The notes beneath the pieces were generated by a model. It was given only the letters and a program-made list of their open reading frames with translations, was not told where the DNA came from and made no database searches. Positions 1 through 64,000 of a DNA stretch of 64,000 nt are shown here, one piece after another. The stretch is from Parvibium lacunae. GTDB lineage: Bacteria; Pseudomonadota; Gammaproteobacteria; Burkholderiales; Burkholderiaceae_D. The stretch covers positions 372,001 to 436,000 of the forward strand of contig NZ_QPGB01000002.1 of the NCBI RefSeq assembly GCF_003335215.1, read 5' to 3'. Position 1 is the stretch's first letter. Every line of letters starts with the position of its first letter. The translations under genes and the position numbers were made by a program.

Positions 1-1365
1 CAGCAACTTGTTCGCCGAGGCCATTTCGCGCTCGCCCTGGTAAACCTTCACGGTCACCGCAGGCTGGTTATCATCCGCCGTGGAATAGACTTGCGCAAAC
101 TTGGTGGGGATGGTGGTGTTTTTCTGAATCATCTTGGTCATCACGCCGCCAAGGGTTTCAATACCCAAGGAGAGGGGCGTGACATCCAGCAAGAGCACGT
201 CTTTACGATCACCGCCCAATACCGCGCCTTGAATCGCTGCGCCGACCGCTACCGCCTCATCGGGGTTGACGTCTTTACGTGGCTCTTTACCAAAGAATTC
301 TTTAACCTTTTCCTGCACCTTGGGCATGCGCGTCATGCCGCCGACCAGAATCACGTCGTCGATATCGCTGACTTTCACACCCGCATCTTTAATCGCAACC
401 TTGCAAGGCTCAATCGTGCGCACAATCAGCTCTTCGACCAAAGCTTCCAACTTGGAACGGGTGAGCTTCATGTTCAAGTGCAGGGGCGCACCATTTGCCA
501 TGGCGATGTAGGGCTCGTTAATTTCGGTTTGCTGGCTGCTCGACAATTCAATCTTGGCGCGCTCAGCACCGGCTTTAATCCGCTGCAAAGCAATGGGGTC
601 TTTGCTGAGATCGACGCCATTGGTCTTTTTGAATTCTTCAATGATGTAATCAATGATGCGTTGATCGAAGTCTTCGCCACCCAAGAAGGTATCGCCGTTG
701 GTGGACAACACTTCAAACTGTTTTTCACCATCAACATCAGCAATTTCAATGATGGAAACGTCAAACGTTCCGCCACCTAAGTCGAATACGGCAATCTTGC
801 GGTCACCGCTTTCCTTTTTGTCCATGCCAAACGCCAATGCAGCAGCAGTCGGTTCATTGATAATACGTTTGACTTCCAAGCCCGCAATCCGGCCCGCATC
901 TTTGGTCGCCTGGCGTTGGGCATCATTGAAGTAAGCCGGCACCGTAATCACGGCTTCAGTCACTTCTTCGCCAAGGTAGTCTTCGGCGGTCTTTTTCATT
1001 TTGCGCAGCACTTCAGCGCTCACTTGCGGAGGCGCCAATTTTTTATCGCGCACGCCGACCCAGGCATCACCGTTATCGGCTTTAAGAATTTCGTAAGGCA
1101 TCAAGTCGATGTCTTTTTGTACTTCTTTATCTTCGAAGCGGCGGCCAATCAAGCGCTTAACCGCATATAAGGTGTTTTTGGGGTTGGTCACCGCTTGGCG
1201 TTTGGCAGGCGCACCCACCAAAATCTCGCCGTCTTCCATGTAAGCAATAATCGAAGGGGTTGTACGCGCACCTTCTGAGTTTTCGATTACTTTCGTTTGA
1301 TCACCTTCGAGTACCGCCACGCAAGAGTTGGTCGTACCCAAGTCAATCCCAATAATTCGTCCCAT
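1..1365 (-). CDS. dnaK: Chaperone DnaK (Hsp70), C-terminus cut by window edge
   Basis: ATP-dependent Hsp70 chaperone of the cytoplasm, partner of GrpE and DnaJ. The minus frame is open from an ATG at 1365 to base 1 (455 codons); the family is about 640 residues, so the nucleotide-binding domain and the start of the substrate-binding domain are present. Visible signatures are [11 protein letters not shown] at the N-terminus, the phosphate loop [10 protein letters not shown], the adenosine motif [13 protein letters not shown] and the interdomain linker [13 protein letters not shown]. It lies 115 bp downstream of grpE on the same strand, so both probably share the heat-shock promoter, with a possible extra promoter in the gap. 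No oddities are seen in the visible part. Confidence 0.98.
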
Positions 1366-1396
1366 TTCACTATCCTTTCAATGCAATTTTCACTCA

Positions 1397-1415
1397 TGCC
1401 CTTGAGGTAAGGGCA
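1397..1415 (-). promoter_or_regulatory. Perfect hairpin in the dnaK leader
   Basis: TGCCCTT-GAGGT-AAGGGCA is a perfect 7-bp stem with a 5-base loop, 31 bp upstream of the dnaK ATG. No T-run follows on the minus strand, so it does not look like a terminator. It could stabilise the dnaK message after processing of a grpE-dnaK transcript or modulate translation; that role is inference. Confidence 0.4.
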
Positions 1416-1432
1416 CAGAACACTTTTTCAAG
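1405..1432 (-). promoter_or_regulatory. Possible secondary sigma-32 promoter for dnaK
   Basis: On the minus strand CTTGAAA (1432-1426) matches the sigma-32 -35 consensus exactly, but the -10 region about 12-13 bases on (CCTTACCT) matches CCCCATnT only weakly. It would start transcription inside the leader hairpin. Reported because the -35 is perfect and placed just upstream of dnaK; it may be chance. Confidence 0.25.
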
Positions 1433-1480
1433 GCCCTGTTTAGACTAGGGTTTAAAGCCGCTTACTATGCGTGGCCGTGC

Positions 1481-2035
1481 TCAAGCCTGCGCCACCGTCA
1501 CCAAGGCGGGACGCAACATACGCTCGGCAATCACATAACCTTTTTGGAACACGTTCACCACGTGATTGGGGGCTACGCCCTCCGGCGCAGGGACCGCGCT
1601 CACCGCCTGATGGCGATTCGGGTCAAATTTTTCACCAACCGGGTTAATTTCCTGGATTCTGCCGCGCTCGAAAGCACTGCTCAGCTGTTTCAAGGTCAGC
1701 TCGACCCCTTCACGCAGTTTGGCGGGGTCCCCAGATTGATCAGCCAATGCCGCCTCTAGGGCATCGCGCACAGGTAATAAGGCCTCTGCAAAAGATTCAA
1801 TCGCGAACTTATGCGCCTTGGCCACATCTTCCGCACCACGCCGCCGAACATTCTCGGTTTCCGCTTTCGCACGCACGAACAAATCATAGTTCTCTGCGGC
1901 TTTGGCTTGCGCTTGAGCCAATTGCTCTGTCAGTGTGGGGGCCGTCGAGACAGACGCCTCAGCGCCATCAACAGCAGGCTCCAGCGACTCGGCAGGCGTC
2001 GTTAAACCGACATCAATTTCTTGCTTTTCATTCAT
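1481..2035 (-). CDS. grpE: Nucleotide exchange factor GrpE
   Basis: Releases ADP from DnaK. The 184-residue protein has the family layout: an acidic variable N-terminus (about 1-35), a long helix (about 36-90, with the [17 protein letters not shown] stretch that forms the dimeric coiled coil), and a C-terminal beta domain with the signature [15 protein letters not shown] and a final [15 protein letters not shown]. The start is an ATG at 2035. It is followed by dnaK on the same strand. Upstream there are a CIRCE-like inverted repeat and a sigma-32-like promoter, so HrcA repression plus sigma-32 activation is likely. Confidence 0.97.
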
Positions 2036-2091
2036 AAATAGCTGCAGTTAGAGAATTTTAAATACAATTAACATCAAGAGCCGCCGGATTA

Positions 2092-2118
2092 CTAGCGCTC
2101 TATTCGAGCGAGAGCAAG
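2092..2118 (-). promoter_or_regulatory. CIRCE-like HrcA operator upstream of grpE
   Basis: The plus strand reads CTAGCGCTC, nine bases, then GAGAGCAAG. The CIRCE consensus is TTAGCACTC-N9-GAGTGCTAA; 13 of 18 arm positions match and the arms pair at 7 of 9 positions with exactly the canonical 9-bp spacer. It sits 57 bp before the grpE start, in the expected 5' leader, and hrcA is encoded 3.5 kb away. The degenerate right arm is the main reservation. Confidence 0.6.
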
Positions 2119-2140
2119 TATTGTTTCCGACTGTGAGGAC

Positions 2141-2168
2141 ATTTGGTGACACATACCGACTTTTCAAG
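2141..2168 (-). promoter_or_regulatory. Sigma-32-like heat-shock promoter of grpE
   Basis: On the minus strand CTTGAAA (2168-2162), 13 bases, then CACCAAAT (2148-2141). The -35 matches the sigma-32 consensus exactly and the -10 matches CCCCATnT at 5 of 7 fixed positions. Transcription would start near 2134, placing the CIRCE-like repeat in the early leader. The layout is known from other proteobacteria with both HrcA and sigma-32. Confidence 0.5.
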
Positions 2169-2478
2169 CGATTATGCATAAAAAGCATGGGGTGTGGATT
2201 GTGCCTATCGGCAATTCAGGTACAGTCTGCTACCCTGCGGGTTAACCCTAGGCTCTACCGTGTTAGTTTCGCCTCAAAAAGGCCTATCTAACAGCAAACG
2301 TGTTAAACAAGCGGCTAACCATATCATTTAACACGCCCGTTTCGGTAATGAATTTTAGTTTCTTGCTGAATCCCTCAGCGCTTGAGGCGGCATGGGGAGA
2401 GCCAGAACCCCAATTATTTATGCTTTTTTTGCATCTCGATCGGCCAATTCCTGATCAGATGTTTTCTTGGAGTCATGC

Positions 2479-3732
2479 ATGTCTGTCCAGCAGTCGAGTT
2501 TAGAACAACAAGCCTTAAGCTATCACGCCCAAAATTACCAAGTAAATAATCGTCCCGGCAAGCTCGAAATCGCCGTGACCAAGCCAGTTAACGGCCAAAG
2601 TGATTTAGCCTTGGCCTACTCCCCTGGTGTCGCTGCACCTTGTGTCGAGATTAATAAAGACCCGGCCAAAGCCTATGAATACACCGCCAAGGGTAACCTG
2701 GTTGCAGTGATTAGCAATGGCACCGCTGTTTTAGGCCTGGGCGATATTGGGGCGCTGGCGAGCAAACCCGTGATGGAAGGCAAAGCAGTATTGTTCAAAA
2801 AATTTGCTGGGGTCGATTCGTTCGACATCGAAATCGATGAAACGGACCCCGACAAGCTGGTTGAAATCATCGCCGCACTCCACCCCACTTTCGGCGGGAT
2901 CAATCTAGAAGACATCAAGGCACCGGAATGTTTTTACATTGAGAAAAAACTCCGTGAGCGTCTAACGATTCCCGTGTTTCATGATGATCAGCATGGCACG
3001 GCAATTGTCGTTGCAGCCGGAATGCTCAATGCGCTCCACCTCAGCGGCAAAGCGATTGCAGAAACCAAGCTCGTTTGCTCAGGTGCTGGGGCAGCCGCGA
3101 TTGCCTGCCTGGATATGCTGCTAGATGTTGGGATGAAGCGTGAAAATATCTACGTTTGCGATAGCAAGGGCGTTATTACGACCAGCCGAACCGATTTGAA
3201 CGCCGAGAAACAAGCTTGGGCGAAAGACACCCCGGCCAAAACCCTCAGTGACGTGATTGAAGGGGCCGATGCCTTCCTGGGTTTATCTGGCCCTGGCTTA
3301 GTCACGCAAGCCGACATTAAAAAGATGGCAGCGAAACCGATTGTGTTTGCCCTGGCCAACCCTGAGCCTGAAATTCGGCCAGAGAAGGTGAAGGAAGTCG
3401 CCCCCGATGCAATTTGCGCCACAGGCCGTTCCGACTATCCCAACCAGGTGAATAACGCGCTGTGTTTCCCCTATTTGTTCCGGGCCGCGCTCGACACTGG
3501 CGCAACACAAATCAATCAAGCCATGAAACGCGCGACCGCCACGGCGCTGGCTGAAATGGCCCGCACTGATGGTCACTTTGGCACAGACTACATTCTGCCC
3601 ACGTTGCTTGACCCCCGCTTGCTCACCGGCGTCACCACCAAAATCGCCCAAGCGGCGATTGACAGCGGGGTGGCCAAGCGGGTACTCAATCTCGCTGACT
3701 ATCAGAACGCCCTTAACAGCATGGCGCTGTAA
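2479..3732 (+). CDS. Short-form malic enzyme (malate dehydrogenase, decarboxylating)
   Basis: Oxidatively decarboxylates malate to pyruvate, reducing NAD(P)+. The 417-residue protein has only the malic-enzyme core: an N-terminal catalytic half with [20 protein letters not shown] (about 78-97) and the [11 protein letters not shown] motif, then a Rossmann NAD(P) domain around [13 protein letters not shown]. The phosphotransacetylase-like domain that makes MaeB about 760 residues is absent. The ATG at 2479 is chosen over an upstream in-frame TTG because GGAG lies 6 bases before it. It is monocistronic and convergent with hemH. Cofactor preference cannot be read safely, so no symbol is given. Confidence 0.93.
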
Positions 3733-3839
3733 CGGGAACGCGCTAGGGCGATCTTCCTACCGCCCATGAAGCCAAAACGAAGTAAATCAACCGACTGCGC
3801 CCGAATCAACAGGCGTAGTCGGCATAATCACATGCCGCA

Positions 3840-4928
3840 TTAATCGCTGGCGCCCAACTCAAGCGCAGCAGTACGTTGTGTGCTAAGTGCGGCCATGTCT
3901 GGTGCCCCCGTATCCCAACCTTGCAAGTGCCGCTGGCAAATATCAGCCAGTGCGTTTAACCAAGCCGGGTTGTCATTCAAGCAAGGAATATAGGCGAAGT
4001 CTTTACCGCCCGCGTCAAGAAACGCTTGCTTCACCTCTAAGGCAATTTCTTCCAGTGTTTCCAAGCAATCGCTGACAAAGCCAGGGCAAATAACTTGAAT
4101 ATTTTTGACCCCTTGTTGCGCTAGGCTAATCACCGTCGGCTCGGTATAAGGTTGCAACCACTCCGCTTTACCAAAGCGTGACTGAAAAGTGACGACATAC
4201 TCTGCTTTGCTTAATCCCAAGCGCTCGGCCAGCAATCGTGCAGTTTTATGGCATTCGCAGTGATACGGGTCGCCACGCAACAGTGTGCGTTTGGGCACGC
4301 CATGGAAACTCATCACCAACTTTTCAGCCCGACCCCGCTGCTGCCAATATTGACGGATGTGTGCCGCCAATGCGTCGATGTAACCGGGATCATCATGATA
4401 GTGCTTGACGATCCGCAATGCCGGTTGATTCCGTGTCCGCAATAGTAAGCGTGCCACTTCATCTACCGCGGTCGCGGTCGTACTACCGGCGTATTGGGGA
4501 TAGAGTGGCATCAGCAAAATTCGATCACACCCCTGTTGCCGCAACTGTTGCCAAACGTCAGCAATACTCGGATCACCGTAACGCATGGCGTGCGCCACTT
4601 CCACCTGGATGCCTCGCTCGCCCAAATACCCGCGCAAGTAGCGCGCCTGTTGTTCGGTGTGATAGCGCAGGGGAGACCCATCGGGAGTCCAAATGCTGGC
4701 ATATTTTGCAGCCGACTTCTGTGGCCTGACGCGCAAAATAATCCCATGCAAAATTGGCCACCAGATCAACCGTGGAATCTCGACCACGCGAGGATCAGCC
4801 AGGAACTGCGCCAGATAGCGTCGAACTGCCGCTGCTGTCGGTGCAGCCGGGGTTCCCAAGTTAACCAAAAGAATGCCAACTCGGCTCGGCTGTCCATGCT
4901 GGAAAGAAGGTTCTGTCAAAAGCGCCAT
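3840..4928 (-). CDS. hemH: Ferrochelatase
   Basis: Inserts ferrous iron into protoporphyrin IX, the last step of haem synthesis, at the cytoplasmic membrane face. The 362-residue protein has the N-terminal [14 protein letters not shown] signature, the active-site [11 protein letters not shown] segment with its conserved His, and a later [14 protein letters not shown] motif with the conserved Glu residues. It is the last gene of a minus-strand run hrcA, NTF2-fold gene, hemH (gaps 21 and 50 bp) and is separate from the hemCDXY cluster 13 kb away. A 107-bp gap separates it tail-to-tail from the malic enzyme gene. Confidence 0.97.
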
Positions 4929-4978
4929 ATCGCAAGTTCATCGTGAAAATCGTGAAAAGGGAGATTAGAAAACCGACA

Positions 4979-5536
4979 TTAAACCACCACTGCCTGTCGT
5001 TGAAGAAAACGGTCGAGTGACTGTCTTGCTTGCTGCCGAATGCGCCGCTGTAGCCAAGGGGTCCAGCCAGCGCAGCGACCAATCGGTCCCAAGGCCTGGG
5101 CGGCCCAACGAGCGACCGAGAAAGCATCATCATGATGCAAAATCAGTCCTTCCTTAAATGCAACCTCTGTCGTCACCTCATTCACCACCAGCCGCCCGGT
5201 CGGCCGGTAGCGGTAACGGGCGACCCATTCTAGCGTGCCGTAGCGCGCATCGCACTGCACATCGGAATAGAGCAGCATGAATTCTTCGGCACTTTGGCAC
5301 AACATGTGCCACATCGCCACAACCTCGGGGGCGGACAAGGTCCCAAATATGGGGTCATGAAACTGCGCGTCAGGGTGATAACACGCGCTCATGGCAGCGG
5401 CATCACGCTGCTGAAAGGCTTGGTAAAACCGGGTTAAGAGCGCTTGATGCGCATTCACCTGAGTTTGCTCAGCTTGCCCTGCAAGGCTTGCCGCATAGGT
5501 CAATTCGCGCCATTTTGCTTTTGCTAGCGTCGTCAT
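4979..5536 (-). CDS. NTF2/SnoaL-fold protein of unknown function
   Basis: The 185-residue protein has an NTF2-like core at about residues 30-140: an N-terminal helix (ALLTRFYQAFQQRDAAAMSACY), the typical HPDAQFHDPIFG turn, and a later strand with WVARYRYRPTGR. Such folds act as small enzymes or ligand-binding modules; the substrate cannot be told. The C-terminus (about 145-185) is rich in Arg and Gln and predicted helical. It lies between hrcA and hemH on the same strand with short gaps, so it is probably cotranscribed. An inner start would trim the first 20-30 residues; the ATG at 5536 is the longest choice. Confidence 0.8.
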   Translation of the reverse strand: MTTLAKAKWRELTYAASLAGQAEQTQVNAHQALLTRFYQAFQQRDAAAMSACYHPDAQFHDPIFGTLSAPEVVAMWHMLCQSAEEFMLLYSDVQCDARYGTLEWVARYRYRPTGRLVVNEVTTEVAFKEGLILHHDDAFSVARWAAQALGPIGRCAGWTPWLQRRIRQQARQSLDRFLQRQAVVV

Positions 5537-5557
5537 CTTACGCTTCTCGCATCGCCT

Positions 5558-6661
5558 TTAGCCCACTTGCCCTGGAGAAGATTTATGCCCAGCACCGGGA
5601 TACCCCGCGAGGCTCGAATAATCCGCATAATCACTCAGGGCATGGGTCAGTAACTTAGCCGTGATATCGACAATCGGAATAACCCGTTCATACGCCATGC
5701 GCGTAGGGCCAATCACGCCCAGGGTACCCACAATCTGACCATCAACTTCATAAGGTGCGGTGATCACGGACAACTGTTCAACTGGCACCACATCTGATTC
5801 CCCACCTATAAAAATTTGCACCCCTTGGGCATTGCTACCGGATTCCAACAACTGTAGAAGCTTGGCTTTTTGCTCAAACAGGTCAAATAAACGCCGCAGA
5901 CTCTCTACATTGGCCGTCAATTCGCCGACATTCAGTAAGTTACGCTCGCCTGCAATCAGGACTGTCTCTTGATGCCGATGCAAGGTTTCACTGCCAACCA
6001 CCACAGCGGCCTGCATCAATTGCATCATGTCCTGACGCAGAGACATTAACTCGCCTTGGAGGCGATCGCGTATGGCTTCAAATGGCAACCCAGCAAAATG
6101 CTGATTCAAATAATTGGCGGCTTCTACCAACTGCGCCGGGCTGTATGGCTGTTCGGTCAGTAACAAGCGGTTTTGTACATCGCCCTCTGGGGTCACAATA
6201 ATCAGCAAGATTCGTTTGTCTGCGATCGGCAAAAATTCAATATGCTTGAACACCGGACTTTGCCGGGTAGCAACGACCACGCCTGCGAATTGCGACAGGC
6301 TAGAGAGTAGCCCTGCTGCCTGGGCCATCACATTGTGCGGGGTATCGGGCTGTAGCGCCGGCAAATCTTGGCCTAGACGTGCCAAAATCGCTTCTGCCTG
6401 TGGGCTTTGGCGGGGGTCTACGGTTAACAAAGCATCAACGAAGAGGCGGTAGCCGCGGGCAGTTGGCACTCGCCCGGCTGACGTATGCGGGCTGGCAATC
6501 AAGCCCATCTCTTCCAGATCCGCCATGACATTCCGAATGGTCGCAGGCGATAGATCCAATCCGGAGAGTTTCGATAAACTACGTGACCCAACTGGTTGAC
6601 CATCGGCAATGTAGCGTTCGATCAACGTATTTAACAAAATGCGAGCACGAGGATCAAGCAT
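5558..6661 (-). CDS. hrcA: Heat-inducible transcription repressor HrcA
   Basis: Represses heat-shock genes by binding CIRCE operators; its folding depends on GroEL. The protein is 367 residues from the ATG at 6661, the family's usual size. A winged-helix domain occupies about 1-75, with [16 protein letters not shown] followed by [15 protein letters not shown]-like dimerisation part follows, ending in [18 protein letters not shown]. An in-frame TTG at 6682 would add 7 residues but shows no ribosome site. hrcA is not joined to grpE-dnaK here but leads an operon with an NTF2-fold gene and hemH, and is divergent from nadK. A candidate CIRCE lies upstream of grpE; none is seen before hrcA itself. 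Confidence 0.96.
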
Positions 6662-6824
6662 GACAGTTAAATCCAGCAACAAAAAAGATCAGCATAATAA
6701 TCAGGCATTCTGAGTTGACGTGTCGCTCACCCATGCAAGCAACAGATCACGTTACCAACTTTACCAGTAAAAAGCCAAGCGGAGCCTGCCGCGTGATAAA
6801 AGTTTATGCTTTAATGGTTGCTGC

Positions 6825-7787
6825 ATGCAAACCCCCTTTTGGAATATGATGCGACCTACTTCTTCCCTGCCAGCCCAAGCCAAGTTAGCGTTGATCGGCA
6901 AATACAGCCGCAGTCTTGCCAGCACTCCCAACGCGGGTATGCCGGACATTGCGCACCCCATTCACGAGATCGCTAGCTACTTGCAAGCAGCAGGACATCA
7001 AGTCTGGCTCGATGAGAAAACCGCCGAGCAAACCCACCTCCCCCATCTGCCGCATGCTGATTTGGTCACGCTAGGCCAAACCGTTGATGCCGCGATCGTT
7101 TTGGGGGGAGATGGCACCCTGCTTGGGATTGCCCGACAATTTGCCCCCTACGACATCCCTTTGATCGGAATCAATCAAGGACGTCTGGGGTTCATGACAG
7201 ATATCCCGTTGCAAGGCTGGCAACCTGACCTGCAAGCGATTCTGGCTGGGCAAGCGATTGAAGAACGACGGGCCCTACTAGAAGCCGAAGTCTGGCGCGC
7301 GAACGAGAGCTGCTTCAAAGCGCTGGCTTTGAATGATGTGGTCGTCAGCCGGGGGGGCACTGGGGGCATGATTGAGGTCAGCGTACTGGTAGACGGCGAA
7401 CCCATGACAACCCTGCGGGCAGATGGGCTGATTTTGGCGACCCCAACCGGCTCGACGGCTTACGCGCTCTCTGCGGGCGGGCCTATTTTGCACCCGCGCC
7501 TTGCTGGGATTACCCTAGTTCCCGTTGCGCCCCACTCGCTCACCAATCGCCCCATCACACTCCCCAATGATGTGGCCGTAGAAATGATTATTCGCAGTGG
7601 CCGCAACATGAGTGTCCACTTCGATATGCAATCCCTCACCGAGCTACAAGATGGCGACCGAATTACCATCAAGCGCGCTCAGCACAGTATCCGTTTACTG
7701 CACCCGCCAGGGTACGATTATTTTGGCATGCTGCGAGCCAAGCTCCATTGGAGTATCAACCCCCTGCTCGAAGGCAAGGCCAGTTAA
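6825..7787 (+). CDS. nadK: NAD kinase
   Basis: Phosphorylates NAD+ to NADP+ in the cytoplasm. The 320-residue protein carries the GGDGTLLGIAR motif with its catalytic Asp, the NQGRLGFMTD loop, the NDVVVSRG segment and the glycine-rich TPTGSTAYALSAGGPI motif. The start is uncertain: ATGs at 6825, 6846 and 6849 are all possible, the last having GGA five bases before it. The gene is divergent from hrcA, and recN follows after 20 bp on the same strand, the usual proteobacterial hrcA/nadK/recN arrangement. Confidence 0.96.
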   Translation: MQTPFWNMMRPTSSLPAQAKLALIGKYSRSLASTPNAGMPDIAHPIHEIASYLQAAGHQVWLDEKTAEQTHLPHLPHADLVTLGQTVDAAIVLGGDGTLLGIARQFAPYDIPLIGINQGRLGFMTDIPLQGWQPDLQAILAGQAIEERRALLEAEVWRANESCFKALALNDVVVSRGGTGGMIEVSVLVDGEPMTTLRADGLILATPTGSTAYALSAGGPILHPRLAGITLVPVAPHSLTNRPITLPNDVAVEMIIRSGRNMSVHFDMQSLTELQDGDRITIKRAQHSIRLLHPPGYDYFGMLRAKLHWSINPLLEGKAS

Positions 7788-7807
7788 CTTATTTTCGTTA
7801 CCGCTTT

Positions 7808-9457
7808 ATGTTGCTCTCGCTCCATATTCGTGATTTTGTCCTGGTTGACCAACTCAGCCTTGATTTCCATGCCGGTTTTACGGTGCTTACCGGGGAAACG
7901 GGTGCCGGCAAGTCGATTTTGCTCGATGCCCTTGGCTTAGCACTCGGTGCTAAAGGTGAGGCAGGCATGATTCGTCAAGGCGCCGATAAAACTGAAATCA
8001 GTGCCGAGTTTCAGCCCACGCCCCAGAGCCGTGACTGGCTGCAGACACAATCCATTGACGAAGAAGAGACGCTCATTCTACGGCGCACCCTGGATCACAG
8101 CGGGCGCAGTAAGGCGTTTGTAAACGGTTCTGTCGTGACCCTAACACAACTGCGGGCACTCAGTGAGCGACTGGTTGATATCCACGGGCAACATGCCCAT
8201 CAATCACTCTTGAAGCCAGAGGCACAGCGTGCCCTGCTGGATGAACACGCCCAACAAGGTATGCTGGTCAAGCAAGTGGCACAACACTACCAAACCTGGC
8301 AGCGGCTGGCACAGCAACTCCAACACGCGCAAGAAAATGCGAGCCAATTGCGACGCGAGCGAGAACAGCTCGAATGGCAAATCGCCCAAATCAGCCAACT
8401 GGATCTGGCTGAACAAGAATGGGAAACCATCCAACTTGAGCAGCAGCGGCTGGCCCATGCTGCACAACTGCTCGAAGCGGCAACACAAGCAACCGCCGTG
8501 CTGACAGAAAATGATGAAGCGGTCATTGATCAACTGCAAGCACTGATCCAGCGCCTACAGCAAGCAAGCCGTTATGACAACCGTCTGCAAGCCTCGATCG
8601 AACTGCTGGAAGCGGCCCGCATCCATGCGCAAGAGGCCAGTTACGCCTTAACCGATTACAGCCAGCAAACAGAGCTTGATCCGCAACGCTTGGTCGCGCT
8701 TGAACAGCGCATGCAAGCCATCTATGACTGCAGCCGTAAACTGCGCCTCGCCCCCGAAACGCTGTTGGCCCAACAAGCAGTCTGGCAAACCCAATTGGCA
8801 GCGCTCCATGCCAGCAGCGATCTTGACGCCCTGACGCAAGCCGTAGCTGCCGCAGAAGCCACCTACCGGCAGCACGCCCAACAGCTCTCGCAGGCACGTG
8901 CGACTGCTGCCGCCACATTGGCACAAGCGGTCACCACCGCGATGCAGACACTCAACCTCAACGGCGGGCAGTGTGCTATTCACTTAGCACCACGCAAAGA
9001 ACCTGCTGCACATGGCTTGGAAGATATTGAATTTCTCTTTGCTGGCCATGCTGGCGTGGCGCCACGCCCTCTGAGCAAAGTGGCTTCTGGCGGTGAATTA
9101 GCCCGGATCAGCCTAGCGCTCTCCGTGATCACCAGCGAGGCAACACCGGTAGCTACGTTGATTTTTGATGAAGTCGATAGTGGCATTGGCGGGGCCGTCG
9201 CCGAGGTGGTTGGGCAGCGATTGGCGCAGTTGGGCGAAGTTCGACAAGTACTCTGTGTCACGCATCTGGCCCAAGTTGCGGCGCAGGGTCAGCATCACTT
9301 TATGGTCAAAAAGACCACCACAGACGGTCAAACGCGCAGTCAGATTCAGGTATTAACTCGCACAGAGCGGGTAGAAGAAATTGCCCGTATGCTAGGCGGG
9401 GTTAACATCACCCCCACCACCCGCCAACACGCGCAAGAAATGTTGCAAATTGACTAA
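7808..9457 (+). CDS. recN: DNA repair protein RecN
   Basis: SMC-like ATPase that acts early in double-strand break repair. The 549-residue protein has Walker A GETGAGKS near residue 30, the long central coiled coil (about 150-370, rich in Gln, Leu and Glu), then the ABC signature region SKVASGGELARISLAL and Walker B LIFDEVDSGIGG near the C-terminus. The ATG at 7808 places the conserved LLSLHIRDFVLV at the N-terminus; an in-frame start at 7748 lies inside nadK and is rejected. No SOS box was recognised upstream. Confidence 0.96.
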   Translation: MLLSLHIRDFVLVDQLSLDFHAGFTVLTGETGAGKSILLDALGLALGAKGEAGMIRQGADKTEISAEFQPTPQSRDWLQTQSIDEEETLILRRTLDHSGRSKAFVNGSVVTLTQLRALSERLVDIHGQHAHQSLLKPEAQRALLDEHAQQGMLVKQVAQHYQTWQRLAQQLQHAQENASQLRREREQLEWQIAQISQLDLAEQEWETIQLEQQRLAHAAQLLEAATQATAVLTENDEAVIDQLQALIQRLQQASRYDNRLQASIELLEAARIHAQEASYALTDYSQQTELDPQRLVALEQRMQAIYDCSRKLRLAPETLLAQQAVWQTQLAALHASSDLDALTQAVAAAEATYRQHAQQLSQARATAAATLAQAVTTAMQTLNLNGGQCAIHLAPRKEPAAHGLEDIEFLFAGHAGVAPRPLSKVASGGELARISLALSVITSEATPVATLIFDEVDSGIGGAVAEVVGQRLAQLGEVRQVLCVTHLAQVAAQGQHHFMVKKTTTDGQTRSQIQVLTRTERVEEIARMLGGVNITPTTRQHAQEMLQID

Positions 9458-9505
9458 TCGCTGGTCTTCACCGCACCTGTCTAGCCAACTCGATTATAGC
9501 CAGCC

Positions 9506-9946
9506 TCATTTACGCCGAGGATGATGCTCACAGTCCGTTTTTTGGCAAACGCCGTAGAGCGATAGTGCATGGTCTTGCAGCGCGAAGCCGCGCTCGGTTG
9601 CGATTTTTTGTTGCCGCTTCTCGATTTGCTCGTCAAAAAATTCTTCAACGCGGCCGCAGGTCAAGCACACCAAATGATCATGGTGCTCCCCCTCATTCAG
9701 CTCGAACACCGCTTTGCCCGATTCGAAGTTGCTGCGGGTCAATAGCCCCGCTTGCTCAAACTGGGTCAACACACGGTAGACGGTCGCCAGGCCAATATCC
9801 ATATTTTCTAGCAAGAGTCGTTTATAGACATCTTCCGCACTCATATGACGCTGCGTGGTCTGCTGGAAGATTTCCAAAATTTTTTGGCGGGGTAGCGTGA
9901 CTTTCAAGCCACTGCTTTTAAGGTCATGTGAATGCGAATTCGGCAT
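9506..9946 (-). CDS. fur: Ferric uptake regulator Fur
   Basis: Iron-responsive repressor. It is 146 residues from the ATG at 9946, the usual length; the frame stays open upstream but the extra part is not Fur-like. The winged helix covers about 1-85 ([39 protein letters not shown]). The dimer and metal part has the [16 protein letters not shown] motif with His88, His89, Asp90, His91 and the Cys94/Cys97 pair, plus Cys134 and Cys139. It is divergent from bamE. The two near-consensus Fur boxes at 28.5 and 30.8 kb are its obvious local targets. No Fur box is seen at its own promoter. Confidence 0.97.
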
Positions 9947-10209
9947 AGCGGACAGGGACAGTTGGGTAATCTGGCTAATCCAATCAGTGCACATGTCATA
10001 TGTTAAGCCATGCACAGCGATTGGGCCAGAACGAGCAGGCAGCGGGACACTGAGTAGAATCGCCTTCAGCAACGTCCATAGTGCCTCGTATTTCCTTTAT
10101 CATAACGCTTTTATCTCGCCTCTGCAGGTTTGGGCATCGCATGAATCTTTCTTCTTTTGCTTTTTTCCGGCCTCGCTGCCTTGGCTCGACGGCACTGCCT
10201 GCCGCGCCC

Positions 10210-11256
10210 GTGACTGAACAATCTCTCGTTCGGCGCTGCGCCCAAACAATAATGTATTCCCTCGGTGGCTTACTGATGCTAGCGGTCGGCGGCTGCAGTA
10301 CGGTTGATCAGTATGTGCCGCGTTTCATGAAAACCTACCGAATTGACGTCCAACAGGGCAACATGATTTCGCAAGAGATGGTCGCCCAACTCAAACTCGG
10401 CATGACCCCTGACCAAGTGCGCTTTATCCTGGGCACCCCGCTGGTGACCGACCCTTTCCGCCCGAATCGCTGGGAATATGTGTTTCGTTTGCAGCGTGGG
10501 ACCGGGCAAGTTGAGCTACGCAATTTTGCAGTCGTGTTTGAGAATGATCGGTTAACCCGCTTTGGTGGTGACACGCAACCTACCGAAAATAAAGGCCAAC
10601 AAACCATTGTTACCGTTGGCCGCACCCCCCAAGACGTTAAAGTCGAGAAACTACAAAATGCGCTCGACCCACTGGCCACAGATCCGGCCAACGCCGAGCA
10701 AGCTGATACACGCCCCAAGCCTAGCATACCTGCTTATGCTGATGTCAGCGCCCGTCCACCGGCCAACGCGCCGGTGACTGCGGCAAGTGAGTCCGTACCA
10801 GAAAGCCCACCACTCCCCAGCAGCCAGGCCAGCCAAGTCATCACCACCACCACCGGAAATGCACAACAACCGCTGGCGCTGGTCTTGGATGCGGCGGATG
10901 AACGGGCTCTGCGTGAAACCTTGGAAGCTTGGCGACAAGCCTGGATCAACCGACTCCCTGGTCCGTACCTCAGTTTTTATAGTCCGAGTTATCAAGTCGG
11001 CAATATGAGCCGTGCAGAATGGGAGCGCGGCCGACGCGAACGCCTGACCAGAGCCAGCCGCGTCAATGTCACGATTAGCCAATTGACTCTGCAACTTTTG
11101 AGTCAACAACCGGACAAGCAAGCCAAGCTCGTCTTTCAACAAACCTATGAATCGGATTTACAGCGTGAGCGCGGGACAAAAACCTTGCTCATGCGAAAAG
11201 CCTCGGGTCCAGAAGGCCGCTGGTTAATCGAGTTTGAACAATTTACCCCACAATAA
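10210..11256 (+). CDS. bamE: BamE outer-membrane lipoprotein with extra C-terminal NTF2-like domain
   Basis: BamE is a small lipoprotein subunit of the Bam machine that inserts outer-membrane proteins. From a GTG at 10210 the protein has 348 residues: N-terminal RR, hydrophobic stretch and lipobox AVGGC with Cys29; a BamE domain at about 40-120 (GNMISQEMVAQLKLGMTPDQ, LGTPLVTDPFRPNRWEYVF); a Pro/Ala-rich linker; then about 120 residues resembling the NTF2-fold domain at the end of Cds6-type L,D-transpeptidases (YLSFYSPSYQ, MSRAEWERGRRERL, RWLIEFEQF). Usual BamE proteins have 110-180 residues. Starts at 10141 or 10252 are also possible; none has a good ribosome site. Divergent from fur; dapB follows by 3 bp. 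Confidence 0.88.
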   Translation: MTEQSLVRRCAQTIMYSLGGLLMLAVGGCSTVDQYVPRFMKTYRIDVQQGNMISQEMVAQLKLGMTPDQVRFILGTPLVTDPFRPNRWEYVFRLQRGTGQVELRNFAVVFENDRLTRFGGDTQPTENKGQQTIVTVGRTPQDVKVEKLQNALDPLATDPANAEQADTRPKPSIPAYADVSARPPANAPVTAASESVPESPPLPSSQASQVITTTTGNAQQPLALVLDAADERALRETLEAWRQAWINRLPGPYLSFYSPSYQVGNMSRAEWERGRRERLTRASRVNVTISQLTLQLLSQQPDKQAKLVFQQTYESDLQRERGTKTLLMRKASGPEGRWLIEFEQFTPQ

Positions 11257-11259
11257 ATC

Positions 11260-12081
11260 ATGAGCAAATTGAAAATTGCCATCGCAGGCAGCACTGGCCG
11301 CATGGGCAAAATGTTAATTGAAACTGTGCTGAATAGCAGCGAGGCTGAATTAGTCGGGGCCTTAGACCGACCCGGCAACCCGGCGATTGGACATGATGCG
11401 GCAGCCTATCTGGGCAAAAACAGTGGCGTGCGCATTACCGATAATTTAGCGGAAGGGTTGGCGCAGGCGGATTTTCTGATTGATTTCACCCGCCCAGAGG
11501 GAACCCTCGAACACCTGGCTTACTGCCGACAACATGGAGTCAAGTTGATCATTGGCACTACCGGCTTTGATGACGCCGGGAAAGCAGCAATCGCAGCGGC
11601 GAGTCAAGAAATTGCGATTGTCTTTGCCCCCAACATGAGTGTCGGGGTCAACGCCGTCTTCAAACTACTCGACGTCGCGGCCCGCATTCTCAATGAAGGC
11701 TACGATATTGAAATTATTGAAGCGCACCATCGATATAAAGTCGATGCGCCTTCGGGCACCGCACTGGGCATGGGTGAGGTGATCGCGAACGCACTCGGGC
11801 GCGACCTCAAAACCTGTGCGGTCTATGGGCGCGAAGGAATCACCGGAGAACGTGATCCGAATACGATTGGCTTTGCGACGATTCGTGGTGGTGATGTCGT
11901 TGGCGATCACACCGTTTTATTCGCAGCGCTCGGTGAGCGTGTCGAGATCAGCCATAAATCCTCCAGCCGCGTGGGCTATGCGCATGGCTCCCTTCGCGCC
12001 GCCCGTTTCCTGCGCGACAAGCCCACCGGCCTTTACACCATGCAGGACGTGCTGGGCTTAAGTGCGGAAAGTGCCGATTAA
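11260..12081 (+). CDS. dapB: 4-hydroxy-tetrahydrodipicolinate reductase
   Basis: Reduces the product of DapA in lysine and diaminopimelate synthesis. The 273-residue protein has the N-terminal Rossmann motif [12 protein letters not shown], the substrate segment [21 protein letters not shown] with catalytic His and Lys, and the [11 protein letters not shown] segment. It lies 3 bp behind bamE, and the following tonB-like gene starts inside its last 20 bases, so the three are likely cotranscribed. Confidence 0.97.
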
Positions 12082-12931
12082 GCAACCTGCCTCACCTTGG
12101 TTGCGGGGCGGGCAACTGCTTGTCGTTGTCTTGCTGCATGGTGGTTTACTCATTCATTTAGATCAGTGGCTGCACTTGGCTCGGCAAGCTGCGCCGCCGC
12201 CCTTGCAAGTTGTGCTCCTGCAAAATGAACCCGCGCGACTTGCCCCGTATTCCGCGCTGACGGCACCGGCTACACTACCGCCAGCCATCGCGCAGCAATC
12301 ACCGCCGCCCCTTCGCTCAAATGCCAGTGCAACGCCCACTCAGCGCCCTGCGAACGCGCCTTCAATGCCAGTAACCCCCAGCACGCCAGCGCAAGCTCAG
12401 GGAGCTGAATCTGCCGCCCCAGCCAGCCCTGTGAGCAGCCCAATGAACAGCCCCATCAGCAACGCCACTGCGCCCAGCAACAGCGCGCCCGCTCTATCTG
12501 CAAACAGTAACGCAGCGATTGCGCCCCCGGTACCAAGTGGGGTTGCGAGCAACGCACCCGCAGCAGCCAAGGCTGGAGGGGCAAGCCAAGGCGTGGTATG
12601 TTTACAGGGAGAGCGACCGATTTACCCCGCGCTGGCAATCCGCAATGAACAAGAAGGGCGAGTGGTGCTCACCGTTACGGTAGGCAGTGATGGCAAAGTG
12701 CAGCCGGCGTTGACCAAAGTGCATGCCAGCAGCGGCTACGCCAGCCTTGATCGGGCGGCCCTCAACAGTATTAACGGCGGTAACTGGTTATTCAGCCCCG
12801 CCTGGCGTGATGGCGAAGCAGTCAGCGCAGTTGTCCTCATCCCCTTTCCTTTCGTGCTGAATGAGGAGGGGCAAGAGCGTCCCACCCAGGTTGGGGGCGC
12901 AAGCTGCAAACGTATGCTGAATCGGGGTTGA
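12062..12931 (+). CDS. tonB: TonB-family energy transducer (first set)
   Basis: Periplasm-spanning protein that couples the ExbB-ExbD motor to outer-membrane receptors. The 289-residue protein has one N-terminal membrane helix (about 18-33), a long Pro/Ala/Ser-rich linker (about 45-180) and a C-terminal TonB domain (about 185-270) with the usual [20 protein letters not shown] and later LDRAALNSI. Two Cys residues flank the domain and could pair. The likely GTG start overlaps dapB by 20 bp; a second GTG lies 9 bases on. exbB and exbD follow. Confidence 0.9.
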
Positions 12932-12967
12932 TCGAAACAGCGCCTATTAATAAGGGAGTTCACACCT

Positions 12968-13702
12968 ATGGATAACAATCTCGGACTGAGCCACTTCTGG
13001 CAGCAGGCGGATAGCGTTTCACACAGCGTCGCCTATTTACTGCTGATTCTCTCAATCGTCAGTTGGTACTACATTCTCGGCAAAGCCTGGCTGAGTTGGC
13101 GGGTGCGGCGGCAAAGTCAGCAAACTTTATCCCACTTTTGGGCGGCCAGTAGCATGCCTGATGCGTTACGACAAATTCAGACCAGCGATGCCGATGGTCT
13201 GTTCAGCGACTTAGCACAGGCAAGCGCACAAGCTGCACAATTGAGTCAGAGCAGTGCGCCAAGCTTGAACACCCAAATTGATCCCTCTGAATTGATCACA
13301 CGTAGCTTACGACAAGCCATCAACCGCAACGCGGCGCGGCTAGAGTCAGGACAAACCTTACTGGCATCAGTCGGCAGCACAGCGCCGTTTATTGGTTTGT
13401 TTGGTACCGTCTGGGGTATCTACCATGCCCTGCTTAGTATTGCCGGTAGCGGGCAGATCATGATTGATAAAGTCGCTGGGCCTGTCGGTGAAGCCCTCAT
13501 CATGACCGCAGCGGGGCTTGCTGTCGCGATTCCTGCCGTGCTTGCCTACAATGCCTTTACCCGGGTTAATCGGCTGATTCTGGCTGACCTGGATGGCTTT
13601 GCGCATGATTTGCATGCCTACTACACCACCGGCCAGCAACTCTCACGCCCGCTACGGCCTGCGCATGAGGGCGCTGATTCCCCCGCGAAAATTGGAGCGT
13701 AA
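12968..13702 (+). CDS. exbB: ExbB/MotA-TolQ-family proton channel protein (first set)
   Basis: Inner-membrane subunit of the proton-driven motor that energises TonB. The 244-residue protein has three membrane helices: about 18-38 near the N-terminus, and two after the family signature around 130-190 (STAPFIGLFGTVWGIYHAL and AGPVGEALIMTAAGLAVAIPA). GGGAG-like Shine-Dalgarno sequence GGGAG lies upstream of the ATG. It is followed after 2 bp by exbD. Confidence 0.95.
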   Translation: MDNNLGLSHFWQQADSVSHSVAYLLLILSIVSWYYILGKAWLSWRVRRQSQQTLSHFWAASSMPDALRQIQTSDADGLFSDLAQASAQAAQLSQSSAPSLNTQIDPSELITRSLRQAINRNAARLESGQTLLASVGSTAPFIGLFGTVWGIYHALLSIAGSGQIMIDKVAGPVGEALIMTAAGLAVAIPAVLAYNAFTRVNRLILADLDGFAHDLHAYYTTGQQLSRPLRPAHEGADSPAKIGA

Positions 13703-13704
13703 TT

Positions 13705-14127
13705 ATGGCGTTCGGTGGCTTTGAATCAAATGCTGGGGGACAGCCGATGTCGGAGATCAACACCACCCCGCTGGTGGATGTGATGCTGGTTCTCTTGGTT
13801 ATTTTTATCATCACGGCGCCACTCTTTACGCATGCCGTCAAGCTTGATCTGCCCGATGCCAAAGCCGCACCTGCGGCGGAGCAGCCAGAAACGATCCGGC
13901 TCTCGATTGATGCCAACGGGCTCTATTACTGGAACAATGACTCCCTCAGTCTGACTGATATTGCTGAGCGCCTACAACAAGCCAGCCGCCGCCAACCGCA
14001 ACCGGAAATCCATTTGCGGGCCGATCAAGCCGTGCGCTATGAAAAAGTTGCGCAGCTCATGGCCGCCGCGCAACAAGCCGGCATGAGTAAAATCGGGTTT
14101 GTAACGGAACAAAAAACGGCCAAATAA
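13705..14127 (+). CDS. exbD: ExbD/TolR-family motor protein (first set)
   Basis: Partner of ExbB. The 140-residue protein has one membrane helix at about 22-45 with the conserved SEINTTPLVDVMLVLLVIF, including the proton-carrying Asp, followed by a periplasmic domain ending in AQQAGMSKIGFVTE. It is 2 bp behind exbB, and modA starts one base after its stop codon, so motor and molybdate transporter are almost certainly on one message. Confidence 0.95.
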   Translation: MAFGGFESNAGGQPMSEINTTPLVDVMLVLLVIFIITAPLFTHAVKLDLPDAKAAPAAEQPETIRLSIDANGLYYWNNDSLSLTDIAERLQQASRRQPQPEIHLRADQAVRYEKVAQLMAAAQQAGMSKIGFVTEQKTAK

Positions 14128-14128
14128 G

Positions 14129-14932
14129 ATGCGGTTTGCTCACTTACGTTTTTTCCTTGCCTTAAGCACTTCTTTTTGGGTGGGAAATTGGGTGGAAAAG
14201 GCGGTGGCGAGTGAGGCAACAAATGCCTTGCTGGTGTCGGCCGCGGCCAGCCTCAGCCCAGCCTTTCAGGCGCTTGCCCAGGATTTTGAACAGCAGCATC
14301 CTGGCACCCAGATTCGCTACAATTTCGCTGCCTCGGAAATTTTGATTCAGCAAATCATGCGTGGCGCACCGGTCGATGTGATCGCCACCGCCGATCAAGA
14401 ATCGATGGACAAAGCACAGCAGCAAGGCCTCATTCGCCCCGCCAGCCGAGCAAACTTTGCACGCAATCAACTGGTGTTGGTGGTGCCTGCCGTTGTGCCC
14501 ACCAGCAGCCCGAAGATCGAACGGCTGGCGGATTTAGCACACCCCAACGTAACCCGTATCGCCCTCGGCCAGCCCACCACAGTGCCCGCAGGGCGCTACG
14601 CCAAGCATGTGCTAGAAACCGCCCAATTATGGCCAACCCTTACCCCAAAAATCGTCTATGCCCAGCACGTCAGGCAAGCGCTGGATTACGTCGCCCGAGC
14701 GGAAGTCGACGCGGGATTCGTCTACCTCACCGATGCCTTAAGCCAGCCCAACCGGGTACGCATCCTTCATACTTGGTCGCATGATCCGCAAATCACCTAC
14801 CCGATTGCCCAAGTACAGCAAAGCCAGCAAGCGTCGCTCGCCGCACGCTTTATTGCCTTTGTGCGTGGCCCCCAAGGCCAGCAGCGCTTGCAGCAGTTTG
14901 GCTTTTTAATGCCAACAGCGTCAGCTCCCTAA
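14129..14932 (+). CDS. modA: Molybdate-binding periplasmic protein ModA
   Basis: Captures molybdate (or tungstate) for the ModBC transporter. The 267-residue protein begins with a Sec signal peptide (about 1-28, ending VASEA) and then shows the family pattern: VSAAASLSPAFQALAQDFEQ, YNFAASEILIQQIMRGAPVD, IATADQESMDKA, NQLVLVVP and LGQPTTVPAGRYA, which include the oxyanion-contacting Ser residues. It starts one base after exbD, an unusual neighbour, and modB follows by 6 bp. Confidence 0.94.
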   Translation: MRFAHLRFFLALSTSFWVGNWVEKAVASEATNALLVSAAASLSPAFQALAQDFEQQHPGTQIRYNFAASEILIQQIMRGAPVDVIATADQESMDKAQQQGLIRPASRANFARNQLVLVVPAVVPTSSPKIERLADLAHPNVTRIALGQPTTVPAGRYAKHVLETAQLWPTLTPKIVYAQHVRQALDYVARAEVDAGFVYLTDALSQPNRVRILHTWSHDPQITYPIAQVQQSQQASLAARFIAFVRGPQGQQRLQQFGFLMPTASAP

Positions 14933-14938
14933 ATCAAC

Positions 14939-15613
14939 ATGATCACGCAACTCGCGCCAGCCTTCCTGCTCTCGCTTAAAGTCGCTAGCTGGGCCTGTCT
15001 GATTGCGCTGGTAATCGGCGTACTACTCGGCTACACCCTGGCGCACTGGCGCTGGCGCGGGCAAGCCCTGCTCGACAGCCTACTGCTATTACCGATGGTC
15101 TTACCGCCCACCGTATTGGGGTACTACCTGCTGGTTGTGCTCGGGCGGCAGGGGTGGCTCGGCCAATGGCTGGAGTCCTGGTTTGGCGTGAGGCTGATTT
15201 TCACCTGGCAAGGCGCCGTGATCGCGGCCAGTGTGATCGCGTTACCACTGGTCTATAAGTCGGCGCGTGCCGCCTTTGAAAGCGTCGATACCCAATTGGA
15301 ACAAACCGCACAAAGCCTGGGCTTGTCGGCGTGTGCCGTCTTTTTCCGCGTCAGCCTGCCGCTCGCCAGCCGTGGCATTCTCGCCGGTGGCTTGTTGGCC
15401 TTTACGCGTGCCTTTGGCGAGTTTGGTGCCACCCTGATGATTGCCGGGAGCATTCCTGGCCAGACTCAGACGCTCTCTATTGCAGTTTACGAAGCGGTGC
15501 AAGCCGGGCAAGATACCCTGGCGGCCTGGCTGGTCGCGCTCATGTCATTGACCTGTATTAGTCTACTGCTGCTGGCGCAGCGACTGATGCCCCGCGCGTT
15601 ACGGCAAATCTGA
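14939..15613 (+). CDS. modB: Molybdate ABC transporter permease ModB
   Basis: Inner-membrane channel of the molybdate importer. The 224-residue protein has five hydrophobic helices and the EAA-type coupling loop near residues 120-145 (LEQTAQSLGLSACAVFFRVS), followed by RAFGEFGATLMIAGSIPGQT, which is characteristic of ModB. Length is normal. It sits between modA (6 bp) and modC (22 bp). Confidence 0.96.
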   Translation: MITQLAPAFLLSLKVASWACLIALVIGVLLGYTLAHWRWRGQALLDSLLLLPMVLPPTVLGYYLLVVLGRQGWLGQWLESWFGVRLIFTWQGAVIAASVIALPLVYKSARAAFESVDTQLEQTAQSLGLSACAVFFRVSLPLASRGILAGGLLAFTRAFGEFGATLMIAGSIPGQTQTLSIAVYEAVQAGQDTLAAWLVALMSLTCISLLLLAQRLMPRALRQI

Positions 15614-15635
15614 TCCCCACCGATAAATCAGCGCC

Positions 15636-16322
15636 ATGATGTTTGAACTCACCCTAAAAAAGTCATTTCCCGCGCACGACGATAGTACGGCAGCAGGGTT
15701 TTGCCTGGACATTCACCTGACCAGTGACCAGCATCGCGTCGTGTTAACCGGCCCTTCAGGTGCAGGAAAAACAACCCTCATCAAACTTATTGCCGGCTTA
15801 CTCAGCCCCGACTGCGGCAAAATTTGCCTGCGTGAACGCGTGCTCTTTGATAGCAGCAGCACCCCTGTGCTCAATCTCGCCCCCGCTGCGCGCCGACTCG
15901 GCTATGTCTCACAACACTATGGTCTTTTCCCACACCTGACCGTACAGCAAAATATTGCGTTTGGCCTCACCACGGGTTGGCGTAACCCACCTCGACACCC
16001 TTGCCCACCCGCCGTAGGCCACTGGCTTGAGGCCTTGGCCCTAACCCCCCTAGCCCAGGCTTACCCAAACCAACTTTCAGGAGGGCAACAACAACGGGTT
16101 GCGTTAGCGCGGGCCTTAGTCATACAACCAGATGCGCTACTGCTGGATGAGCCTTTTGCCGCACTCGATCATGACCTGCGCGCTCAAGCCCGTGCCGAGC
16201 TTGATCGATTACAACGCCAATTAGCTCTACCGCTGTTATTGATCAGCCATGACCCCGACGACCTCGCCCAGTTTGGAGAGGCGGTTTATCGCCTGCAACA
16301 GGGTCGGCTTCATGCCGGGTAG
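15636..16322 (+). CDS. modC: Molybdate ABC transporter ATPase ModC, short form
   Basis: ATPase of the molybdate importer. The 228-residue protein contains Walker [10 protein letters not shown] (about 39-47), the Q-loop region [12 protein letters not shown], signature [15 protein letters not shown], Walker [12 protein letters not shown] and switch His in [10 protein letters not shown]. Typical ModC has about 350 residues with a C-terminal molybdate-binding Mop/TOBE domain; here the protein ends soon after the switch His, so that domain is missing and no Mop-like frame follows. The convergent chromate-transporter gene begins 84 bp downstream. Confidence 0.92.
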
Positions 16323-16406
16323 GCGAGGCTTGAGGGCTGATGTTATTGAGTCTCAAAGCGTGTTGGCATGGGCTCCCCACCAAACGAGGCAATATGACGG
16401 TAGGAT

Positions 16407-16991
16407 TTATATTGACATAGTTAATGCCATGCTGATTAGCGCGCCGGCGATTAGCAACCCCAACATGGGTAAGCGCGTGCGCCAAACCAATCCGGCGCTT
16501 ATCGCAGTAATGCCCCAATAAGGCCAATCGGTCTGCAGCTCGTTGTGCGCGGTCGCAATCACACAGCCCGTGGCAATCAGTAAGCCGATCACAACGGGCG
16601 TTAACCCTTGTTTGAAGGCACGCACAGCGAGGCTGTGGCTGTGGCGCTGTAGCCAGCTTGCCGTGTAGTAAGTCAGGGTCGTGCTGGGCAGCAAAATACT
16701 ACCCAGGGTAAACAAGGCCCCCAGCAAGCCCCACAGAGGGCCGCCCGCATTGCTGCCTATTTGCCACCCGAGCAAGGCGACAAATAAGATGTTTGGCCCT
16801 GGTGCTGCTTGCGCCAAGGCAATGGCACTGGTGAACTGGGCATCGGTGAGCCAGGTTTGTTGATCGACCAAATAGCGGTGCATATCAGCGACGGTCGTAA
16901 TCGCGCCGCCTACCGACAACAGGGACAAGCCCAAAAAATGCAGGCAGAGCCAAAGCCAGTCATGGGGGGCTAAAGTAATCGGCGTCATCAT
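16407..16991 (-). CDS. Chromate transporter family protein, half-size (second of pair)
   Basis: A 194-residue membrane protein of the CHR family. It has the N-terminal FLGLSLLSVGGAITTVADMHRYLVD segment and AIALAQAAPGPNILFVALLGWQ, which matches the Ala-Pro-Gly-Pro signature, with about five hydrophobic helices. Two-gene CHR systems work as pairs of half-size proteins in opposite orientation; this one overlaps its partner by 4 bp (ATGA). The family exports chromate, but the real substrate here is unproven. Confidence 0.88.
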   Translation of the reverse strand: MMTPITLAPHDWLWLCLHFLGLSLLSVGGAITTVADMHRYLVDQQTWLTDAQFTSAIALAQAAPGPNILFVALLGWQIGSNAGGPLWGLLGALFTLGSILLPSTTLTYYTASWLQRHSHSLAVRAFKQGLTPVVIGLLIATGCVIATAHNELQTDWPYWGITAISAGLVWRTRLPMLGLLIAGALISMALTMSI

Positions 16992-17665
16992 TGTCCGCGC
17001 CCGTTGCGATCGCGGCTATCGCTATCGCCTCCCGCTCGCTGGGGCCCCTGAGTCAATGGCGAGCGCGTCGCTTGCTGCTGTTGATGCAGCCGCCAATATG
17101 AGGCGATATATAACAAGCTCCCTAAGCCAAGCAACACAAAAAATAAAGGCCAACGCAGCACGGCTACAGCCAGCCATGCCAAGACCATCAGCACGCTTGC
17201 CCAGCGCCACCCTAGCGGATGCTGATGCAGCGTTGGCAGCAGTTTCAGGCCAGTGGCAATGATCAAGCCTGCGGCCACCGCCGACATGCCGCGCAAGGCG
17301 GCTGCGACCAAGGCATGTTGGGCAAATTGGGCGTAGAGGAAAGCGAGGATCAGCACCAGACAAAACGGCACGCTCAACATGCCTGCCAGCGCGGCGGCCG
17401 CCCCGCGCCAACCAAAATAGCGCCGCCCCAACACCAACGCCAGGTTAACCACGTTAGGACCGGGCAAAATCTGGGCGACCGACCATTCCTCAACAAACTC
17501 CTGCTCTGAGAGCCAGCGTTTTTCTTCCACCAAGACTCGATGGACCACCGCCAAGACCCCGCCAAAGCCTTGCAACGCGAGCCAGGTAAAGGTGACATAG
17601 ACAGCCCAAATCGAGCTTGGACGTGGCGCGCCGGCAGCAGTGGGCGCGTTTGAATCAATCTGCAT
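16988..17665 (-). CDS. Chromate transporter family protein, half-size (first of pair)
   Basis: A 225-residue CHR-family membrane protein: FTWLALQGFGGVLAVVHRVLVEEKRW near the N-terminus, then EWSVAQILPGPNVVNLALVLG with the family's P-G-P motif, and about five hydrophobic helices before a polar C-terminus rich in Gln, Arg and Asp. The start codon lies inside the last 11 bases of hemY, which makes the pair a continuation of the hemCDXY run and suggests translational coupling. The partner gene overlaps its stop by 4 bp. Confidence 0.88.
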   Translation of the reverse strand: MQIDSNAPTAAGAPRPSSIWAVYVTFTWLALQGFGGVLAVVHRVLVEEKRWLSEQEFVEEWSVAQILPGPNVVNLALVLGRRYFGWRGAAAALAGMLSVPFCLVLILAFLYAQFAQHALVAAALRGMSAVAAGLIIATGLKLLPTLHQHPLGWRWASVLMVLAWLAVAVLRWPLFFVLLGLGSLLYIASYWRLHQQQQATRSPLTQGPQRAGGDSDSRDRNGRGQ

Positions 17666-18902
17666 CAGTTGCCTGCAAGGCCAATTGAGCGGCTTGCCGA
17701 TAGTGCCCCAGCGCGGTCAGTTCGTTCTCAGCCGCAGAGGGTGAGTTAGTTTTTTCTGCTAGCTGGCCGAGGGCCAAATGTAGTCTGGCCTGCACCTGGG
17801 GCAGGTGTGCCAGTTTCAGGGCATGCTCAAGATAAGACTTGGCTTTGCCCCACAGCTGCAAGGCCAGGCAAATGTGCCCCAACGCCGCCAACAGGGCTGT
17901 ATCGGTCGGGTGGGTGTGTTGCCAGGTTTCTGCCTGTGCCAATAGGTGACGAATCAGGGGCGTGGTGGCTTGCGGGTGGGTAGCGCAATCGCTGTAGAGG
18001 GTTAGGAGATCGGCTTGCCAATCATGCGCGAGCGCGGTTTCTAGGGTTTCTATCGCTGCCGGAACCATTCCCTCTCGTAAAAAAGCACGCGCCGCTAACG
18101 CAGCAATAAGGGGCTGCTGGCGTTCTTGCAGCGGGAAATCTCGCCATAGAGCCAGTAAATGCTCACCATCTTGTTTAGACTCAGTCAATAGTTTGCGGCA
18201 CGCATTGAGGCGCATTTGCGCGAGGGCGACAGGATGCAAGGCTTCGCGTTTGCTTAGAATGCGCAGTTGTTTCAAGACAGCGAGCCAATTTCCTGCCAGT
18301 TGCTGCGCCCGCACGGCAATCCGTAGCGCAGCAATATGGCGCGCACCGCTGCGCTGTAGGGCCGCAATCGTGTCGAGTGCGCCTTCTGCATCGCGCTGAT
18401 CAAGCTGCATTTCAGCCCGGGTCATTAATATTGCGGTGCGTAAGGGCGTCGCAGGCTCCACCAGCATATTGAGTTGCTCAAGAATGTGGGTGGCGCGCGT
18501 GTATTCCTGCATCCGCTGGGCTGCGCGTGCCGCTAAAATCTGTGCCAATGGTGCCCAATCTGGTAACACGGTAGCACTTTGTGCCAAGCGCTCGGCCCGC
18601 GCAAAACGCCCTTCATAAAAGGCTTGCAAGGCCTCCCGCATGGCTTGCAAAGCTTGTTTTTGCAGGCGCGTCTGCCGCCACAAACGAGCTTGCTGTGGCC
18701 AGCGGCGGGCTGCCGCCAACATACGGAGCAGGGCATAGAGCGCTGCAAATAAAACGATCAGCAAAAGCAAAAACAGGTTCAGCGATAAATCAATACGTTG
18801 CGGTGGCACGAGCAACACCACATTGCCATGATTGCACTGGGTGAGCAGGGCCAACAGGATGGCCAAGGTTGCGAGCAGCAAAAAACGCAATAAAGGTTTC
18901 AT
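17655..18902 (-). CDS. hemY: HemY-type membrane protein with TPR repeats
   Basis: A 415-residue inner-membrane protein: two hydrophobic segments (about 5-22 and 38-60) and a periplasmic-side or cytoplasmic helical TPR region (about 80-400), including the final repeat WGKAKSYLEHALKLAHLPQ. It matches the proteobacterial HemY that lies downstream of hemX. Despite the name it is not protoporphyrinogen oxidase; its exact role in haem supply is not settled. It is 12 bp behind hemX and overlaps the chromate-transporter gene. Confidence 0.9.
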   Translation of the reverse strand: MKPLLRFLLLATLAILLALLTQCNHGNVVLLVPPQRIDLSLNLFLLLLIVLFAALYALLRMLAAARRWPQQARLWRQTRLQKQALQAMREALQAFYEGRFARAERLAQSATVLPDWAPLAQILAARAAQRMQEYTRATHILEQLNMLVEPATPLRTAILMTRAEMQLDQRDAEGALDTIAALQRSGARHIAALRIAVRAQQLAGNWLAVLKQLRILSKREALHPVALAQMRLNACRKLLTESKQDGEHLLALWRDFPLQERQQPLIAALAARAFLREGMVPAAIETLETALAHDWQADLLTLYSDCATHPQATTPLIRHLLAQAETWQHTHPTDTALLAALGHICLALQLWGKAKSYLEHALKLAHLPQVQARLHLALGQLAEKTNSPSAAENELTALGHYRQAAQLALQATDAD

Positions 18903-18914
18903 CGCTTGCGCCTG

Positions 18915-20129
18915 TTATTTTTGAACCTTGGCCGGGGTCACATTGCTGCCGAGCTTACGCACCGTCGTCAGGCTGTCACTCAGGGTCGGCAATTGAATAC
19001 TGAGCGTCGTACTACCGAGGCCCTGCAATTGTTGTGCGACCAGTGTCACACTTTTTTGCTGACCATCAAAGTAACGCTGCAACCAGTCTTGGGCCTGGCG
19101 AATATCGGCACGGAAGGCCTCTTCGTTACGCGACATCAGCGCCAGTCGGGCATTCAGCAAACGTAGTTTGAAATTCTCGCGCACGAAATAGGCCTGATTC
19201 GGGCTGAGTAGCAGCGCCTCTGGGGTATCCACTTCGCGCACGCGAATCAGTTCACGTAATTGTGCCCAGATTTTTGCCGCCGCCGTTATCACGGTATGCT
19301 GTAGCCGTAACCAGGCTATCTGCCAAGGGGCTTCCCCCTTGAAGGTGATCTCAGTCTCGGGCACTGGGGCTGGCGGCGCCGCCAGGGCGGCAGCGCTGTT
19401 GCTGGTCTTGCCCACCACGGGCTCAGCCACGTCATGCTGGCTATCCGCCAGTAGGGGCAGTGCATCGACCGCCAATACCAAGTTATCCAACTTGACCGCC
19501 ATGCCCGCTAGATCTAACTGTGGCAAGAGTTTGAGTCGATCCATGTCTTGCGCTAAGGCTTTGCGCAGCGGTAGGTATTGCGGCCGATCAACCCGCGCCA
19601 GCCGGGTATCTGCCGTCTGCAAGGCAGCCAGTGCGCCGGCGACATTGCCACTGAGCTGTAGCTGTTGATTGGCGACTTGAAGAGTTTGCTCAATTTCCGT
19701 AAGCAACCAATCATCGCGGCTTTGTGACAGATCGCGGTAGAGCTGCTCAAGGGCTAACTGTTGGCTCTGCGACGTCGCAATCCGCTCTTCCATTTGCGCA
19801 ATACGGTTCTGGATATCGCGCACTGCATTGCTGGCTTCTTTGGCAAACAAACGCGCCTCTTGCGACACCGCATCATTGTCTTGCACACGCCGGGCCAACT
19901 CACGCTGCACATGGTCAAGCGCATTGATTTGATAAATGCTGGCCCCCACCAACAGTGCCAATACGCCAAATAGCAAACGCCGACGCCAAGCGGCTGAAAA
20001 AGGCAAGCCACGGGTTTGTCGAATGATGTATGGCGCGGTCGGCGCAGCGTCCGGTGCCCGTTCGGAATCGGGGGGGGCGCTTGTGGCAGCTGAGGGAGTA
20101 GTGGAATGCGGGGAATCAGTGGAAGTCAT
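18915..20129 (-). CDS. hemX: HemX-type membrane-anchored protein
   Basis: About 404 residues from the ATG at 20129. A Ser/Pro/Ala-rich N-terminus is followed by one membrane helix (about 49-66, FGVLALLVGASIYQINAL), a coiled coil (about 70-135) and a C-terminal domain with the family segments WLLTEIEQTLQVANQQLQL, LLSPNQAYFVRENFKLRLL and NARLALMSRNEEAFRADI. The family accompanies hemC and hemD in gamma- and betaproteobacteria. An earlier claim that it is a uroporphyrinogen methyltransferase is not supported by its sequence. Confidence 0.9.
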   Translation of the reverse strand: MTSTDSPHSTTPSAATSAPPDSERAPDAAPTAPYIIRQTRGLPFSAAWRRRLLFGVLALLVGASIYQINALDHVQRELARRVQDNDAVSQEARLFAKEASNAVRDIQNRIAQMEERIATSQSQQLALEQLYRDLSQSRDDWLLTEIEQTLQVANQQLQLSGNVAGALAALQTADTRLARVDRPQYLPLRKALAQDMDRLKLLPQLDLAGMAVKLDNLVLAVDALPLLADSQHDVAEPVVGKTSNSAAALAAPPAPVPETEITFKGEAPWQIAWLRLQHTVITAAAKIWAQLRELIRVREVDTPEALLLSPNQAYFVRENFKLRLLNARLALMSRNEEAFRADIRQAQDWLQRYFDGQQKSVTLVAQQLQGLGSTTLSIQLPTLSDSLTTVRKLGSNVTPAKVQK

Positions 20130-20173
20130 ACGATGCACAGTAAATCGAATATCACCCCATTCTAATCGCTGAT

Positions 20174-21046
20174 CTATGCGGAATCGCGCCTGGCTTGCGC
20201 CAGAGAATCGATTAATCCGCTATCGCCTGTGCCACACAGGTGAATGTCGAGAAAACCCAACGTTTTGGCCCGTTCGGCGATGCGCGGGTGAGGCACCCAA
20301 ACCGGCTGGCGCCGCGCCCAAGACAGCGAGATACCGCCCATCTCAAGCATGCTGATGAGATTACTGGCGCCCTCACTGCTGCTGAGCACCCAGGCCAGGG
20401 GCTGTTGCACCGCTTGCCACCCTCGCAGGGTGGTTTGTTGGGGGGCGGTTAATGGCGGGCAGCGACGCGCATAACAAGCGACAACATCCACCACTGCCCC
20501 TGCCGTTTGTAATTGCCGAGCAAGCCACTCACGCCCGCCCTGTCCGCGCAGGATTAACACACGCTGCGCCGCCCATTTCCCGCTCACGGTGCGCGGCAGG
20601 TAGTGCTCGTTCAGCACTTGCCAGAGCGTTTCCGAGTCATAGCGAGCGGTCTCGGCTGGCGCGTTGGAAGTTGCGCCCTGCGGGGAAAACACTGAGACAG
20701 TCGGGGCTAGGCCCTCGGTTTGTAGGGTTTGCAAGCTACCCGGCCCCAACACCGCAATCGTCGTGGTCGCCGGCCAAGTTGTGAGCAAAGTCGGGGCTGC
20801 AGTCACAGACATCAAAATCGCATTTGGGCTTACCCAAATCACCAAATCATAGGTCGGTAAAGCCGCCAAGGCTTGGGCTAGCTGTTGTTGCGCCGGCTCA
20901 TCAGCCAAGCCCGTAATTTCTAGTGTCGGCAAGGCCCAGGCAGCGTAGCCAGCCGCTTGCAGTCGGGCCACACTGTGGATCGCCTGCGCCAACGGGCGGG
21001 TGACGACCAGGATCGGCAACGGCGTCAACGCGGGCAGGTGACTCAT
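20174..21046 (-). CDS. hemD: Uroporphyrinogen-III synthase
   Basis: Cyclises hydroxymethylbilane to uroporphyrinogen III. The 290-residue protein is a weakly conserved two-domain family member: an N-terminal [20 protein letters not shown] and [15 protein letters not shown], then [12 protein letters not shown], and a C-terminal [11 protein letters not shown]. Identification rests on these and on its position: the start overlaps the hemC stop by 4 bp (ATGA). hemX follows after 44 bp. Confidence 0.92.
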
Positions 21047-22128
21047 GGGATGCTGCTGGCGCTGGGCTGGGCGGTATTATCGGCCTGCAAGCAAGCCTCT
21101 AAAATTGGCGCCGCCCCACCGGCCAGCAAGGCTGCGGCCACACGTTGCCCCAAGGCGTCGGCTGCCGTCAAATGGGCCTGCCAAACCGCCTGATCAGGCA
21201 GGCAAGGCCAAGTATCCAACATCACTGACGCTTGCTCTTGAATGATGCTTTGACCAGTTGGCGCGGCCACCAAACCACGTAAGATCAGTTTCGCGCTGCC
21301 CTGACCTTGGGGCAATAGCTGTGCATAAGCGGCCAACGGAACCTGACAACTACCGCCCAACAGCCGCGCCAGTGCGCGCTCGGCAGAGGCGCACAGCGTC
21401 GTTTGGGGGTCTTGCAGCGGCGCGAGCCAACGCTGAATGTCGGTACGCTGCCGCAAACACTCGATGCCCAAGGCCCCTTGCGCGGGGGCGGGCAAACTCT
21501 GCTCGGTCGGTAAAATGGCGCGAATGCGCTGCGCCAAGCCGAGCCGCTTAAGCCCCGCCGCCGCTAACACAATCGCCTGGTATTCGCCGCGATCGAGTTT
21601 TGCCAGGCGCGTATCCAGATTGCCCCGTAAGGGCTCTATGCGTAATGCGGGAAACTGATGGGAAATTTGCGCAGCACGACGCATACTGCTGGTGCCAACA
21701 ATCGCGCCCGCCGGTAGCTCGGCCAAACTGGCGTAATCGTTAGACACCAAGGCATCACGCGGATCAGCCCGTTCCAGAATCGCTGCAAGGCTAAAGTCTG
21801 GCTCTAATTGCATGGGAACATCTTTTAGCGAATGCACCGCCAGATCAGCCGCGCCCGCTGCTAAGGCCACTTCCAGCTCTTTGATAAACAAGCCTTTACC
21901 TCCAACCTTGGCCAGGCTTCGATCAAGAATCTGGTCGCCGCGCGTGGTCATGCCAAGCAACTCGACCTGACAGTCCGGATAAAGCCGCTGGAGCCGCTCG
22001 CGCACATGCTCCGCCTGCCAGAGTGCCAGCCGACTCTCACGAGTCGCAATGATCAACCGCGAGGGGGAGGCCTGTGACGCATCGGACACAGGAGAGGAAA
22101 GAGCATGCAGCGGCGTAGAGAAGGACAT
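21043..22128 (-). CDS. hemC: Porphobilinogen deaminase (hydroxymethylbilane synthase)
   Basis: Joins four porphobilinogens into hydroxymethylbilane. From the ATG at 22128 the protein has 361 residues, slightly long because of an N-terminal 30-residue lead and an enlarged C-terminal domain. Motifs: [44 protein letters not shown] and [15 protein letters not shown], whose Cys carries the dipyrromethane cofactor. It is the first gene of the hem run; algR ends 158 bp... upstream on the same strand, so read-through from algZ-algR is possible. Confidence 0.97.
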
Positions 22129-22286
22129 GATGTTGGTAGCGAAAACAGACAAACGCTAGTTTACTGGAGCTCGGCGCTATTTCTGATCGTCAACAAGGAG
22201 AATGCGGCATCAGCGAACCATCAATGGCTCTACAACTGGGCTAAGTTAGTCAACTCGATTCACTGCAATCGTATTTTTACCCGTTA

Positions 22287-23183
22287 TCAAGGCTGTTTTA
22301 ATAAGGTTTTCACTTGTGTCCATTGGCGACGGCTGATGGGTAATCGCTCACTGACGCCATTCAGGATGACTTCCCACGAGGCTTCACTGGTTCGCTCATG
22401 ATCGCCCCCTTCGAGAAGGGGGGCCAGTTTTCCTTTAACCACGCCACTCATGGCGGCTTTCGCGACCAAGGCATTGCGGTGGATCCGAATAAACTGCGCT
22501 TGAAACTCCTCTTCCAGTGCGGTGAGCGATTCCTCTAGCAAATACGCTGCTTGTGCCGTACGCACCGTGACATATTTCAACTCGGCTTTGAAATAGATCA
22601 CGTCGGCTATGGGCACCAGAATAAAGCGACCGCGTTGATGAATCGTTAAGTGTTGGCGGATGGTTTTTTGTAGGGCCGTTTGTAGGGCTGTCAGCTCGCT
22701 AGGCGATGTTGGGCTGGCGGTTTCTGGCTGGTCTGTCACAACCGTCATACGCGAGGCTTGAACCCGCTGCAGTGCCGTTAGCAGACGTTCGGCGCGAACC
22801 GGTTTCAATAAATAATCGAGGGCCTGTAAGTCAAACGCGGTGAGCGCATGCTGATCATAGGCAGTAATGAAAATGATCGCGGGTAAATGGGGATGATGGC
22901 CACGGGCGGCGGGCTCAGCCTGTAAGCGCCAACGATCTAGGATATGACGCGCTAATTCGAGCCCATTCATCGCCGGCATTTGAATATCTAACAACACCGC
23001 ATCAACCGACTCTTGGCTCAAGCAGGTCAGGGCTGCTGCTGCAGTATTGACTGCCGCAACGACCTGAGTCGGTAGGCTGACTGCAATATCGTCGAGCATG
23101 AATTGCAGCCGTTGCAACGCAGGCTGTTCATCATCCACCAACAGTAGGCGTAATGGCTTGGTAGCAGGAGGGAGCGTGGTCAT
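22287..23183 (-). CDS. algR: LytTR-family response regulator (AlgR-like)
   Basis: A 298-residue regulator: a CheY-like receiver at about 10-145 (LLLVDDEQPALQ, phospho-acceptor Asp66 in VLLDIQMPAMNG, and conserved Lys in LLKPV) and a C-terminal LytTR DNA-binding domain at about 190-295 (FIRIHRNALVAKA). Its kinase gene lies 50 bp upstream, and hemC follows downstream. The same arrangement next to hemC and argH occurs in Pseudomonas as AlgZ/AlgR; the targets here are unknown. Confidence 0.9.
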   Translation of the reverse strand: MTTLPPATKPLRLLLVDDEQPALQRLQFMLDDIAVSLPTQVVAAVNTAAAALTCLSQESVDAVLLDIQMPAMNGLELARHILDRWRLQAEPAARGHHPHLPAIIFITAYDQHALTAFDLQALDYLLKPVRAERLLTALQRVQASRMTVVTDQPETASPTSPSELTALQTALQKTIRQHLTIHQRGRFILVPIADVIYFKAELKYVTVRTAQAAYLLEESLTALEEEFQAQFIRIHRNALVAKAAMSGVVKGKLAPLLEGGDHERTSEASWEVILNGVSERLPISRRQWTQVKTLLKQP

Positions 23184-23233
23184 GGTTAAATCAACTCAAT
23201 CACAGTGGGATACCCGCAGTCTAGGCAGCGACA

Positions 23234-24349
23234 CTACGCGCCATGTTGGGCCGGTTTGCGCGGAATATGCCGCACGGGAAAAGTGAGTCGTACCTGAAAC
23301 TGGCGACCTGATGGATCGCCACCGGCTGGCGACTCAACAATCGTCGTATTTAATACGGCCTCAACATCATAAAGCAGTGCTAGCCGCGCACGAATATTGT
23401 CCAGCGCCAGATGATTACCTTTGGAGGTATGGTCAGCATGGTAAGGATTGGTAATTTCAATGCTCAGCCGGCGCTCGTGGTGGTGAATCTGGATCAGAAT
23501 CATGCCGCCGTCAATCGCCGGCTCGATGCCATGATGAACAGCATTTTCTAGCAGGGGCTGCAACAATAGGGAAGGAATCATGATGTCTGGCGACAGCGCA
23601 GTACTATCGGGCAATCGCCACTGTACTTGCAAACGTGTGCCAAGCCGTAATTGCTCGACCGCCAGATAGCGCTGGCATAAGCTGATCTCGGTGGCGAGTG
23701 GCAGCAGATCATGGCGCTCACGCATCAACTCACGGAATAAATCAGCCAGATCTTCCAGGGTTGCTTCAGCACGACGCGGGTCAGTACGAATAATCCCCAA
23801 AACAGCATTGAGGCTGTTAAACAGAAAATGGGGACGGATTCTTGCCTGCAACGCTTGCAGGCGGGCTTCGGCAATGGCCGGGGAAAAGGCCCGCGCCCGT
23901 AACTCAAAGTAATGTTGCAAGGCCAGGCCCATCAGGGCTGCAGAGAGGCCACGCCAGGCGTGCAATAGCGCGGGGGCCTCATTCAACCATAGCAGGCTTT
24001 CAATCAGAAAACCGCACCCAATCGCCAAACTGGCAGGGACAGCAAAGGCCGCCCAGCGCTGTAGCCACACATTTGCGGGAACCAAGCGCCGCACTAAACA
24101 CAAACAAACCAAACTCAAAAACGTAACAGGCTGCAGCCAGACGGCCAGTTGGGTATATTGCGCCACCGAGCTATCAAACCCAAACCAGGGCCATAAGCAG
24201 GCCAAGAAAGCCAGGCCATTGACACACAGCAGTACCCGAATCACCACCCCTAAACTACACCAGTCTGGTGCATAAACATCATGCTGTTGTGGCGTTACCG
24301 GAAAGCGAAGAAGGCGAAGGGGCTGTTTTATAATCTGGTTTAGCTGCAT
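23234..24349 (-). CDS. algZ: Membrane sensor histidine kinase, LytS/AlgZ type
   Basis: Partner kinase of the AlgR-like regulator. The protein has 371 residues from the ATG at 24349, chosen because AAGG precedes it. Four hydrophobic segments span about 32-150. A His_kinase domain follows, with phospho-acceptor His174 in ARIRPHFLFNSLNAVLG, and an ATPase domain with N-box LLQPLLENAVHHG (about 255-267) and a G-box region LALDNIRARLALLY. There is no extracytoplasmic sensor domain, so the signal is probably perceived in the membrane. Divergent from argH. Confidence 0.9.
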   Translation of the reverse strand: MQLNQIIKQPLRLLRFPVTPQQHDVYAPDWCSLGVVIRVLLCVNGLAFLACLWPWFGFDSSVAQYTQLAVWLQPVTFLSLVCLCLVRRLVPANVWLQRWAAFAVPASLAIGCGFLIESLLWLNEAPALLHAWRGLSAALMGLALQHYFELRARAFSPAIAEARLQALQARIRPHFLFNSLNAVLGIIRTDPRRAEATLEDLADLFRELMRERHDLLPLATEISLCQRYLAVEQLRLGTRLQVQWRLPDSTALSPDIMIPSLLLQPLLENAVHHGIEPAIDGGMILIQIHHHERRLSIEITNPYHADHTSKGNHLALDNIRARLALLYDVEAVLNTTIVESPAGGDPSGRQFQVRLTFPVRHIPRKPAQHGA

Positions 24350-24486
24350 GTCTGTTTGCCTTACGCATGTGACTGGCCGGTTGTCTCGACCCCTTGGCCG
24401 CACAACTGACACGCGATTTCATTACTCACCCATTCATTCACTGGCAGCGTCAACCCGCTGCCTGGGTAGCCCAAAGGTAGCCGAAC

Positions 24487-25938
24487 ATGACCACCACCCC
24501 TGCTGATTCCAACGCTGATTCCCAATTCAACCGCAAAGCCGAAGCATGGTCAGCCCGTTTTTCTGAGCCAGTCTCCGAGCTTGTCAAACGTTATACGGCT
24601 TCGGTCTTCTTTGACAAGCGTTTAGCCGAATTTGATATTCAAGGCTCACTGGCACATGCAGAAATGCTACACAGTGTCGGTTTATTATCGGCCCAAGACT
24701 GGGAAGCAATCCAACAAGGCATGGCCGCCATTTTGCAAGAAATCCAGCAAGGGCAATTTGAATGGCTGTTGGATCTAGAAGATGTCCACCTCAATATCGA
24801 AAAACGCTTGATCGAAAAAATTGGCGATGCAGGTAAACGCTTACATACCGCACGCTCGCGCAACGACCAAGTGGCAACCGATATTCGGCTGTATCTACGG
24901 GCACAAGTGGATGATCTGCTGTCGCTCTTGCGCGACGTTCGCACGGCCTTGTTGAATCTGGCTGAACGCCACGCTGCCACCATTTTGCCGGGCTTCACGC
25001 ACCTCCAGGTCGCTCAGCCGGTCACGTTCGGCCACCACCTGTTAGCCTATGTAGAAATGTTTACGCGTGATAGTGAGCGCCTGCAAGATTGTCGCAAGCG
25101 CATCAATCGCCTCCCCTTGGGGAGTGCGGCGTTAGCCGGGACCAGTTATCCGATAGATCGCGCCCGTGTCGCGGCGACCTTGGGGTTTGCAGAAGTGTGT
25201 CGCAATTCTCTGGATGCCGTTTCCGATCGTGACTTTGCGATTGAGTTTTGTGCGGCGGCCGCGCTGATCATGACCCACATTTCCCGACTCTCCGAAGAAC
25301 TGATTTTGTGGATGAGCCCACGGGTTGGGTTTATCGATTTACCCGACCGTTACTGCACCGGTAGCTCAATCATGCCGCAGAAAAAAAATCCTGATGTCCC
25401 CGAACTCGCGCGAGGCAAAACAGGTCGTGTCACCGGCCACTTGTTGGGCTTACTCACGCTCATGAAAGGCCAGCCCTTGGCTTACAACAAAGATAATCAG
25501 GAAGATAAAGAGCCCCTCTTTGATACCGTCGATACCGTGCGCGATACCTTACGCATTTTTGCCGACATGATTCCAGGTATCCAGGTGCAAACCGCCGCCA
25601 TGGAAGCAGCGGCGCGGCAAGGCTATGCAACAGCAACCGACTTGGCGGATTATCTGGTCAAACAAGGTTTGGCCTTCCGTGATGCGCATGAAGCAGTTGC
25701 CCATGCCGTGAAAGTCTGTGTGCAGCGCGGGGTTGATCTCGCTGAACTGTCGCTGGCCGAACTCCAGGCCGCGAGTGGATTAGCCAACGCCGCCGCGTTG
25801 ATTGATGAGCGTGTCTTCAGCGTTCTCACCCTAGCCGGCTCGGTTGCCAGCCGTGATCACGTGGGCGGCACGGCGCCGAATCAAGTCCGTCAAGCCATCA
25901 CGGCTGCGCGCCATCTATTGCAACAAGAGGCTCAGTAA
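24487..25938 (+). CDS. argH: Argininosuccinate lyase
   Basis: Splits argininosuccinate to arginine and fumarate, the last step of arginine synthesis. The 483-residue protein carries the family motifs: [39 protein letters not shown], and the signature [16 protein letters not shown] with its catalytic Ser loop. The N-terminal 20 residues are an extension over shorter homologues. It stands alone, divergent from algZ. Confidence 0.97.
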
Positions 25939-26020
25939 ACCCCACCTGTACCGGAGGCTTTTGGGTGAAAGGCAAGCGACGCCAGCGACGCCCAGTGGCC
26001 GCGCTGGCATGCCACTGCGC

Positions 26021-26986
26021 CTACGCGCTGGGGGCGGTACGCTCGGCCAAGCCTTTGGGGAGGGGAAAGGCGACTTGTTCTTCGACGCCAGGCAATTTGC
26101 GGATACTGATCGACCCAAACTCACGCAGGCGTTGTAATACGGCTTCAACGAGCACTTCGGGCGCTGAAGCCCCGGCCGTAATACCGACCCGGCCCTTGCC
26201 CGTGACCATCTCGGCTTGGAGGGCCTCGGCATTTTCAATCAGATAGGCAGGGACTTGCAGTTTTTCCGCAACTTCGCGCAAGCGATTGCTGTTAGAGCTG
26301 TTCGGGCTGCCAATCACCAGCACCACATCTACCTGCGGGGCCATGATTTTGACGGCATCTTGGCGGTTTTGTGTGGCATAGCAGATATCTTGTTTTTTCG
26401 GCTCGGCAATCGCCGGGAAACGCGCTTTGAGTGCGGCAATGACTGCCGCGCAGTCATCCACACTCAGCGTCGTTTGGGTCACATAGGCCAGCTGTTGGGG
26501 GTCTTGCACTACGAGGCGGGCGACATCGTCGACCGTTTCGACCAAGTAAATCCCGGCCGTTGCTTGCCCCATTGTGCCCTCAACCTCCGGGTGCCCAGCG
26601 TGGCCAATCATGATGATCTCTTTCCCTGCGGCCCGCATCTTACTGACTTCAACATGTACCTTAGTCACCAGTGGACAGGTCGCGTCAAACACCGTTAACT
26701 GGCGTTGCGCTGCTTCCAGCCGAACTGCCTGCGGCACACCATGCGCGCTGAATATGAGGGTGTTACCCGGTGGCACATCGGCCAGCGCTTCAATAAAAAT
26801 GGCTCCTTTGGCACGCAAATCTGCCACGACATACTGATTGTGGACGATTTCATGGCGGACATAGATCGGTGCGCCAAACTGCGCCAGTGCGCGCTCGACA
26901 ATTTCAATCGCACGATCTACCCCAGCACAAAAGCCGCGTGGCTGGGCAAGCAGGACCTCGGTCAACGCATGGGTCTCAGGTTGCAT
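26021..26986 (-). CDS. ispH: 4-hydroxy-3-methylbut-2-enyl diphosphate reductase
   Basis: Last enzyme of the MEP isoprenoid pathway, making isopentenyl and dimethylallyl diphosphate with a [4Fe-4S] cluster. The 321-residue protein has the three cluster cysteines: Cys20 ([16 protein letters not shown]), Cys104 ([12 protein letters not shown]) and Cys202 ([11 protein letters not shown]), and the EVL...[11 protein letters not shown] segment. Its ATG shares one base with the fkpB stop codon (TAATG), indicating translational coupling as in the familiar fkpB-ispH pair. Confidence 0.97.
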
Positions 26987-27435
26987 TAGAGTACTCCTAT
27001 GATCTTGACATCAAAACGTAAGGCTTTGCCAGCCAGGGGATGGTTAAAATCAAACAGGGCATAGTCAGGGGTTAAAGTCTTTAACACCCCCGCGTAACGG
27101 CCACCATCAGGGCGGGGGAAATCAACAATGTCACCGGGTTGGTAGTCGGTGTCGGTGGGGCTGTTGGCGGTCAAAGTCGCCCGTGAAATTTTCTGTATCA
27201 GCTCAGGATTACGCGGCCCAAACCCTTCCTCAGGGCTCAGCTCAAAACTGGCTTCATGGCTTTCAGTCAAACCCAACAAACGGGCTTCCAAGCCAGGTGA
27301 CAGCTGGCCCATGCCCATTTGAATGGTGGCCGGCTTGTCGTCGAAAGTCGACACAATTTCACCGAACGCCTCTTGCTCATTCAATAACAGGCGGTAATGC
27401 AGGGTAACGTGAGAATCGGCTTGGATGGTAGACAT
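26986..27435 (-). CDS. fkpB: FKBP-type peptidyl-prolyl isomerase, SlpA/FkpB type
   Basis: A 149-residue cytoplasmic isomerase and chaperone. From the ATG at 27435: [39 protein letters not shown] and [18 protein letters not shown] follow the SlyD/FkpB plan of an FKBP core with an inserted-in-flap chaperone domain; there is no SlyD-like His-rich tail. An upstream ATG at 27462 would add 9 residues. It is coupled to ispH and divergent from radC. Confidence 0.93.
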
Positions 27436-27515
27436 GATGAGCTTAACCGCAAAAATAGACAAAATAGGGCTGATATTCTAAGCTAAATGCCTCTTTCCTG
27501 CGGAATCCTTCCATT

Positions 27516-28190
27516 ATGGCAATCAAAGACTGGCCAGCCGATGAACGGCCTCGCGAAAAACTGATTCAGCATGGGGCGCAGGCCTTAAGTGATGCGGAAC
27601 TGTTGGCGGTCTTTCTGAGAGTCGGGGTTAAAGGTCAAAGTGCGGTTGAATTGGCGCGCACCTGCCTGCAGCAATACGGCAGCTTGCAAGGGCTGTTTGC
27701 CGCCGATCTGCAAAGCTTGGGCCAGATTCATGGCATGGGTAGTGCGAAATATGCCCAACTACAGGCGGTGTTAGAAATGGCCAAGCGAGCGCTCGCTGAA
27801 ACCCTGCGCAGCACCCCCATACTAGGCTCACCACAGCAAGTACGCGATTATTTGCGTCTGCATTTGGGGCATGCCCCACGCGAAGTGTTTGTGGGTCTTT
27901 TCTTGGATAGCAGCAATCGTTTGATTGCGTTACAGGAGCTAGCTCACGGCACCCTGAATGAAGCCACCGTTTATCCACGGGAAGTCGCCAAATATGCCCT
28001 GCAACACCATGCCGCGGCGGTGATCTTTGCGCATAACCATCCCGGCGGGCAGTTGCAAGCCAGTCGCGCCGACATCCAGTTGACGCAGACTTTGCGCGAC
28101 GCTTTAGGTCTATTGGATATTCGCGTGCTGGACCATTTCATCATCACCCGCCACGGCACCCTCTCGTTGGCAGAAAACGGCCAGTTATAA
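27516..28190 (+). CDS. radC: RadC/UPF0758 family JAB-domain protein
   Basis: A 224-residue protein of uncertain function; the name comes from a mutation later found to lie elsewhere. N-terminal part (about 1-95) with a helix-hairpin-helix-like LQSLGQIHGMGSAKYAQLQ, C-terminal MPN/JAB metal domain (about 105-224) with His173-Asn-His175-Pro-Gly-Gly and Asp186. The ATG at 27516 has no strong ribosome site. Its last 6 bases overlap the convergent small gene. Confidence 0.92.
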   Translation: MAIKDWPADERPREKLIQHGAQALSDAELLAVFLRVGVKGQSAVELARTCLQQYGSLQGLFAADLQSLGQIHGMGSAKYAQLQAVLEMAKRALAETLRSTPILGSPQQVRDYLRLHLGHAPREVFVGLFLDSSNRLIALQELAHGTLNEATVYPREVAKYALQHHAAAVIFAHNHPGGQLQASRADIQLTQTLRDALGLLDIRVLDHFIITRHGTLSLAENGQL

Positions 28191-28439
28191 CGCAGAATTG
28201 GTAGGGGCGCTGGTTTTCGTTGCCAGTAGCGCCCGGGCTTGTTCGCACCAGTACGTCATCGCGGCATAGTAGCCTTCCCACACACAGCCATTGCAGCCAC
28301 GACCACAACAGCTGGTTGGCTGTTCCGGCGGGTCCCGAAACGTAATACCCTGTTTAGTCAATTGAACGCTTAACTCGGCGATCCATTGCTTGGCCTGATC
28401 AGCGCTTGCGGGTAAAGGGTGATATGAGTTTTGAGTCAT
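28185..28439 (-). CDS. Oxidoreductase-like N-terminal domain protein, small
   Basis: An 84-residue protein with the compact motif PPEQPTSCCGRGCNGCVWEGYY at about 37-58, matching the family called 'oxidoreductase-like protein, N-terminal'. Four Cys in the pattern CC-x3-C-x2-C suggest a metal or cluster site. Function is unknown. It overlaps radC tail-to-tail by 6 bp and lies just upstream, divergently, of the first Fur-controlled promoter. Confidence 0.85.
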   Translation of the reverse strand: MTQNSYHPLPASADQAKQWIAELSVQLTKQGITFRDPPEQPTSCCGRGCNGCVWEGYYAAMTYWCEQARALLATKTSAPTNSAL

Positions 28440-28493
28440 CTGTCATATTTTAAGGCTTAATTCCCAGTACAAGACTACACGCTGGGCACCCCC

Positions 28494-28522
28494 TTGCAAA
28501 TGAGAATGATTATCATTATTAT
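28494..28522 (+). promoter_or_regulatory. Fur-boxed promoter of the DUF2325/bacterioferritin unit
   Basis: TTGCAA (28494-28499), 17 bases, TATTAT (28517-28522). A Fur box at 28502-28520 matches the 19-bp consensus GATAATGATAATCATTATC at 16 positions and fills the space between the two hexamers, so bound Fur would block polymerase. Confidence 0.88.
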
Positions 28523-28551
28523 AAAAAGACCTCATTTATTTGGAGTTACAC

Positions 28552-28863
28552 ATGCCAATCTCTCATGACTTAATACCGCCGGACATAAATGAACACCCTC
28601 CCGAAACACTGGTGCACAATGGATTGTGTAAAGTCAGTGCATGTAGCCATTGCGGGGTGGTACAACTGATGCTTCAGTATCTGACGCTACGTTTTGACGA
28701 AGCAGCCTTCTCCCAATTGGTTGCCACCTTGGTGCTCGCTGAAAAGAAACAGGAGGCGCGCCGCCAAGCTCAGGCAGCCGGGTCAATTCAGCCCAGCAAA
28801 TCAGCAGACTCAGCGCAAACTGAAGGGCTCCATACTCAACGCTTACCCACCCATCTGCACTAA
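28552..28863 (+). CDS. Small hypothetical protein with a CxxC site, iron-regulated
   Basis: A 103-residue protein I do not recognise by name. It has an N-terminal segment with Cys26, Cys31 and Cys34 (CKVSACSHCG), a helical middle (LMLQYLTLRFDEAAFSQLV) and a low-complexity polar tail. The ATG at 28552 is preceded by GGAG six bases upstream; an earlier TTG is rejected. It is the first gene behind a Fur-boxed promoter and lies 12 bp ahead of the DUF2325 gene. Cys spacing and context suggest metal binding, which is inference. Confidence 0.8.
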   Translation: MPISHDLIPPDINEHPPETLVHNGLCKVSACSHCGVVQLMLQYLTLRFDEAAFSQLVATLVLAEKKQEARRQAQAAGSIQPSKSADSAQTEGLHTQRLPTHLH

Positions 28864-28875
28864 ACAGGCCACAGC

Positions 28876-30096
28876 ATGAAACAAGCCACTGTCATTGAAC
28901 TGCCAAGGCGACAATCAGCAGCTATTCGGTATCAACTAGCCGCAATTCCTGCACATAGAAAAAAAATCTGGGATCTCAACACGGAATCTCATGCCAACAT
29001 TATTGGTAACTGTATTCCACTGGCGCAGCTTAGAAAACTTGTGAATAAAACACTGGGGGGCACCTCACTTGCGGATGACTATGAGTTACTGGTAGGAACC
29101 ACGTCAGCTTGCCGCAGTAGAAACCGTATTTCCGAGTCTTTACAACAATACTTTGAGCGACAGCACAAAGAACTCGTGAAGCGCTACAAAACCCTGCAAA
29201 CACCAACGCAACTATTGGCCGGATGGGCAGAGTCCATTCAAAAAAATGAAGTCATGGGTGCTATTTGGGCGATTCTTACCCACCCGAGCGCAGATACCCC
29301 AACCCAAGAAAAAATCACGCGTGATATGTTGGTCTTGCAGCACCGAGCTGCCGAGGAGCATCGCATGAATACCCAACTCTCTCAATCACTCCAAGTTGAA
29401 AATTTAATGCTCGTCAAGCAACTAGCGGAAATTCAACAACGTGTTAGCCATGATATGCAAGCTCTTCACCAAAAGCTTGAACAAGTGCGCGCCGACTGCA
29501 TGAAGCTTCGTGCCGAAAACCTTGGTAAGGCGACCATGATTGCAAGCTTGCAACAAGAAATACAGACATGGAAGAGCAGCGCAATTTCTCGCAGCAGTTG
29601 GCTTAGTCAACAGGAACAATATCAAATCAAAATACGAGCCCTAGAACAGCGGCTCCATGAGCGCGCCGCTATTAAGAACAGCCAGCGCAAAGCACCAATT
29701 CCGGTCACTCTTGATGCAGCACCTGAACAGCCTACTACTTCGACAGTGGTAAAGCCTCTAAGACATTCACCCAACTTAGAACACAAACATATTTTGTGCG
29801 TAGGTGGACGTAATGGCAATATAACCAACTATCGCCAAGTGATTGAGAAAACAGGAGCATCATTCAGCCATCATGATGGCGGCCAAGAACAAGCACTCAG
29901 TGCACTCGATCACAGCCTCCAAGCAGCGGATTTAATTATTTGCCAAACTGGCTGCATCAGCCACAATGCCTATTGGCGGGTAAAAGAACATTGCAAGCGC
30001 ACGGGTAAGCAATGTGTTTTTATTGAAAGTCCAAGCCCAAGCAGCCTAGAAAAAAAGCTTGAATCACTCACCCACTCTATAAAGGAAATAGTATGA
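28876..30096 (+). CDS. DUF2325 protein with long coiled coil
   Basis: A 406-residue soluble protein. The N-terminal 150 residues are mostly helical and not recognised; about 155-265 is a Gln/Glu/Leu-rich coiled coil; the C-terminal DUF2325 domain (about 304-398) has ILCVGGRNGN, FSHHDGG, and CQTGCISHNAYWRVKEHCK with conserved Cys and His. No biochemical role is established. Here it sits between a Cys-rich small protein and a bacterioferritin-like gene (ATGA overlap with the latter) behind a Fur box, so a part in iron storage or sensing is likely. Base composition is AT-richer than in flanking housekeeping genes. Confidence 0.88.
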   Translation: MKQATVIELPRRQSAAIRYQLAAIPAHRKKIWDLNTESHANIIGNCIPLAQLRKLVNKTLGGTSLADDYELLVGTTSACRSRNRISESLQQYFERQHKELVKRYKTLQTPTQLLAGWAESIQKNEVMGAIWAILTHPSADTPTQEKITRDMLVLQHRAAEEHRMNTQLSQSLQVENLMLVKQLAEIQQRVSHDMQALHQKLEQVRADCMKLRAENLGKATMIASLQQEIQTWKSSAISRSSWLSQQEQYQIKIRALEQRLHERAAIKNSQRKAPIPVTLDAAPEQPTTSTVVKPLRHSPNLEHKHILCVGGRNGNITNYRQVIEKTGASFSHHDGGQEQALSALDHSLQAADLIICQTGCISHNAYWRVKEHCKRTGKQCVFIESPSPSSLEKKLESLTHSIKEIV

Positions 30097-30560
30097 AGAT
30101 CACCCAAGATAGCGCACTCACTCAACGAGCCATTGACGCGCTAAATCAGATCATGGAAATTGAATTAGCCGGTGTGGTGCGTTACACCCACTACTCTCTG
30201 ATGGTGTATGGCTATAACCGCATTCCGATTGTTTCTTGGTTGAAAGGAAATGCGGATGAAAGCCTTGCACATGCGCACAAGGCCGGGGAATTAGCGACAC
30301 TACTCGGTGGTCATCCTTCACTCAAAATCGGCACCTTACTCGAAACCGAAAAACACGACATAGGAGACATTTTGCGCGAAAGTTTAGAGCATGAAAAAAA
30401 TGCCTTGGATGCCTATTACAACTTGCTAAAAATCGTAGAGGGTCAATCCGTCTTGCTTGAAGAATTTGCGCGGGAGATGATTGTGAATGAAGAATTGCAT
30501 TTAGATGAAGTAAACAAAATGCTGCGCAAGCCCGGCGATACTGCTGCATTTAATGCCTGA
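30093..30560 (+). CDS. Bacterioferritin-like protein
   Basis: A 155-residue four-helix ferritin-fold protein. Di-iron ligands are visible as Glu in MEIELAGVVRYTHYS, ExxH in ADESLAHAHKAGE, Glu/His in LEHEKNALDAYYNLL and EELHLDEVNKML. A Bfr-type haem-binding Met is not obvious, so it may be a haem-free relative. Its start overlaps the DUF2325 stop (ATGA) and it closes the first iron transcription unit. It could store iron or handle it for the other proteins of the unit. Confidence 0.88.
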   Translation: MKITQDSALTQRAIDALNQIMEIELAGVVRYTHYSLMVYGYNRIPIVSWLKGNADESLAHAHKAGELATLLGGHPSLKIGTLLETEKHDIGDILRESLEHEKNALDAYYNLLKIVEGQSVLLEEFAREMIVNEELHLDEVNKMLRKPGDTAAFNA

Positions 30561-30862
30561 ACAACTATGCAACGACACTGGGGCATCATTGACTTAAGTG
30601 GCGTCTAATTGGCCAATTAATAATCTCGGTTAAGTTGCATAGTTCAAAAACAATAACTGTGTTATGAACATCGTAGAAAGTCATTTATGGTTAGTGATTA
30701 TGCCGTTGCAGCAAAAATAAGTAGCGTAGCCCAGTAGTAAATAGCGCTCGTTCTCTCACCCACTCACGCCACCATCACGGGTGGCTTTTTTTATGTGTGA
30801 TTGGCGCCAACAAATTATTGCAAATGATAATCATTATCGTTATAATCACCCGACAAATAAAA
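30561..30862. other. Intergenic region between the two iron transcription units
   Basis: About 300 bp without a gene. It holds an AT-rich stretch with nothing recognised (30561-30740), then a rho-independent terminator and the second Fur-boxed promoter. Confidence 0.7.
30768..30792 (+). terminator. Rho-independent terminator
   Basis: GCCACC-ATCACG-GGTGGC followed by seven T. It is 207 bp downstream of the bacterioferritin-like gene and just ahead of the next promoter, so it isolates the two iron units. Confidence 0.85.
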
Positions 30863-30877
30863 ATGAGAATCATTATC
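30818..30877 (+). promoter_or_regulatory. Promoter with two Fur boxes for the FTR1/TonB2/receptor unit
   Basis: TTGCAA (30818-30823), 17 bases, TATAAT (30841-30846). Fur box 1 at 30820-30838 matches the 19-bp consensus at 17 positions and lies between the hexamers; Fur box 2 at 30859-30877 matches at 16 positions and ends directly before the cupredoxin ATG. Tandem boxes suggest tight iron repression. Confidence 0.92.
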
Positions 30878-31234
30878 ATGAATTTCAAGCTAAGGAATAC
30901 AACCCGCAAAGCCTTATGCAGGCTGATGGCTACGGTTGTAATAACGGTAGGAGCAACACTCTGCCACGCGCAAGAGGCGATTAGCATCGTCATTAAAAAT
31001 CACCGTTTTGAGCCAAATGTCGTCCGCGTGCCAGCAGGGCAACGAGTTCAGTTATTGATCGACAATCAAGATGACAGCGCTGAAGAGTTTGAAAGTTACA
31101 GCCTGCGGGTAGAGAAAATCATCCCAGCAAAAAGCAAAACAAAACTCAGCATTGGTCCGCTTAAACCCGGTAAATACGTTTTTTTTGGCGAGTTCAATCC
31201 GAGCACAGCCACCGGCCAATTGATTGCGGAATAA
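30878..31234 (+). CDS. Periplasmic cupredoxin-fold protein of iron uptake
   Basis: A 118-residue secreted protein with a signal peptide (about 1-31, ending LCHA-QEA). The cupredoxin-like fold is indicated by RFEPNVVRVPAGQRVQLLIDNQDD and LKPGKYVFFGEFNP. The usual 'HEF' segment reads EEF and there is no type 1 copper Cys, so it is unlikely to be a blue copper protein; EfeO-type and FTR1-linked cupredoxins are its nearest kin. The start overlaps the second Fur box; an in-frame ATG at 30863 would add five residues. FTR1 follows after 2 bp. Confidence 0.88.
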   Translation: MNFKLRNTTRKALCRLMATVVITVGATLCHAQEAISIVIKNHRFEPNVVRVPAGQRVQLLIDNQDDSAEEFESYSLRVEKIIPAKSKTKLSIGPLKPGKYVFFGEFNPSTATGQLIAE

Positions 31235-31236
31235 TC

Positions 31237-32064
31237 ATGCTCGCAATTGCGTTAATCCTTTTCCGAGAATCCTTAGAAGCAGCCCTCATTATCGGGATTA
31301 TTGCCGCCGCCACCCAAGGACTCAATGCGCGTGCACGCTGGATAAGCGCGGGCATCGGTCTGGGTGTGCTGGGTGCATGCGTGGTGGCCTATATGGCGGA
31401 ACACTTAACTCGGCTAGCGGATGGGATGGGCCAAGAAGTCTTTAACGCCCTCGTACTAACGGCTGCAGTAGTCATGCTCGCTTGGCACACTATTTGGATG
31501 AGCCAGCATGGCCGGGAACTCGCACAGCAAGCCAAGCAAATCGGTCACGCCATTCAACATCAACAGCAAGCGATGACAGCTTTACTCAGCGTCATTGGCT
31601 TGGCGGTTCTGCGTGAGGGATCTGAGGTCGTTCTATTTTTGCATGGCTTACACGCCAGCCAATCCATCGACACCGGCGCTTTGTGGCTGGGCGGTGGATT
31701 GGGTTTAATGGCTGGCAGCGTATTAGGTTGGGCGATTTACCGTGGGCTACTGGCCATTCCTCTTAGCTGGTTCTTCAAGGTCACCACCGCCTGGATCGTG
31801 CTGTTGGCCGCCGGTATGTCAGCCCAAGCCACACGCTATTTGATTCAAGCTGATTGGCTGCCAAGTCTGGCTGACCCACTCTGGGATGTGTCTGAATGGT
31901 TGTCGTTAGATAGTTTGCTGGGCCAAACTCTTCACTTACTGGTTGGTTACGACCCTCAGCCAACTGGCATGCAAATGGTTGGCTATGTGCTAACGCTCGT
32001 GCTGATCACTGCAGGAGCCGCATGGAGCCAGCATCGCGTGAACCACCTTACCTGCACTGGCTGA
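31237..32064 (+). CDS. FTR1-family iron permease
   Basis: A 275-residue inner-membrane protein with about seven helices and the two REXXE iron motifs of the FTR1/EfeU family: Arg10-Glu-Ser-Leu-Glu14 and Arg126-Glu-Gly-Ser-Glu130. It imports ferrous or ferric iron depending on partners. Here the partner is the upstream cupredoxin-fold protein; no EfeB peroxidase is present. hemP follows after 3 bp. Confidence 0.94.
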   Translation: MLAIALILFRESLEAALIIGIIAAATQGLNARARWISAGIGLGVLGACVVAYMAEHLTRLADGMGQEVFNALVLTAAVVMLAWHTIWMSQHGRELAQQAKQIGHAIQHQQQAMTALLSVIGLAVLREGSEVVLFLHGLHASQSIDTGALWLGGGLGLMAGSVLGWAIYRGLLAIPLSWFFKVTTAWIVLLAAGMSAQATRYLIQADWLPSLADPLWDVSEWLSLDSLLGQTLHLLVGYDPQPTGMQMVGYVLTLVLITAGAAWSQHRVNHLTCTG

Positions 32065-32067
32065 AAA

Positions 32068-32271
32068 ATGTTAAAGCCAACCCTTGGTCATGATGAATCA
32101 GCCGGATCAACGCAATCAAATCGTCCGGTTTGGATTCAAATACGCGCTGGGTATGCCTGCGTAGAGGCCCGCAGTTTATTAGGTGACGCTGATGAACTCC
32201 AGATTATTCATGGCGAGCGTACTTATATCCTGCGCCGCACACGCCAAAACAAATTGATTTTAGTGGCTTAA
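32068..32271 (+). CDS. hemP: Hemin uptake protein HemP
   Basis: A 67-residue protein whose C-terminal half matches HemP: EARSLLGDADELQIIHGERT then YILRRTRQNKLILVA. In several proteobacteria HemP/HmuP is needed for expression of iron or haem receptors. Here it precedes tonB, exbB, exbD and a siderophore receptor, so a regulatory role in that unit is plausible. Confidence 0.9.
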   Translation: MLKPTLGHDESAGSTQSNRPVWIQIRAGYACVEARSLLGDADELQIIHGERTYILRRTRQNKLILVA

Positions 32272-32293
32272 TTTTGTATCAGCAAAGCATTAC

Positions 32294-33040
32294 ATGTCTT
32301 TCTCAACCTCTTCAAAGTTACCGTTACTCGACCGATCATGGACTTGCTCTAGCCGTCTAGAAAAATGGCCGGGGGGCTTATGCTTTGCGGTTGTTCTGCA
32401 TGGCCTAGCATGGGTTCTTTTTTTACAGTACCGCGCCCCACTTGCGTCACTCAATGCTGACATTCCCGTGATGGAAGTCGTGGATGCGGCACTCCCTGCG
32501 GCCCCCACTCCGCCTAGTCGCCAGCCAAAAGTTACGCCAGCCCTCAAACCCGCCCTCGCGCCTGCCTTAGTAAGTAAACCGGTGCCTGCCCAAGTATTAC
32601 CGGATACGCCTAGCCCAATACCTTTAGCCAGCGCGACGCCGATAAACAGTCAAGCGAACAACGCCGCAACCGCCCCCAGCAATGCCAGCGCAAGCCATAC
32701 ATCGAGCAGCCAAAATCCGAGTCTTCCCAGTGTTAGCCAAGCACCTGCAGCGCAACCCAAGGTGGTAACCCAAGGTATTGCTTACTTAGTCAAGCCAGAC
32801 CCGCAATACCCACCGCTCGCACGCCGTGCGGGTGAAGAAGGCACCGCATTGATTCGTGTGCTGGTGAACACCGAGGGCCGCCCAGAAGAAGCGAATGTGC
32901 AACAAAGCTCTGGCTTTAATCGTTTAGATGAGGCTGCTCGCAAGGCCGTGTTGGCGGCCCGCTTCCGTCCCCATCAAGAAAATGGGCAAGCTATTCGGGT
33001 TTGGACCCTAGTGCCGATCAGTTTTACGTTAGAAAATTAA
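32294..33040 (+). CDS. tonB: TonB-family energy transducer (second set)
   Basis: A 248-residue protein: one N-terminal membrane helix (about 27-43), a Pro/Ala/Ser/Lys-rich linker (about 55-160), and a C-terminal TonB domain (about 163-248; DPQYPPLARRAGEEGTALI and FRPHQENGQAIRVWTLVPI). It is distinct from the copy at 12 kb. exbB starts 17 bp downstream. Position in the Fur-controlled unit marks it as the transducer for the adjacent receptor. Confidence 0.94.
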   Translation: MSFSTSSKLPLLDRSWTCSSRLEKWPGGLCFAVVLHGLAWVLFLQYRAPLASLNADIPVMEVVDAALPAAPTPPSRQPKVTPALKPALAPALVSKPVPAQVLPDTPSPIPLASATPINSQANNAATAPSNASASHTSSSQNPSLPSVSQAPAAQPKVVTQGIAYLVKPDPQYPPLARRAGEEGTALIRVLVNTEGRPEEANVQQSSGFNRLDEAARKAVLAARFRPHQENGQAIRVWTLVPISFTLEN

Positions 33041-33057
33041 CTTGTTTAGAGGATGTT

Positions 33058-33771
33058 ATGGAAAACGCTTTTTCAATCACTCAGCTATGGTCACAAGGCG
33101 ATGGGGTTAGCCATTTTGTCGCACTCGCTCTGTTGCTGATGTCGATCCTGAGTTGGACTGTCTTATTAAGCAAAACTTGGCTATTTATGCGGGCCAATCG
33201 CCATGCCAAACAAGTCGATCAGACATTCTGGCATAGCCCAAGTTTAGCCGTAGCCCTTCAGCACCTGACCGGGCAGCGTAGTAACAATCCTTATCTGGCG
33301 CTCGCACTAGAAGGTCAACAAGCCGTTGAACATCATGCGCATGCGCAAGATGATCTACATGGAGCCTTAAGCTTGAGCGACTGGTTGACGAGTTGTTTAA
33401 AACGCAGCATTGAAGAAAGTAGTGCGCGCTTGCAAAGTGGTTTAGCGGTATTGGCGTCGATTGGCAGTACCGCACCCTTCGTTGGTTTGTTTGGCACTGT
33501 GTGGGGGATTTATCACGCGCTCATGAAAATTGGTACGAGTGGAGAAAGCAGTATTGAGAAAATCGCCGGCCCGGTTGGCGAAGCATTGGTCATGACCGCA
33601 CTGGGATTAGCGGTCGCTATTCCTGCGGTCTTGGCTTATAACGCGCTGATTCGTGCGCACAAAGCCCAACAATCAAAATTGAACCACTTTGCCCATGACC
33701 TCCACGCCTATTGGATTACGGGGGCACGAGTTGTGCGCGAGGTTAAACAAGTAGTCAAAGCAGCAGGGTGA
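33058..33771 (+). CDS. exbB: ExbB proton channel protein (second set)
   Basis: A 237-residue MotA/TolQ/ExbB-family protein with an N-terminal helix (about 18-38) and the paired helices after the signature STAPFVGLFGTVWGIYHALM (about 140-160) and AGPVGEALVMTALGLAVAI. The ATG at 33058 has AGAGGA before it; a longer frame from 33001 lies inside tonB. exbD follows by 7 bp. Confidence 0.95.
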   Translation: MENAFSITQLWSQGDGVSHFVALALLLMSILSWTVLLSKTWLFMRANRHAKQVDQTFWHSPSLAVALQHLTGQRSNNPYLALALEGQQAVEHHAHAQDDLHGALSLSDWLTSCLKRSIEESSARLQSGLAVLASIGSTAPFVGLFGTVWGIYHALMKIGTSGESSIEKIAGPVGEALVMTALGLAVAIPAVLAYNALIRAHKAQQSKLNHFAHDLHAYWITGARVVREVKQVVKAAG

Positions 33772-33778
33772 GGCAAGC

Positions 33779-34201
33779 ATGAGTTTTCAAAGCGCATTCA
33801 ACACCGAAGAGAATGAAATCGCCGAAATCAATATGACCCCGTTGGTCGATGTCATGTTGGTGTTGCTGATTATTTTTATGGTGACACTTCCCGTCATTCA
33901 GCATGCAGTGAAACTAGAGCTACCACAAGCCAGCAACCAAGCGAACCCAGTGAAACCAGAACAAATTCAATTGGCAATTGATTTGGACGGTATTGTGCAT
34001 TGGCAAAGCCAAGCTGTCACGCAGACTGAGTTAGTCGCATTGATGAGCCAAGCAGCAGGGCATGAACCCTTACCTGAATTACATCTGCGGGCAGATAAAA
34101 AAGTCGCTTATGAGGCGGTCGCGCAAGTGATTAGCTTGGCACAAAACAATGGGTTACGAAAAATTGCTTTTGTTACCGCGCCATATTCACCAGCAAAATA
34201 A
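33779..34201 (+). CDS. exbD: ExbD motor protein (second set)
   Basis: A 140-residue protein with a single helix containing AEINMTPLVDVMLVLLIIF with the conserved Asp, and a periplasmic domain (LHLRADKKVAYEAVAQVI). It completes the second TonB motor. A 100-bp gap with a direct repeat separates it from the receptor gene. Confidence 0.95.
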   Translation: MSFQSAFNTEENEIAEINMTPLVDVMLVLLIIFMVTLPVIQHAVKLELPQASNQANPVKPEQIQLAIDLDGIVHWQSQAVTQTELVALMSQAAGHEPLPELHLRADKKVAYEAVAQVISLAQNNGLRKIAFVTAPYSPAK

Positions 34202-34237
34202 TTCTATTCCTAGCAAATAATCCGTCGTTTATTTTTC

Positions 34238-34283
34238 AATAGCCAGCCACTTCCGTGTTCTTTTGCATGCGAATAGCCAGCCA
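34238..34283 (+). repeat. 12-bp direct repeat upstream of the siderophore receptor
   Basis: AATAGCCAGCCA occurs at 34238-34249 and again at 34272-34283, 34 bp apart, in the exbD-receptor spacer. The spacing is about three helical turns, so a regulator site is possible; a chance short duplication is the alternative. Confidence 0.6.
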
Positions 34284-34301
34284 ATTAACCAGAGAAACAT
34301 C

Positions 34302-36485
34302 ATGGCTAAAAAGAAGTCGCGCAATCGCGCATCACAGCCCATTATTACACCCTCAAAACCTGCTGCCTTACCTATTGGGGCTATGTTGCTCGCTGGCATG
34401 ATTGGCGGTGTTCAGGCACAAAATTCAGCCACGAATACCACAAAAGACAGCGAGACTACCCTCCCTAAAATCACGGTAAAAGATAAAAAAGATCGAGAGA
34501 GTAAGAGCTATCAAACTGAAAAAAGTCGGATCGGCAAAGTCAATCAAGAGGTTAAAGACATCCCTCAAAGCATTACCATCGTCCCAGAAAAGCTGATTCA
34601 TGACCGCCAAGCAGATACCTTCAAAGAAGCCTTGCGTAATGTGGCTGCGATTACCTTTAACGCGGGAGAAGGTGGACGTATCGGCGACAATATCACCATT
34701 CGAGGCTACTCTGCTGTGGGCGATTTGTACTTAGATGGCATGCGTGACCTAGCCCAATATAATCGCGAGACATTTAATTTGGAACAAATTGAAGTTCTAA
34801 AAGGCGCGGCCTCTATGCTGTATGGCCGCGGCTCAACCGGCGGCTTAATTAACCAAGTCAGCAAATCACCAGTGTTTTATGACAAGAATGAAGTTAAATT
34901 CACCGTTGGGAGTAACAACTACAAGCGTTTGACAGTGGATACAAATCAGGTGATTAATGATGATGTAGCAATTCGCTTAAACGCCATGAAAACCGATACA
35001 GATAGCTTTCGCAATGGGGTTGAACAACATCGCCAAGGCATAGCACCCAGCATTAAGTGGCGAGTAGGTAACAAAAATGAGGTACAACTTTCCTATTTCT
35101 ATTTAGAAGAAGACAACATTCCAGATTTTGGGGTACCTTATTTCCGAGGGGCACCGGTAAATGTGCCGGTCAGCAATTTTTATGGATTAAAAAGCGATTA
35201 TGAACAAAATCGCACCAAGATTGCCACCGCCAGCTATTTACATCGTTTTAGCAACGATACTGAAGTTAAAACCATCCTACGTCAAGGTAATTATCACCGC
35301 GACTTGCGCGTGAGTGTGCCCCGGCTATCTGGCAACCCTACTGTCTTAAATGACAACACTTTAGTCGCACGTAACCGTAGCTCACGCGCCGCGAATGAAG
35401 ATTATTTAACGAGCCAAACTGACTTCACCACCAAGCTCAGTGGCTTAGGTTTGAAACATCAAATTTTGGCGGGGATTGAGCTCAGCCGTGAGAAAGGCAG
35501 TCGCTGGAACAATACCAGCAGTGCGGCACAAACTCCAAATACACGACTCTATTATCCAGATAACAATCCAATATTGCCTGCCAATTTGGATGCCTCTTTC
35601 CAAGTAACTGGCGTTGTGCATTATGAATCCTTAACAACGGGGATATATGCACAAGATACGATTCAGTTTGCCAAAGATTGGAAAGTGGTACTCGGTGCGC
35701 GGTACGACAAATTTAAGGCGACCTATGATCGCCCACAACCACAAGGTGATTTGCAACGAAAAGATGGTGTATGGAGCTATCGGAGCGGGTTGCTGTATCA
35801 ACCCACCGAGGCACAAACGTATTACCTCGCTTATGGCACCTCGTTTAGCCCCTCTGCCGACTTGTATTCACTTGATGATCGCGGCGCCAATACGCCCCCC
35901 GAGAAAAACCGCAATATGGAGTTGGGGGCAAAATGGGAATTACTCGAAGGGGATCTCAGCTTCCGCTCGGCCATTTTCCGCACTGAAAAAACCAATGAGC
36001 GCAATACCGATTTAGCGGTGTCGATTGAACAAAATCTATTGAGTGGCAAACGTCATACTGATGGGATTGAGTTTGAATTGAATGGCAGGATTACGCCTAA
36101 ATGGGATATTTTTGCTGCCTCCGCTTTTATGCGGGCCAATATTGATGCCGCTACAGGCCAGCAAGCCAATACGCTTAACAAAACCCCCGTGAACACACCA
36201 AGTTACACCCATGCGCTATGGAGCACCTATAAGATGGGCGGGGGGTGGAAAGTCGGCTTAGGCGCGGAACGTGTTGGCAACCGTCAAGTAAACACCACCA
36301 ACACAACGCAATTGCCTGCGTACACCCGCTACGACGGTTTAGTTGAATACGCCTATCAACAATACAGCGTTAAACTAAACGTCTTTAATTTACTGAATAA
36401 AGATTATTACGAAGGGCTTTACACAGGTCACACTGTGCCAGGAACCAAGCGGGCCGCACAAGTCACTTTTGGCGTTAAATTTTAA
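34302..36485 (+). CDS. TonB-dependent siderophore receptor
   Basis: A 727-residue outer-membrane receptor. The N-terminus has a long basic lead (about 1-25), a hydrophobic signal core and cleavage near VQAQ; the plug domain (about 65-190) holds [35 protein letters not shown] and [18 protein letters not shown]; the rest is a 22-strand barrel ending in FGVKF. The pattern is that of catecholate receptors such as Fiu, and the adjoining PiuC-type gene supports this, but the ligand cannot be read. The ATG at 34302 has AGAGAAA upstream. GC is visibly below that of the flanking housekeeping genes. Confidence 0.93.
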
Positions 36486-36493
36486 GGAAGTTC

Positions 36494-37183
36494 ATGTTAC
36501 TCGTCATCCCTCAAGTACTCAGCGCCGACCATGTGCGCGAATGTCGGCAACTGGTTGAGGCGGCTACTTGGGTGGATGGCAAAGTCACCGCCGGCACCCA
36601 ATCAGGCCAGGTCAAGCACAATCAGCAACTGCCTGAAGATGACCCCAACGCCATGGCGGCACGGAATATCATTTTGCAATCACTGGGGATTTGTGCGCCC
36701 TTTATTACGGCTGCCCTGCCCCGCAAAATTTTCCCACCTTTGTTTAATCGCTACAGCGGCCAACAAAACCAATTTGGCAATCACATTGATAACGCGATTC
36801 GCACCTCAAGCAGTAATGGGCAATGGGTCCGCACCGATTTATCGGCGACCTTGTTCTTAGCGGAACCGGATGAATATGAAGGCGGTGAGCTGGTGATTGA
36901 AGACACCTATGGCAGCCAGCGCATCAAACTCGCTGCCGGAGACATGGTGCTGTATCCATCGAGTAGCGTCCATCGCGTGGAACCTGTTACCCGTGGAGCA
37001 CGTCTGGCTAGCTTTTTCTGGATTGAAAGCATGGTGCGCAGTGATGAACAACGGCGTTTGCTCTATGACTTGGATATGGCAATTTTAAGCTTACGGGCAC
37101 AATCCCAAGCTGGAGACAGCACAGAAGTGGTGCAGCTCACAGGTTGTTATCACAACCTACTGCGGATGTGGGCAACGACCTAA
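36494..37183 (+). CDS. PiuC/YbiX-type Fe(II)/2-oxoglutarate dioxygenase (PKHD family)
   Basis: A 229-residue cytoplasmic enzyme with the PKHD-type fold: iron ligands His97 and Asp99 (FGNHIDNA) and His160, and the 2-oxoglutarate Arg170 in [17 protein letters not shown]. Family members accompany iron-siderophore receptors (ybiX with fiu, piuC with piuA); their substrate is unknown. It lies 8 bp behind the receptor and is the last gene of the unit, overlapping the next convergent gene by 4 bp. Confidence 0.93.
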
Positions 37184-37395
37184 TCAGCCTGCGTTGGAAT
37201 CGGCTCCAAGTGTTGATAGCCAGCCAGGAAGTCCTCAATGGACTCAAACGGCCAACCTTCCCCATTAATCGCAAAAACATATTCCTGGTAGCCATTGCGG
37301 CGGCGAATGTCATGTAACTTGACCTTGTGCCGCTCGCCATTTGAAGTCGTGGCTAAAAAGCGCTTACCAACCGTCACTTGCTCGGGTTTAATCAT
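37180..37395 (-). CDS. Small hypothetical protein
   Basis: A 71-residue soluble protein with no family I recognise: [20 protein letters not shown] then [20 protein letters not shown], predicted as a small beta domain, followed by an acidic segment. The ATG at 37395 follows AGGTGGAG; a GTG at 37404 is the alternative. It overlaps the PiuC-type gene by 4 bp tail-to-tail. The ribosome site and compact fold favour a real gene. Confidence 0.65.
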
Positions 37396-37657
37396 CTGCT
37401 CCACCTTGATATTGAGTTATTGCCCATTGAGCCTCTGTGTGCTCCTTTGTACATAGTCTGCAAATTTTCGTTCGATGCAACAAGGGCCATCTGGCCCACT
37501 AAGCCAAAATGTCAGGGTGGAAAAAATCTAACCGATTAAAATCAAGGCAACTTGGGTGCCAACGTACAATATCTGTCAGGTCAGGGCAACAACTGTCTAT
37601 CCGAATGGCCTTTCCGGTAAAATTGCGGGTTTCGCCATTTAAGTAAAGCACACCATC

Positions 37658-38578
37658 ATGCTGACTTTCCAGCAAATCATTCTGCGATTACAAGAATATT
37701 GGGACAAACAAGGTTGCGCCCTACTACAACCCTATGACATGGAAGTGGGTGCGGGCACCTCCCACACCGCTACGTTCCTACGCGCCCTCGGCCCAGAACC
37801 TTGGAAAGCCGCTTACGTACAGCCGTCACGCCGCCCCAAAGATGGCCGCTATGGCGAAAACCCGAATCGTCTCCAGCACTACTACCAATATCAAGTCGTG
37901 CTCAAACCCGCGCCCGCCAACATTCTGGAGCTCTACCTCGGCTCACTGGAAGCACTGGGCTTTGACCTGAAAAAGAATGATGTGCGTTTCGTCGAAGACG
38001 ACTGGGAAAACCCCACGCTCGGTGCTTGGGGCTTGGGTTGGGAAGTCTGGCTGAATGGCATGGAAGTCACCCAGTTCACCTACTTCCAGCAAGTCGGTGG
38101 CATTGACTGCAAACCCATCACAGGCGAAATCACCTACGGTTTAGAACGCCTCGCCATGTACTTACAGGGCGTAGAAAACGTGTATGACTTGAAATGGACG
38201 GACACCATCAGCTACGGCGATGTGTACCACCAAAACGAGGTCGAGCAATCGACGTATAACTTTGAGCACAGCGATGTGGACTTCCTGCTGCAAGCCTTCG
38301 GCGCGTATGAAAAACAAGCCCAGCACCTGATGCAAGCGGCGCTAGCTTTACCGGCATATGAGCAAGTACTCAAAGCCGCCCATACCTTTAACTTGCTGGA
38401 TGCGCGTGGGGCCATTTCTGTGACCGAACGGGCCGCCTATATCGGCCGCATTCGTAACCTCGCGCGCAGCGTGGCGCAAAGCTACCTCGATAGCCGCGCC
38501 CGCCTTGGCTTCCCCATGGCGCCTAAAGAATGGGCTACGGAAGTCTTGCAACAACTCGAACAAAAGAAAGTTGCTTAA
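37658..38578 (+). CDS. glyQ: Glycyl-tRNA synthetase alpha subunit
   Basis: Class II synthetase subunit that charges tRNA-Gly as an alpha2-beta2 complex. The 306-residue protein has [18 protein letters not shown], the motif 2-3 region ([19 protein letters not shown]) and [14 protein letters not shown]-like [18 protein letters not shown]. The start lies in a 253-bp spacer with no clear promoter found. glyS follows after 5 bp. Confidence 0.98.
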
Positions 38579-38583
38579 TCGCC

Positions 38584-40695
38584 ATGTCACAACAAGCCAA
38601 TCTACTCCTTGAACTCTTTGTAGAAGAGTTGCCCCCCAAAGCCCTGTTTAAATTGGGTGAAGCCTTTGCTGGCGCCCTGAGCCAAAGCTTGCAAGCGCAG
38701 GGGCTATGCGATTTAAACGTGAGCGCGGTCACGCCGTACGCCACGCCCCGTCGCTTAGCCGTGCATATCAGCCAAGTCGCCGCGCAAGCCGCTGACAAGG
38801 CCGTGAATCAAAAGCTCATGCCCGCTACGGTTGGCTTGGATGCCAATGGTCAGCCCACGCCCGCGCTGCTGAAAAAATTAAGTGCCTTAGGTGCGGATGC
38901 CAGTGCCGTGAGTGCGCTAACCCGCGAACACGATGGCAAAGCCGAGGTGCTGTTCCTCGCTACCACCGTGAAAGGGGCCAGCTTGTTGGAAGGCTTGCAA
39001 AAAGCGCTGGATGAAGCTATTGCTAAACTACCGATTCCCAAAGTGATGAGCTATCAACTGGCAGATGGCTGGAGCAATGTGAATTTTGTCCGGCCCGTGC
39101 ATGGCTTAGTGGCCCTGCATGGTGCAGAGATAGTACCTGTCCAGGCCTTCGGCTTAACGGCCAACCGTCTGACCCAAGGCCACCGCTTTGAAGCAGCGCA
39201 AGCCACGATTATCATTGAACACGCTGACAGCTATGCAGCGCAATTGCGCACCCAAGGCGCAGTGATTGCCAGCTATACCGAGCGTCGCGCAGAAATCAGC
39301 CGCCAATTACGAGCGGTGGCGAAAACGGCGGGCGCGAATTTACAGCCGATTGATGACGAAGCCCTGCTGGATGAGGTTACTGCGCTGGTCGAACGCCCCA
39401 ATGTGCTACTGGGGCAGTTTGAAGCGGCATTCTTAGCCGTGCCGCAAGAGTGCTTGATTTTGACCATGAAGGCAAATCAAAAATATTTCCCGCTACTGGA
39501 TGGGCAAGGCAAACTGACCAATCAATTTTTGATTGTGTCGAATATCAGCCCGGCTGACCCCAGTGCCGTGATTGGCGGCAATGAGCGCGTGGTGCGCCCG
39601 CGCCTCGCCGATGCCAAGTTTTTCTTCGACCAAGACCGTAAGAAAACCTTGCAAGCCCGCGTCACGGGTTTAGATAAAGTGGTGTATCACAACAAACTGG
39701 GCTCACAGGGTGAGCGGATTCAGCGTGTTGCGGCTATAGCTAAAGCAATTGGTGAGCAACTGGGTAGTGCCGATTTGGCGCAACAAGCCGCCCAAGCCGC
39801 TACGCTCGCCAAAGCCGATTTGCTGACCGACATGGTGGGTGAATTCCCAGAGCTGCAAGGCATTATGGGCCGCTATTACGCCCTGAATGATGGCTTGAGC
39901 ACTGAGATTGCCGATGCGATTGAAGACCACTACAAACCGCGCTTTGCTGGCGATGAACTACCACGCAATCTCGTCGGCGTCTGTGTCGCACTCGCTGACA
40001 AGCTCGAAACACTGGTGGGCCTGTTTGGAATTGGGCAAATTCCTACAGGGGATAAAGATCCGTTTGCTTTGCGGCGGCATGCGTTGGGGGTGATTCGGAT
40101 GTTAATGGAACGTGAACTACCGCTGGCACTGAATACCCTGTTACAGCAAGCAATGCCCGCATTTGGCAACCTCATTCAAAACAACGTCAATGAGTTAGAA
40201 AAGTTCATGGCTGATCGTTTGGCTGGCGTGTTGCGCGAACAAGGCTATAGCGCGCAAGAAGTCGATGCCGTCCTCGCCCTGCAGCCACAAGTATTGCAAG
40301 ATATCCCCAAACGCTTACAAGCCGTTAGAGCATTTGCGACCATGGATGAATCCACCGCCCTCGCAGCCGCGAATAAACGGATTGGCAACATTCTGAAGAA
40401 GAGCGAAGACATTGGGAGTGTCGTGGACACAAGCTATCTCAAAGAACCCGCTGAACAACAGTTACACGGTGCTTTGCACAATGTGCAACCGCTGGTCACT
40501 AGTTTCTACAATAACGGGGAATACACGGCCGCCCTACGTGAACTGGCGGTACTGAAAGGCCCGGTCGATACGTTCTTCGATCAAGTGATGGTGAATGCCG
40601 ATGATCCCGCCCTCAAGGCGAATCGTTTAGCCTTGTTACAGCAACTGTATCAAGCCATGAACCGCGTTGCCGACTTGGCAAAATTAGCGGCTTAA
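38584..40695 (+). CDS. glyS: Glycyl-tRNA synthetase beta subunit
   Basis: A 703-residue beta subunit that binds tRNA-Gly. N-terminal LLLELFVEELPPKAL, then TPYATPRRLAVHI, an HD-like middle, GDKDPFALRRHALGVIRML near residue 490, and a C-terminal anticodon-binding helix bundle ending VADLAKLAA. The ATG at 38584, 5 bp behind glyQ, fits the conserved N-terminus; an earlier frame lies inside glyQ. gmhB follows 26 bp downstream. Confidence 0.98.
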   Translation: MSQQANLLLELFVEELPPKALFKLGEAFAGALSQSLQAQGLCDLNVSAVTPYATPRRLAVHISQVAAQAADKAVNQKLMPATVGLDANGQPTPALLKKLSALGADASAVSALTREHDGKAEVLFLATTVKGASLLEGLQKALDEAIAKLPIPKVMSYQLADGWSNVNFVRPVHGLVALHGAEIVPVQAFGLTANRLTQGHRFEAAQATIIIEHADSYAAQLRTQGAVIASYTERRAEISRQLRAVAKTAGANLQPIDDEALLDEVTALVERPNVLLGQFEAAFLAVPQECLILTMKANQKYFPLLDGQGKLTNQFLIVSNISPADPSAVIGGNERVVRPRLADAKFFFDQDRKKTLQARVTGLDKVVYHNKLGSQGERIQRVAAIAKAIGEQLGSADLAQQAAQAATLAKADLLTDMVGEFPELQGIMGRYYALNDGLSTEIADAIEDHYKPRFAGDELPRNLVGVCVALADKLETLVGLFGIGQIPTGDKDPFALRRHALGVIRMLMERELPLALNTLLQQAMPAFGNLIQNNVNELEKFMADRLAGVLREQGYSAQEVDAVLALQPQVLQDIPKRLQAVRAFATMDESTALAAANKRIGNILKKSEDIGSVVDTSYLKEPAEQQLHGALHNVQPLVTSFYNNGEYTAALRELAVLKGPVDTFFDQVMVNADDPALKANRLALLQQLYQAMNRVADLAKLAA

Positions 40696-40721
40696 CCGAG
40701 ATTCTCCGCTGAGCCGACGCC

Positions 40722-41291
40722 ATGTACAGCAAACTGATTATTCTTGATCGAGATGGGGTGATTAACCATGACAGCGATCAATACATTAAACACCCTGACG
40801 AGTGGGTACCGCTACCGGGTAGCTTGGAAGCAATTGCCAGACTCACCCAAGAAGGCTATCGCGTGATTGTGGCGACCAATCAATCGGGTATCGGTCGTGG
40901 CCTGTTTGATATGGCGACACTCAATGCCATGCACGACAAAATGCATCGACTGGTGCAAGGCCTTGGCGGCAAAATTGACGCAGTTTTTTTCTGCCCCCAT
41001 ACCAGCGAAGCGCAGTGTGTCTGTCGCAAACCCAAACCAGGCTTGTTTCAACAGATCGAGGAGCGCTATGGCGTGAGCCTCAAAGGGGTGGCGGCAGTAG
41101 GCGACTCGCTGCGGGATTTACAGGCGGCCACGGCGCTGGGATGCCGGCCCTACTTAGTTCGCACCGGGAAAGGCCGGAAGACTGAAGAGACCGGTGGGCT
41201 ACCCCCGCATACCGAGGTTTATGAAGACCTGGGTAGTACGGTAGAAGCGCTTTTGCAATCGCCCCACACGCCAATTCAGGTGAAGCCATGA
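40722..41291 (+). CDS. gmhB: D-glycero-beta-D-manno-heptose 1,7-bisphosphate 7-phosphatase
   Basis: HAD-family phosphatase of ADP-heptose synthesis for lipopolysaccharide inner core. The 189-residue protein has DxDG catalytic motif LDRDGVIN (about 8-15), VIVATNQSGIGRG, the zinc loop FFCPHTSEAQCVCRKPKPG (Cys, His, Cys, Cys), and GDSLRDLQAA. Its stop overlaps the plsC start by 4 bp (ATGA). Confidence 0.95.
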   Translation: MYSKLIILDRDGVINHDSDQYIKHPDEWVPLPGSLEAIARLTQEGYRVIVATNQSGIGRGLFDMATLNAMHDKMHRLVQGLGGKIDAVFFCPHTSEAQCVCRKPKPGLFQQIEERYGVSLKGVAAVGDSLRDLQAATALGCRPYLVRTGKGRKTEETGGLPPHTEVYEDLGSTVEALLQSPHTPIQVKP

Positions 41292-42094
41292 GAACAGCTT
41301 GGTTATTGAGCCGTTCACTGGTCTTTCTGTTGGTGCAAGCAGCCTTGACAGTGCTGTTTGGCAGCTTGGCGTTTTTGACTTGGCCATTGCCGCCAGTTTG
41401 GCGGATTCGCCTAATTGCGGTTCCCTGGACACGTTCCGTGCTTTGTGCGCTGCGGCTTATTTGCGGTATCAGGGTGCAAGTAATTGGCCGCGAGAACTTG
41501 CCCGATGCCCCTGTGATTGTGTTATCCAAACATCAGTCCGCCTGGGAAACGCTTGCTTACATGGGATATTCACCACGACCACCGTGTTTCGTATTCAAAA
41601 AGGAATTGCTGTATATCCCTTTTTTCGGTTGGGGGATAGGCTTAATGCGGATGATTGCGATTGATCGTAGCCAAGGGCGGAATGCCTTTGAACAAGTCGT
41701 TCGTGATGGTCTACAACGTTTGCAAGAAGGGCGCTGGATTATTATGTTTCCCGAAGGAACCCGGATTCCGGTCGGGCAAACAGGCAGCTATAAAACGGGG
41801 GGGGCCAGACTCGCCATTCGGACCCAAATGCCAGTCTTACCAATTGCGCATAATGCCGGAGAATGCTGGCCCAAAAACCGTTTTATCAAACAACCGGGCT
41901 GTATTACCGTCTCAATTGGTCCTTTGCTGTCAAGCCGAGATAAAACGCCTGAAATGCTTAATGCCGAGGTGGAAAGCTGGATTGAGGCAGAAATGCGTCG
42001 TTTAAACCCGGAACGTTACCCGCCTAACACGACCTTGCTCAAACAGGCGACGACCATCAGCCTGGCCACAGTCGATAAAACGACACGTGCATGA
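41288..42094 (+). CDS. plsC: 1-acyl-sn-glycerol-3-phosphate acyltransferase
   Basis: Makes phosphatidate from lysophosphatidate at the inner membrane. The 268-residue protein has an N-terminal hydrophobic segment (about 12-35), the acyltransferase motif KHQSAWETLAY (HX4E variant of HX4D, common in betaproteobacteria), AIDRSQGRNAF, MFPEGTRIPVGQTG and a later LPIAHNAGECWPK. Coupled to gmhB. A 218-bp spacer follows, with a TATACT hexamer near 42170 that may be a -10 for the next gene. Confidence 0.93.
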   Translation: MRTAWLLSRSLVFLLVQAALTVLFGSLAFLTWPLPPVWRIRLIAVPWTRSVLCALRLICGIRVQVIGRENLPDAPVIVLSKHQSAWETLAYMGYSPRPPCFVFKKELLYIPFFGWGIGLMRMIAIDRSQGRNAFEQVVRDGLQRLQEGRWIIMFPEGTRIPVGQTGSYKTGGARLAIRTQMPVLPIAHNAGECWPKNRFIKQPGCITVSIGPLLSSRDKTPEMLNAEVESWIEAEMRRLNPERYPPNTTLLKQATTISLATVDKTTRA

Positions 42095-42312
42095 CCGCGT
42101 ATTGGCGCATCGTGCAATCACTGTCGTTAAAGCGTGTCCGTGACACACGAATTCCATATGCTTTCAGCTATACTGACTGCTTATTTTGACACTCACTGAC
42201 CGTGCTATCACTGCTGCTCCCCTTTCTACCCAGAGCGCGTGCTGCTCGCGCCGCTACGGCGTGTGTTAAGCCGTGGCTGCTGGCCCTGCCGTCAGTTGCG
42301 CAGGTAATGCGT

Positions 42313-43149
42313 ATGAGTATTAAACGGCGCGCATCCCGCCAAGCATTGCAGAGCGGCGCGGCGCCAACTCAAATCGCACTGCCCTTTGATGCTCCCTTGC
42401 CCATCCCTCAAGCCAATGGGCCAGAGCGTTACATACGGCTTGGGGAAGAAGTGATTGCTTATCGCATTCGTCGCGCCCGCCGCCGCTCTATTGGTTTTGT
42501 ACTAGATGGAGAGGGCCTGCAGGTTAGCGCCCCCAAATGGGTCACCCTCAGTGAGATTGATGCTGCACTACAGAGTAAAGCACGCTGGATTCTCGCCAAA
42601 CGGGCCGAATGGTCTGAGCGGCAACGGCGTAACCCGCTGCCAACCATCAGCTGGCAGTCTGATAGTGTCTTGCCGTTTTTAGGTGGACAAGTGCGGTTAT
42701 CGCTAGGTACGGCCATGCAGGTTTGGCTTGAACCGAGTACCGCTGACCAGTTAGCCACCTTGCATTTACCCCTGGGCCGGGAAGCGAGTCAACAACAAGT
42801 GCGCGATCGGGTCCACGCTTGGTTACAACAAGAAGCACGCCGAGTCTTTGCAGAACGGATCAGCCATTACAGTGAAAAATTGGGGAGCGGCCCAATCGCC
42901 TGGACGCTCTCTTCAGCCACCATGCAATGGGGTAGCTGCACCGCCGATGGCAAAATTCGTTTGAACTGGCGCTTGGTTCACTTTCCATTAAGTGTGGTTG
43001 ATTACGTCATCGCCCACGAGTTAGCGCACCTGAAAGAAATGAACCACGGCCCTGAATTTTGGCAGACCGTGGCCTCTCTTTTCCCGGCCTACGTGGAAGC
43101 CAAAGAGGCGCTTAAATATATTCAGCCTGAAACCCTCTATGAAGCTTGA
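42313..43149 (+). CDS. YgjP-like zinc metallopeptidase (DUF45)
   Basis: A 278-residue protein with a basic N-terminus (MSIKRRASRQALQ) and a C-terminal metallopeptidase domain: MQWGSCTADGKIRLNWRLV and zinc motif His236-Glu237-Leu-Ala-His240 with His246 (HELAHLKEMNHGPEFW). The gene lies between plsC and gloA, a common betaproteobacterial order. The ATG at 42313 has AGG eight bases before it; the frame extends to 42202. The substrate is unknown. Confidence 0.9.
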   Translation: MSIKRRASRQALQSGAAPTQIALPFDAPLPIPQANGPERYIRLGEEVIAYRIRRARRRSIGFVLDGEGLQVSAPKWVTLSEIDAALQSKARWILAKRAEWSERQRRNPLPTISWQSDSVLPFLGGQVRLSLGTAMQVWLEPSTADQLATLHLPLGREASQQQVRDRVHAWLQQEARRVFAERISHYSEKLGSGPIAWTLSSATMQWGSCTADGKIRLNWRLVHFPLSVVDYVIAHELAHLKEMNHGPEFWQTVASLFPAYVEAKEALKYIQPETLYEA

Positions 43150-43158
43150 TACCTGTTT

Positions 43159-43545
43159 ATGAGACTCTTGCACACGATGTTACGCGTGGGTGATCTGCCC
43201 CGCTCAATTGCGTTTTATACCCAAGTGATGGGCATGCGGCTATTGCGGACGACCGATCGTCCTGCCCAACGCTACAGCTTGGCGTTTATAGGCTACGCCG
43301 ATGAAAGCGAACAAGCCGTGTTGGAGTTAACCTACAACTACGGCGTTGCGGAGTATGAGTTAGGTACCGCCTATGGTCATATCGCGATTGGGGTATCCGA
43401 TGTTGTGGCAACTTGCGCACGCATTACCGCCGCTGGGGGGCAGGTCACGCGCCCACCTGGCCCTGTTCAGGGTGGCAATACCATCATTGCCTTCGTGCAA
43501 GATCCAGATGGTTATAAAATCGAGTTAATTCAAATCGAGGAGTAA
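43159..43545 (+). CDS. gloA: Lactoylglutathione lyase (glyoxalase I)
   Basis: Converts the methylglyoxal-glutathione hemithioacetal to S-lactoylglutathione. The 128-residue protein has all four metal ligands of the nickel-type enzyme: His5 ([10 protein letters not shown]), Glu56 (VLELTYN), His74 (YGHIAIGV) and Glu122 (GYKIELIQ). It lies 9 bp behind the metallopeptidase gene and 4 bp ahead of the next. Confidence 0.97.
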
Positions 43546-43549
43546 GGTC

Positions 43550-44224
43550 GTGGGTTTATTAGACGATTTACGCCGCCAGGCCAATACCATCAATGAACAA
43601 TTACAGGATGAAGAGGCCATTCGCGCGGAGCGGATTCGGCGTGTCGATAGTTGTATGGCACAGATCTATAACTACCTAGTTGACCTGGGTAAAAACCTCG
43701 ACGTCATCAAACCAACCAGCGCTCAACGCCTGGAGTTTGCGCCCAGTGTTGTTTTTGCCGACATGAAGGTCAGTGATTTCTTTGTCGATAGCCGAAAAAC
43801 CCGCCACCTTGAACGTGATGTCTTCAATGACATCGTCTTTGCGTTCAATTATCGGGGCACCCAGCAATTTATGGTGAAGAAAGAACTCCCCCTCGAAATT
43901 GATCGACTTAGTGATCAGCTCAAACAACTGGGGATTCGCTTTGAACGAGACGACATAAAAAATGAGCGGCGGTTACTTTCTCACTCGAATTTCAAGTTGC
44001 ATGCCGACATTCGAGCAGGTGCAAAGATTTTGGCTGACTATGAACATGGCGAGGTCTTGTTTAAAGTAAAAAATTTGGAACGCCTTGGCGTCGTCGATCT
44101 CTTATTCAAAACTGAGACAATTAACGACTCTAAACTGGAAGATTTCGCCCATCTCATCCTGGGCCAACCTAATGCGTTTCGCCAGCAAACCGCGCCAATG
44201 CGCCTCAATCTGCCCAAAGGATAA
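43550..44224 (+). CDS. Conserved hypothetical protein, 224 residues
   Basis: No family is recognised. The N-terminus (about 1-60) is predicted coiled coil (LLDDLRRQANTINEQLQDEE, ERIRRVDSCMAQIYNYLVDL). The rest is a mixed alpha-beta domain with many charged residues (RHLERDVFNDIVFAFNYRG, RRLLSHSNFKLHADIRAGAK). No signal peptide, membrane segment or Cys pattern. Start is a GTG at 43550, four bases after gloA, so it is likely cotranscribed. It ends 8 bp before the convergent rsmA. Confidence 0.85.
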   Translation: MGLLDDLRRQANTINEQLQDEEAIRAERIRRVDSCMAQIYNYLVDLGKNLDVIKPTSAQRLEFAPSVVFADMKVSDFFVDSRKTRHLERDVFNDIVFAFNYRGTQQFMVKKELPLEIDRLSDQLKQLGIRFERDDIKNERRLLSHSNFKLHADIRAGAKILADYEHGEVLFKVKNLERLGVVDLLFKTETINDSKLEDFAHLILGQPNAFRQQTAPMRLNLPKG

Positions 44225-44232
44225 AAATCTGT

Positions 44233-45066
44233 TTAAGCTAGCCTGGCCTGTTGCCAGGCATGGGTAACGGCAACATAGACGGGCAAACCGATTTCCTCGG
44301 CGCGCGCCTGCATATCCAAGCCACAAGCCGCATAATCGACCCCAGCTAGTAATTCTGAGAGCGTGTTTTTCAACACTTTGCGGCGCTGACTAAAGGCCTG
44401 CGTGACCAATTTGGCAAAAAGCGTGCGGTCCAGATTCTCACTACCGGGATACTCCCGGGGTTGCATCCGCACAATCGCAGAGTCGACCTGTGGCGGCGGA
44501 TTAAAGCAGTGCGGCGGAACATCAAATAAGTGAGTCATGTCATAGTCAAGCTGCAGCATCACGGATAGCCGGCTATACGCTTTAGTTCCAGGCTCCGCCA
44601 CCAAGCGCATCACCACTTCTTTTTGCAGCATGAAATGCTGATCAAGAATATGCGCACGGTATTGCTGCAAGTGAAATAACAAGGGGCTGGAAATGTTGTA
44701 GGGTAAATTGCCAATAACGCGTAAGCCCAGTCCGGCAGCCTGAGCCAGTTCAGCAAAATTAAAGGCCAAGGCATCGCCAGCATGAACCACCAACTGAGAC
44801 GTAGGATACTGCTGGGTCAACCGAGCCACCAGATCTCGATCCAATTCAATCACATGTAAGGGCTGGATATCGGCGAGTATCCGCCGCGTGAGCGCGCCCA
44901 GCCCGGGCCCAATTTCAACCACGAGTTGCCCTTCACGAGCATCAATCGCACGGGCAATCTGGTCGATGATGCCCTGATCAACGAGGAAATTTTGCCCAAA
45001 GCGTTTACGTGCGTGGTGCCCTTGCACGGGGCGCGGCGTGGGAGTGTAGCGGTTAGCAGCGTTCAT
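44233..45066 (-). CDS. rsmA: 16S rRNA dimethyladenosine transferase
   Basis: Dimethylates A1518 and A1519 of 16S rRNA. The 277-residue protein has [23 protein letters not shown] motif [16 protein letters not shown], and catalytic [13 protein letters not shown]. Its start overlaps the pdxA stop by 4 bp. It closes the lptD-surA-pdxA-rsmA cluster; apaG does not follow. Confidence 0.97.
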
Positions 45067-46064
45067 TCAGCCTGCTGGGCGAACTTGTTTTGCGCCAGTT
45101 TAAGGGCCAGCTCGGCCGCAGCCAACATACTACTGTGGTCTGCTTTACCACTGCCTGCAATGTCTAGTGCCGTGCCATGATCAACGGACGTGCGAATAAT
45201 CGGTAAACCGAGCGTGATATTCACTGCTTGCCCAAAACTTGCATATTTGAGCACAGGCAATCCCTGGTCGTGATACATCGCCAAAACTGCATCACAGGTT
45301 TCTGTGTATTTGGGCGTAAACACCGTATCGGCAGGGAGTGGTCCCAACACCTGAATATCCTCTGCTTGGGCCGCTTTCACAGCAGGGCGAATCACGTCAA
45401 TCTCTTCTCGCCCAAGATACCCATCTTCACCGGCATGCGGGTTAAGACCCGTAACGATAATACGTGGTTTACGCAGGGCGAACTGCTGCCGTAGGCTGTT
45501 GTGCAAGATACGCAGCGTGTCGAGAATACTGTCATAAGTCAAGGCATTAGGGACTTCTTTTAACGCCAAGTGCGTCGTCGCTAAGGCGACTTTCAATTGC
45601 TCACTGGCTAACATCATCACCACCCGCTTTACCTTGCATTGCTGCGCCAGATATTCGGTGTGGCCAGAAAACTTGATGCCGGCCTCATTGATGACACTTT
45701 TTTGAATAGGGGCCGTGACAATCGCGGAGAAACGTCCCGCTTGTGCGCCCTGAATAGCGGCATCCAGGCTTTGGAGGACATACCGTGCATTGGCAGGATT
45801 GAGTTGACCTGGCTGACATGAGGTCCCCAACGGTTGGTGCAGTACTTCGATACTCTCTAAGCTAGCAGCTTGTTGTGGCTGGTAATCACTTAAACGCAAA
45901 GACAACCCCAAGCGACGTGCGCGTACCGTTAGCATGCCACGGTCGGCGATCAACACAAATCGCACATCTGGATAGGCCGCACGTAGTACCTCGACCGCAC
46001 GCAAGCTAATCTCTGGGCCGATACCTGCGGGTTCGCCACAGGTGATGGCAAGTGTCAGTGACAT
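45063..46064 (-). CDS. pdxA: 4-hydroxythreonine-4-phosphate dehydrogenase
   Basis: Third enzyme of de novo pyridoxal phosphate synthesis. The 333-residue protein has [13 protein letters not shown] at the N-terminus, [12 protein letters not shown] with a metal His, [16 protein letters not shown] with a second His, and [13 protein letters not shown] with a third, then [19 protein letters not shown]. It lies 11 bp behind surA and overlaps rsmA. Confidence 0.97.
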
Positions 46065-46075
46065 GACATCCCCAA

Positions 46076-47377
46076 TTAGTTTATTTCTTCTGCTCTGAAC
46101 TCAACAAAGGTTTTATCTCGCAATTGCCGTAACCACTCCTGGTACTGCTCATCACTTTTGCGCTCCCGCAAAATTTGTCGCGCAACCAAACGTAAACGGT
46201 CTGCACCCATCTGTTCCTGCTTACGTTCGAGCACCTGAATGATATGCCAACCGAAGGGGGAGCGAACAGGTTGACTTATTTCATCTACCGCCAGCTTATC
46301 CATAGCCTGCTCAAACTCTGGCACGGTATCGCCAGGATAAAGCCAACCCAACTCGCCGCCCTTGCCGGCAGTGCCATCGCCAGAGTAAAGCCGCGCTAAT
46401 TCGACAAAATTAGCGCCATTCGCTAGACGATTCCGCAGTTCTTGCATGCGCCGCAATGCTTCTGTTTCGGACACCAGCTCACTGACTCGCATCAAAATGT
46501 GGCGGGCCCGCGTTTGTTGGACGGCAGGCCCATTGAGGGCGCCATCGGCCGCGCGCCGGCCTACCAGCTTCACGATGTGGAAGCCTGCCGGGCTGCGTAA
46601 TAGCGAGGTCAATTGTCCGACTTGCACATTAGCAACCGCATCCACAAACAGTTGAGGAACCCGCTCGATATGTCGCCAACCGAGATTGCCACCTGTCGCC
46701 AAGCCTTCTGGACCATCGGAATAGGTTGCCGCGAGACGAGCAAAGTCCTGGCCTTGATTCAAATCGGCGATGATCTTTTCCGCCAACGCTTGCTTTGTAG
46801 CGATTTGCTCTGGGCTTGCATTGTCAGGCAAGCGAAGAAAAATCTGCGCCAGATTTAATTCACTGTTGGCTGCATTATTTTGCTCAGCGATGAAGTTATC
46901 GATTTCCCCATCGCTGATTTGGATCTTGGCATCCACTTCCCGTTCGCGTAAACGATTGAAAACGATATCTTCTCGTACCTGCTGTCGAAAAGCAGCAAAA
47001 CTAAGGCCATCGGCTTCGATACGATTGCGCAATACCTGTAATGACACGTTATTTTGCTGGGCAATACGGCTAATCGTACGGTCGATGAGGGCATCTTCGG
47101 CTTGAATGCCGAGATCCTTCGCTAATTGAAGCTGCGCCTGTTCTAAAATCAGGCGTTCCAACACTTGCTGCTCGAGGGTCTTGCGATCAGGGAGACGAAT
47201 CCCTTGCGTGCGCATCTGCTGTTCGTAGCCGCGCACGCGCAAATTCAATTCATTTTGCGTGATGACGCTGTTATTAACGACCGCAACGATACGATCAATC
47301 GGCTGAATCGGTGTCGCAGCATAGAGGGCAAAAGAGGCCAATGAAAGACACAAGCAGGCCAGCAACTTATTATTCAT
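46076..47377 (-). CDS. surA: Periplasmic chaperone and peptidyl-prolyl isomerase SurA
   Basis: Escorts unfolded outer-membrane proteins to the Bam complex. The 433-residue protein starts with a signal peptide (about 1-21, [12 protein letters not shown]), a SurA N-terminal domain (about 25-165: [19 protein letters not shown]) and two parvulin domains (about 175-275 and 290-390: [39 protein letters not shown]). The ATG at 47377 begins the signal peptide and overlaps the lptD stop by 8 bp. Confidence 0.96.
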
Positions 47378-49754
47378 AATGGGTAAAGCGGGAAGAATTG
47401 GAGTCACGGTTGTTTAGGATACTATATCCCGGAATGTTACGACGTAAGATTTCACTCGGATTGCTGCCAAGGGCTCCAAAACCACTCAATTCCAGCTGTA
47501 AAAAGAAAGAGGTGGTTGAGGTATTCGCGGCACTGGCGAAACGCTGGCCGACGGCGCGAATGATCCAGCATCCCCCGTTATATTCAACCCCAAGCACATT
47601 TTCGACAGATTGACGATCAAGCAAAGAATAATTCACCCGGCCAACTGCATACAGACTCTCGGTTAAGGGCCACTGTCCGGCAATATCGACCTGTCGCAGT
47701 TCGGCCTCGCGATAGCGGTAGGTCGCCGCAATACTTTTTCCCCGCGCTGGAATATATCGAATACTGGTGTTATAGCGACGGGCGCTGTTATCTTGAGCAT
47801 TTAACTGCAATCCGCTGTCTAAATAAGTGGTTCGGCTTAATTGGCCATAACCCGCGAAAAGTAGGTCAGATTTGCGCTCATTACTCGGTGACCCCCCGGG
47901 CAGGGTTACCACCGGTGATTGAAAATTGAAACGTTGCGCAATCGCCAACCGCAAACGCTCTTGCCCGGTACTATCCGTAATGAAACGGGTCGTCAATGCG
48001 GTGGTGAGTTGATCCGCATCGGCGACCCGATCTTGACCAGAAAATGCATTTTCAGCGAAGATCTGCGCAAAATTAATATCCGCCAATGCGCTGTCAAAGT
48101 TCGGTAAATTACTCTGATTACGGTAAGGCGCACGCAAATAAAATAAGCGGGGTTCGAGTGTTTGGCTGACTCGATTACCAAATAATGAGGTTGAACGCTC
48201 AAATATCAGGCCACTATCCAAGCTATAAATTGGTACCTCGCGCTGCGCATTGCTTTGCGCAAGATTAAGGCCCGAATTGGCATCAAGGGCATAATAAGTG
48301 GTATGGAGGCTGACTTTCGGCACCACAAACCCATAAGAGCGGGTTAACGGATAACTGAGGGACGGAATTGCCAGGTAGCGCTCACCCGTCTGTAACGTAG
48401 AGTGAGAAAAGCGGGTCGCTTCAACGGTTAAACCGGCATCCAAACCAAACCAGTCAACCCATCGCTGCTGACTGCCAACTTGAGGCAGCCGCGCATACGG
48501 TGGCGTAATCGGGGTCGAGGCATTTTGGAGCGTTTGAAAATTCGACAGCCGCAAGTAGGAAGTCCCGGTCGGATGCAAATAGCTTAAGCCAAGATCACGG
48601 GGCAAGAAACTCTGCGAACTCGCCGCCAAGGTGCGCGAGAAATCGGTGAAATAGGTGTCATCGGATACTTGATTGAAATTGCCTGTCAGCGTCAAGCGGG
48701 GCGCTAATAATTCCGCATGCTGCCAGCTGTAGCTGTAACGCGCTCGCCCCTGTTCTTGATCCTTGGGCAAGTACTCAGCACGTAACTGCCCCATGCGATT
48801 CTGCTCACCCAGATAGCGGAAATCTGCGCCCAATTGCTCACCGCGCCGGGTGTAATAGCGGGGTAATAGGGTAAGGTCACGATTCGGGGCGAGATTGATA
48901 TAAAACGGCGTGGTGAGTTGAAAACCACTCCGTGAAGAACTGGAAAAATAAGGGGCTAAGAAACCCGTGCGACGCTGCTCGCCCAAACCGAAACGGTAGC
49001 GCGGCAAATACAAAATCGGCACATCTTTGAAATAGAGCGTCCCTTCTTTGCCGCTGGCCTGCTGCTCAGCGGCATCTAAGGTCAACTCCTCGGCACGCAC
49101 ATACCAGTCACGCTTATTGGCTGGGCAAGTGGAATACTCGGCCTGCTTCAGCTGCGTTTGCTCTTGGTTCAAAAAAGTGAGGCTGCGCGCTTGGCCACGC
49201 CCGTTATTGGCCGGCAACACAAATTCAGGGCGCTGTAACTCACCTTGGCGGGTATCCAGTTTGAGGCTGAGCTGATCCCCTGTAAAAAAATTGCCATCCC
49301 GATAGAGGCGCACTTCGCGCTCTGCGTACAGCGTATCTGTAAACGTGTTGTAACGGATTTCGGCGGCTTTTAAGACGGTTCCCGGCATCCGCATTTCAGC
49401 CTGGCCCACCGCCTGCAACTCTTGGGTTGGGGAACCGGTAATCTGCTCGGCCATCAAGAAACGGGTTGTCTCCTCAGCAGATAGCGGTGGCAATAGGGTC
49501 GTGGATAATTTCAACGATACCGAACCCACAGGTTCTGCTTGCCAAGACGCTGGGGGACTTTCGCAAGCCGTATTGTCACCCTGCGACGCCGGGGTATCCG
49601 TGATCGCGTTGCGCAACTGCGTCGGCGAGGCCGCCATGACCACGGGCACGATCATGATTCCCGCGCCCCCCGAAGACAACGTCAATCCACCCAACAGGGT
49701 CAGTTGACGCAGCATTGAACTTGGCAACAGGGAGAAAAGCGCACGTATTCGCAT
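47370..49754 (-). CDS. lptD: LPS assembly protein LptD
   Basis: Outer-membrane translocon that places lipopolysaccharide in the outer leaflet with LptE. About 794 residues: signal peptide (about 1-42), OstA-like periplasmic jellyroll (about 110-240, RYNTFTDTLYAEREVRLYRD), then a 26-strand barrel to the C-terminus. Only three Cys remain after the signal peptide, one in NTACESPP, one in STCPANKR and a single one in NGGCWII, where the E. coli protein has two adjacent. surA is coupled downstream. It is divergent from amgK. Confidence 0.95.
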   Translation of the reverse strand: MRIRALFSLLPSSMLRQLTLLGGLTLSSGGAGIMIVPVVMAASPTQLRNAITDTPASQGDNTACESPPASWQAEPVGSVSLKLSTTLLPPLSAEETTRFLMAEQITGSPTQELQAVGQAEMRMPGTVLKAAEIRYNTFTDTLYAEREVRLYRDGNFFTGDQLSLKLDTRQGELQRPEFVLPANNGRGQARSLTFLNQEQTQLKQAEYSTCPANKRDWYVRAEELTLDAAEQQASGKEGTLYFKDVPILYLPRYRFGLGEQRRTGFLAPYFSSSSRSGFQLTTPFYINLAPNRDLTLLPRYYTRRGEQLGADFRYLGEQNRMGQLRAEYLPKDQEQGRARYSYSWQHAELLAPRLTLTGNFNQVSDDTYFTDFSRTLAASSQSFLPRDLGLSYLHPTGTSYLRLSNFQTLQNASTPITPPYARLPQVGSQQRWVDWFGLDAGLTVEATRFSHSTLQTGERYLAIPSLSYPLTRSYGFVVPKVSLHTTYYALDANSGLNLAQSNAQREVPIYSLDSGLIFERSTSLFGNRVSQTLEPRLFYLRAPYRNQSNLPNFDSALADINFAQIFAENAFSGQDRVADADQLTTALTTRFITDSTGQERLRLAIAQRFNFQSPVVTLPGGSPSNERKSDLLFAGYGQLSRTTYLDSGLQLNAQDNSARRYNTSIRYIPARGKSIAATYRYREAELRQVDIAGQWPLTESLYAVGRVNYSLLDRQSVENVLGVEYNGGCWIIRAVGQRFASAANTSTTSFFLQLELSGFGALGSNPSEILRRNIPGYSILNNRDSNSSRFTHYE

Positions 49755-49868
49755 GCAAAGAGTCAATCAGTACAATCCTGCGCCACCCCCTGAGAGATCG
49801 GCCACAGAAATCGTATTGAGAATATAAAGCGGCTATTATATGGGCATTCAATCGCTGCTGATTCCATC

Positions 49869-50993
49869 ATGAAGTCAATTCTCGCTCCTAACGCCGCGCC
49901 TGCTCAAAACACGCGCACTGAAACCGCCCCTGTCAGCCCTCAAACCAATCCAAACGAGTTACCCGCCATTGATCAAACGGCAAGGTTGCAACTGGTGAGA
50001 GACTGGATCAACACGCTCAGCCCGACTTATCAACTCCTTCCAGACAGCCTCACGCCCGCTTCCGCCGATGCCAGTTTTCGCCGTTACTTTCGGGTGCAGA
50101 GTCAGGCCACACCGAGCAGTTATATTGTGATGGATGCACCGCCCTCGCACGAAGATAGCCGACCCTTTATTCATGTTCGAGATTGCTTTGCCGCAACCGG
50201 TGTCTGCGTCCCTGAGATTTATGCGCAAGATCTCCACCAGGGGCTTTTGTTATTGAGCGATTTTGGTCAGACCACCTACCTGCAGGCCTTGCAATCACAG
50301 CCGGTTGAGGTTGCCCATCCCTATTACATGGCGGCAATCGATTCCCTGATTACGCTTCAGCAACACAGCCAAGTGGACCAGCTACCGAGCTATAACCGTG
50401 AGTTACTGTTGCGAGAAATGCGTCTCTTTCCGACCTGGTTTCTGAGCCAACATCACCGCTATGCACTCAGCGAACCAGAACAAAACGCCTTGGAAACCAT
50501 TTTTGAAACGCTCGTCGCACAAACACTCGGACAGACCCAACGCTATGTGCATCGAGACTACCACTCACGTAATTTGATGGTTCGTAGCAATGAAACTGCG
50601 CCAGGCATACTTGATTTTCAAGATGCAGTCTACGGCCCCCTAACCTATGATCTGGTTTCCTTGCTGCGTGATGCCTACATCGCTTGGCCCGAGGAACAGG
50701 TCATTGATTGGGTCATCCGTTACTGGGAACAAGCCAAACGCGTCGGGTTGGCGGTTCCGCTCGATCCCAGTCAGTTTTACCAAGATTTTGAATGGATGGG
50801 CTTGCAGCGGCACTTAAAGGTCTTAGGGATTTTTGCCCGCCTTTACCACCGCGATGGCAAAGCGGGCTACCTGAATGATTTACCCGTGGTCTTGCGCTAC
50901 GTGCGCAAAGTGGCTGAGCGCTACAGCGCTTTCTTTCCGCTGCTAAAAATCTTGGATCATCTGGAAAATGTCCAAGTCAGCTATACCTTTTAA
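49869..50993 (+). CDS. amgK: N-acetylmuramate/N-acetylglucosamine 1-kinase AmgK-type
   Basis: Phosphorylates MurNAc at C1 in the anhydro-MurNAc peptidoglycan-recycling route found in Pseudomonas and betaproteobacteria. The 374-residue aminoglycoside-phosphotransferase-fold protein has a 40-residue variable lead, ADASFRRYFRV, a catalytic loop YVHRDYHSRNLMV and metal-binding GILDFQDAVYGPLTYDL. The next gene, murU, begins 4 bp after its stop. The family assignment rests on fold motifs plus this partner; the reaction itself is inferred. Confidence 0.93.
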   Translation: MKSILAPNAAPAQNTRTETAPVSPQTNPNELPAIDQTARLQLVRDWINTLSPTYQLLPDSLTPASADASFRRYFRVQSQATPSSYIVMDAPPSHEDSRPFIHVRDCFAATGVCVPEIYAQDLHQGLLLLSDFGQTTYLQALQSQPVEVAHPYYMAAIDSLITLQQHSQVDQLPSYNRELLLREMRLFPTWFLSQHHRYALSEPEQNALETIFETLVAQTLGQTQRYVHRDYHSRNLMVRSNETAPGILDFQDAVYGPLTYDLVSLLRDAYIAWPEEQVIDWVIRYWEQAKRVGLAVPLDPSQFYQDFEWMGLQRHLKVLGIFARLYHRDGKAGYLNDLPVVLRYVRKVAERYSAFFPLLKILDHLENVQVSYTF

Positions 50994-50997
50994 GACC

Positions 50998-51726
50998 ATG
51001 CTGCCAGCCATGATCTTAGCGGCAGGGCGCGGAGAACGGATGCGCCCCTTGACCGACCACAGCCCCAAACCCTTACTGGTCGCGGGAGGGAAACGCCTGA
51101 TCGAGTGGCAAATTGAGCGATTGCATGCTGCCGGAATTCGCGAGATTGTGATCAACCATGCGTGGCTGGGCGCGCAAATTCCAGCAGCACTGGGGCAAGG
51201 CGAACGCTACGGCGTTGCGCTTCAATATTCCCCAGAAAATCCCGCCCTCGAAACCGCAGGCGGTATCGCTAAAGCTTTTTCGCTGATCGCCCACGATTAT
51301 TTGTTGGTGACCAACGGCGATATTTACTGTGATTATCCTTATGCACAACTGATTCAGCGCCTGCCCGCGCTCGAGCATAGCCGTTTATTAGCCTGGCTGG
51401 TCTTGGTAGACAACCCGCCCCATCATCCGCGTGGTGATTTTGGCTTGAATGAAGCGCAGATTACCCTACCAGAGCGTGAACAAGCACACCCAACCAACCC
51501 CACATACACGTTCAGTGGCATTGGCTTATATCACCGCAAGCTATTCGATTCACTGGCTATCGACACACCCGCACCCTTGGCGCCGCTGTTACACATGGCC
51601 ATCAAAACCAATCAGCTCGGCGGCGAGTATTACCAAGGGGTGTGGCACGACATTGGTACACCGGCGCGCCTCGCCGCACTCGATGCCCAATTGACTGGAC
51701 AGCCTGACATTACCTTGCCGAATTGA
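50998..51726 (+). CDS. murU: N-acetylmuramate alpha-1-phosphate uridylyltransferase MurU
   Basis: Forms UDP-MurNAc from MurNAc 1-phosphate, completing the AmgK-MurU recycling shunt that bypasses the fosfomycin target MurA. The 242-residue nucleotidyltransferase has AMILAAGRGERMRPLTDHSP, KPLLVAGGKRLIEW and NGDIYCDY with the metal Asp, ending HDIGTPARLAAL. The ATG at 50998 puts the signature at the N-terminus; an ATG at 50968 inside amgK would add ten residues. Confidence 0.93.
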   Translation: MLPAMILAAGRGERMRPLTDHSPKPLLVAGGKRLIEWQIERLHAAGIREIVINHAWLGAQIPAALGQGERYGVALQYSPENPALETAGGIAKAFSLIAHDYLLVTNGDIYCDYPYAQLIQRLPALEHSRLLAWLVLVDNPPHHPRGDFGLNEAQITLPEREQAHPTNPTYTFSGIGLYHRKLFDSLAIDTPAPLAPLLHMAIKTNQLGGEYYQGVWHDIGTPARLAALDAQLTGQPDITLPN

Positions 51727-51751
51727 TGAAAGAAACCCAGGAGAAGGTCAC

Positions 51752-53137
51752 ATGCCGATGAATCCGACCCCACCGATTACCCGCTATGCCGAGCGCCGCG
51801 AACGCTTACGTCAACTGATGCTGGCGCAAACGCAAGGCAAGCCTGCGGTTGCCATCATCTTTACCGCCCCGGAGGTCATGCGTAACCGCGATGCGGATTA
51901 TCCTTATCGTCACGATAGTTATTTTTACTATTTGAGTGGCTTTACTGAACCTCAAGCCTGTTTGGTGATTCGAACCCATGCGCCGGATGGTCAGCAACAC
52001 CATTTGTTTTGCCGCGCTAAAAACGAAGAACGGGAAATCTGGGATGGGTATCGGTTTGGCCCTGATCAAGCCCAGCAGTCTTTTGGTCTTGACCAGGCGC
52101 ACACCATTGAAACCCTGGATCAGCAACTGCCTGGCTGGCTGGCGAACCAGCAAGCCGTGTTTTATGCCTTGGGCAGTGATATCGATCTGGATCAACGGGT
52201 GCAAGGTTGGCTTGATCAAGTCCGTCAGCAGAGCCGCGCTGGCGTCTCCGCCCCGCATACCCTATTTGATGTCAGAACGCTGCTGGATGAAATGCGGCTG
52301 TTCAAGGATGCCGATGAAATCGCCTTGATGCAACGTGCGGCCGATATTTCAGTGGCAGCACATCGGCGCGCAATGGAACTCACCCGTCCCGGTTTATTTG
52401 AGTATCAAATTGAAGCAAGCTTGCTCCATACCTTTCGTTACCATGGCGCCAGTGCCCCTGCCTATGGCTCTATTGTTGCCAGTGGGGCCCATGCCTGTGT
52501 TTTGCATTACCGCAATAATGATGCCTGCCTGCAAGCGGGGGATCTGCTGCTGATTGATGCGGGCTGTGAGTTTGGTAGCTATGCGGCAGACATTACTCGG
52601 ACTTTCCCGATCAACGGTCGCTTTAGCCCCGCCCAGCGTGAGCTCTACGAGATCGTACTGGCCGCACAGAGTGCAGCCATCGCCGCAACCTACCCAGGCC
52701 AACCCTTTAATGCGCCGCACGATGCCGCCCTGGAAGTGTTAATCAGCGGTCTGCTTAGCCTAGGATTATTGCAGGGCACGGTGCCGGAGATTCTTGCAAA
52801 CGGGGCTTACCGTCAGTTTTATATGCACCGCACCAGCCATTGGCTCGGCATGGATGTGCATGACTGTGGCGAGTATCGCGCGGCAGCGACCGATGACCAG
52901 AGTGAGCGCCCTTGGCGCGCTCTCGCGCCTGGCATGGTGCTGACGATTGAACCCGGGCTCTATGTCCGTCCGCACCCGAATGTTCCCGAGCGTTACTGGA
53001 ATATCGGCATTCGGATTGAAGATGATGTGTTGGTAACCGCCACAGGGTGCGATGTAATGACTGCCGCCGCGCCAAAAACAGTGGCCGACATTGAAAGCCT
53101 GATGCAGGCAGCGTCCACGGCTGCGGCACTCCCCTGA
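51752..53137 (+). CDS. pepP: Xaa-Pro aminopeptidase
   Basis: Removes N-terminal residues before proline. The 461-residue M24B protein has an N-terminal creatinase-like domain (about 10-150, RHDSYFYYLSGFTEP) and the pita-bread domain with metal ligands in DAGCEFGSYAADITRTFP (two Asp), SHWLGMDVHD (His), TIEPGLYVRP (Glu) and IGIRIEDDVLVT (Glu). AGGAGA precedes the ATG. ubiH begins inside its stop codon. Confidence 0.96.
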   Translation: MPMNPTPPITRYAERRERLRQLMLAQTQGKPAVAIIFTAPEVMRNRDADYPYRHDSYFYYLSGFTEPQACLVIRTHAPDGQQHHLFCRAKNEEREIWDGYRFGPDQAQQSFGLDQAHTIETLDQQLPGWLANQQAVFYALGSDIDLDQRVQGWLDQVRQQSRAGVSAPHTLFDVRTLLDEMRLFKDADEIALMQRAADISVAAHRRAMELTRPGLFEYQIEASLLHTFRYHGASAPAYGSIVASGAHACVLHYRNNDACLQAGDLLLIDAGCEFGSYAADITRTFPINGRFSPAQRELYEIVLAAQSAAIAATYPGQPFNAPHDAALEVLISGLLSLGLLQGTVPEILANGAYRQFYMHRTSHWLGMDVHDCGEYRAAATDDQSERPWRALAPGMVLTIEPGLYVRPHPNVPERYWNIGIRIEDDVLVTATGCDVMTAAAPKTVADIESLMQAASTAAALP

Positions 53138-54534
53138 TGGCGACCACCATACCCCCGCTCGATGGCGAACACCTAACCGCCCCCCTCTCGACGCCTGAGG
53201 TGGATATCGCGATCATCGGGGCAGGCCCTGTCGGCAGTACCCTCGCGTTACTGCTACAAGCCTTACTACCAGAGACCTGCCGGCTCGCGCTGATTGATGC
53301 GCAAGCCCCGTCGCAACGCCAGCAAGACCCTCGGACACTGGCCTTGGCTGAAGGCAGTCGCTTGATTTTGCAACAGATCAATGCCTGGCCTCATGACAAA
53401 GTGATGCCGATTCGGCAGATACACATTTCACGCGCAGGGCGGCCGGGCCGCACACATCTCAGTGCGAACGAGATGGGCGTCCCGGCACTGGGGTATGTGG
53501 TGGGGTACGGGGCTTTGCTTGAAGGCCTGCTGCGCGTGTTGCCACCGCCTCAAACTTGGGCGGAAATCAACGCTACAGCAAGCCCCTTAAGTGGTGGGCT
53601 GTATCATCTACGGCCTTATCAGTGTCGCGTCGTCAACGAAGGCGGTGCGGACCAACCCCTTACCCTTCATCTACAAATACCAGGGAGCGAAGCGCCGGGC
53701 CATACGTTACGAACCCAATGCCTGATTCAGGCTGAAGGGGGAGTGTTCAGCCCCAACACACCCGCATCCTCAGCCTCGCGCCTGCCGCGCATCAGCACCG
53801 CTGCCCTCTCGGCTTGTTTGAGCAAGCTGACGAGGGGCGCAGAAATAGCCGATGCCCCCAGACAACGCGCCTCCAATCAGCATGCCGTGCTGGCAGAGGT
53901 GGTCGCCCCAGATCTCGGTCGTGATGATAGTCGGCGTTGGCAAGCCTATGAGCGCTTCACCGCAGAGGGGCCCCTGGCGTTATTGCCAAAGCGGGCTGAC
54001 ACTGGCGACACGATGGCGCACTACAGCTTGGTGTGGTGTTGCCTGCCGGCGCGAGCCACGCAGCTCAAAAATATGGATACCGCTGCATTTAACCAAGCGT
54101 TAACCACCGCATTTGGGTCACGCTTAGGCCGGCTGACACTGAGCAGTACACGACATACCTATCCTCTCGGGGTCAGTTATTACCCACAAATCCAACAAGG
54201 GCGGCAAATCCGGATCGGTAACGCCGCACAGACGCTACACCCGGTCGCCGGTCAAGGGCTGAACTTAGGGTTACGCGATGCACTGGAATTGGCGCAAGCG
54301 TTACGCCAAGGATGGTCAAGCGAACCAGTCGCCCTCTGCGCTGCGCTACAACAGCTTGCCCAGCAACGCCGGGTTGATCGCCAGCTCACGCTTGGCTTGA
54401 CTACCCTCATGAGTGAACTGTTTACGCTGCCAGGACTGGCTCAGCTTGGCAGCCATGGGCTGCTGTTGTTAGATCAATGGTCAGTGCTACGCCGCCCCTT
54501 CGCCGCACACATGATGTATGGACAGCGGCAATAA
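53137..54534 (+). CDS. ubiH: FAD-dependent ubiquinone-biosynthesis hydroxylase, UbiH family
   Basis: Flavin monooxygenase of ubiquinone ring hydroxylation. The 465-residue protein has the dinucleotide motif DIAIIGAGPVGSTLALLL, DPRTLALAEGSRLILQQI, and the FAD-ribityl motif RIGNAAQTLHPVAGQGLNLG near residue 360, where homologues have GNAAHTLHPVAGQG; the Gln for His change in AQTLHP is mild. It is longer than usual (about 400), with extra sequence around 170-260. The pairing with pepP is the standard pepP-ubiH order. UbiH versus UbiF cannot be fully separated by eye. Confidence 0.9.
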   Translation: MATTIPPLDGEHLTAPLSTPEVDIAIIGAGPVGSTLALLLQALLPETCRLALIDAQAPSQRQQDPRTLALAEGSRLILQQINAWPHDKVMPIRQIHISRAGRPGRTHLSANEMGVPALGYVVGYGALLEGLLRVLPPPQTWAEINATASPLSGGLYHLRPYQCRVVNEGGADQPLTLHLQIPGSEAPGHTLRTQCLIQAEGGVFSPNTPASSASRLPRISTAALSACLSKLTRGAEIADAPRQRASNQHAVLAEVVAPDLGRDDSRRWQAYERFTAEGPLALLPKRADTGDTMAHYSLVWCCLPARATQLKNMDTAAFNQALTTAFGSRLGRLTLSSTRHTYPLGVSYYPQIQQGRQIRIGNAAQTLHPVAGQGLNLGLRDALELAQALRQGWSSEPVALCAALQQLAQQRRVDRQLTLGLTTLMSELFTLPGLAQLGSHGLLLLDQWSVLRRPFAAHMMYGQRQ

Positions 54535-54639
54535 AAAAACCATCTGCTAGTCTAAAACCAAGGCATCGAAAAACGCCATTGGGTACCGAGGTTTATGCTT
54601 AGAGGATAAAATAGCGGCCTGTATTACGTCTGCCTATTT

Positions 54640-55686
54640 ATGTCTACGGCTTTTGCCCCCACCTCGCACAAGGATGTGAGCTGCCCACTGCAAGTCGGGT
54701 CAGTCCAGATTCCAAACCGTTTATTTGTCGCCCCGATGGCCGGGGTGACGGATCGGCCATTCCGCCAACTCTGCAAAGAGCTCGGCGCAGGCTATGCCGT
54801 TTCTGAAATGGCGGCGAGTAATCCGCGTTTATGGGCGAGCGAAAAAACGGCCCGCCGCCTAAACCATGAGGGAGAGGTCGACCCTATCGCCGTGCAGATT
54901 GCCGGGAGCGATCCCGAGATGCTGGCAGAAGCCGCTCAATTTAACGTTGATAAGGGTGCACAGATCATTGATATCAATATGGGCTGCCCGGCTAAAAAAG
55001 TCTGCCGTGTGGCCGCAGGCTCAGCCTTACTGCGCGATGAGACGTTGGTTAAGCAAATCCTCGAAGCCGTGGTCAGTGCTGTTCCCAACACACCCGTCAC
55101 CCTTAAATTCCGCACTGGTTGGGATCGCGAGCATAAAAATGCCTTGAATATCGCACGCCTGGCAGAGCAGTGTGGGATTCAAATGCTGACATTACATGGC
55201 CGTACCCGCGCCGATCTTTATACGGGATCCGCAGAATACGAGACGATTGCAGCGGTGAAGGCCGCCGTCAAGATTCCGGTCGTCGCGAATGGTGATATCA
55301 CCAGCCCTGAAAAAGCGCAGGCTGTATTGGCGGCCACTCAAGCCGATGCCATCATGATTGGGCGTGCCGCCCAAGGCCGGCCCTGGATTTTTCGCGAAAT
55401 CGCCTACTACTTACGCTATGGCGAGACATGCCCAGCCCCCACGATTGAAGAAGCGCGTAGCGTGCTGCTGGCCCATCTCAAGGCGCATTATCAATTTTAT
55501 GGCGAGGTGCTGGGCGTACGGACCGCCCGCAAGCATATAATCTGGTACACCCAGCACTTGGTCGGTGGTCAGGCTTTTATTGATCAAATGAACAGGCTGG
55601 ACACCACAGAAGAACAGGAAGCCGCCATTGATGCTTTTTTTGCAGACCAAGCTGCGGTGCGGACACGGCTGGCCTACTGTGAGTGA
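54640..55686 (+). CDS. dusB: tRNA-dihydrouridine synthase DusB
   Basis: FMN enzyme that reduces uridine in the tRNA D-loop. The 348-residue protein has VAPMAGVTDRPFRQLCKELG, the catalytic Cys segment INMGCPAKKVCRVAAGSAL, FRTGWDREHKNALNI, MLTLHGRTRADLYTGSAEY and MIGRAAQGRPWIF. It precedes fis, as in many proteobacteria, but here 194 bp separate the two and the spacer carries inverted repeats and a promoter-like hexamer. Confidence 0.97.
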   Translation: MSTAFAPTSHKDVSCPLQVGSVQIPNRLFVAPMAGVTDRPFRQLCKELGAGYAVSEMAASNPRLWASEKTARRLNHEGEVDPIAVQIAGSDPEMLAEAAQFNVDKGAQIIDINMGCPAKKVCRVAAGSALLRDETLVKQILEAVVSAVPNTPVTLKFRTGWDREHKNALNIARLAEQCGIQMLTLHGRTRADLYTGSAEYETIAAVKAAVKIPVVANGDITSPEKAQAVLAATQADAIMIGRAAQGRPWIFREIAYYLRYGETCPAPTIEEARSVLLAHLKAHYQFYGEVLGVRTARKHIIWYTQHLVGGQAFIDQMNRLDTTEEQEAAIDAFFADQAAVRTRLAYCE

Positions 55687-55689
55687 AGC

Positions 55690-55752
55690 CCGATACAGTC
55701 GCTGATGAAACCGCGTTATCGGCTGTATCGGCAAGGTGTTATCAAGATAACA
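55690..55752 (+). repeat. Inverted repeats in the dusB-fis spacer
   Basis: Two palindromic elements lie directly after dusB: CCGATACAG (55690-55698) with CTGTATCGG (55723-55731), and the compact TGTTATC-AA-GATAACA (55737-55752). Neither is followed by a T-run, so they look more like operators or a structured 3' end than terminators. Their owner is unknown. Confidence 0.6.
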
Positions 55753-55833
55753 ATAAGGTGGATCAATCCGCCAGAGGCATGACAATAGGAAAAAGTCGGG
55801 TGAAAATGAGCAATTTATTGCTTATTTTTTGGC

Positions 55834-55850
55834 TATACTAGCGCCTGCAC
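55834..55850 (+). promoter_or_regulatory. Likely fis promoter -10 with GC-rich discriminator
   Basis: TATACT at 55834-55839 is followed by AGCGCCTGC. A GC-rich discriminator just after the -10 is typical of stringently controlled genes, and fis is one in E. coli. No good -35 is seen 16-18 bp upstream. Confidence 0.45.
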
Positions 55851-55880
55851 TACGGGCATACATATTTATTGGGTGAAGAT

Positions 55881-56114
55881 ATGAGTACAAACAATATTGC
55901 AACAAGCATTACCGAAGCATTGGAACAATATTTTCGTGATCTGGGTGGTGAAAAACCCCATAACGTTTACGACATGATGGTTGATGCAATGGAAAAACCG
56001 CTGCTGGAATTTATTATGGCGCGCACTCGCCACAATCAATCACAGGCCAGTATCATCCTGGGCATCAACCGCAACACGCTGCGCAAAAAATTGCAGCATC
56101 ATGGCATGCTATAA
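55881..56114 (+). CDS. fis: Fis-family DNA-binding protein
   Basis: A 77-residue nucleoid protein. The C-terminal helix-turn-helix TRHNQSQASIILGINRNTLRKKL is the Fis signature; the N-terminus (TEALEQYFRDLGGEKPHNVY) forms the dimer part. It is shorter than the E. coli protein (98), as usual for betaproteobacteria. The ATG at 55881 matches homologues; an earlier start at 55869 is possible. A strong terminator follows. Confidence 0.93.
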   Translation: MSTNNIATSITEALEQYFRDLGGEKPHNVYDMMVDAMEKPLLEFIMARTRHNQSQASIILGINRNTLRKKLQHHGML

Positions 56115-56134
56115 CTGACCCAATGTTACAGAGA

Positions 56135-56166
56135 GACGTGTTAGGGGAACCTGACACGTCTTTTTT
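56135..56166 (+). terminator. Rho-independent terminator of fis
   Basis: An 11-bp stem (56135-56145 with 56150-56160) closes a GGAA tetraloop and is followed by six T. One pair is a T-G wobble. It separates fis from purH, which needs its own promoter in the next 35 bp or reads through. Confidence 0.92.
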
Positions 56167-56199
56167 ATTGTCTTTCTTTTTTGTTTTTTGGATAGTCTA

Positions 56200-57801
56200 A
56201 TGAGCCAAGTCACTGCCTTACCCCGTTCTGCTGATCTCAAATTACCAATCAAACAAGCCTTGCTCAGCGTATCGGATAAAACCGGGATCGTTGAATTCGC
56301 CCAAGCACTTCATGCACGCGGGGTTAACTTGCTATCAACCGGTGGCACGGCAAAACTGCTAGCAGAAAAAGGCATTCCCGTCACCGAGGTCGCAGATTAC
56401 ACCGGCTTTCCTGAAATGCTGGATGGGCGAGTCAAAACCCTGCACCCTAAAATTCATGGCGGCATTCTGGCTCGTCGCGACATCCCCGAACACATGGCGG
56501 CACTCGAAGCACATCAGATTGGTACGATTGATTTGCTGGTCGTCAATCTCTACCCCTTCCAGCAAACCGTCGCTAGAAGTGACTGCACGTTTGAGGATGC
56601 GATTGAAAATATCGATATCGGCGGCCCTACAATGCTGCGTTCCGCCGCGAAAAACCACCGTGATGTAACGGTTGTGGTAGACCCCGCTGACTACCCCACC
56701 GTACTCAACGACATGCAAGCTCACCAAGGCGCGGTTAGCAGCAGCACTAAACTCGCTCTGGCGAAAAAAGTGTTTGCCCATACGGCGGCCTATGACGGCG
56801 CGATCACCAATTACCTGACCAGCCTAGATGCAGAAAATATCAAAGGGGAATACCCGCAAGTCTTGAACTTCCAATTCCAAAAAGTGCAAGACATGCGCTA
56901 TGGTGAAAACCCGCACCAGAGCGCGGCGTTTTATCGCGATAGCCAAACCATTCCCGGCGCACTCGCCAACTACACCCAACTGCAAGGGAAAGAACTCTCT
57001 TACAACAACATCGCCGATGCCGATGCAGCGTGGGAATGCGTGAAAACCTTTGATGCCCCGGCCTGCGTCATCATCAAACATGCCAACCCTTGCGGCGTGG
57101 CGGTAGGAGCCGGTTGCCTTGATGCCTACAGCAAAGCCTTTAAGACCGATCCGACCTCTGCCTTTGGCGGCATTATTGCCTTCAACCGTGCGCTGGATGG
57201 TGCCGCTGCCGAAGCGGTGGCCAAACAATTTGTCGAGGTCGTGATTGCCCCGAGCATCAGCGCCGAAGCCCGCGCGGTGTTCGCCGCTAAACAAAATGTG
57301 CGCTTGCTTGAGGTGCCGATTGAAGACGGGGCTAACCGCTTTGACCTCAAGCGCGTCGGTGGCGGTTTACTGGTGCAAACGCCGGATATCAAAAACGTCT
57401 TGCCGACTGAACTTAAAGTCGTCAGCGAGCGTCACCCCACCGCACAAGAAATGGTGGACTTGATGTTCGCTTGGCGGGTAGCGAAATATGTGAAATCGAA
57501 CGCCATCGTTTTCTGCGGCAATGGCATGACCTTGGGTGTGGGTGCGGGGCAAATGAGCCGGGTCGATAGCGCCCGCATCGCCAGCATCAAAGCCCAAAAC
57601 GCCGGTCTGTCTCTGGCCGGCTCGGCCGTCGCGTCGGATGCCTTCTTCCCCTTCCGCGATGGCCTGGATGTGGTGGTCGATGCTGGCGCGACTTGCGTGA
57701 TTCAACCCGGTGGCTCGATGCGTGATGAAGAAGTGATCGCGGCGGCCAACGAGCGCAATGTCGTGATGCTGCTGACTGGTACGCGTCACTTCCGCCATTA
57801 A
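56200..57801 (+). CDS. purH: Bifunctional AICAR transformylase/IMP cyclohydrolase
   Basis: Last two steps of IMP synthesis. The 533-residue protein has an N-terminal MGS-like cyclohydrolase domain (about 10-155: [40 protein letters not shown]) and a C-terminal transformylase (about 200-533: [11 protein letters not shown] with catalytic Lys-His, [19 protein letters not shown]). The ATG at 56200 is preceded by a weak GGA site. The CDPS-type gene lies 49 bp downstream with no terminator between, so read-through is possible. Confidence 0.97.
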
Positions 57802-57850
57802 GCACGAGTAAGCGTTCTTCTTAATCCCTTTCATACAGAGTGAATGCGCC

Positions 57851-59092
57851 ATGTTAGATACCGACTACACCCCAGGCGAAGGCTCGATTTCATTTGGCAC
57901 ACATCGTTATAAAGCCAATCTCGATAAAATCTCGCCAGAGAGCCGCGCCACGCTCGCGCAAAGCGCAGAAGGCTGCTTGCTAGGAGTGTCGTTAGGAAGT
58001 GCCAACTTTGAAGGCGCGCGGCTGGAAGCCTGTATCGAATGGATTAGCGAGCGCTATTCAAGTTGCGGGATTGTGGTTGGCGATACCGTATACCGCCTCA
58101 CCCTGGCACTGCTAGAAGGGCTGGATGAAGAAACGGCACGGACCCGTGCCCTCGCCGCGGGACAGCAATTTTTGGAAACCTATGCCCCGCTGTTTCGGCA
58201 ATATGCCGGAAAGTGTACGTTCAGCTTTATTCCTTTCTCGCAGTTAGAAAGCCACGCCAAACTCCCTGAATATCACTCAGCCCTCCTGCATATGGCTGTC
58301 GCTGACGCCAATTTTGCGGCCTCAATCGACGCCTTTGCACAGCTTTACCTGAATCGCGGCGATAAACTCGACGTTAACCCCTTTGCTGTCTCGCTAGAGC
58401 GGGCGGCCGAGATTGCCAAATCTTACTTGCTTGAGGAATCCGCACTCTTTGCCGTTCTCGCTGATATGGGCTGGCAAGTCGTCGCTTACCCAGGCTCGAT
58501 TGATAGTATTGAAGGCCTGTGTGCAGGACGCTTCCAAGGCACCCCCGCCCCCCTAACCCAGCTTTCTTTTGCCGCGCTATCGTTGCGTAAACGTGGTCTC
58601 TACTTCACCGATGGCTCACAAAAGGTTGTGCGCCGCAGTGGCGATAGCTCCCTGGAAACCACACGACCAGGCATGGAGTTTTTGGCTGAATGTGACGACG
58701 CGACCTGGAACAAGCTATTCAAGCTCATGAAAATTCAAAAATTCGCCCCACGCGAAACCATTCTCGCCGCAGGTGATGAAGACCGGCGTTTATTTTTATT
58801 GGTAGAAGGGCGAGCAGAAGTCACGATTGAGCGCAGTGATGGTTCGCGTCAGCAACTGGCGATTCTCGAACAGGGTACCGTTGTCGGGGAGCAAGCCTTT
58901 TTAGATGGCTTGCCGCGCTCTGCTCAAGTGACGGCCCTGAATGAATGCGTTGCCCGCACGCTGAGCCAAAAAGATTTTCGGACCCTCAAACAGCAATCGC
59001 CTGAGCTTGCCATTGAAGTTTTAGCTGATATCGGTAAGACCATTTCCTTGCGTAGCCGTCGCTTACTCTCAGAAGTCCAGTACTTTGCCTAA
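57851..59092 (+). CDS. Cyclodipeptide synthase (XYP type) fused to a cyclic-nucleotide-binding domain
   Basis: A 413-residue soluble protein. Residues about 35-245 resemble tRNA-dependent cyclodipeptide synthases (CDPS), which make 2,5-diketopiperazines from two aminoacyl-tRNAs. Seen directly: catalytic-Ser motif GVSLGSANF (Ser47), Tyr192 and Glu196 in AKSYLLEESALF at the AlbC Tyr178/Glu182 spacing, and Tyr213-Pro214 in VVAYPGSID; Ser50 replaces Asn, which together define the XYP subfamily. Residues about 285-400 form a CRP-type cNMP domain with phosphate cassette GEQAFLDGLPRSAQV (Glu347, Arg356). No DNA-binding domain or membrane segment follows. Usual CDPS are about 240 residues and stand alone. 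The amino-acid and nucleotide ligands are unknown. Confidence 0.85.
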   Translation: MLDTDYTPGEGSISFGTHRYKANLDKISPESRATLAQSAEGCLLGVSLGSANFEGARLEACIEWISERYSSCGIVVGDTVYRLTLALLEGLDEETARTRALAAGQQFLETYAPLFRQYAGKCTFSFIPFSQLESHAKLPEYHSALLHMAVADANFAASIDAFAQLYLNRGDKLDVNPFAVSLERAAEIAKSYLLEESALFAVLADMGWQVVAYPGSIDSIEGLCAGRFQGTPAPLTQLSFAALSLRKRGLYFTDGSQKVVRRSGDSSLETTRPGMEFLAECDDATWNKLFKLMKIQKFAPRETILAAGDEDRRLFLLVEGRAEVTIERSDGSRQQLAILEQGTVVGEQAFLDGLPRSAQVTALNECVARTLSQKDFRTLKQQSPELAIEVLADIGKTISLRSRRLLSEVQYFA

Positions 59093-59137
59093 GGCAGAAG
59101 ACGCACGCCACAGCCCCGCTCCCTGCCGACAAAAAAT

Positions 59138-59162
59138 AACGCCAGCCTTTTGGGCTGGCGTT
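59138..59162 (-). terminator. Hairpin terminator, minus-strand orientation
   Basis: AACGCCAGCC-TTTTG-GGCTGGCGTT, a perfect 10-bp stem. On the minus strand it is followed by TATTTTTT, so it backs up termination of the tRNA operon; on the plus strand it lies 46 bp after the CDPS gene without a T-run. Confidence 0.8.
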
Positions 59163-59170
59163 ACTAGCTA

Positions 59171-59200
59171 AAAAAATACCCGCTGATTGCGGGTATTTTT
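59171..59200. terminator. Bidirectional terminator between CDPS gene and tRNA operon
   Basis: AAAAATACCCGC (59172-59183), loop TGATT, GCGGGTATTTTT (59189-59200): a 12-bp stem with A-run and T-run on either side. It begins three bases after the tRNA-Glu CCA end on the minus strand and can also stop plus-strand transcription. Confidence 0.92.
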
Positions 59201-59203
59201 ATT

Positions 59204-59279
59204 TGGCGTCCCCACGGGGATTCGAACCCCGGTTATCGCCGTGAAAGGGCGGTGTCCTAGGCCTCTAGACGATGGGGAC
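59204..59279 (-). tRNA. tRNA-Glu (anticodon TTC)
   Basis: 76 nt including encoded CCA. The acceptor stem GTCCCCA pairs with TGGGGAC, the anticodon arm reads CCGCC-CTTTCAC-GGCG with TTC at the centre, and the T-arm has GGTTCGAATCC. It is the last gene of gltX-tRNA-Ala-tRNA-Glu, so the synthetase and its substrate tRNA are probably on one transcript. Confidence 0.97.
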
Positions 59280-59335
59280 AGAAACTTGTCTGTCGATACG
59301 TGATGTAAAACGTATCAGCCTATTGCGTATTTGTT

Positions 59336-59411
<76 letters not shown>

Positions 59412-59479
59412 AAACGATGCTGGAACTGCAAAGAGGTGAGATTATAGAAAGTGGGGGGCGGTTTGTCAACACCCAGCCC

Positions 59480-60877
59480 TCATTTCAATTGCAGGCGCTG
59501 TAAGACTTCCGCCCGCCCGAACAAATGCAATACCGCATCAATCGAAGGGGTTTGCAACTGTCCCGCCACCAGCAAGCGCACCGGCATCGCCAGCTTAGGC
59601 ATTTTAAGGCCATGCTTAGCCAGCACTTCTTTGAGGGCAGCGGCAATCGCGGGCACGCTCCACTCGGCGCTTTGCAGCGCAGCGGCAAAATCAGCCAGCG
59701 CCGGCTTAATCTCATCGGTGAGGTGCTGCGCCAGCAACTCTGCCGGGGCTTGGCGCGCGCCGTAAAAAAGCATGGCTTGCTGCGCAAGTTCATTGAGGTT
59801 GGCGCAGCGGTCTTTCAATAGCGCAATCGCGGCCGCTACATCTACCCCACCGTCTACCCCCGCAATGGTGCCGCCGAGCGCGGTAATGCGCGGGGCCACT
59901 AAATCGGCCAGACGCTGGTTATCGGCTTGCTTGATGTAGTGGTTATTGAGCCAGGCGAGTTTTTCATGGTCAAACTGTGAGGGCGAGCTGCTGAGATTGC
60001 CGCCATCAAACCAGCTCACAAATTGTTCGCGGCTAAACACCTCATCGTCACCATGCCCCCAACCCAAGCGCGCTAGGTAATTATTAAGGGCTTCGGGCAA
60101 GTAACCGTCTTCGGCATATTGCATAACCGAGACCGCGCCATGCCGCTTAGAGAGCTTTTGGCCATCCGAACCATGAATCATCGGCACATGGCCATAAACC
60201 GGGATGGTGGCACCCAAAGCCTGGAGGATGTTGATTTGCCGAGGCGTGTTATTCACATGGTCATCGCCGCGAATGACATGGGTGATGCGCATATCCCAGT
60301 CGTCCACCACCACGCAAAAGTTGTACGTCGGGACACCACCTTTACGGGCGATGACTAAATCATCCAGCTCTGCATTGGCGATGCGAATTTCGCCTTTCAC
60401 CAAATCGTGCCAAACCACCTCGCCGTCTTGGGGGTTCTTGAAGCGCACCACGGGCTCTATACCGGCTGGCACGGGCGGTAAGGTTTTGCCGGGTTCGGGC
60501 CGCCAAGTGCCGTCATAACGGGGCTTGTCGCCGCGGGCTTTGGCCGCTTCGCGCATGGCATCCAGCTCTTCAGGGGTGGTGTAGCAGTAGTACGCGGTGC
60601 CGGCATCTAGCATATGCTGAATAACCGCTCTGTAACGGTCGAAGTGCTGGGTTTGGTAGAACGGGCCTTCGTCGTGGTTCAGCGCCAGCCAAGCCATGCC
60701 ATCAAGAATGGCTTGCGTGGCTTCAGGGGTGGAGCGCTCTAAATCGGTATCTTCAATCCGCAAAATAAACTGGCCGCCAAAATGGCGGGCGTAGGCCCAA
60801 GAAAAAAGCGCGGTGCGGGCACCACCGACGTGTAAATAGCCGGTTGGGCTAGGGGCAAAACGAGTGCGGACAGTCAT
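59480..60877 (-). CDS. gltX: Glutamyl-tRNA synthetase
   Basis: Class I synthetase charging tRNA-Glu. The 465-residue protein has the HIGH-type motif [19 protein letters not shown] at the N-terminus, [29 protein letters not shown] and the KMSKS-type KLSKRHG near residue 245, with a helical anticodon-binding domain behind it. Length is normal for the discriminating enzyme. tRNA-Ala and tRNA-Glu follow on the same strand. Confidence 0.98.
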
Positions 60878-61180
60878 TGATTTTTTCGCGGGTAAAGTAA
60901 AACAATTATTTTACCGGTTTTGGCAGGCAAGCCCCGCCACTAAAACCTATAGGCAAGGGAGTAGTCCCTTAAGGACAGATTTGTGGCATAATCATGGACT
61001 TTTCCGCTTGGGGTTGGGCTTGGTGTCCTACTTCGGCTGATGAATTCTGATATGGCTAGCTGCGTGTTTTTTATTCAGCAAGACGTATCAGGCAATTAAC
61101 ACTCAACAGGCAAGTGGTGCAGATACGCTAAAGGCAGTGAGCAAACAGGCGCGCACTGGCTACCCAACTTAGGACTAAAC
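60878..61180. other. Intergenic region between gltX and rpmE2
   Basis: About 300 bp without a gene. AAGGGA-GTAG-TCCCTT at 60955-60970 is a perfect inverted repeat. A CATAAT hexamer at 60987-60992 could be a -10 for rpmE2, but no -35 is clear, which would leave a leader near 180 nt. No Zur-type palindrome was recognised. Confidence 0.5.
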
Positions 61181-61438
61181 ATGAAAAAAGACATTCATCC
61201 AGAATACCGCGACGTGGTGTTCGTCGATTTATCGAACGATTTTAAATTTATTACGCGCTCGACCATCAATACCCGTGAAAAAATCACGTTCGAGGGTAAA
61301 GAGTATCCGCTGGTAAAACTGGACGTGACGTCTGAGTCTCATCCTTTTTACACCGGCACGCAAAAAATCGTCGATACCGCCGGTCGGGTTGAGAAATTCC
61401 GTCAGCGCTTTGGCTCACGCACAGGCGTTAAAGCCTAA
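61181..61438 (+). CDS. rpmE2: Ribosomal protein L31 type B
   Basis: An 85-residue 50S subunit protein. [20 protein letters not shown] at the N-terminus and [20 protein letters not shown] near the C-terminus match L31 type B. It has no Cys at all, so it is the zinc-free form that replaces the zinc-binding L31 under zinc limitation in many bacteria. Whether a zinc-binding paralogue exists lies outside the window. A strong terminator follows. Confidence 0.96.
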
Positions 61439-61480
61439 GACCGGCTCTGACGACGACGCGAACGCGTCAGCAAAAGTAGA

Positions 61481-61510
61481 AAGGGGCACTTGGTGCCCCT
61501 TCTTATTTTG
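61481..61510 (+). terminator. Rho-independent terminator of rpmE2
   Basis: AAGGGGCAC-TTG-GTGCCCCTT (61481-61501), a 9-bp stem with TTG loop, followed by CTTATTTTG. A smaller palindrome GACGCG-AA-CGCGTC lies at 61455-61468. Confidence 0.88.
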
Positions 61511-61636
61511 GCTTGGTGAAACCCTTATCACCATGCCGAGAACGTAAAAATAGTGAGAGTCTGCAAAGATTCTGCCCCGCCTCGCTTACTATTCTAAAAT
61601 TCCGCTTGCCTGTTGCTGTTCTCATGAGACTCTTGT

Positions 61637-63445
61637 ATGAATGCCAGTAGTTACATCACGCACTCACAAGCCAGACGGCTGCCATTCTGGGTTTTGGCCG
61701 CCTTGGTGCTCATGTATGCCGTCGCCGGATTTATTGGCCGCGACCCCTGGAAAAGTGATGATGCGGCGAGCTTTGGTGGCATGCTCACTTTGGCCGGTGG
61801 CAATGCCCTCGATTGGCTACAACCCCATGTGATGGGCGCCCCCATAGTGAATGAAGGCCCTTTCTTTTATTGGTGGGGGGCCTTTTTTATTGCGCTGTTC
61901 GACACCTGGCCCACGTCCCTGCTAGGGCTCGGGCTGGGCCCAGCCCATGCTGCACGCATCGGCAGTATTGCCTTGATTTTATTGGGGATTACCTGGATCT
62001 GGCGCAGCGCCTTTGTCTTGGCAAGGCGGCCTGAAGCACAACCGAATAATCCGTTGGGTACCGCGCCACAGCCCTTGCAATATGGGCGCATGCTGGCGGA
62101 TGCAGCGGTCTTGCTACTGCTGGCGAGTATTGGCATGGTGGTCCGGTTACACGAAACCACCACGGAAGTTGGGCAATGGGCGCTCGTCTGCCTGGCGCTC
62201 TATGGCATGGCGTGTGGGCTGGAACGCCCCTGGAAAGGCGGCATTTTGTTTGGCTGTGCGCTGGCCGCCAGTATGCTGGCGCAAGGGGTTTTGGTCACCC
62301 TGTTGCTGTTGGCGATGTTGTTGTTGACCCTGCTTGTCAGCCCACGCTTGCGTTTTCATTGGCAGGGTTTAGTCGGCTTTGGTCTGCTTATTCCTGGCGT
62401 TACTGTCGCGGTGTGGGTCAGCCTGGTGTTGTTTATCGCCGATGGTGCGGCGTATCTACAGGCATGGTGGCAAGCGAGCGTACAGACCTTTCGCTGGGGT
62501 TTACAGGCCCCTGGTCAATGGAAATTTTTATTCACCAATGCTTGGCTGTTTACCTGGCCTTTATGGCCACTAGCGTATTTTGCGGTCCGTGCCTGGCGTC
62601 ATGATCTGCGGCGCCCCGTCATCGCCTTACCCCTCTGTAGCGCACTGGTCGCCGCCCTGTGGCAATGTTTAGGTAATGGCCCCAGTGATGTGCAGTTACT
62701 GTGGCTGTATCCGCCACTCGCGTTGCTGGCGGCGTTTGGGATTCCTGCCCTAAGCCGCAGCACGGTCAATCTGATTGATTGGTTTGCCGCGATGACCTTC
62801 ACGTGTTGCGCGATGCTGCTGTGGGTCGGCTGGAGTGCTGTTGCTTTTGGCCTGCCTGCAGCGCTGGCAAAAAGTGCGCAGCGTCTGGCACCGGATTTTC
62901 AGGGGGGCTTTGTTTGGTGGGAATTTGTTGCAGCCTGTCTGCTCACGCTCACTTGGCTCTGGATTATCGTCTGGCGAACACAACGGCGGCCCCAAGCTTT
63001 GTGGCGTGCCGTCGCCCTGAGCATGGCGGGCTTGCTCCTGGTATGGAGCCTGGCAACAACGTTGTGGTTACCCTGGGTAAATGCGACCAAAACGTATCGC
63101 GTCGTGGCGCAACAACTGGCCGCACAAATCCCTCCCCATCTTGCCGCCAGTGACGCCTGTATTAACACCGTTGGCCTGGGTTTGGCCCAGCGTGCTTCCT
63201 TTGCCTATTTCGCCGCACTCAAGTTTGCCCCGATTGATTTACAAGGTGAACAAGTCAGTTGCCGCTGGGTATTGCTACAAGATAACCCCCAAGATGGAAA
63301 TGACGATACCCTGCCTGACGTGCAAGCAGGCCGCTGGAAAAAGGTCTGGGAAGGACGACGCGCATCAGACCGCCATGAGCGCTTTCGTCTGTATGAGGCG
63401 GTGCAAATGGAAACGCGGAAACAGCGCTTCCGTCGGCGTGTTTAG
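61637..63445 (+). CDS. ArnT-like membrane glycosyltransferase (GT39/GT83 type)
   Basis: A 602-residue inner-membrane protein with about eleven to twelve hydrophobic helices. The N-terminal periplasmic loop has FIGRDPWKSDDAASFGGML and MGAPIVNEGPFFYWWGAFF, the acidic motifs expected of polyprenyl-phosphate-sugar transferases related to ArnT. The C-terminal domain (about 500-602) is soluble and basic at its end. Which sugar and acceptor are used cannot be read; lipid A or protein glycosylation are options. A MATE exporter follows after 41 bp. Confidence 0.85.
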   Translation: MNASSYITHSQARRLPFWVLAALVLMYAVAGFIGRDPWKSDDAASFGGMLTLAGGNALDWLQPHVMGAPIVNEGPFFYWWGAFFIALFDTWPTSLLGLGLGPAHAARIGSIALILLGITWIWRSAFVLARRPEAQPNNPLGTAPQPLQYGRMLADAAVLLLLASIGMVVRLHETTTEVGQWALVCLALYGMACGLERPWKGGILFGCALAASMLAQGVLVTLLLLAMLLLTLLVSPRLRFHWQGLVGFGLLIPGVTVAVWVSLVLFIADGAAYLQAWWQASVQTFRWGLQAPGQWKFLFTNAWLFTWPLWPLAYFAVRAWRHDLRRPVIALPLCSALVAALWQCLGNGPSDVQLLWLYPPLALLAAFGIPALSRSTVNLIDWFAAMTFTCCAMLLWVGWSAVAFGLPAALAKSAQRLAPDFQGGFVWWEFVAACLLTLTWLWIIVWRTQRRPQALWRAVALSMAGLLLVWSLATTLWLPWVNATKTYRVVAQQLAAQIPPHLAASDACINTVGLGLAQRASFAYFAALKFAPIDLQGEQVSCRWVLLQDNPQDGNDDTLPDVQAGRWKKVWEGRRASDRHERFRLYEAVQMETRKQRFRRRV

Positions 63446-63486
63446 CGCTCGCCTGTTTGACCAAACGCCGCTAACCGTTGCCTGAG

Positions 63487-64000
63487 ATGCCACCCCTTTC
63501 TGTCACGCACACCGCACGCCAGATCATGCACTTGGCCTGGCCGCTGTTTATCGGCCAGCTTGCGGTGATGCTCAATGGCCTGCTTGACACTGCGATGGCC
63601 GGCCACTATGCCGCCGTTGATTTGGCCGCAGTCGGCATTGGCAGCAGCATCTACATCAGCGTGTATATTGGACTCATGGGGATTCTGCAAGCCTTGGGGC
63701 CGATAGCCGCAAGGCACTACGGCGCACAAGCGCTACCGGAAATCGCGCAAGATGTCCGACAAAGTTACTGGGTTGCCTTGCTGCTGAGCGTGCTGGGTTG
63801 TGCTGCCTTGCTCACGCCTGACTGGTGGTTACAACTCATTCAGCCAGATGAGCGCGTCGCGGATAAGGTCCGGGATTATTTGTATGGCGTTGCCTATGGC
63901 TTACCTGCCGCTCTGCTGTTTCGCGTTTATTACGCGCTGAATACCGCCGTCGCCCGCCCCCGTGTGGTCATGGCCATTAATTTATGTGGCTTGGCGATCA
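63487..64000 (+). CDS. MATE-family efflux transporter, C-terminus cut by window edge
   Basis: Frame open from ATG at 63487 to the end (171 codons of about 450). IMHLAWPLFIGQLAVMLNGL and LDTAMAGHYAAVDLAAVGIG match the first helices of NorM-type multidrug and cation antiporters; ALGPIAARHYGAQ continues the family pattern. It begins 41 bp after the glycosyltransferase gene on the same strand. Confidence 0.93.
   Translation, partial: MPPLSVTHTARQIMHLAWPLFIGQLAVMLNGLLDTAMAGHYAAVDLAAVGIGSSIYISVYIGLMGILQALGPIAARHYGAQALPEIAQDVRQSYWVALLLSVLGCAALLTPDWWLQLIQPDERVADKVRDYLYGVAYGLPAALLFRVYYALNTAVARPRVVMAINLCGLAI

What the first reader, a model, noticed from the sequence alone, without database searches (positions are those of the whole stretch)
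57851..59092. Cyclodipeptide synthase fused to a cyclic-nucleotide-binding domain
The N-terminal two thirds carry the catalytic Ser47, Tyr192/Glu196 and the Tyr213-Pro214 pair that mark the XYP subfamily of tRNA-dependent cyclodipeptide synthases. The C-terminal third is a CRP-like cNMP module with Glu347 and Arg356 in the phosphate cassette and no DNA-binding part. Such a fusion would be a diketopiperazine synthase switched by a second messenger, drawing on the charged-tRNA pool. CDPS are known mainly as stand-alone enzymes next to tailoring oxidases; none is adjacent here. I know of no described function for this architecture, though homologues may be in databases.
Basis: partly seen in the sequence, partly recalled or inferred. 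Interest (0 to 1): 0.92.

Follow-up and report, generated by a model that had tools for sequence, protein, structure and literature searches.

The report
Dipeptide-making enzyme with cyclic-nucleotide sensor
A bacterial gene joins an enzyme that turns two charged tRNAs into a cyclic dipeptide to a sensor domain that probably binds cyclic AMP, so the cell could switch this chemistry on or off with a second messenger, a kind of control for which we found no description.

Summary
Window 57851-59092 (+) is one 413-aa ORF. Residues ~15-250 are an XYP-type cyclodipeptide synthase (CDPS; TIGR04539 2e-23, Pfam CDPS 6.6e-9); residues ~278-405 are a CRP/PKA-like cNMP-binding domain (Pfam 3.2e-19) with no DNA-binding part. 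The four catalytic CDPS residues and the Tyr-Pro signature align, and the modelled CDPS half matches a solved CDPS (9j61) at Z 29.2. The fusion is no artefact: another genus of the same family has a full-length orthologue, 50% identical, in an unrelated neighbourhood. Both halves are about equally conserved, and the phosphate cassette is among the most conserved stretches. The CDPS half is nearest to bicyclomycin-type CDPSs, but neither genome matches the bicyclomycin-type oxygenase used as query. Both genomes encode CHASE2-type class III cyclases, and the base-contact position is Ser/Thr, as in cAMP-binding CRPs. Best reading: a self-contained diketopiperazine synthase gated by a cyclic nucleotide, probably cAMP. 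Catalysis, ligand binding and gating are untested. CDPS fusions and cNMP-gated enzymes are each known; this pairing was not found in the papers searched. New variant of a known kind.

The parts
57851..59092 (+). CDPS-cNMP fusion gene, 413 aa
   Evidence: full-length orthologue 50% identical in G926
57893..58600 (+). XYP cyclodipeptide synthase domain, residues about 15-250
   Evidence: TIGR04539 27-234 and Pfam CDPS 34-200; model against 9j61 Z 29.2, rmsd 1.9 over 212 residues
57989..57991 (+). codon of Ser47, nucleophile (AlbC Ser37)
   Evidence: invariant in the alignments
58424..58438 (+). codons Tyr192 to Glu196 (AlbC Tyr178, Glu182)
   Evidence: invariant; roles from passages of PMC13062777 and PMC7566563
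58487..58492 (+). codons Tyr213-Pro214 (AlbC 202-203), XYP signature
   Evidence: invariant; stretch 213-220 is 8 of 8 identical in the orthologue
58601..58681 (+). linker, residues about 251-277, running straight on from the last CDPS strand (LSLRKRGL)
   Evidence: least conserved of the segments measured, 10 of 27 identical
58682..59065 (+). cNMP-binding domain, residues about 278-405
   Evidence: Pfam cNMP_binding 296-382, 3.2e-19; 70 of 128 identical in the orthologue
58877..58936 (+). phosphate-binding cassette, residues 343-362 with Gly346, Glu347, Pro355, Arg356, Ser357, Ala358
   Evidence: 17 of 20 identical in the orthologue, the highest value for any 20-residue window, shared with overlapping windows
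59054..59056 (+). codon of Ser402, aligned to CRP Ser128, the adenine-contact position
   Evidence: alignment to 1i6x; Thr in the orthologue
56188..57801 (+). purH, ending 49 bases upstream on the same strand, probably co-transcribed (inference)
   Evidence: Pfam; no terminator-like or promoter-like site listed on the + strand between the genes
59135..59165 (.). terminator-like hairpin after the gene
   Evidence: 13-pair stem and T-run on the - strand; a further GC hairpin with a T-run on the + strand at about 59172-59203, read by eye

Best explanation
The gene encodes a cyclodipeptide synthase whose activity is controlled in cis by a cyclic nucleotide, most likely cAMP. Shown by computation: one polypeptide; an XYP CDPS domain with the full catalytic set and the CDPS fold; a cNMP domain with a complete phosphate cassette; the same fusion conserved in another genus; class III cyclases in both genomes. 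Inferred: the CDPS half takes two aminoacyl-tRNAs and forms a diketopiperazine, probably of mainly aliphatic residues. The acceptor stem would lie on the basic strands beta2 and beta7. The cNMP domain is attached directly after beta7, so nucleotide binding could open or close the tRNA-binding face, much as cAMP relieves autoinhibition in mycobacterial Pat. Since no tailoring enzyme was found beside the gene in either genome, the plain cyclic dipeptide is probably the product, perhaps a diffusible signal made in a given nutrient state.
For: HMM hits to both halves. Solved relative 9j61 at 1.3e-37 and model Z 29.2 over 212 residues. Catalytic residues invariant. Orthologue in G926: 50% identity over the whole length, CDPS part 119 of 236, cNMP part 70 of 128, cassette 17 of 20; its TIGR04539 score is 67.2 (cut-off 45). 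Cyclases: 1 in G000 and 2 in G926, all CHASE2 plus cyclase domain. Ser402, Thr in the orthologue, aligns with CRP Ser128; passages of PMC11224242 say that Ser/Thr there goes with cAMP, Asn with cUMP and Glu with cGMP. Precedent for gating: MsPat, PMC8556138 passages. No bicyclomycin-type oxygenase in G000 or G926, with 5 matches in the control G1070.
Against: No activity or ligand binding has been measured. The cNMP half was not modelled with confidence (pLDDT under 50 in most of it; mean 51.5 when folded alone), so contact between the domains is unseen. CRP Thr127 is replaced by Arg401. The Ser/Thr argument rests on one column; Leu stands there in the other five cNMP rows. The orthologue's CDPS half falls below the Pfam cut-off (24.0 against 27). 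No neighbour among those scanned is shared between the two loci. The class III cyclases lie far from the gene in both genomes, and what they make is unknown.
Confidence: 0.6

Rival explanations
1. The cNMP-like domain does not sense a nucleotide; it serves for dimerisation or for docking to a partner, and the CDPS is constitutive.
For: cNMP-like domains often dimerise through the C-helix (recalled), and family 2B encapsulins carry one (a hit at 2.9e-11; that their ligand is not known is recalled). Arg replaces CRP Thr127.
Against: Gly, Glu, Arg, Ser and Ala of the cassette are intact, and the cassette is among the most conserved parts of the protein (17 of 20); cyclases are present in both genomes.
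Confidence: 0.17
2. It is a nucleotide-triggered effector: when a cyclic nucleotide rises (stress or phage), the CDPS drains charged tRNAs and slows translation, as Pycsar receptors turn on TIR or membrane effectors.
For: Same logic of sensor plus enzyme. The cNMP half hits PADLOC TIR-effector and PycTIR models (5.6e-14 and 6.5e-14). Patchy distribution: 1 of 43 genomes in genus g32.
Against: The Pfam cNMP model (69.1 bits) and the CRP model (52.7) score higher than PycTIR (50.0), so the PADLOC hits are generic. Class III cyclase matches lie on another contig in G000 and more than 2 Mb away in G926, not beside the gene. The base-contact residue is Ser/Thr and not the Asn of PycTIR. Known CDPSs are expressed in E. 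coli without being described as toxic (recalled).
Confidence: 0.1
3. The CDPS half has lost catalysis and acts as a charged-tRNA or amino-acid sensor that works together with the cNMP half.
For: The P1 pocket differs from that of the characterised relative (LGVGFLFV against FGLGCVFM).
Against: All four catalytic residues and the XYP signature are kept in both orthologues, with local identity of 8 of 9 (192-200) and 8 of 8 (213-220).
Confidence: 0.07

Closest known systems
Bicyclomycin-type CDPS (BcmA; Actinokineospora spheciospongiae EG49 CDPS; 9j61 from Streptomyces sapporonensis, whose bicyclomycin link is recalled)
   Same: XYP CDPS fold, same catalytic residues, Gly at P1 position 67, FxYRG in P2; 32-33% identity
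   Different: L041 and L042 are single-domain enzymes beside a 2OG-Fe(II) oxygenase gene; here a cNMP domain is fused, no match to such an oxygenase is found in the genome, and P1 differs
Known CDPS fusions (NYH CDPS with C-terminal P450, methyltransferase or ABC-transporter domain; [quoted passage not shown]
   Same: CDPS first, extra domain at the C-terminus (PMC5816076 passages)
   Different: The named added domains are tailoring or transport domains, not a second-messenger sensor; the Legionellaceae domain was not examined here
Mycobacterial cAMP-gated acetyltransferase Pat (MSMEG_5458, Rv0998)
   Same: Enzyme plus CRP-like cNMP domain in one chain; the NCBIfam Pat model hits our cNMP half (2.9e-8, far under its cut-off); cAMP relieves autoinhibition (PMC8556138 passages)
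   Different: The enzyme is a GNAT and the sensor is N-terminal
Pycsar receptor PycTIR
   Same: cNMP domain driving an enzyme domain
   Different: Asn at the base-contact position and a partner pyrimidine cyclase in the system (PMC11224242 passages); TIR effector

Membership tests
Cyclodipeptide synthase, XYP subfamily | CDPS family profile above the curated cut-off | tested here: met
   TIGR04539 83.1 bits (cut-off 45), Pfam CDPS 36.3 (cut-off 27); orthologue 67.2 and 24.0, the latter below the cut-off
Cyclodipeptide synthase, XYP subfamily | Ser37, Tyr178, Glu182, Tyr202 (AlbC numbering) | tested here: met
   Ser47, Tyr192, Glu196, Tyr213 by alignment; pocket coordinates not inspected
Cyclodipeptide synthase, XYP subfamily | Pro at 203, any residue at 40 | tested here: met
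   Pro214 and Ser50; Pro and Thr in the orthologue
Cyclodipeptide synthase, XYP subfamily | Rossmann CDPS fold | tested here: met
   model Z 29.2 to 9j61, 21.6 to Nbra-CDPS, 16.1 to AlbC 3oqv
Cyclodipeptide synthase, XYP subfamily | Makes a cyclodipeptide from aminoacyl-tRNAs | not testable with these tools
   needs an assay
cNMP-binding domain (CRP/PKA type) | Family profile above the cut-off | tested here: met
   69.1 bits, cut-off 27.5
cNMP-binding domain (CRP/PKA type) | Gly-Glu and Arg of the phosphate cassette | tested here: met
   Gly346, Glu347, Arg356, kept in the orthologue
cNMP-binding domain (CRP/PKA type) | cNMP fold seen in a confident model | tested here: inconclusive
   low pLDDT in both models
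cNMP-binding domain (CRP/PKA type) | Binds a cyclic nucleotide | not testable with these tools
   needs a binding assay
Bicyclomycin pathway | bcm-type 2OG oxygenases in the genome | tested here: not met
   0 matches in G000 and G926, 5 in the control G1070, with one query (L042:6678-7676)
Pycsar receptor | Adjacent pyrimidine cyclase | tested here: not met
   PF00211 matches in G000 and G926 all lie far from the gene; none among the neighbours scanned. A cyclase too divergent for PF00211 would be missed

The most novel reading that the evidence does not exclude
A cAMP-gated drain on the charged-tRNA pool: when cAMP changes, the CDPS turns on, consumes aliphatic aminoacyl-tRNAs, releases a cyclic dipeptide as a second signal, and so ties carbon state directly to translation and to cell-to-cell signalling in one protein.
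Probability: 0.15. Interest if true: 0.85.

Novelty: new variant of a known kind. Interest (0 to 1): 0.62.

Why it matters
CDPSs are, as far as I recall, regarded as enzymes without allosteric control, regulated by transcription of their cluster; the review passages seen speak of transcriptional regulators only. A built-in cyclic-nucleotide sensor would be the first allosteric switch on a CDPS that I know of. It would give a handle on when and why bacteria make plain cyclic dipeptides, and would offer a ligand-switchable biocatalyst.

Tried and rejected
Chance or assembly artefact: rejected, since both halves lie in one frame and a full-length orthologue exists in another genus.

Bicyclomycin pathway member: rejected for want of the oxygenases. 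A first search without a control found nothing and was repeated with G1070 as control.

Dedicated cAE-type synthase suggested by the adjacent tRNA-Glu, tRNA-Ala and gltX: not supported. The orthologue has no tRNA gene within its 19.5 kb, and our P2 motif FLYRGID is unlike the motif NTYRKLT listed for a Glu-accepting pocket.

Phage or plasmid origin: no full-length match in 72,556 plasmid records or 50,697 phage records. Three protein-based scans of viral contigs found no relative and one pattern scan found no match.

Structure of the cNMP half: both models are too poor to use, so a fold search of that half was not run. In the whole-model fold search the listed rows cover residues of the CDPS half; no cNMP-domain chain appears in the 50 rows shown, which says nothing about that half.

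The single genome-contig scan used narrow patterns and found only 2 loci, so the named-organism survey of fusions is shallow. The host organism could not be named; 'betaproteobacterium, probably Burkholderiales' is my inference from gene order.

Weak TIGR04539 hits L037, L039 and L045 do not look like CDPSs by eye.

Full report
What is there. The ORF at 57851-59092 (+) encodes 413 aa. The N-terminal part hits TIGR04539 (27-234, 2e-23) and Pfam CDPS (34-200, 6.6e-9); the C-terminal part hits Pfam cNMP_binding (296-382, 3.2e-19). In the own genome (2.63 Mb, 18 contigs) the CDPS family has this one match, and the protein query has three further, weaker matches, all to the cNMP half. The best solved relative is 9j61, a CDPS from Streptomyces sapporonensis (1.3e-37).

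CDPS half. Alignment with 9j61 and with loci from two named genomes, Actinokineospora spheciospongiae EG49 (L041) and Paraburkholderia humisilvae (L042), places Ser47, Tyr192, Glu196, Tyr213 and Pro214 on the catalytic and XYP positions. In the AlphaFold model the 10-residue blocks from 21 to 240 have mean pLDDT 68-94, except 171-180 at 42; block 241-250 is 65 and everything before 21 is under 36. The model superposes on 9j61 with Z 29.2, rmsd 1.9 over 212 residues, on Nbra-CDPS with Z 21.6 and on AlbC with Z 16.1. I did not inspect the pocket in coordinates. L041 and L042 each lie next to a 2OG-Fe(II) oxygenase gene (Pfam PF03171), and passages of PMC5930311 name Actinokineospora spheciospongiae as a carrier of a bcm-like cluster. 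That L042 is a bcm-like locus is my inference. A tree of 22 CDPS rows joins our protein and its orthologue at 99/99 and leaves their place beside the bicyclomycin-type rows unresolved; the tree tool warned of long branches among other rows.

Pocket reading, low confidence. PMC5816076 (sections 11 and 12 and passages seen) lists P1 and P2 motifs; enzyme names are missing from the held table. The row FGLGCVFM / FRYRGFS matches L041 at 15 of 15 positions, read by me from the alignment, which fixes the columns. On these our protein reads LGVGFLFV / FLYRGID and the orthologue MGVGLLFL / FAYRGID. The P2 motif is nearest to the row FFYRGID, which by its product I take to be CDPS 89 (mainly cyclo-Ala-Pro); its P1 motif, FAYVHAVN, is unlike ours. 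I predict an aliphatic product, no more.

cNMP half. The cassette reads G346-E347-Q-A-F-L-D-G-L-P355-R356-S357-A358. The same signature (GEQ, F, DG, PRSA) is found in four cNMP proteins with open frames of 163-192 aa from related genomes, L005, L006, L011 and L018. I fetched the surroundings of all four: in two (L048, L049) the cNMP gene lies next to an 884-891-aa flavin oxidoreductase gene, while in the other two (L050, L051) it lies, by eye, next to a sensor-kinase-like gene. Ser402 aligns to CRP Ser128, with no gap between the cassette Arg and this position, and is Thr in the orthologue; in the other five rows the residue is Leu. Passages of PMC11224242 link Ser/Thr there with cAMP, Asn with cUMP and Glu with cGMP. 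This favours cAMP but rests on one column. Neither model of this half is usable.

Is the fusion real and kept? A family-wide draw of 392 genomes gave 4 with a match, 3 of them over the TIGR04539 cut-off: our own, G1070 (single-domain, beside a 2OG oxygenase gene) and G926; the fourth, G878, is a weak hit that does not look like a CDPS. G926 encodes a 417-aa fusion, 50% identical over the whole length. It hits both Pfam domains, the CDPS one at 24.0 bits, just under Pfam's cut-off of 27, and TIGR04539 at 67.2 bits, over the cut-off. Identity is 119 of 236 in the CDPS part, 70 of 128 in the cNMP part, 10 of 27 in the linker and 17 of 20 in the cassette, the highest value for any 20-residue window, shared with overlapping windows. 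So both halves, and above all the ligand cassette, are kept.

How rare. Of 43 genomes in G926's genus, 1 (G926 itself) has a CDPS hit. In the order draw 3 of 399 genomes hit, 1 over cut-off; in the phylum draw 2 of 398, 1 over cut-off; in the class draw 18 of 369, 6 over cut-off. Our own genome is counted in each of these three draws, and the draws overlap. Besides our own there were 21 matches in the class draw; 19 had loci, and none of the 19 has a cNMP domain by tblastn at E 0.01. Nor was one found in L036-L039, L043 or L045. In the relatives search of 119 genomes none of the listed matches other than our own covers both halves (some matches were not listed). So 2 fusions are known from these draws.

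Surroundings. The gene follows purH by 49 bases on the same strand, with no promoter-like or terminator-like site listed on that strand between them. It ends at a terminator-like hairpin, then tRNA-Glu, tRNA-Ala and gltX on the other strand. Of 30 genomes searched for purH, 28 matched. In the 28 loci, our own has this gene next; by eye 12 show a ruvC-like and 6 a purD-like frame downstream, and in 9 the printed frames do not decide. No CDPS match was listed in those 27 other genomes. In G926 the neighbours are unrelated: small hypothetical genes, a glyoxalase-like gene, a 2'-5' RNA ligase-like gene and, about 2.8 kb off, a CRP-type regulator. The gene thus sits in two unrelated places without tailoring partners among the genes scanned. 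GC by codon position is 0.61, 0.45, 0.54; the third position is lower than in four neighbours (0.59-0.64), which may hint at acquisition.

Source of ligand. A class III cyclase match is present once in G000 (another contig) and twice in G926 (over 2 Mb away), each with a CHASE2 domain. Whether they make cAMP or cGMP is not known; class I and II cyclases were not searched for.

Mechanism. Passages of PMC7566563 and PMC13062777 state that XYP enzymes hold the tRNA acceptor stem on basic strands beta2 and beta7. In our protein the stretch LSLRKRGL, which I take as beta7 (strand 239-247 in the model), runs directly into the linker. I therefore propose that the cNMP domain sits near the tRNA-binding face and that nucleotide binding alters access, by analogy with MsPat, where cAMP relieves autoinhibition (PMC8556138 passages). 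This step is inference.

Literature. No paper held both 'cyclodipeptide synthase' and 'cyclic nucleotide-binding' (0 papers). In the 30 papers listed of 182 the term 'cnmp-binding' had no occurrence. In one search, 1 of the 20 listed of 86 held 'cyclic nucleotide', a diatom pheromone paper. In one search none of the 15 listed of 4,474 held the CDPS term. Passages seen of PMC2922099, PMC5767969 and PMC11610984 show no such fusion; I did not read these papers in full. The search covers open-licence papers only, and sequence databases may hold the architecture unnamed.

Verdict. Architecture certain; CDPS activity very likely; nucleotide binding likely; gating the best single reading at about 0.6. 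New variant of a known kind.

Noticed in passing
L040 (Cupriavidus necator C39 plasmid p1, NZ_CP068436.1 about 99677-99883): A short remnant of a bicyclomycin-type CDPS gene (45% identical to ours over residues 17-85) lies between an arginyl-tRNA synthetase gene and a NUDIX gene on a 1.19-Mb plasmid.
   Followed up: partly
L109 1171-2145 (G1171:C124): A single-domain 324-aa CDPS with an N-terminal extension, 32% identical to our CDPS half; the only other ORF of 120 aa or more on its 4.6-kb contig is an NMT1-like binding protein.
   Followed up: partly
L087 (G000:C3:236500-246000): A signalling cluster in the own genome: CHASE2-class III cyclase, a cNMP-rhodanese fusion protein and a GAF-MshEN-T2SSE ATPase side by side.
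   Followed up: partly
L048, L049: Small cNMP proteins with the same cassette signature as the fusion sit beside an 884-891-aa flavin oxidoreductase with Fer2 and rubredoxin-reductase C-terminal domains.
   Followed up: partly
window 59204-59411: tRNA-Glu and tRNA-Ala genes lie convergent to the CDPS gene, next to gltX; the pairing matches the substrates of cAE-type CDPSs, but no tRNA gene lies within the 19.5 kb around the orthologue.
   Followed up: partly
L036, L038 (G110): A genome of the same order with two CDPS-like matches, one followed by a PAS-GerE (LuxR-type) regulator gene.
   Followed up: partly
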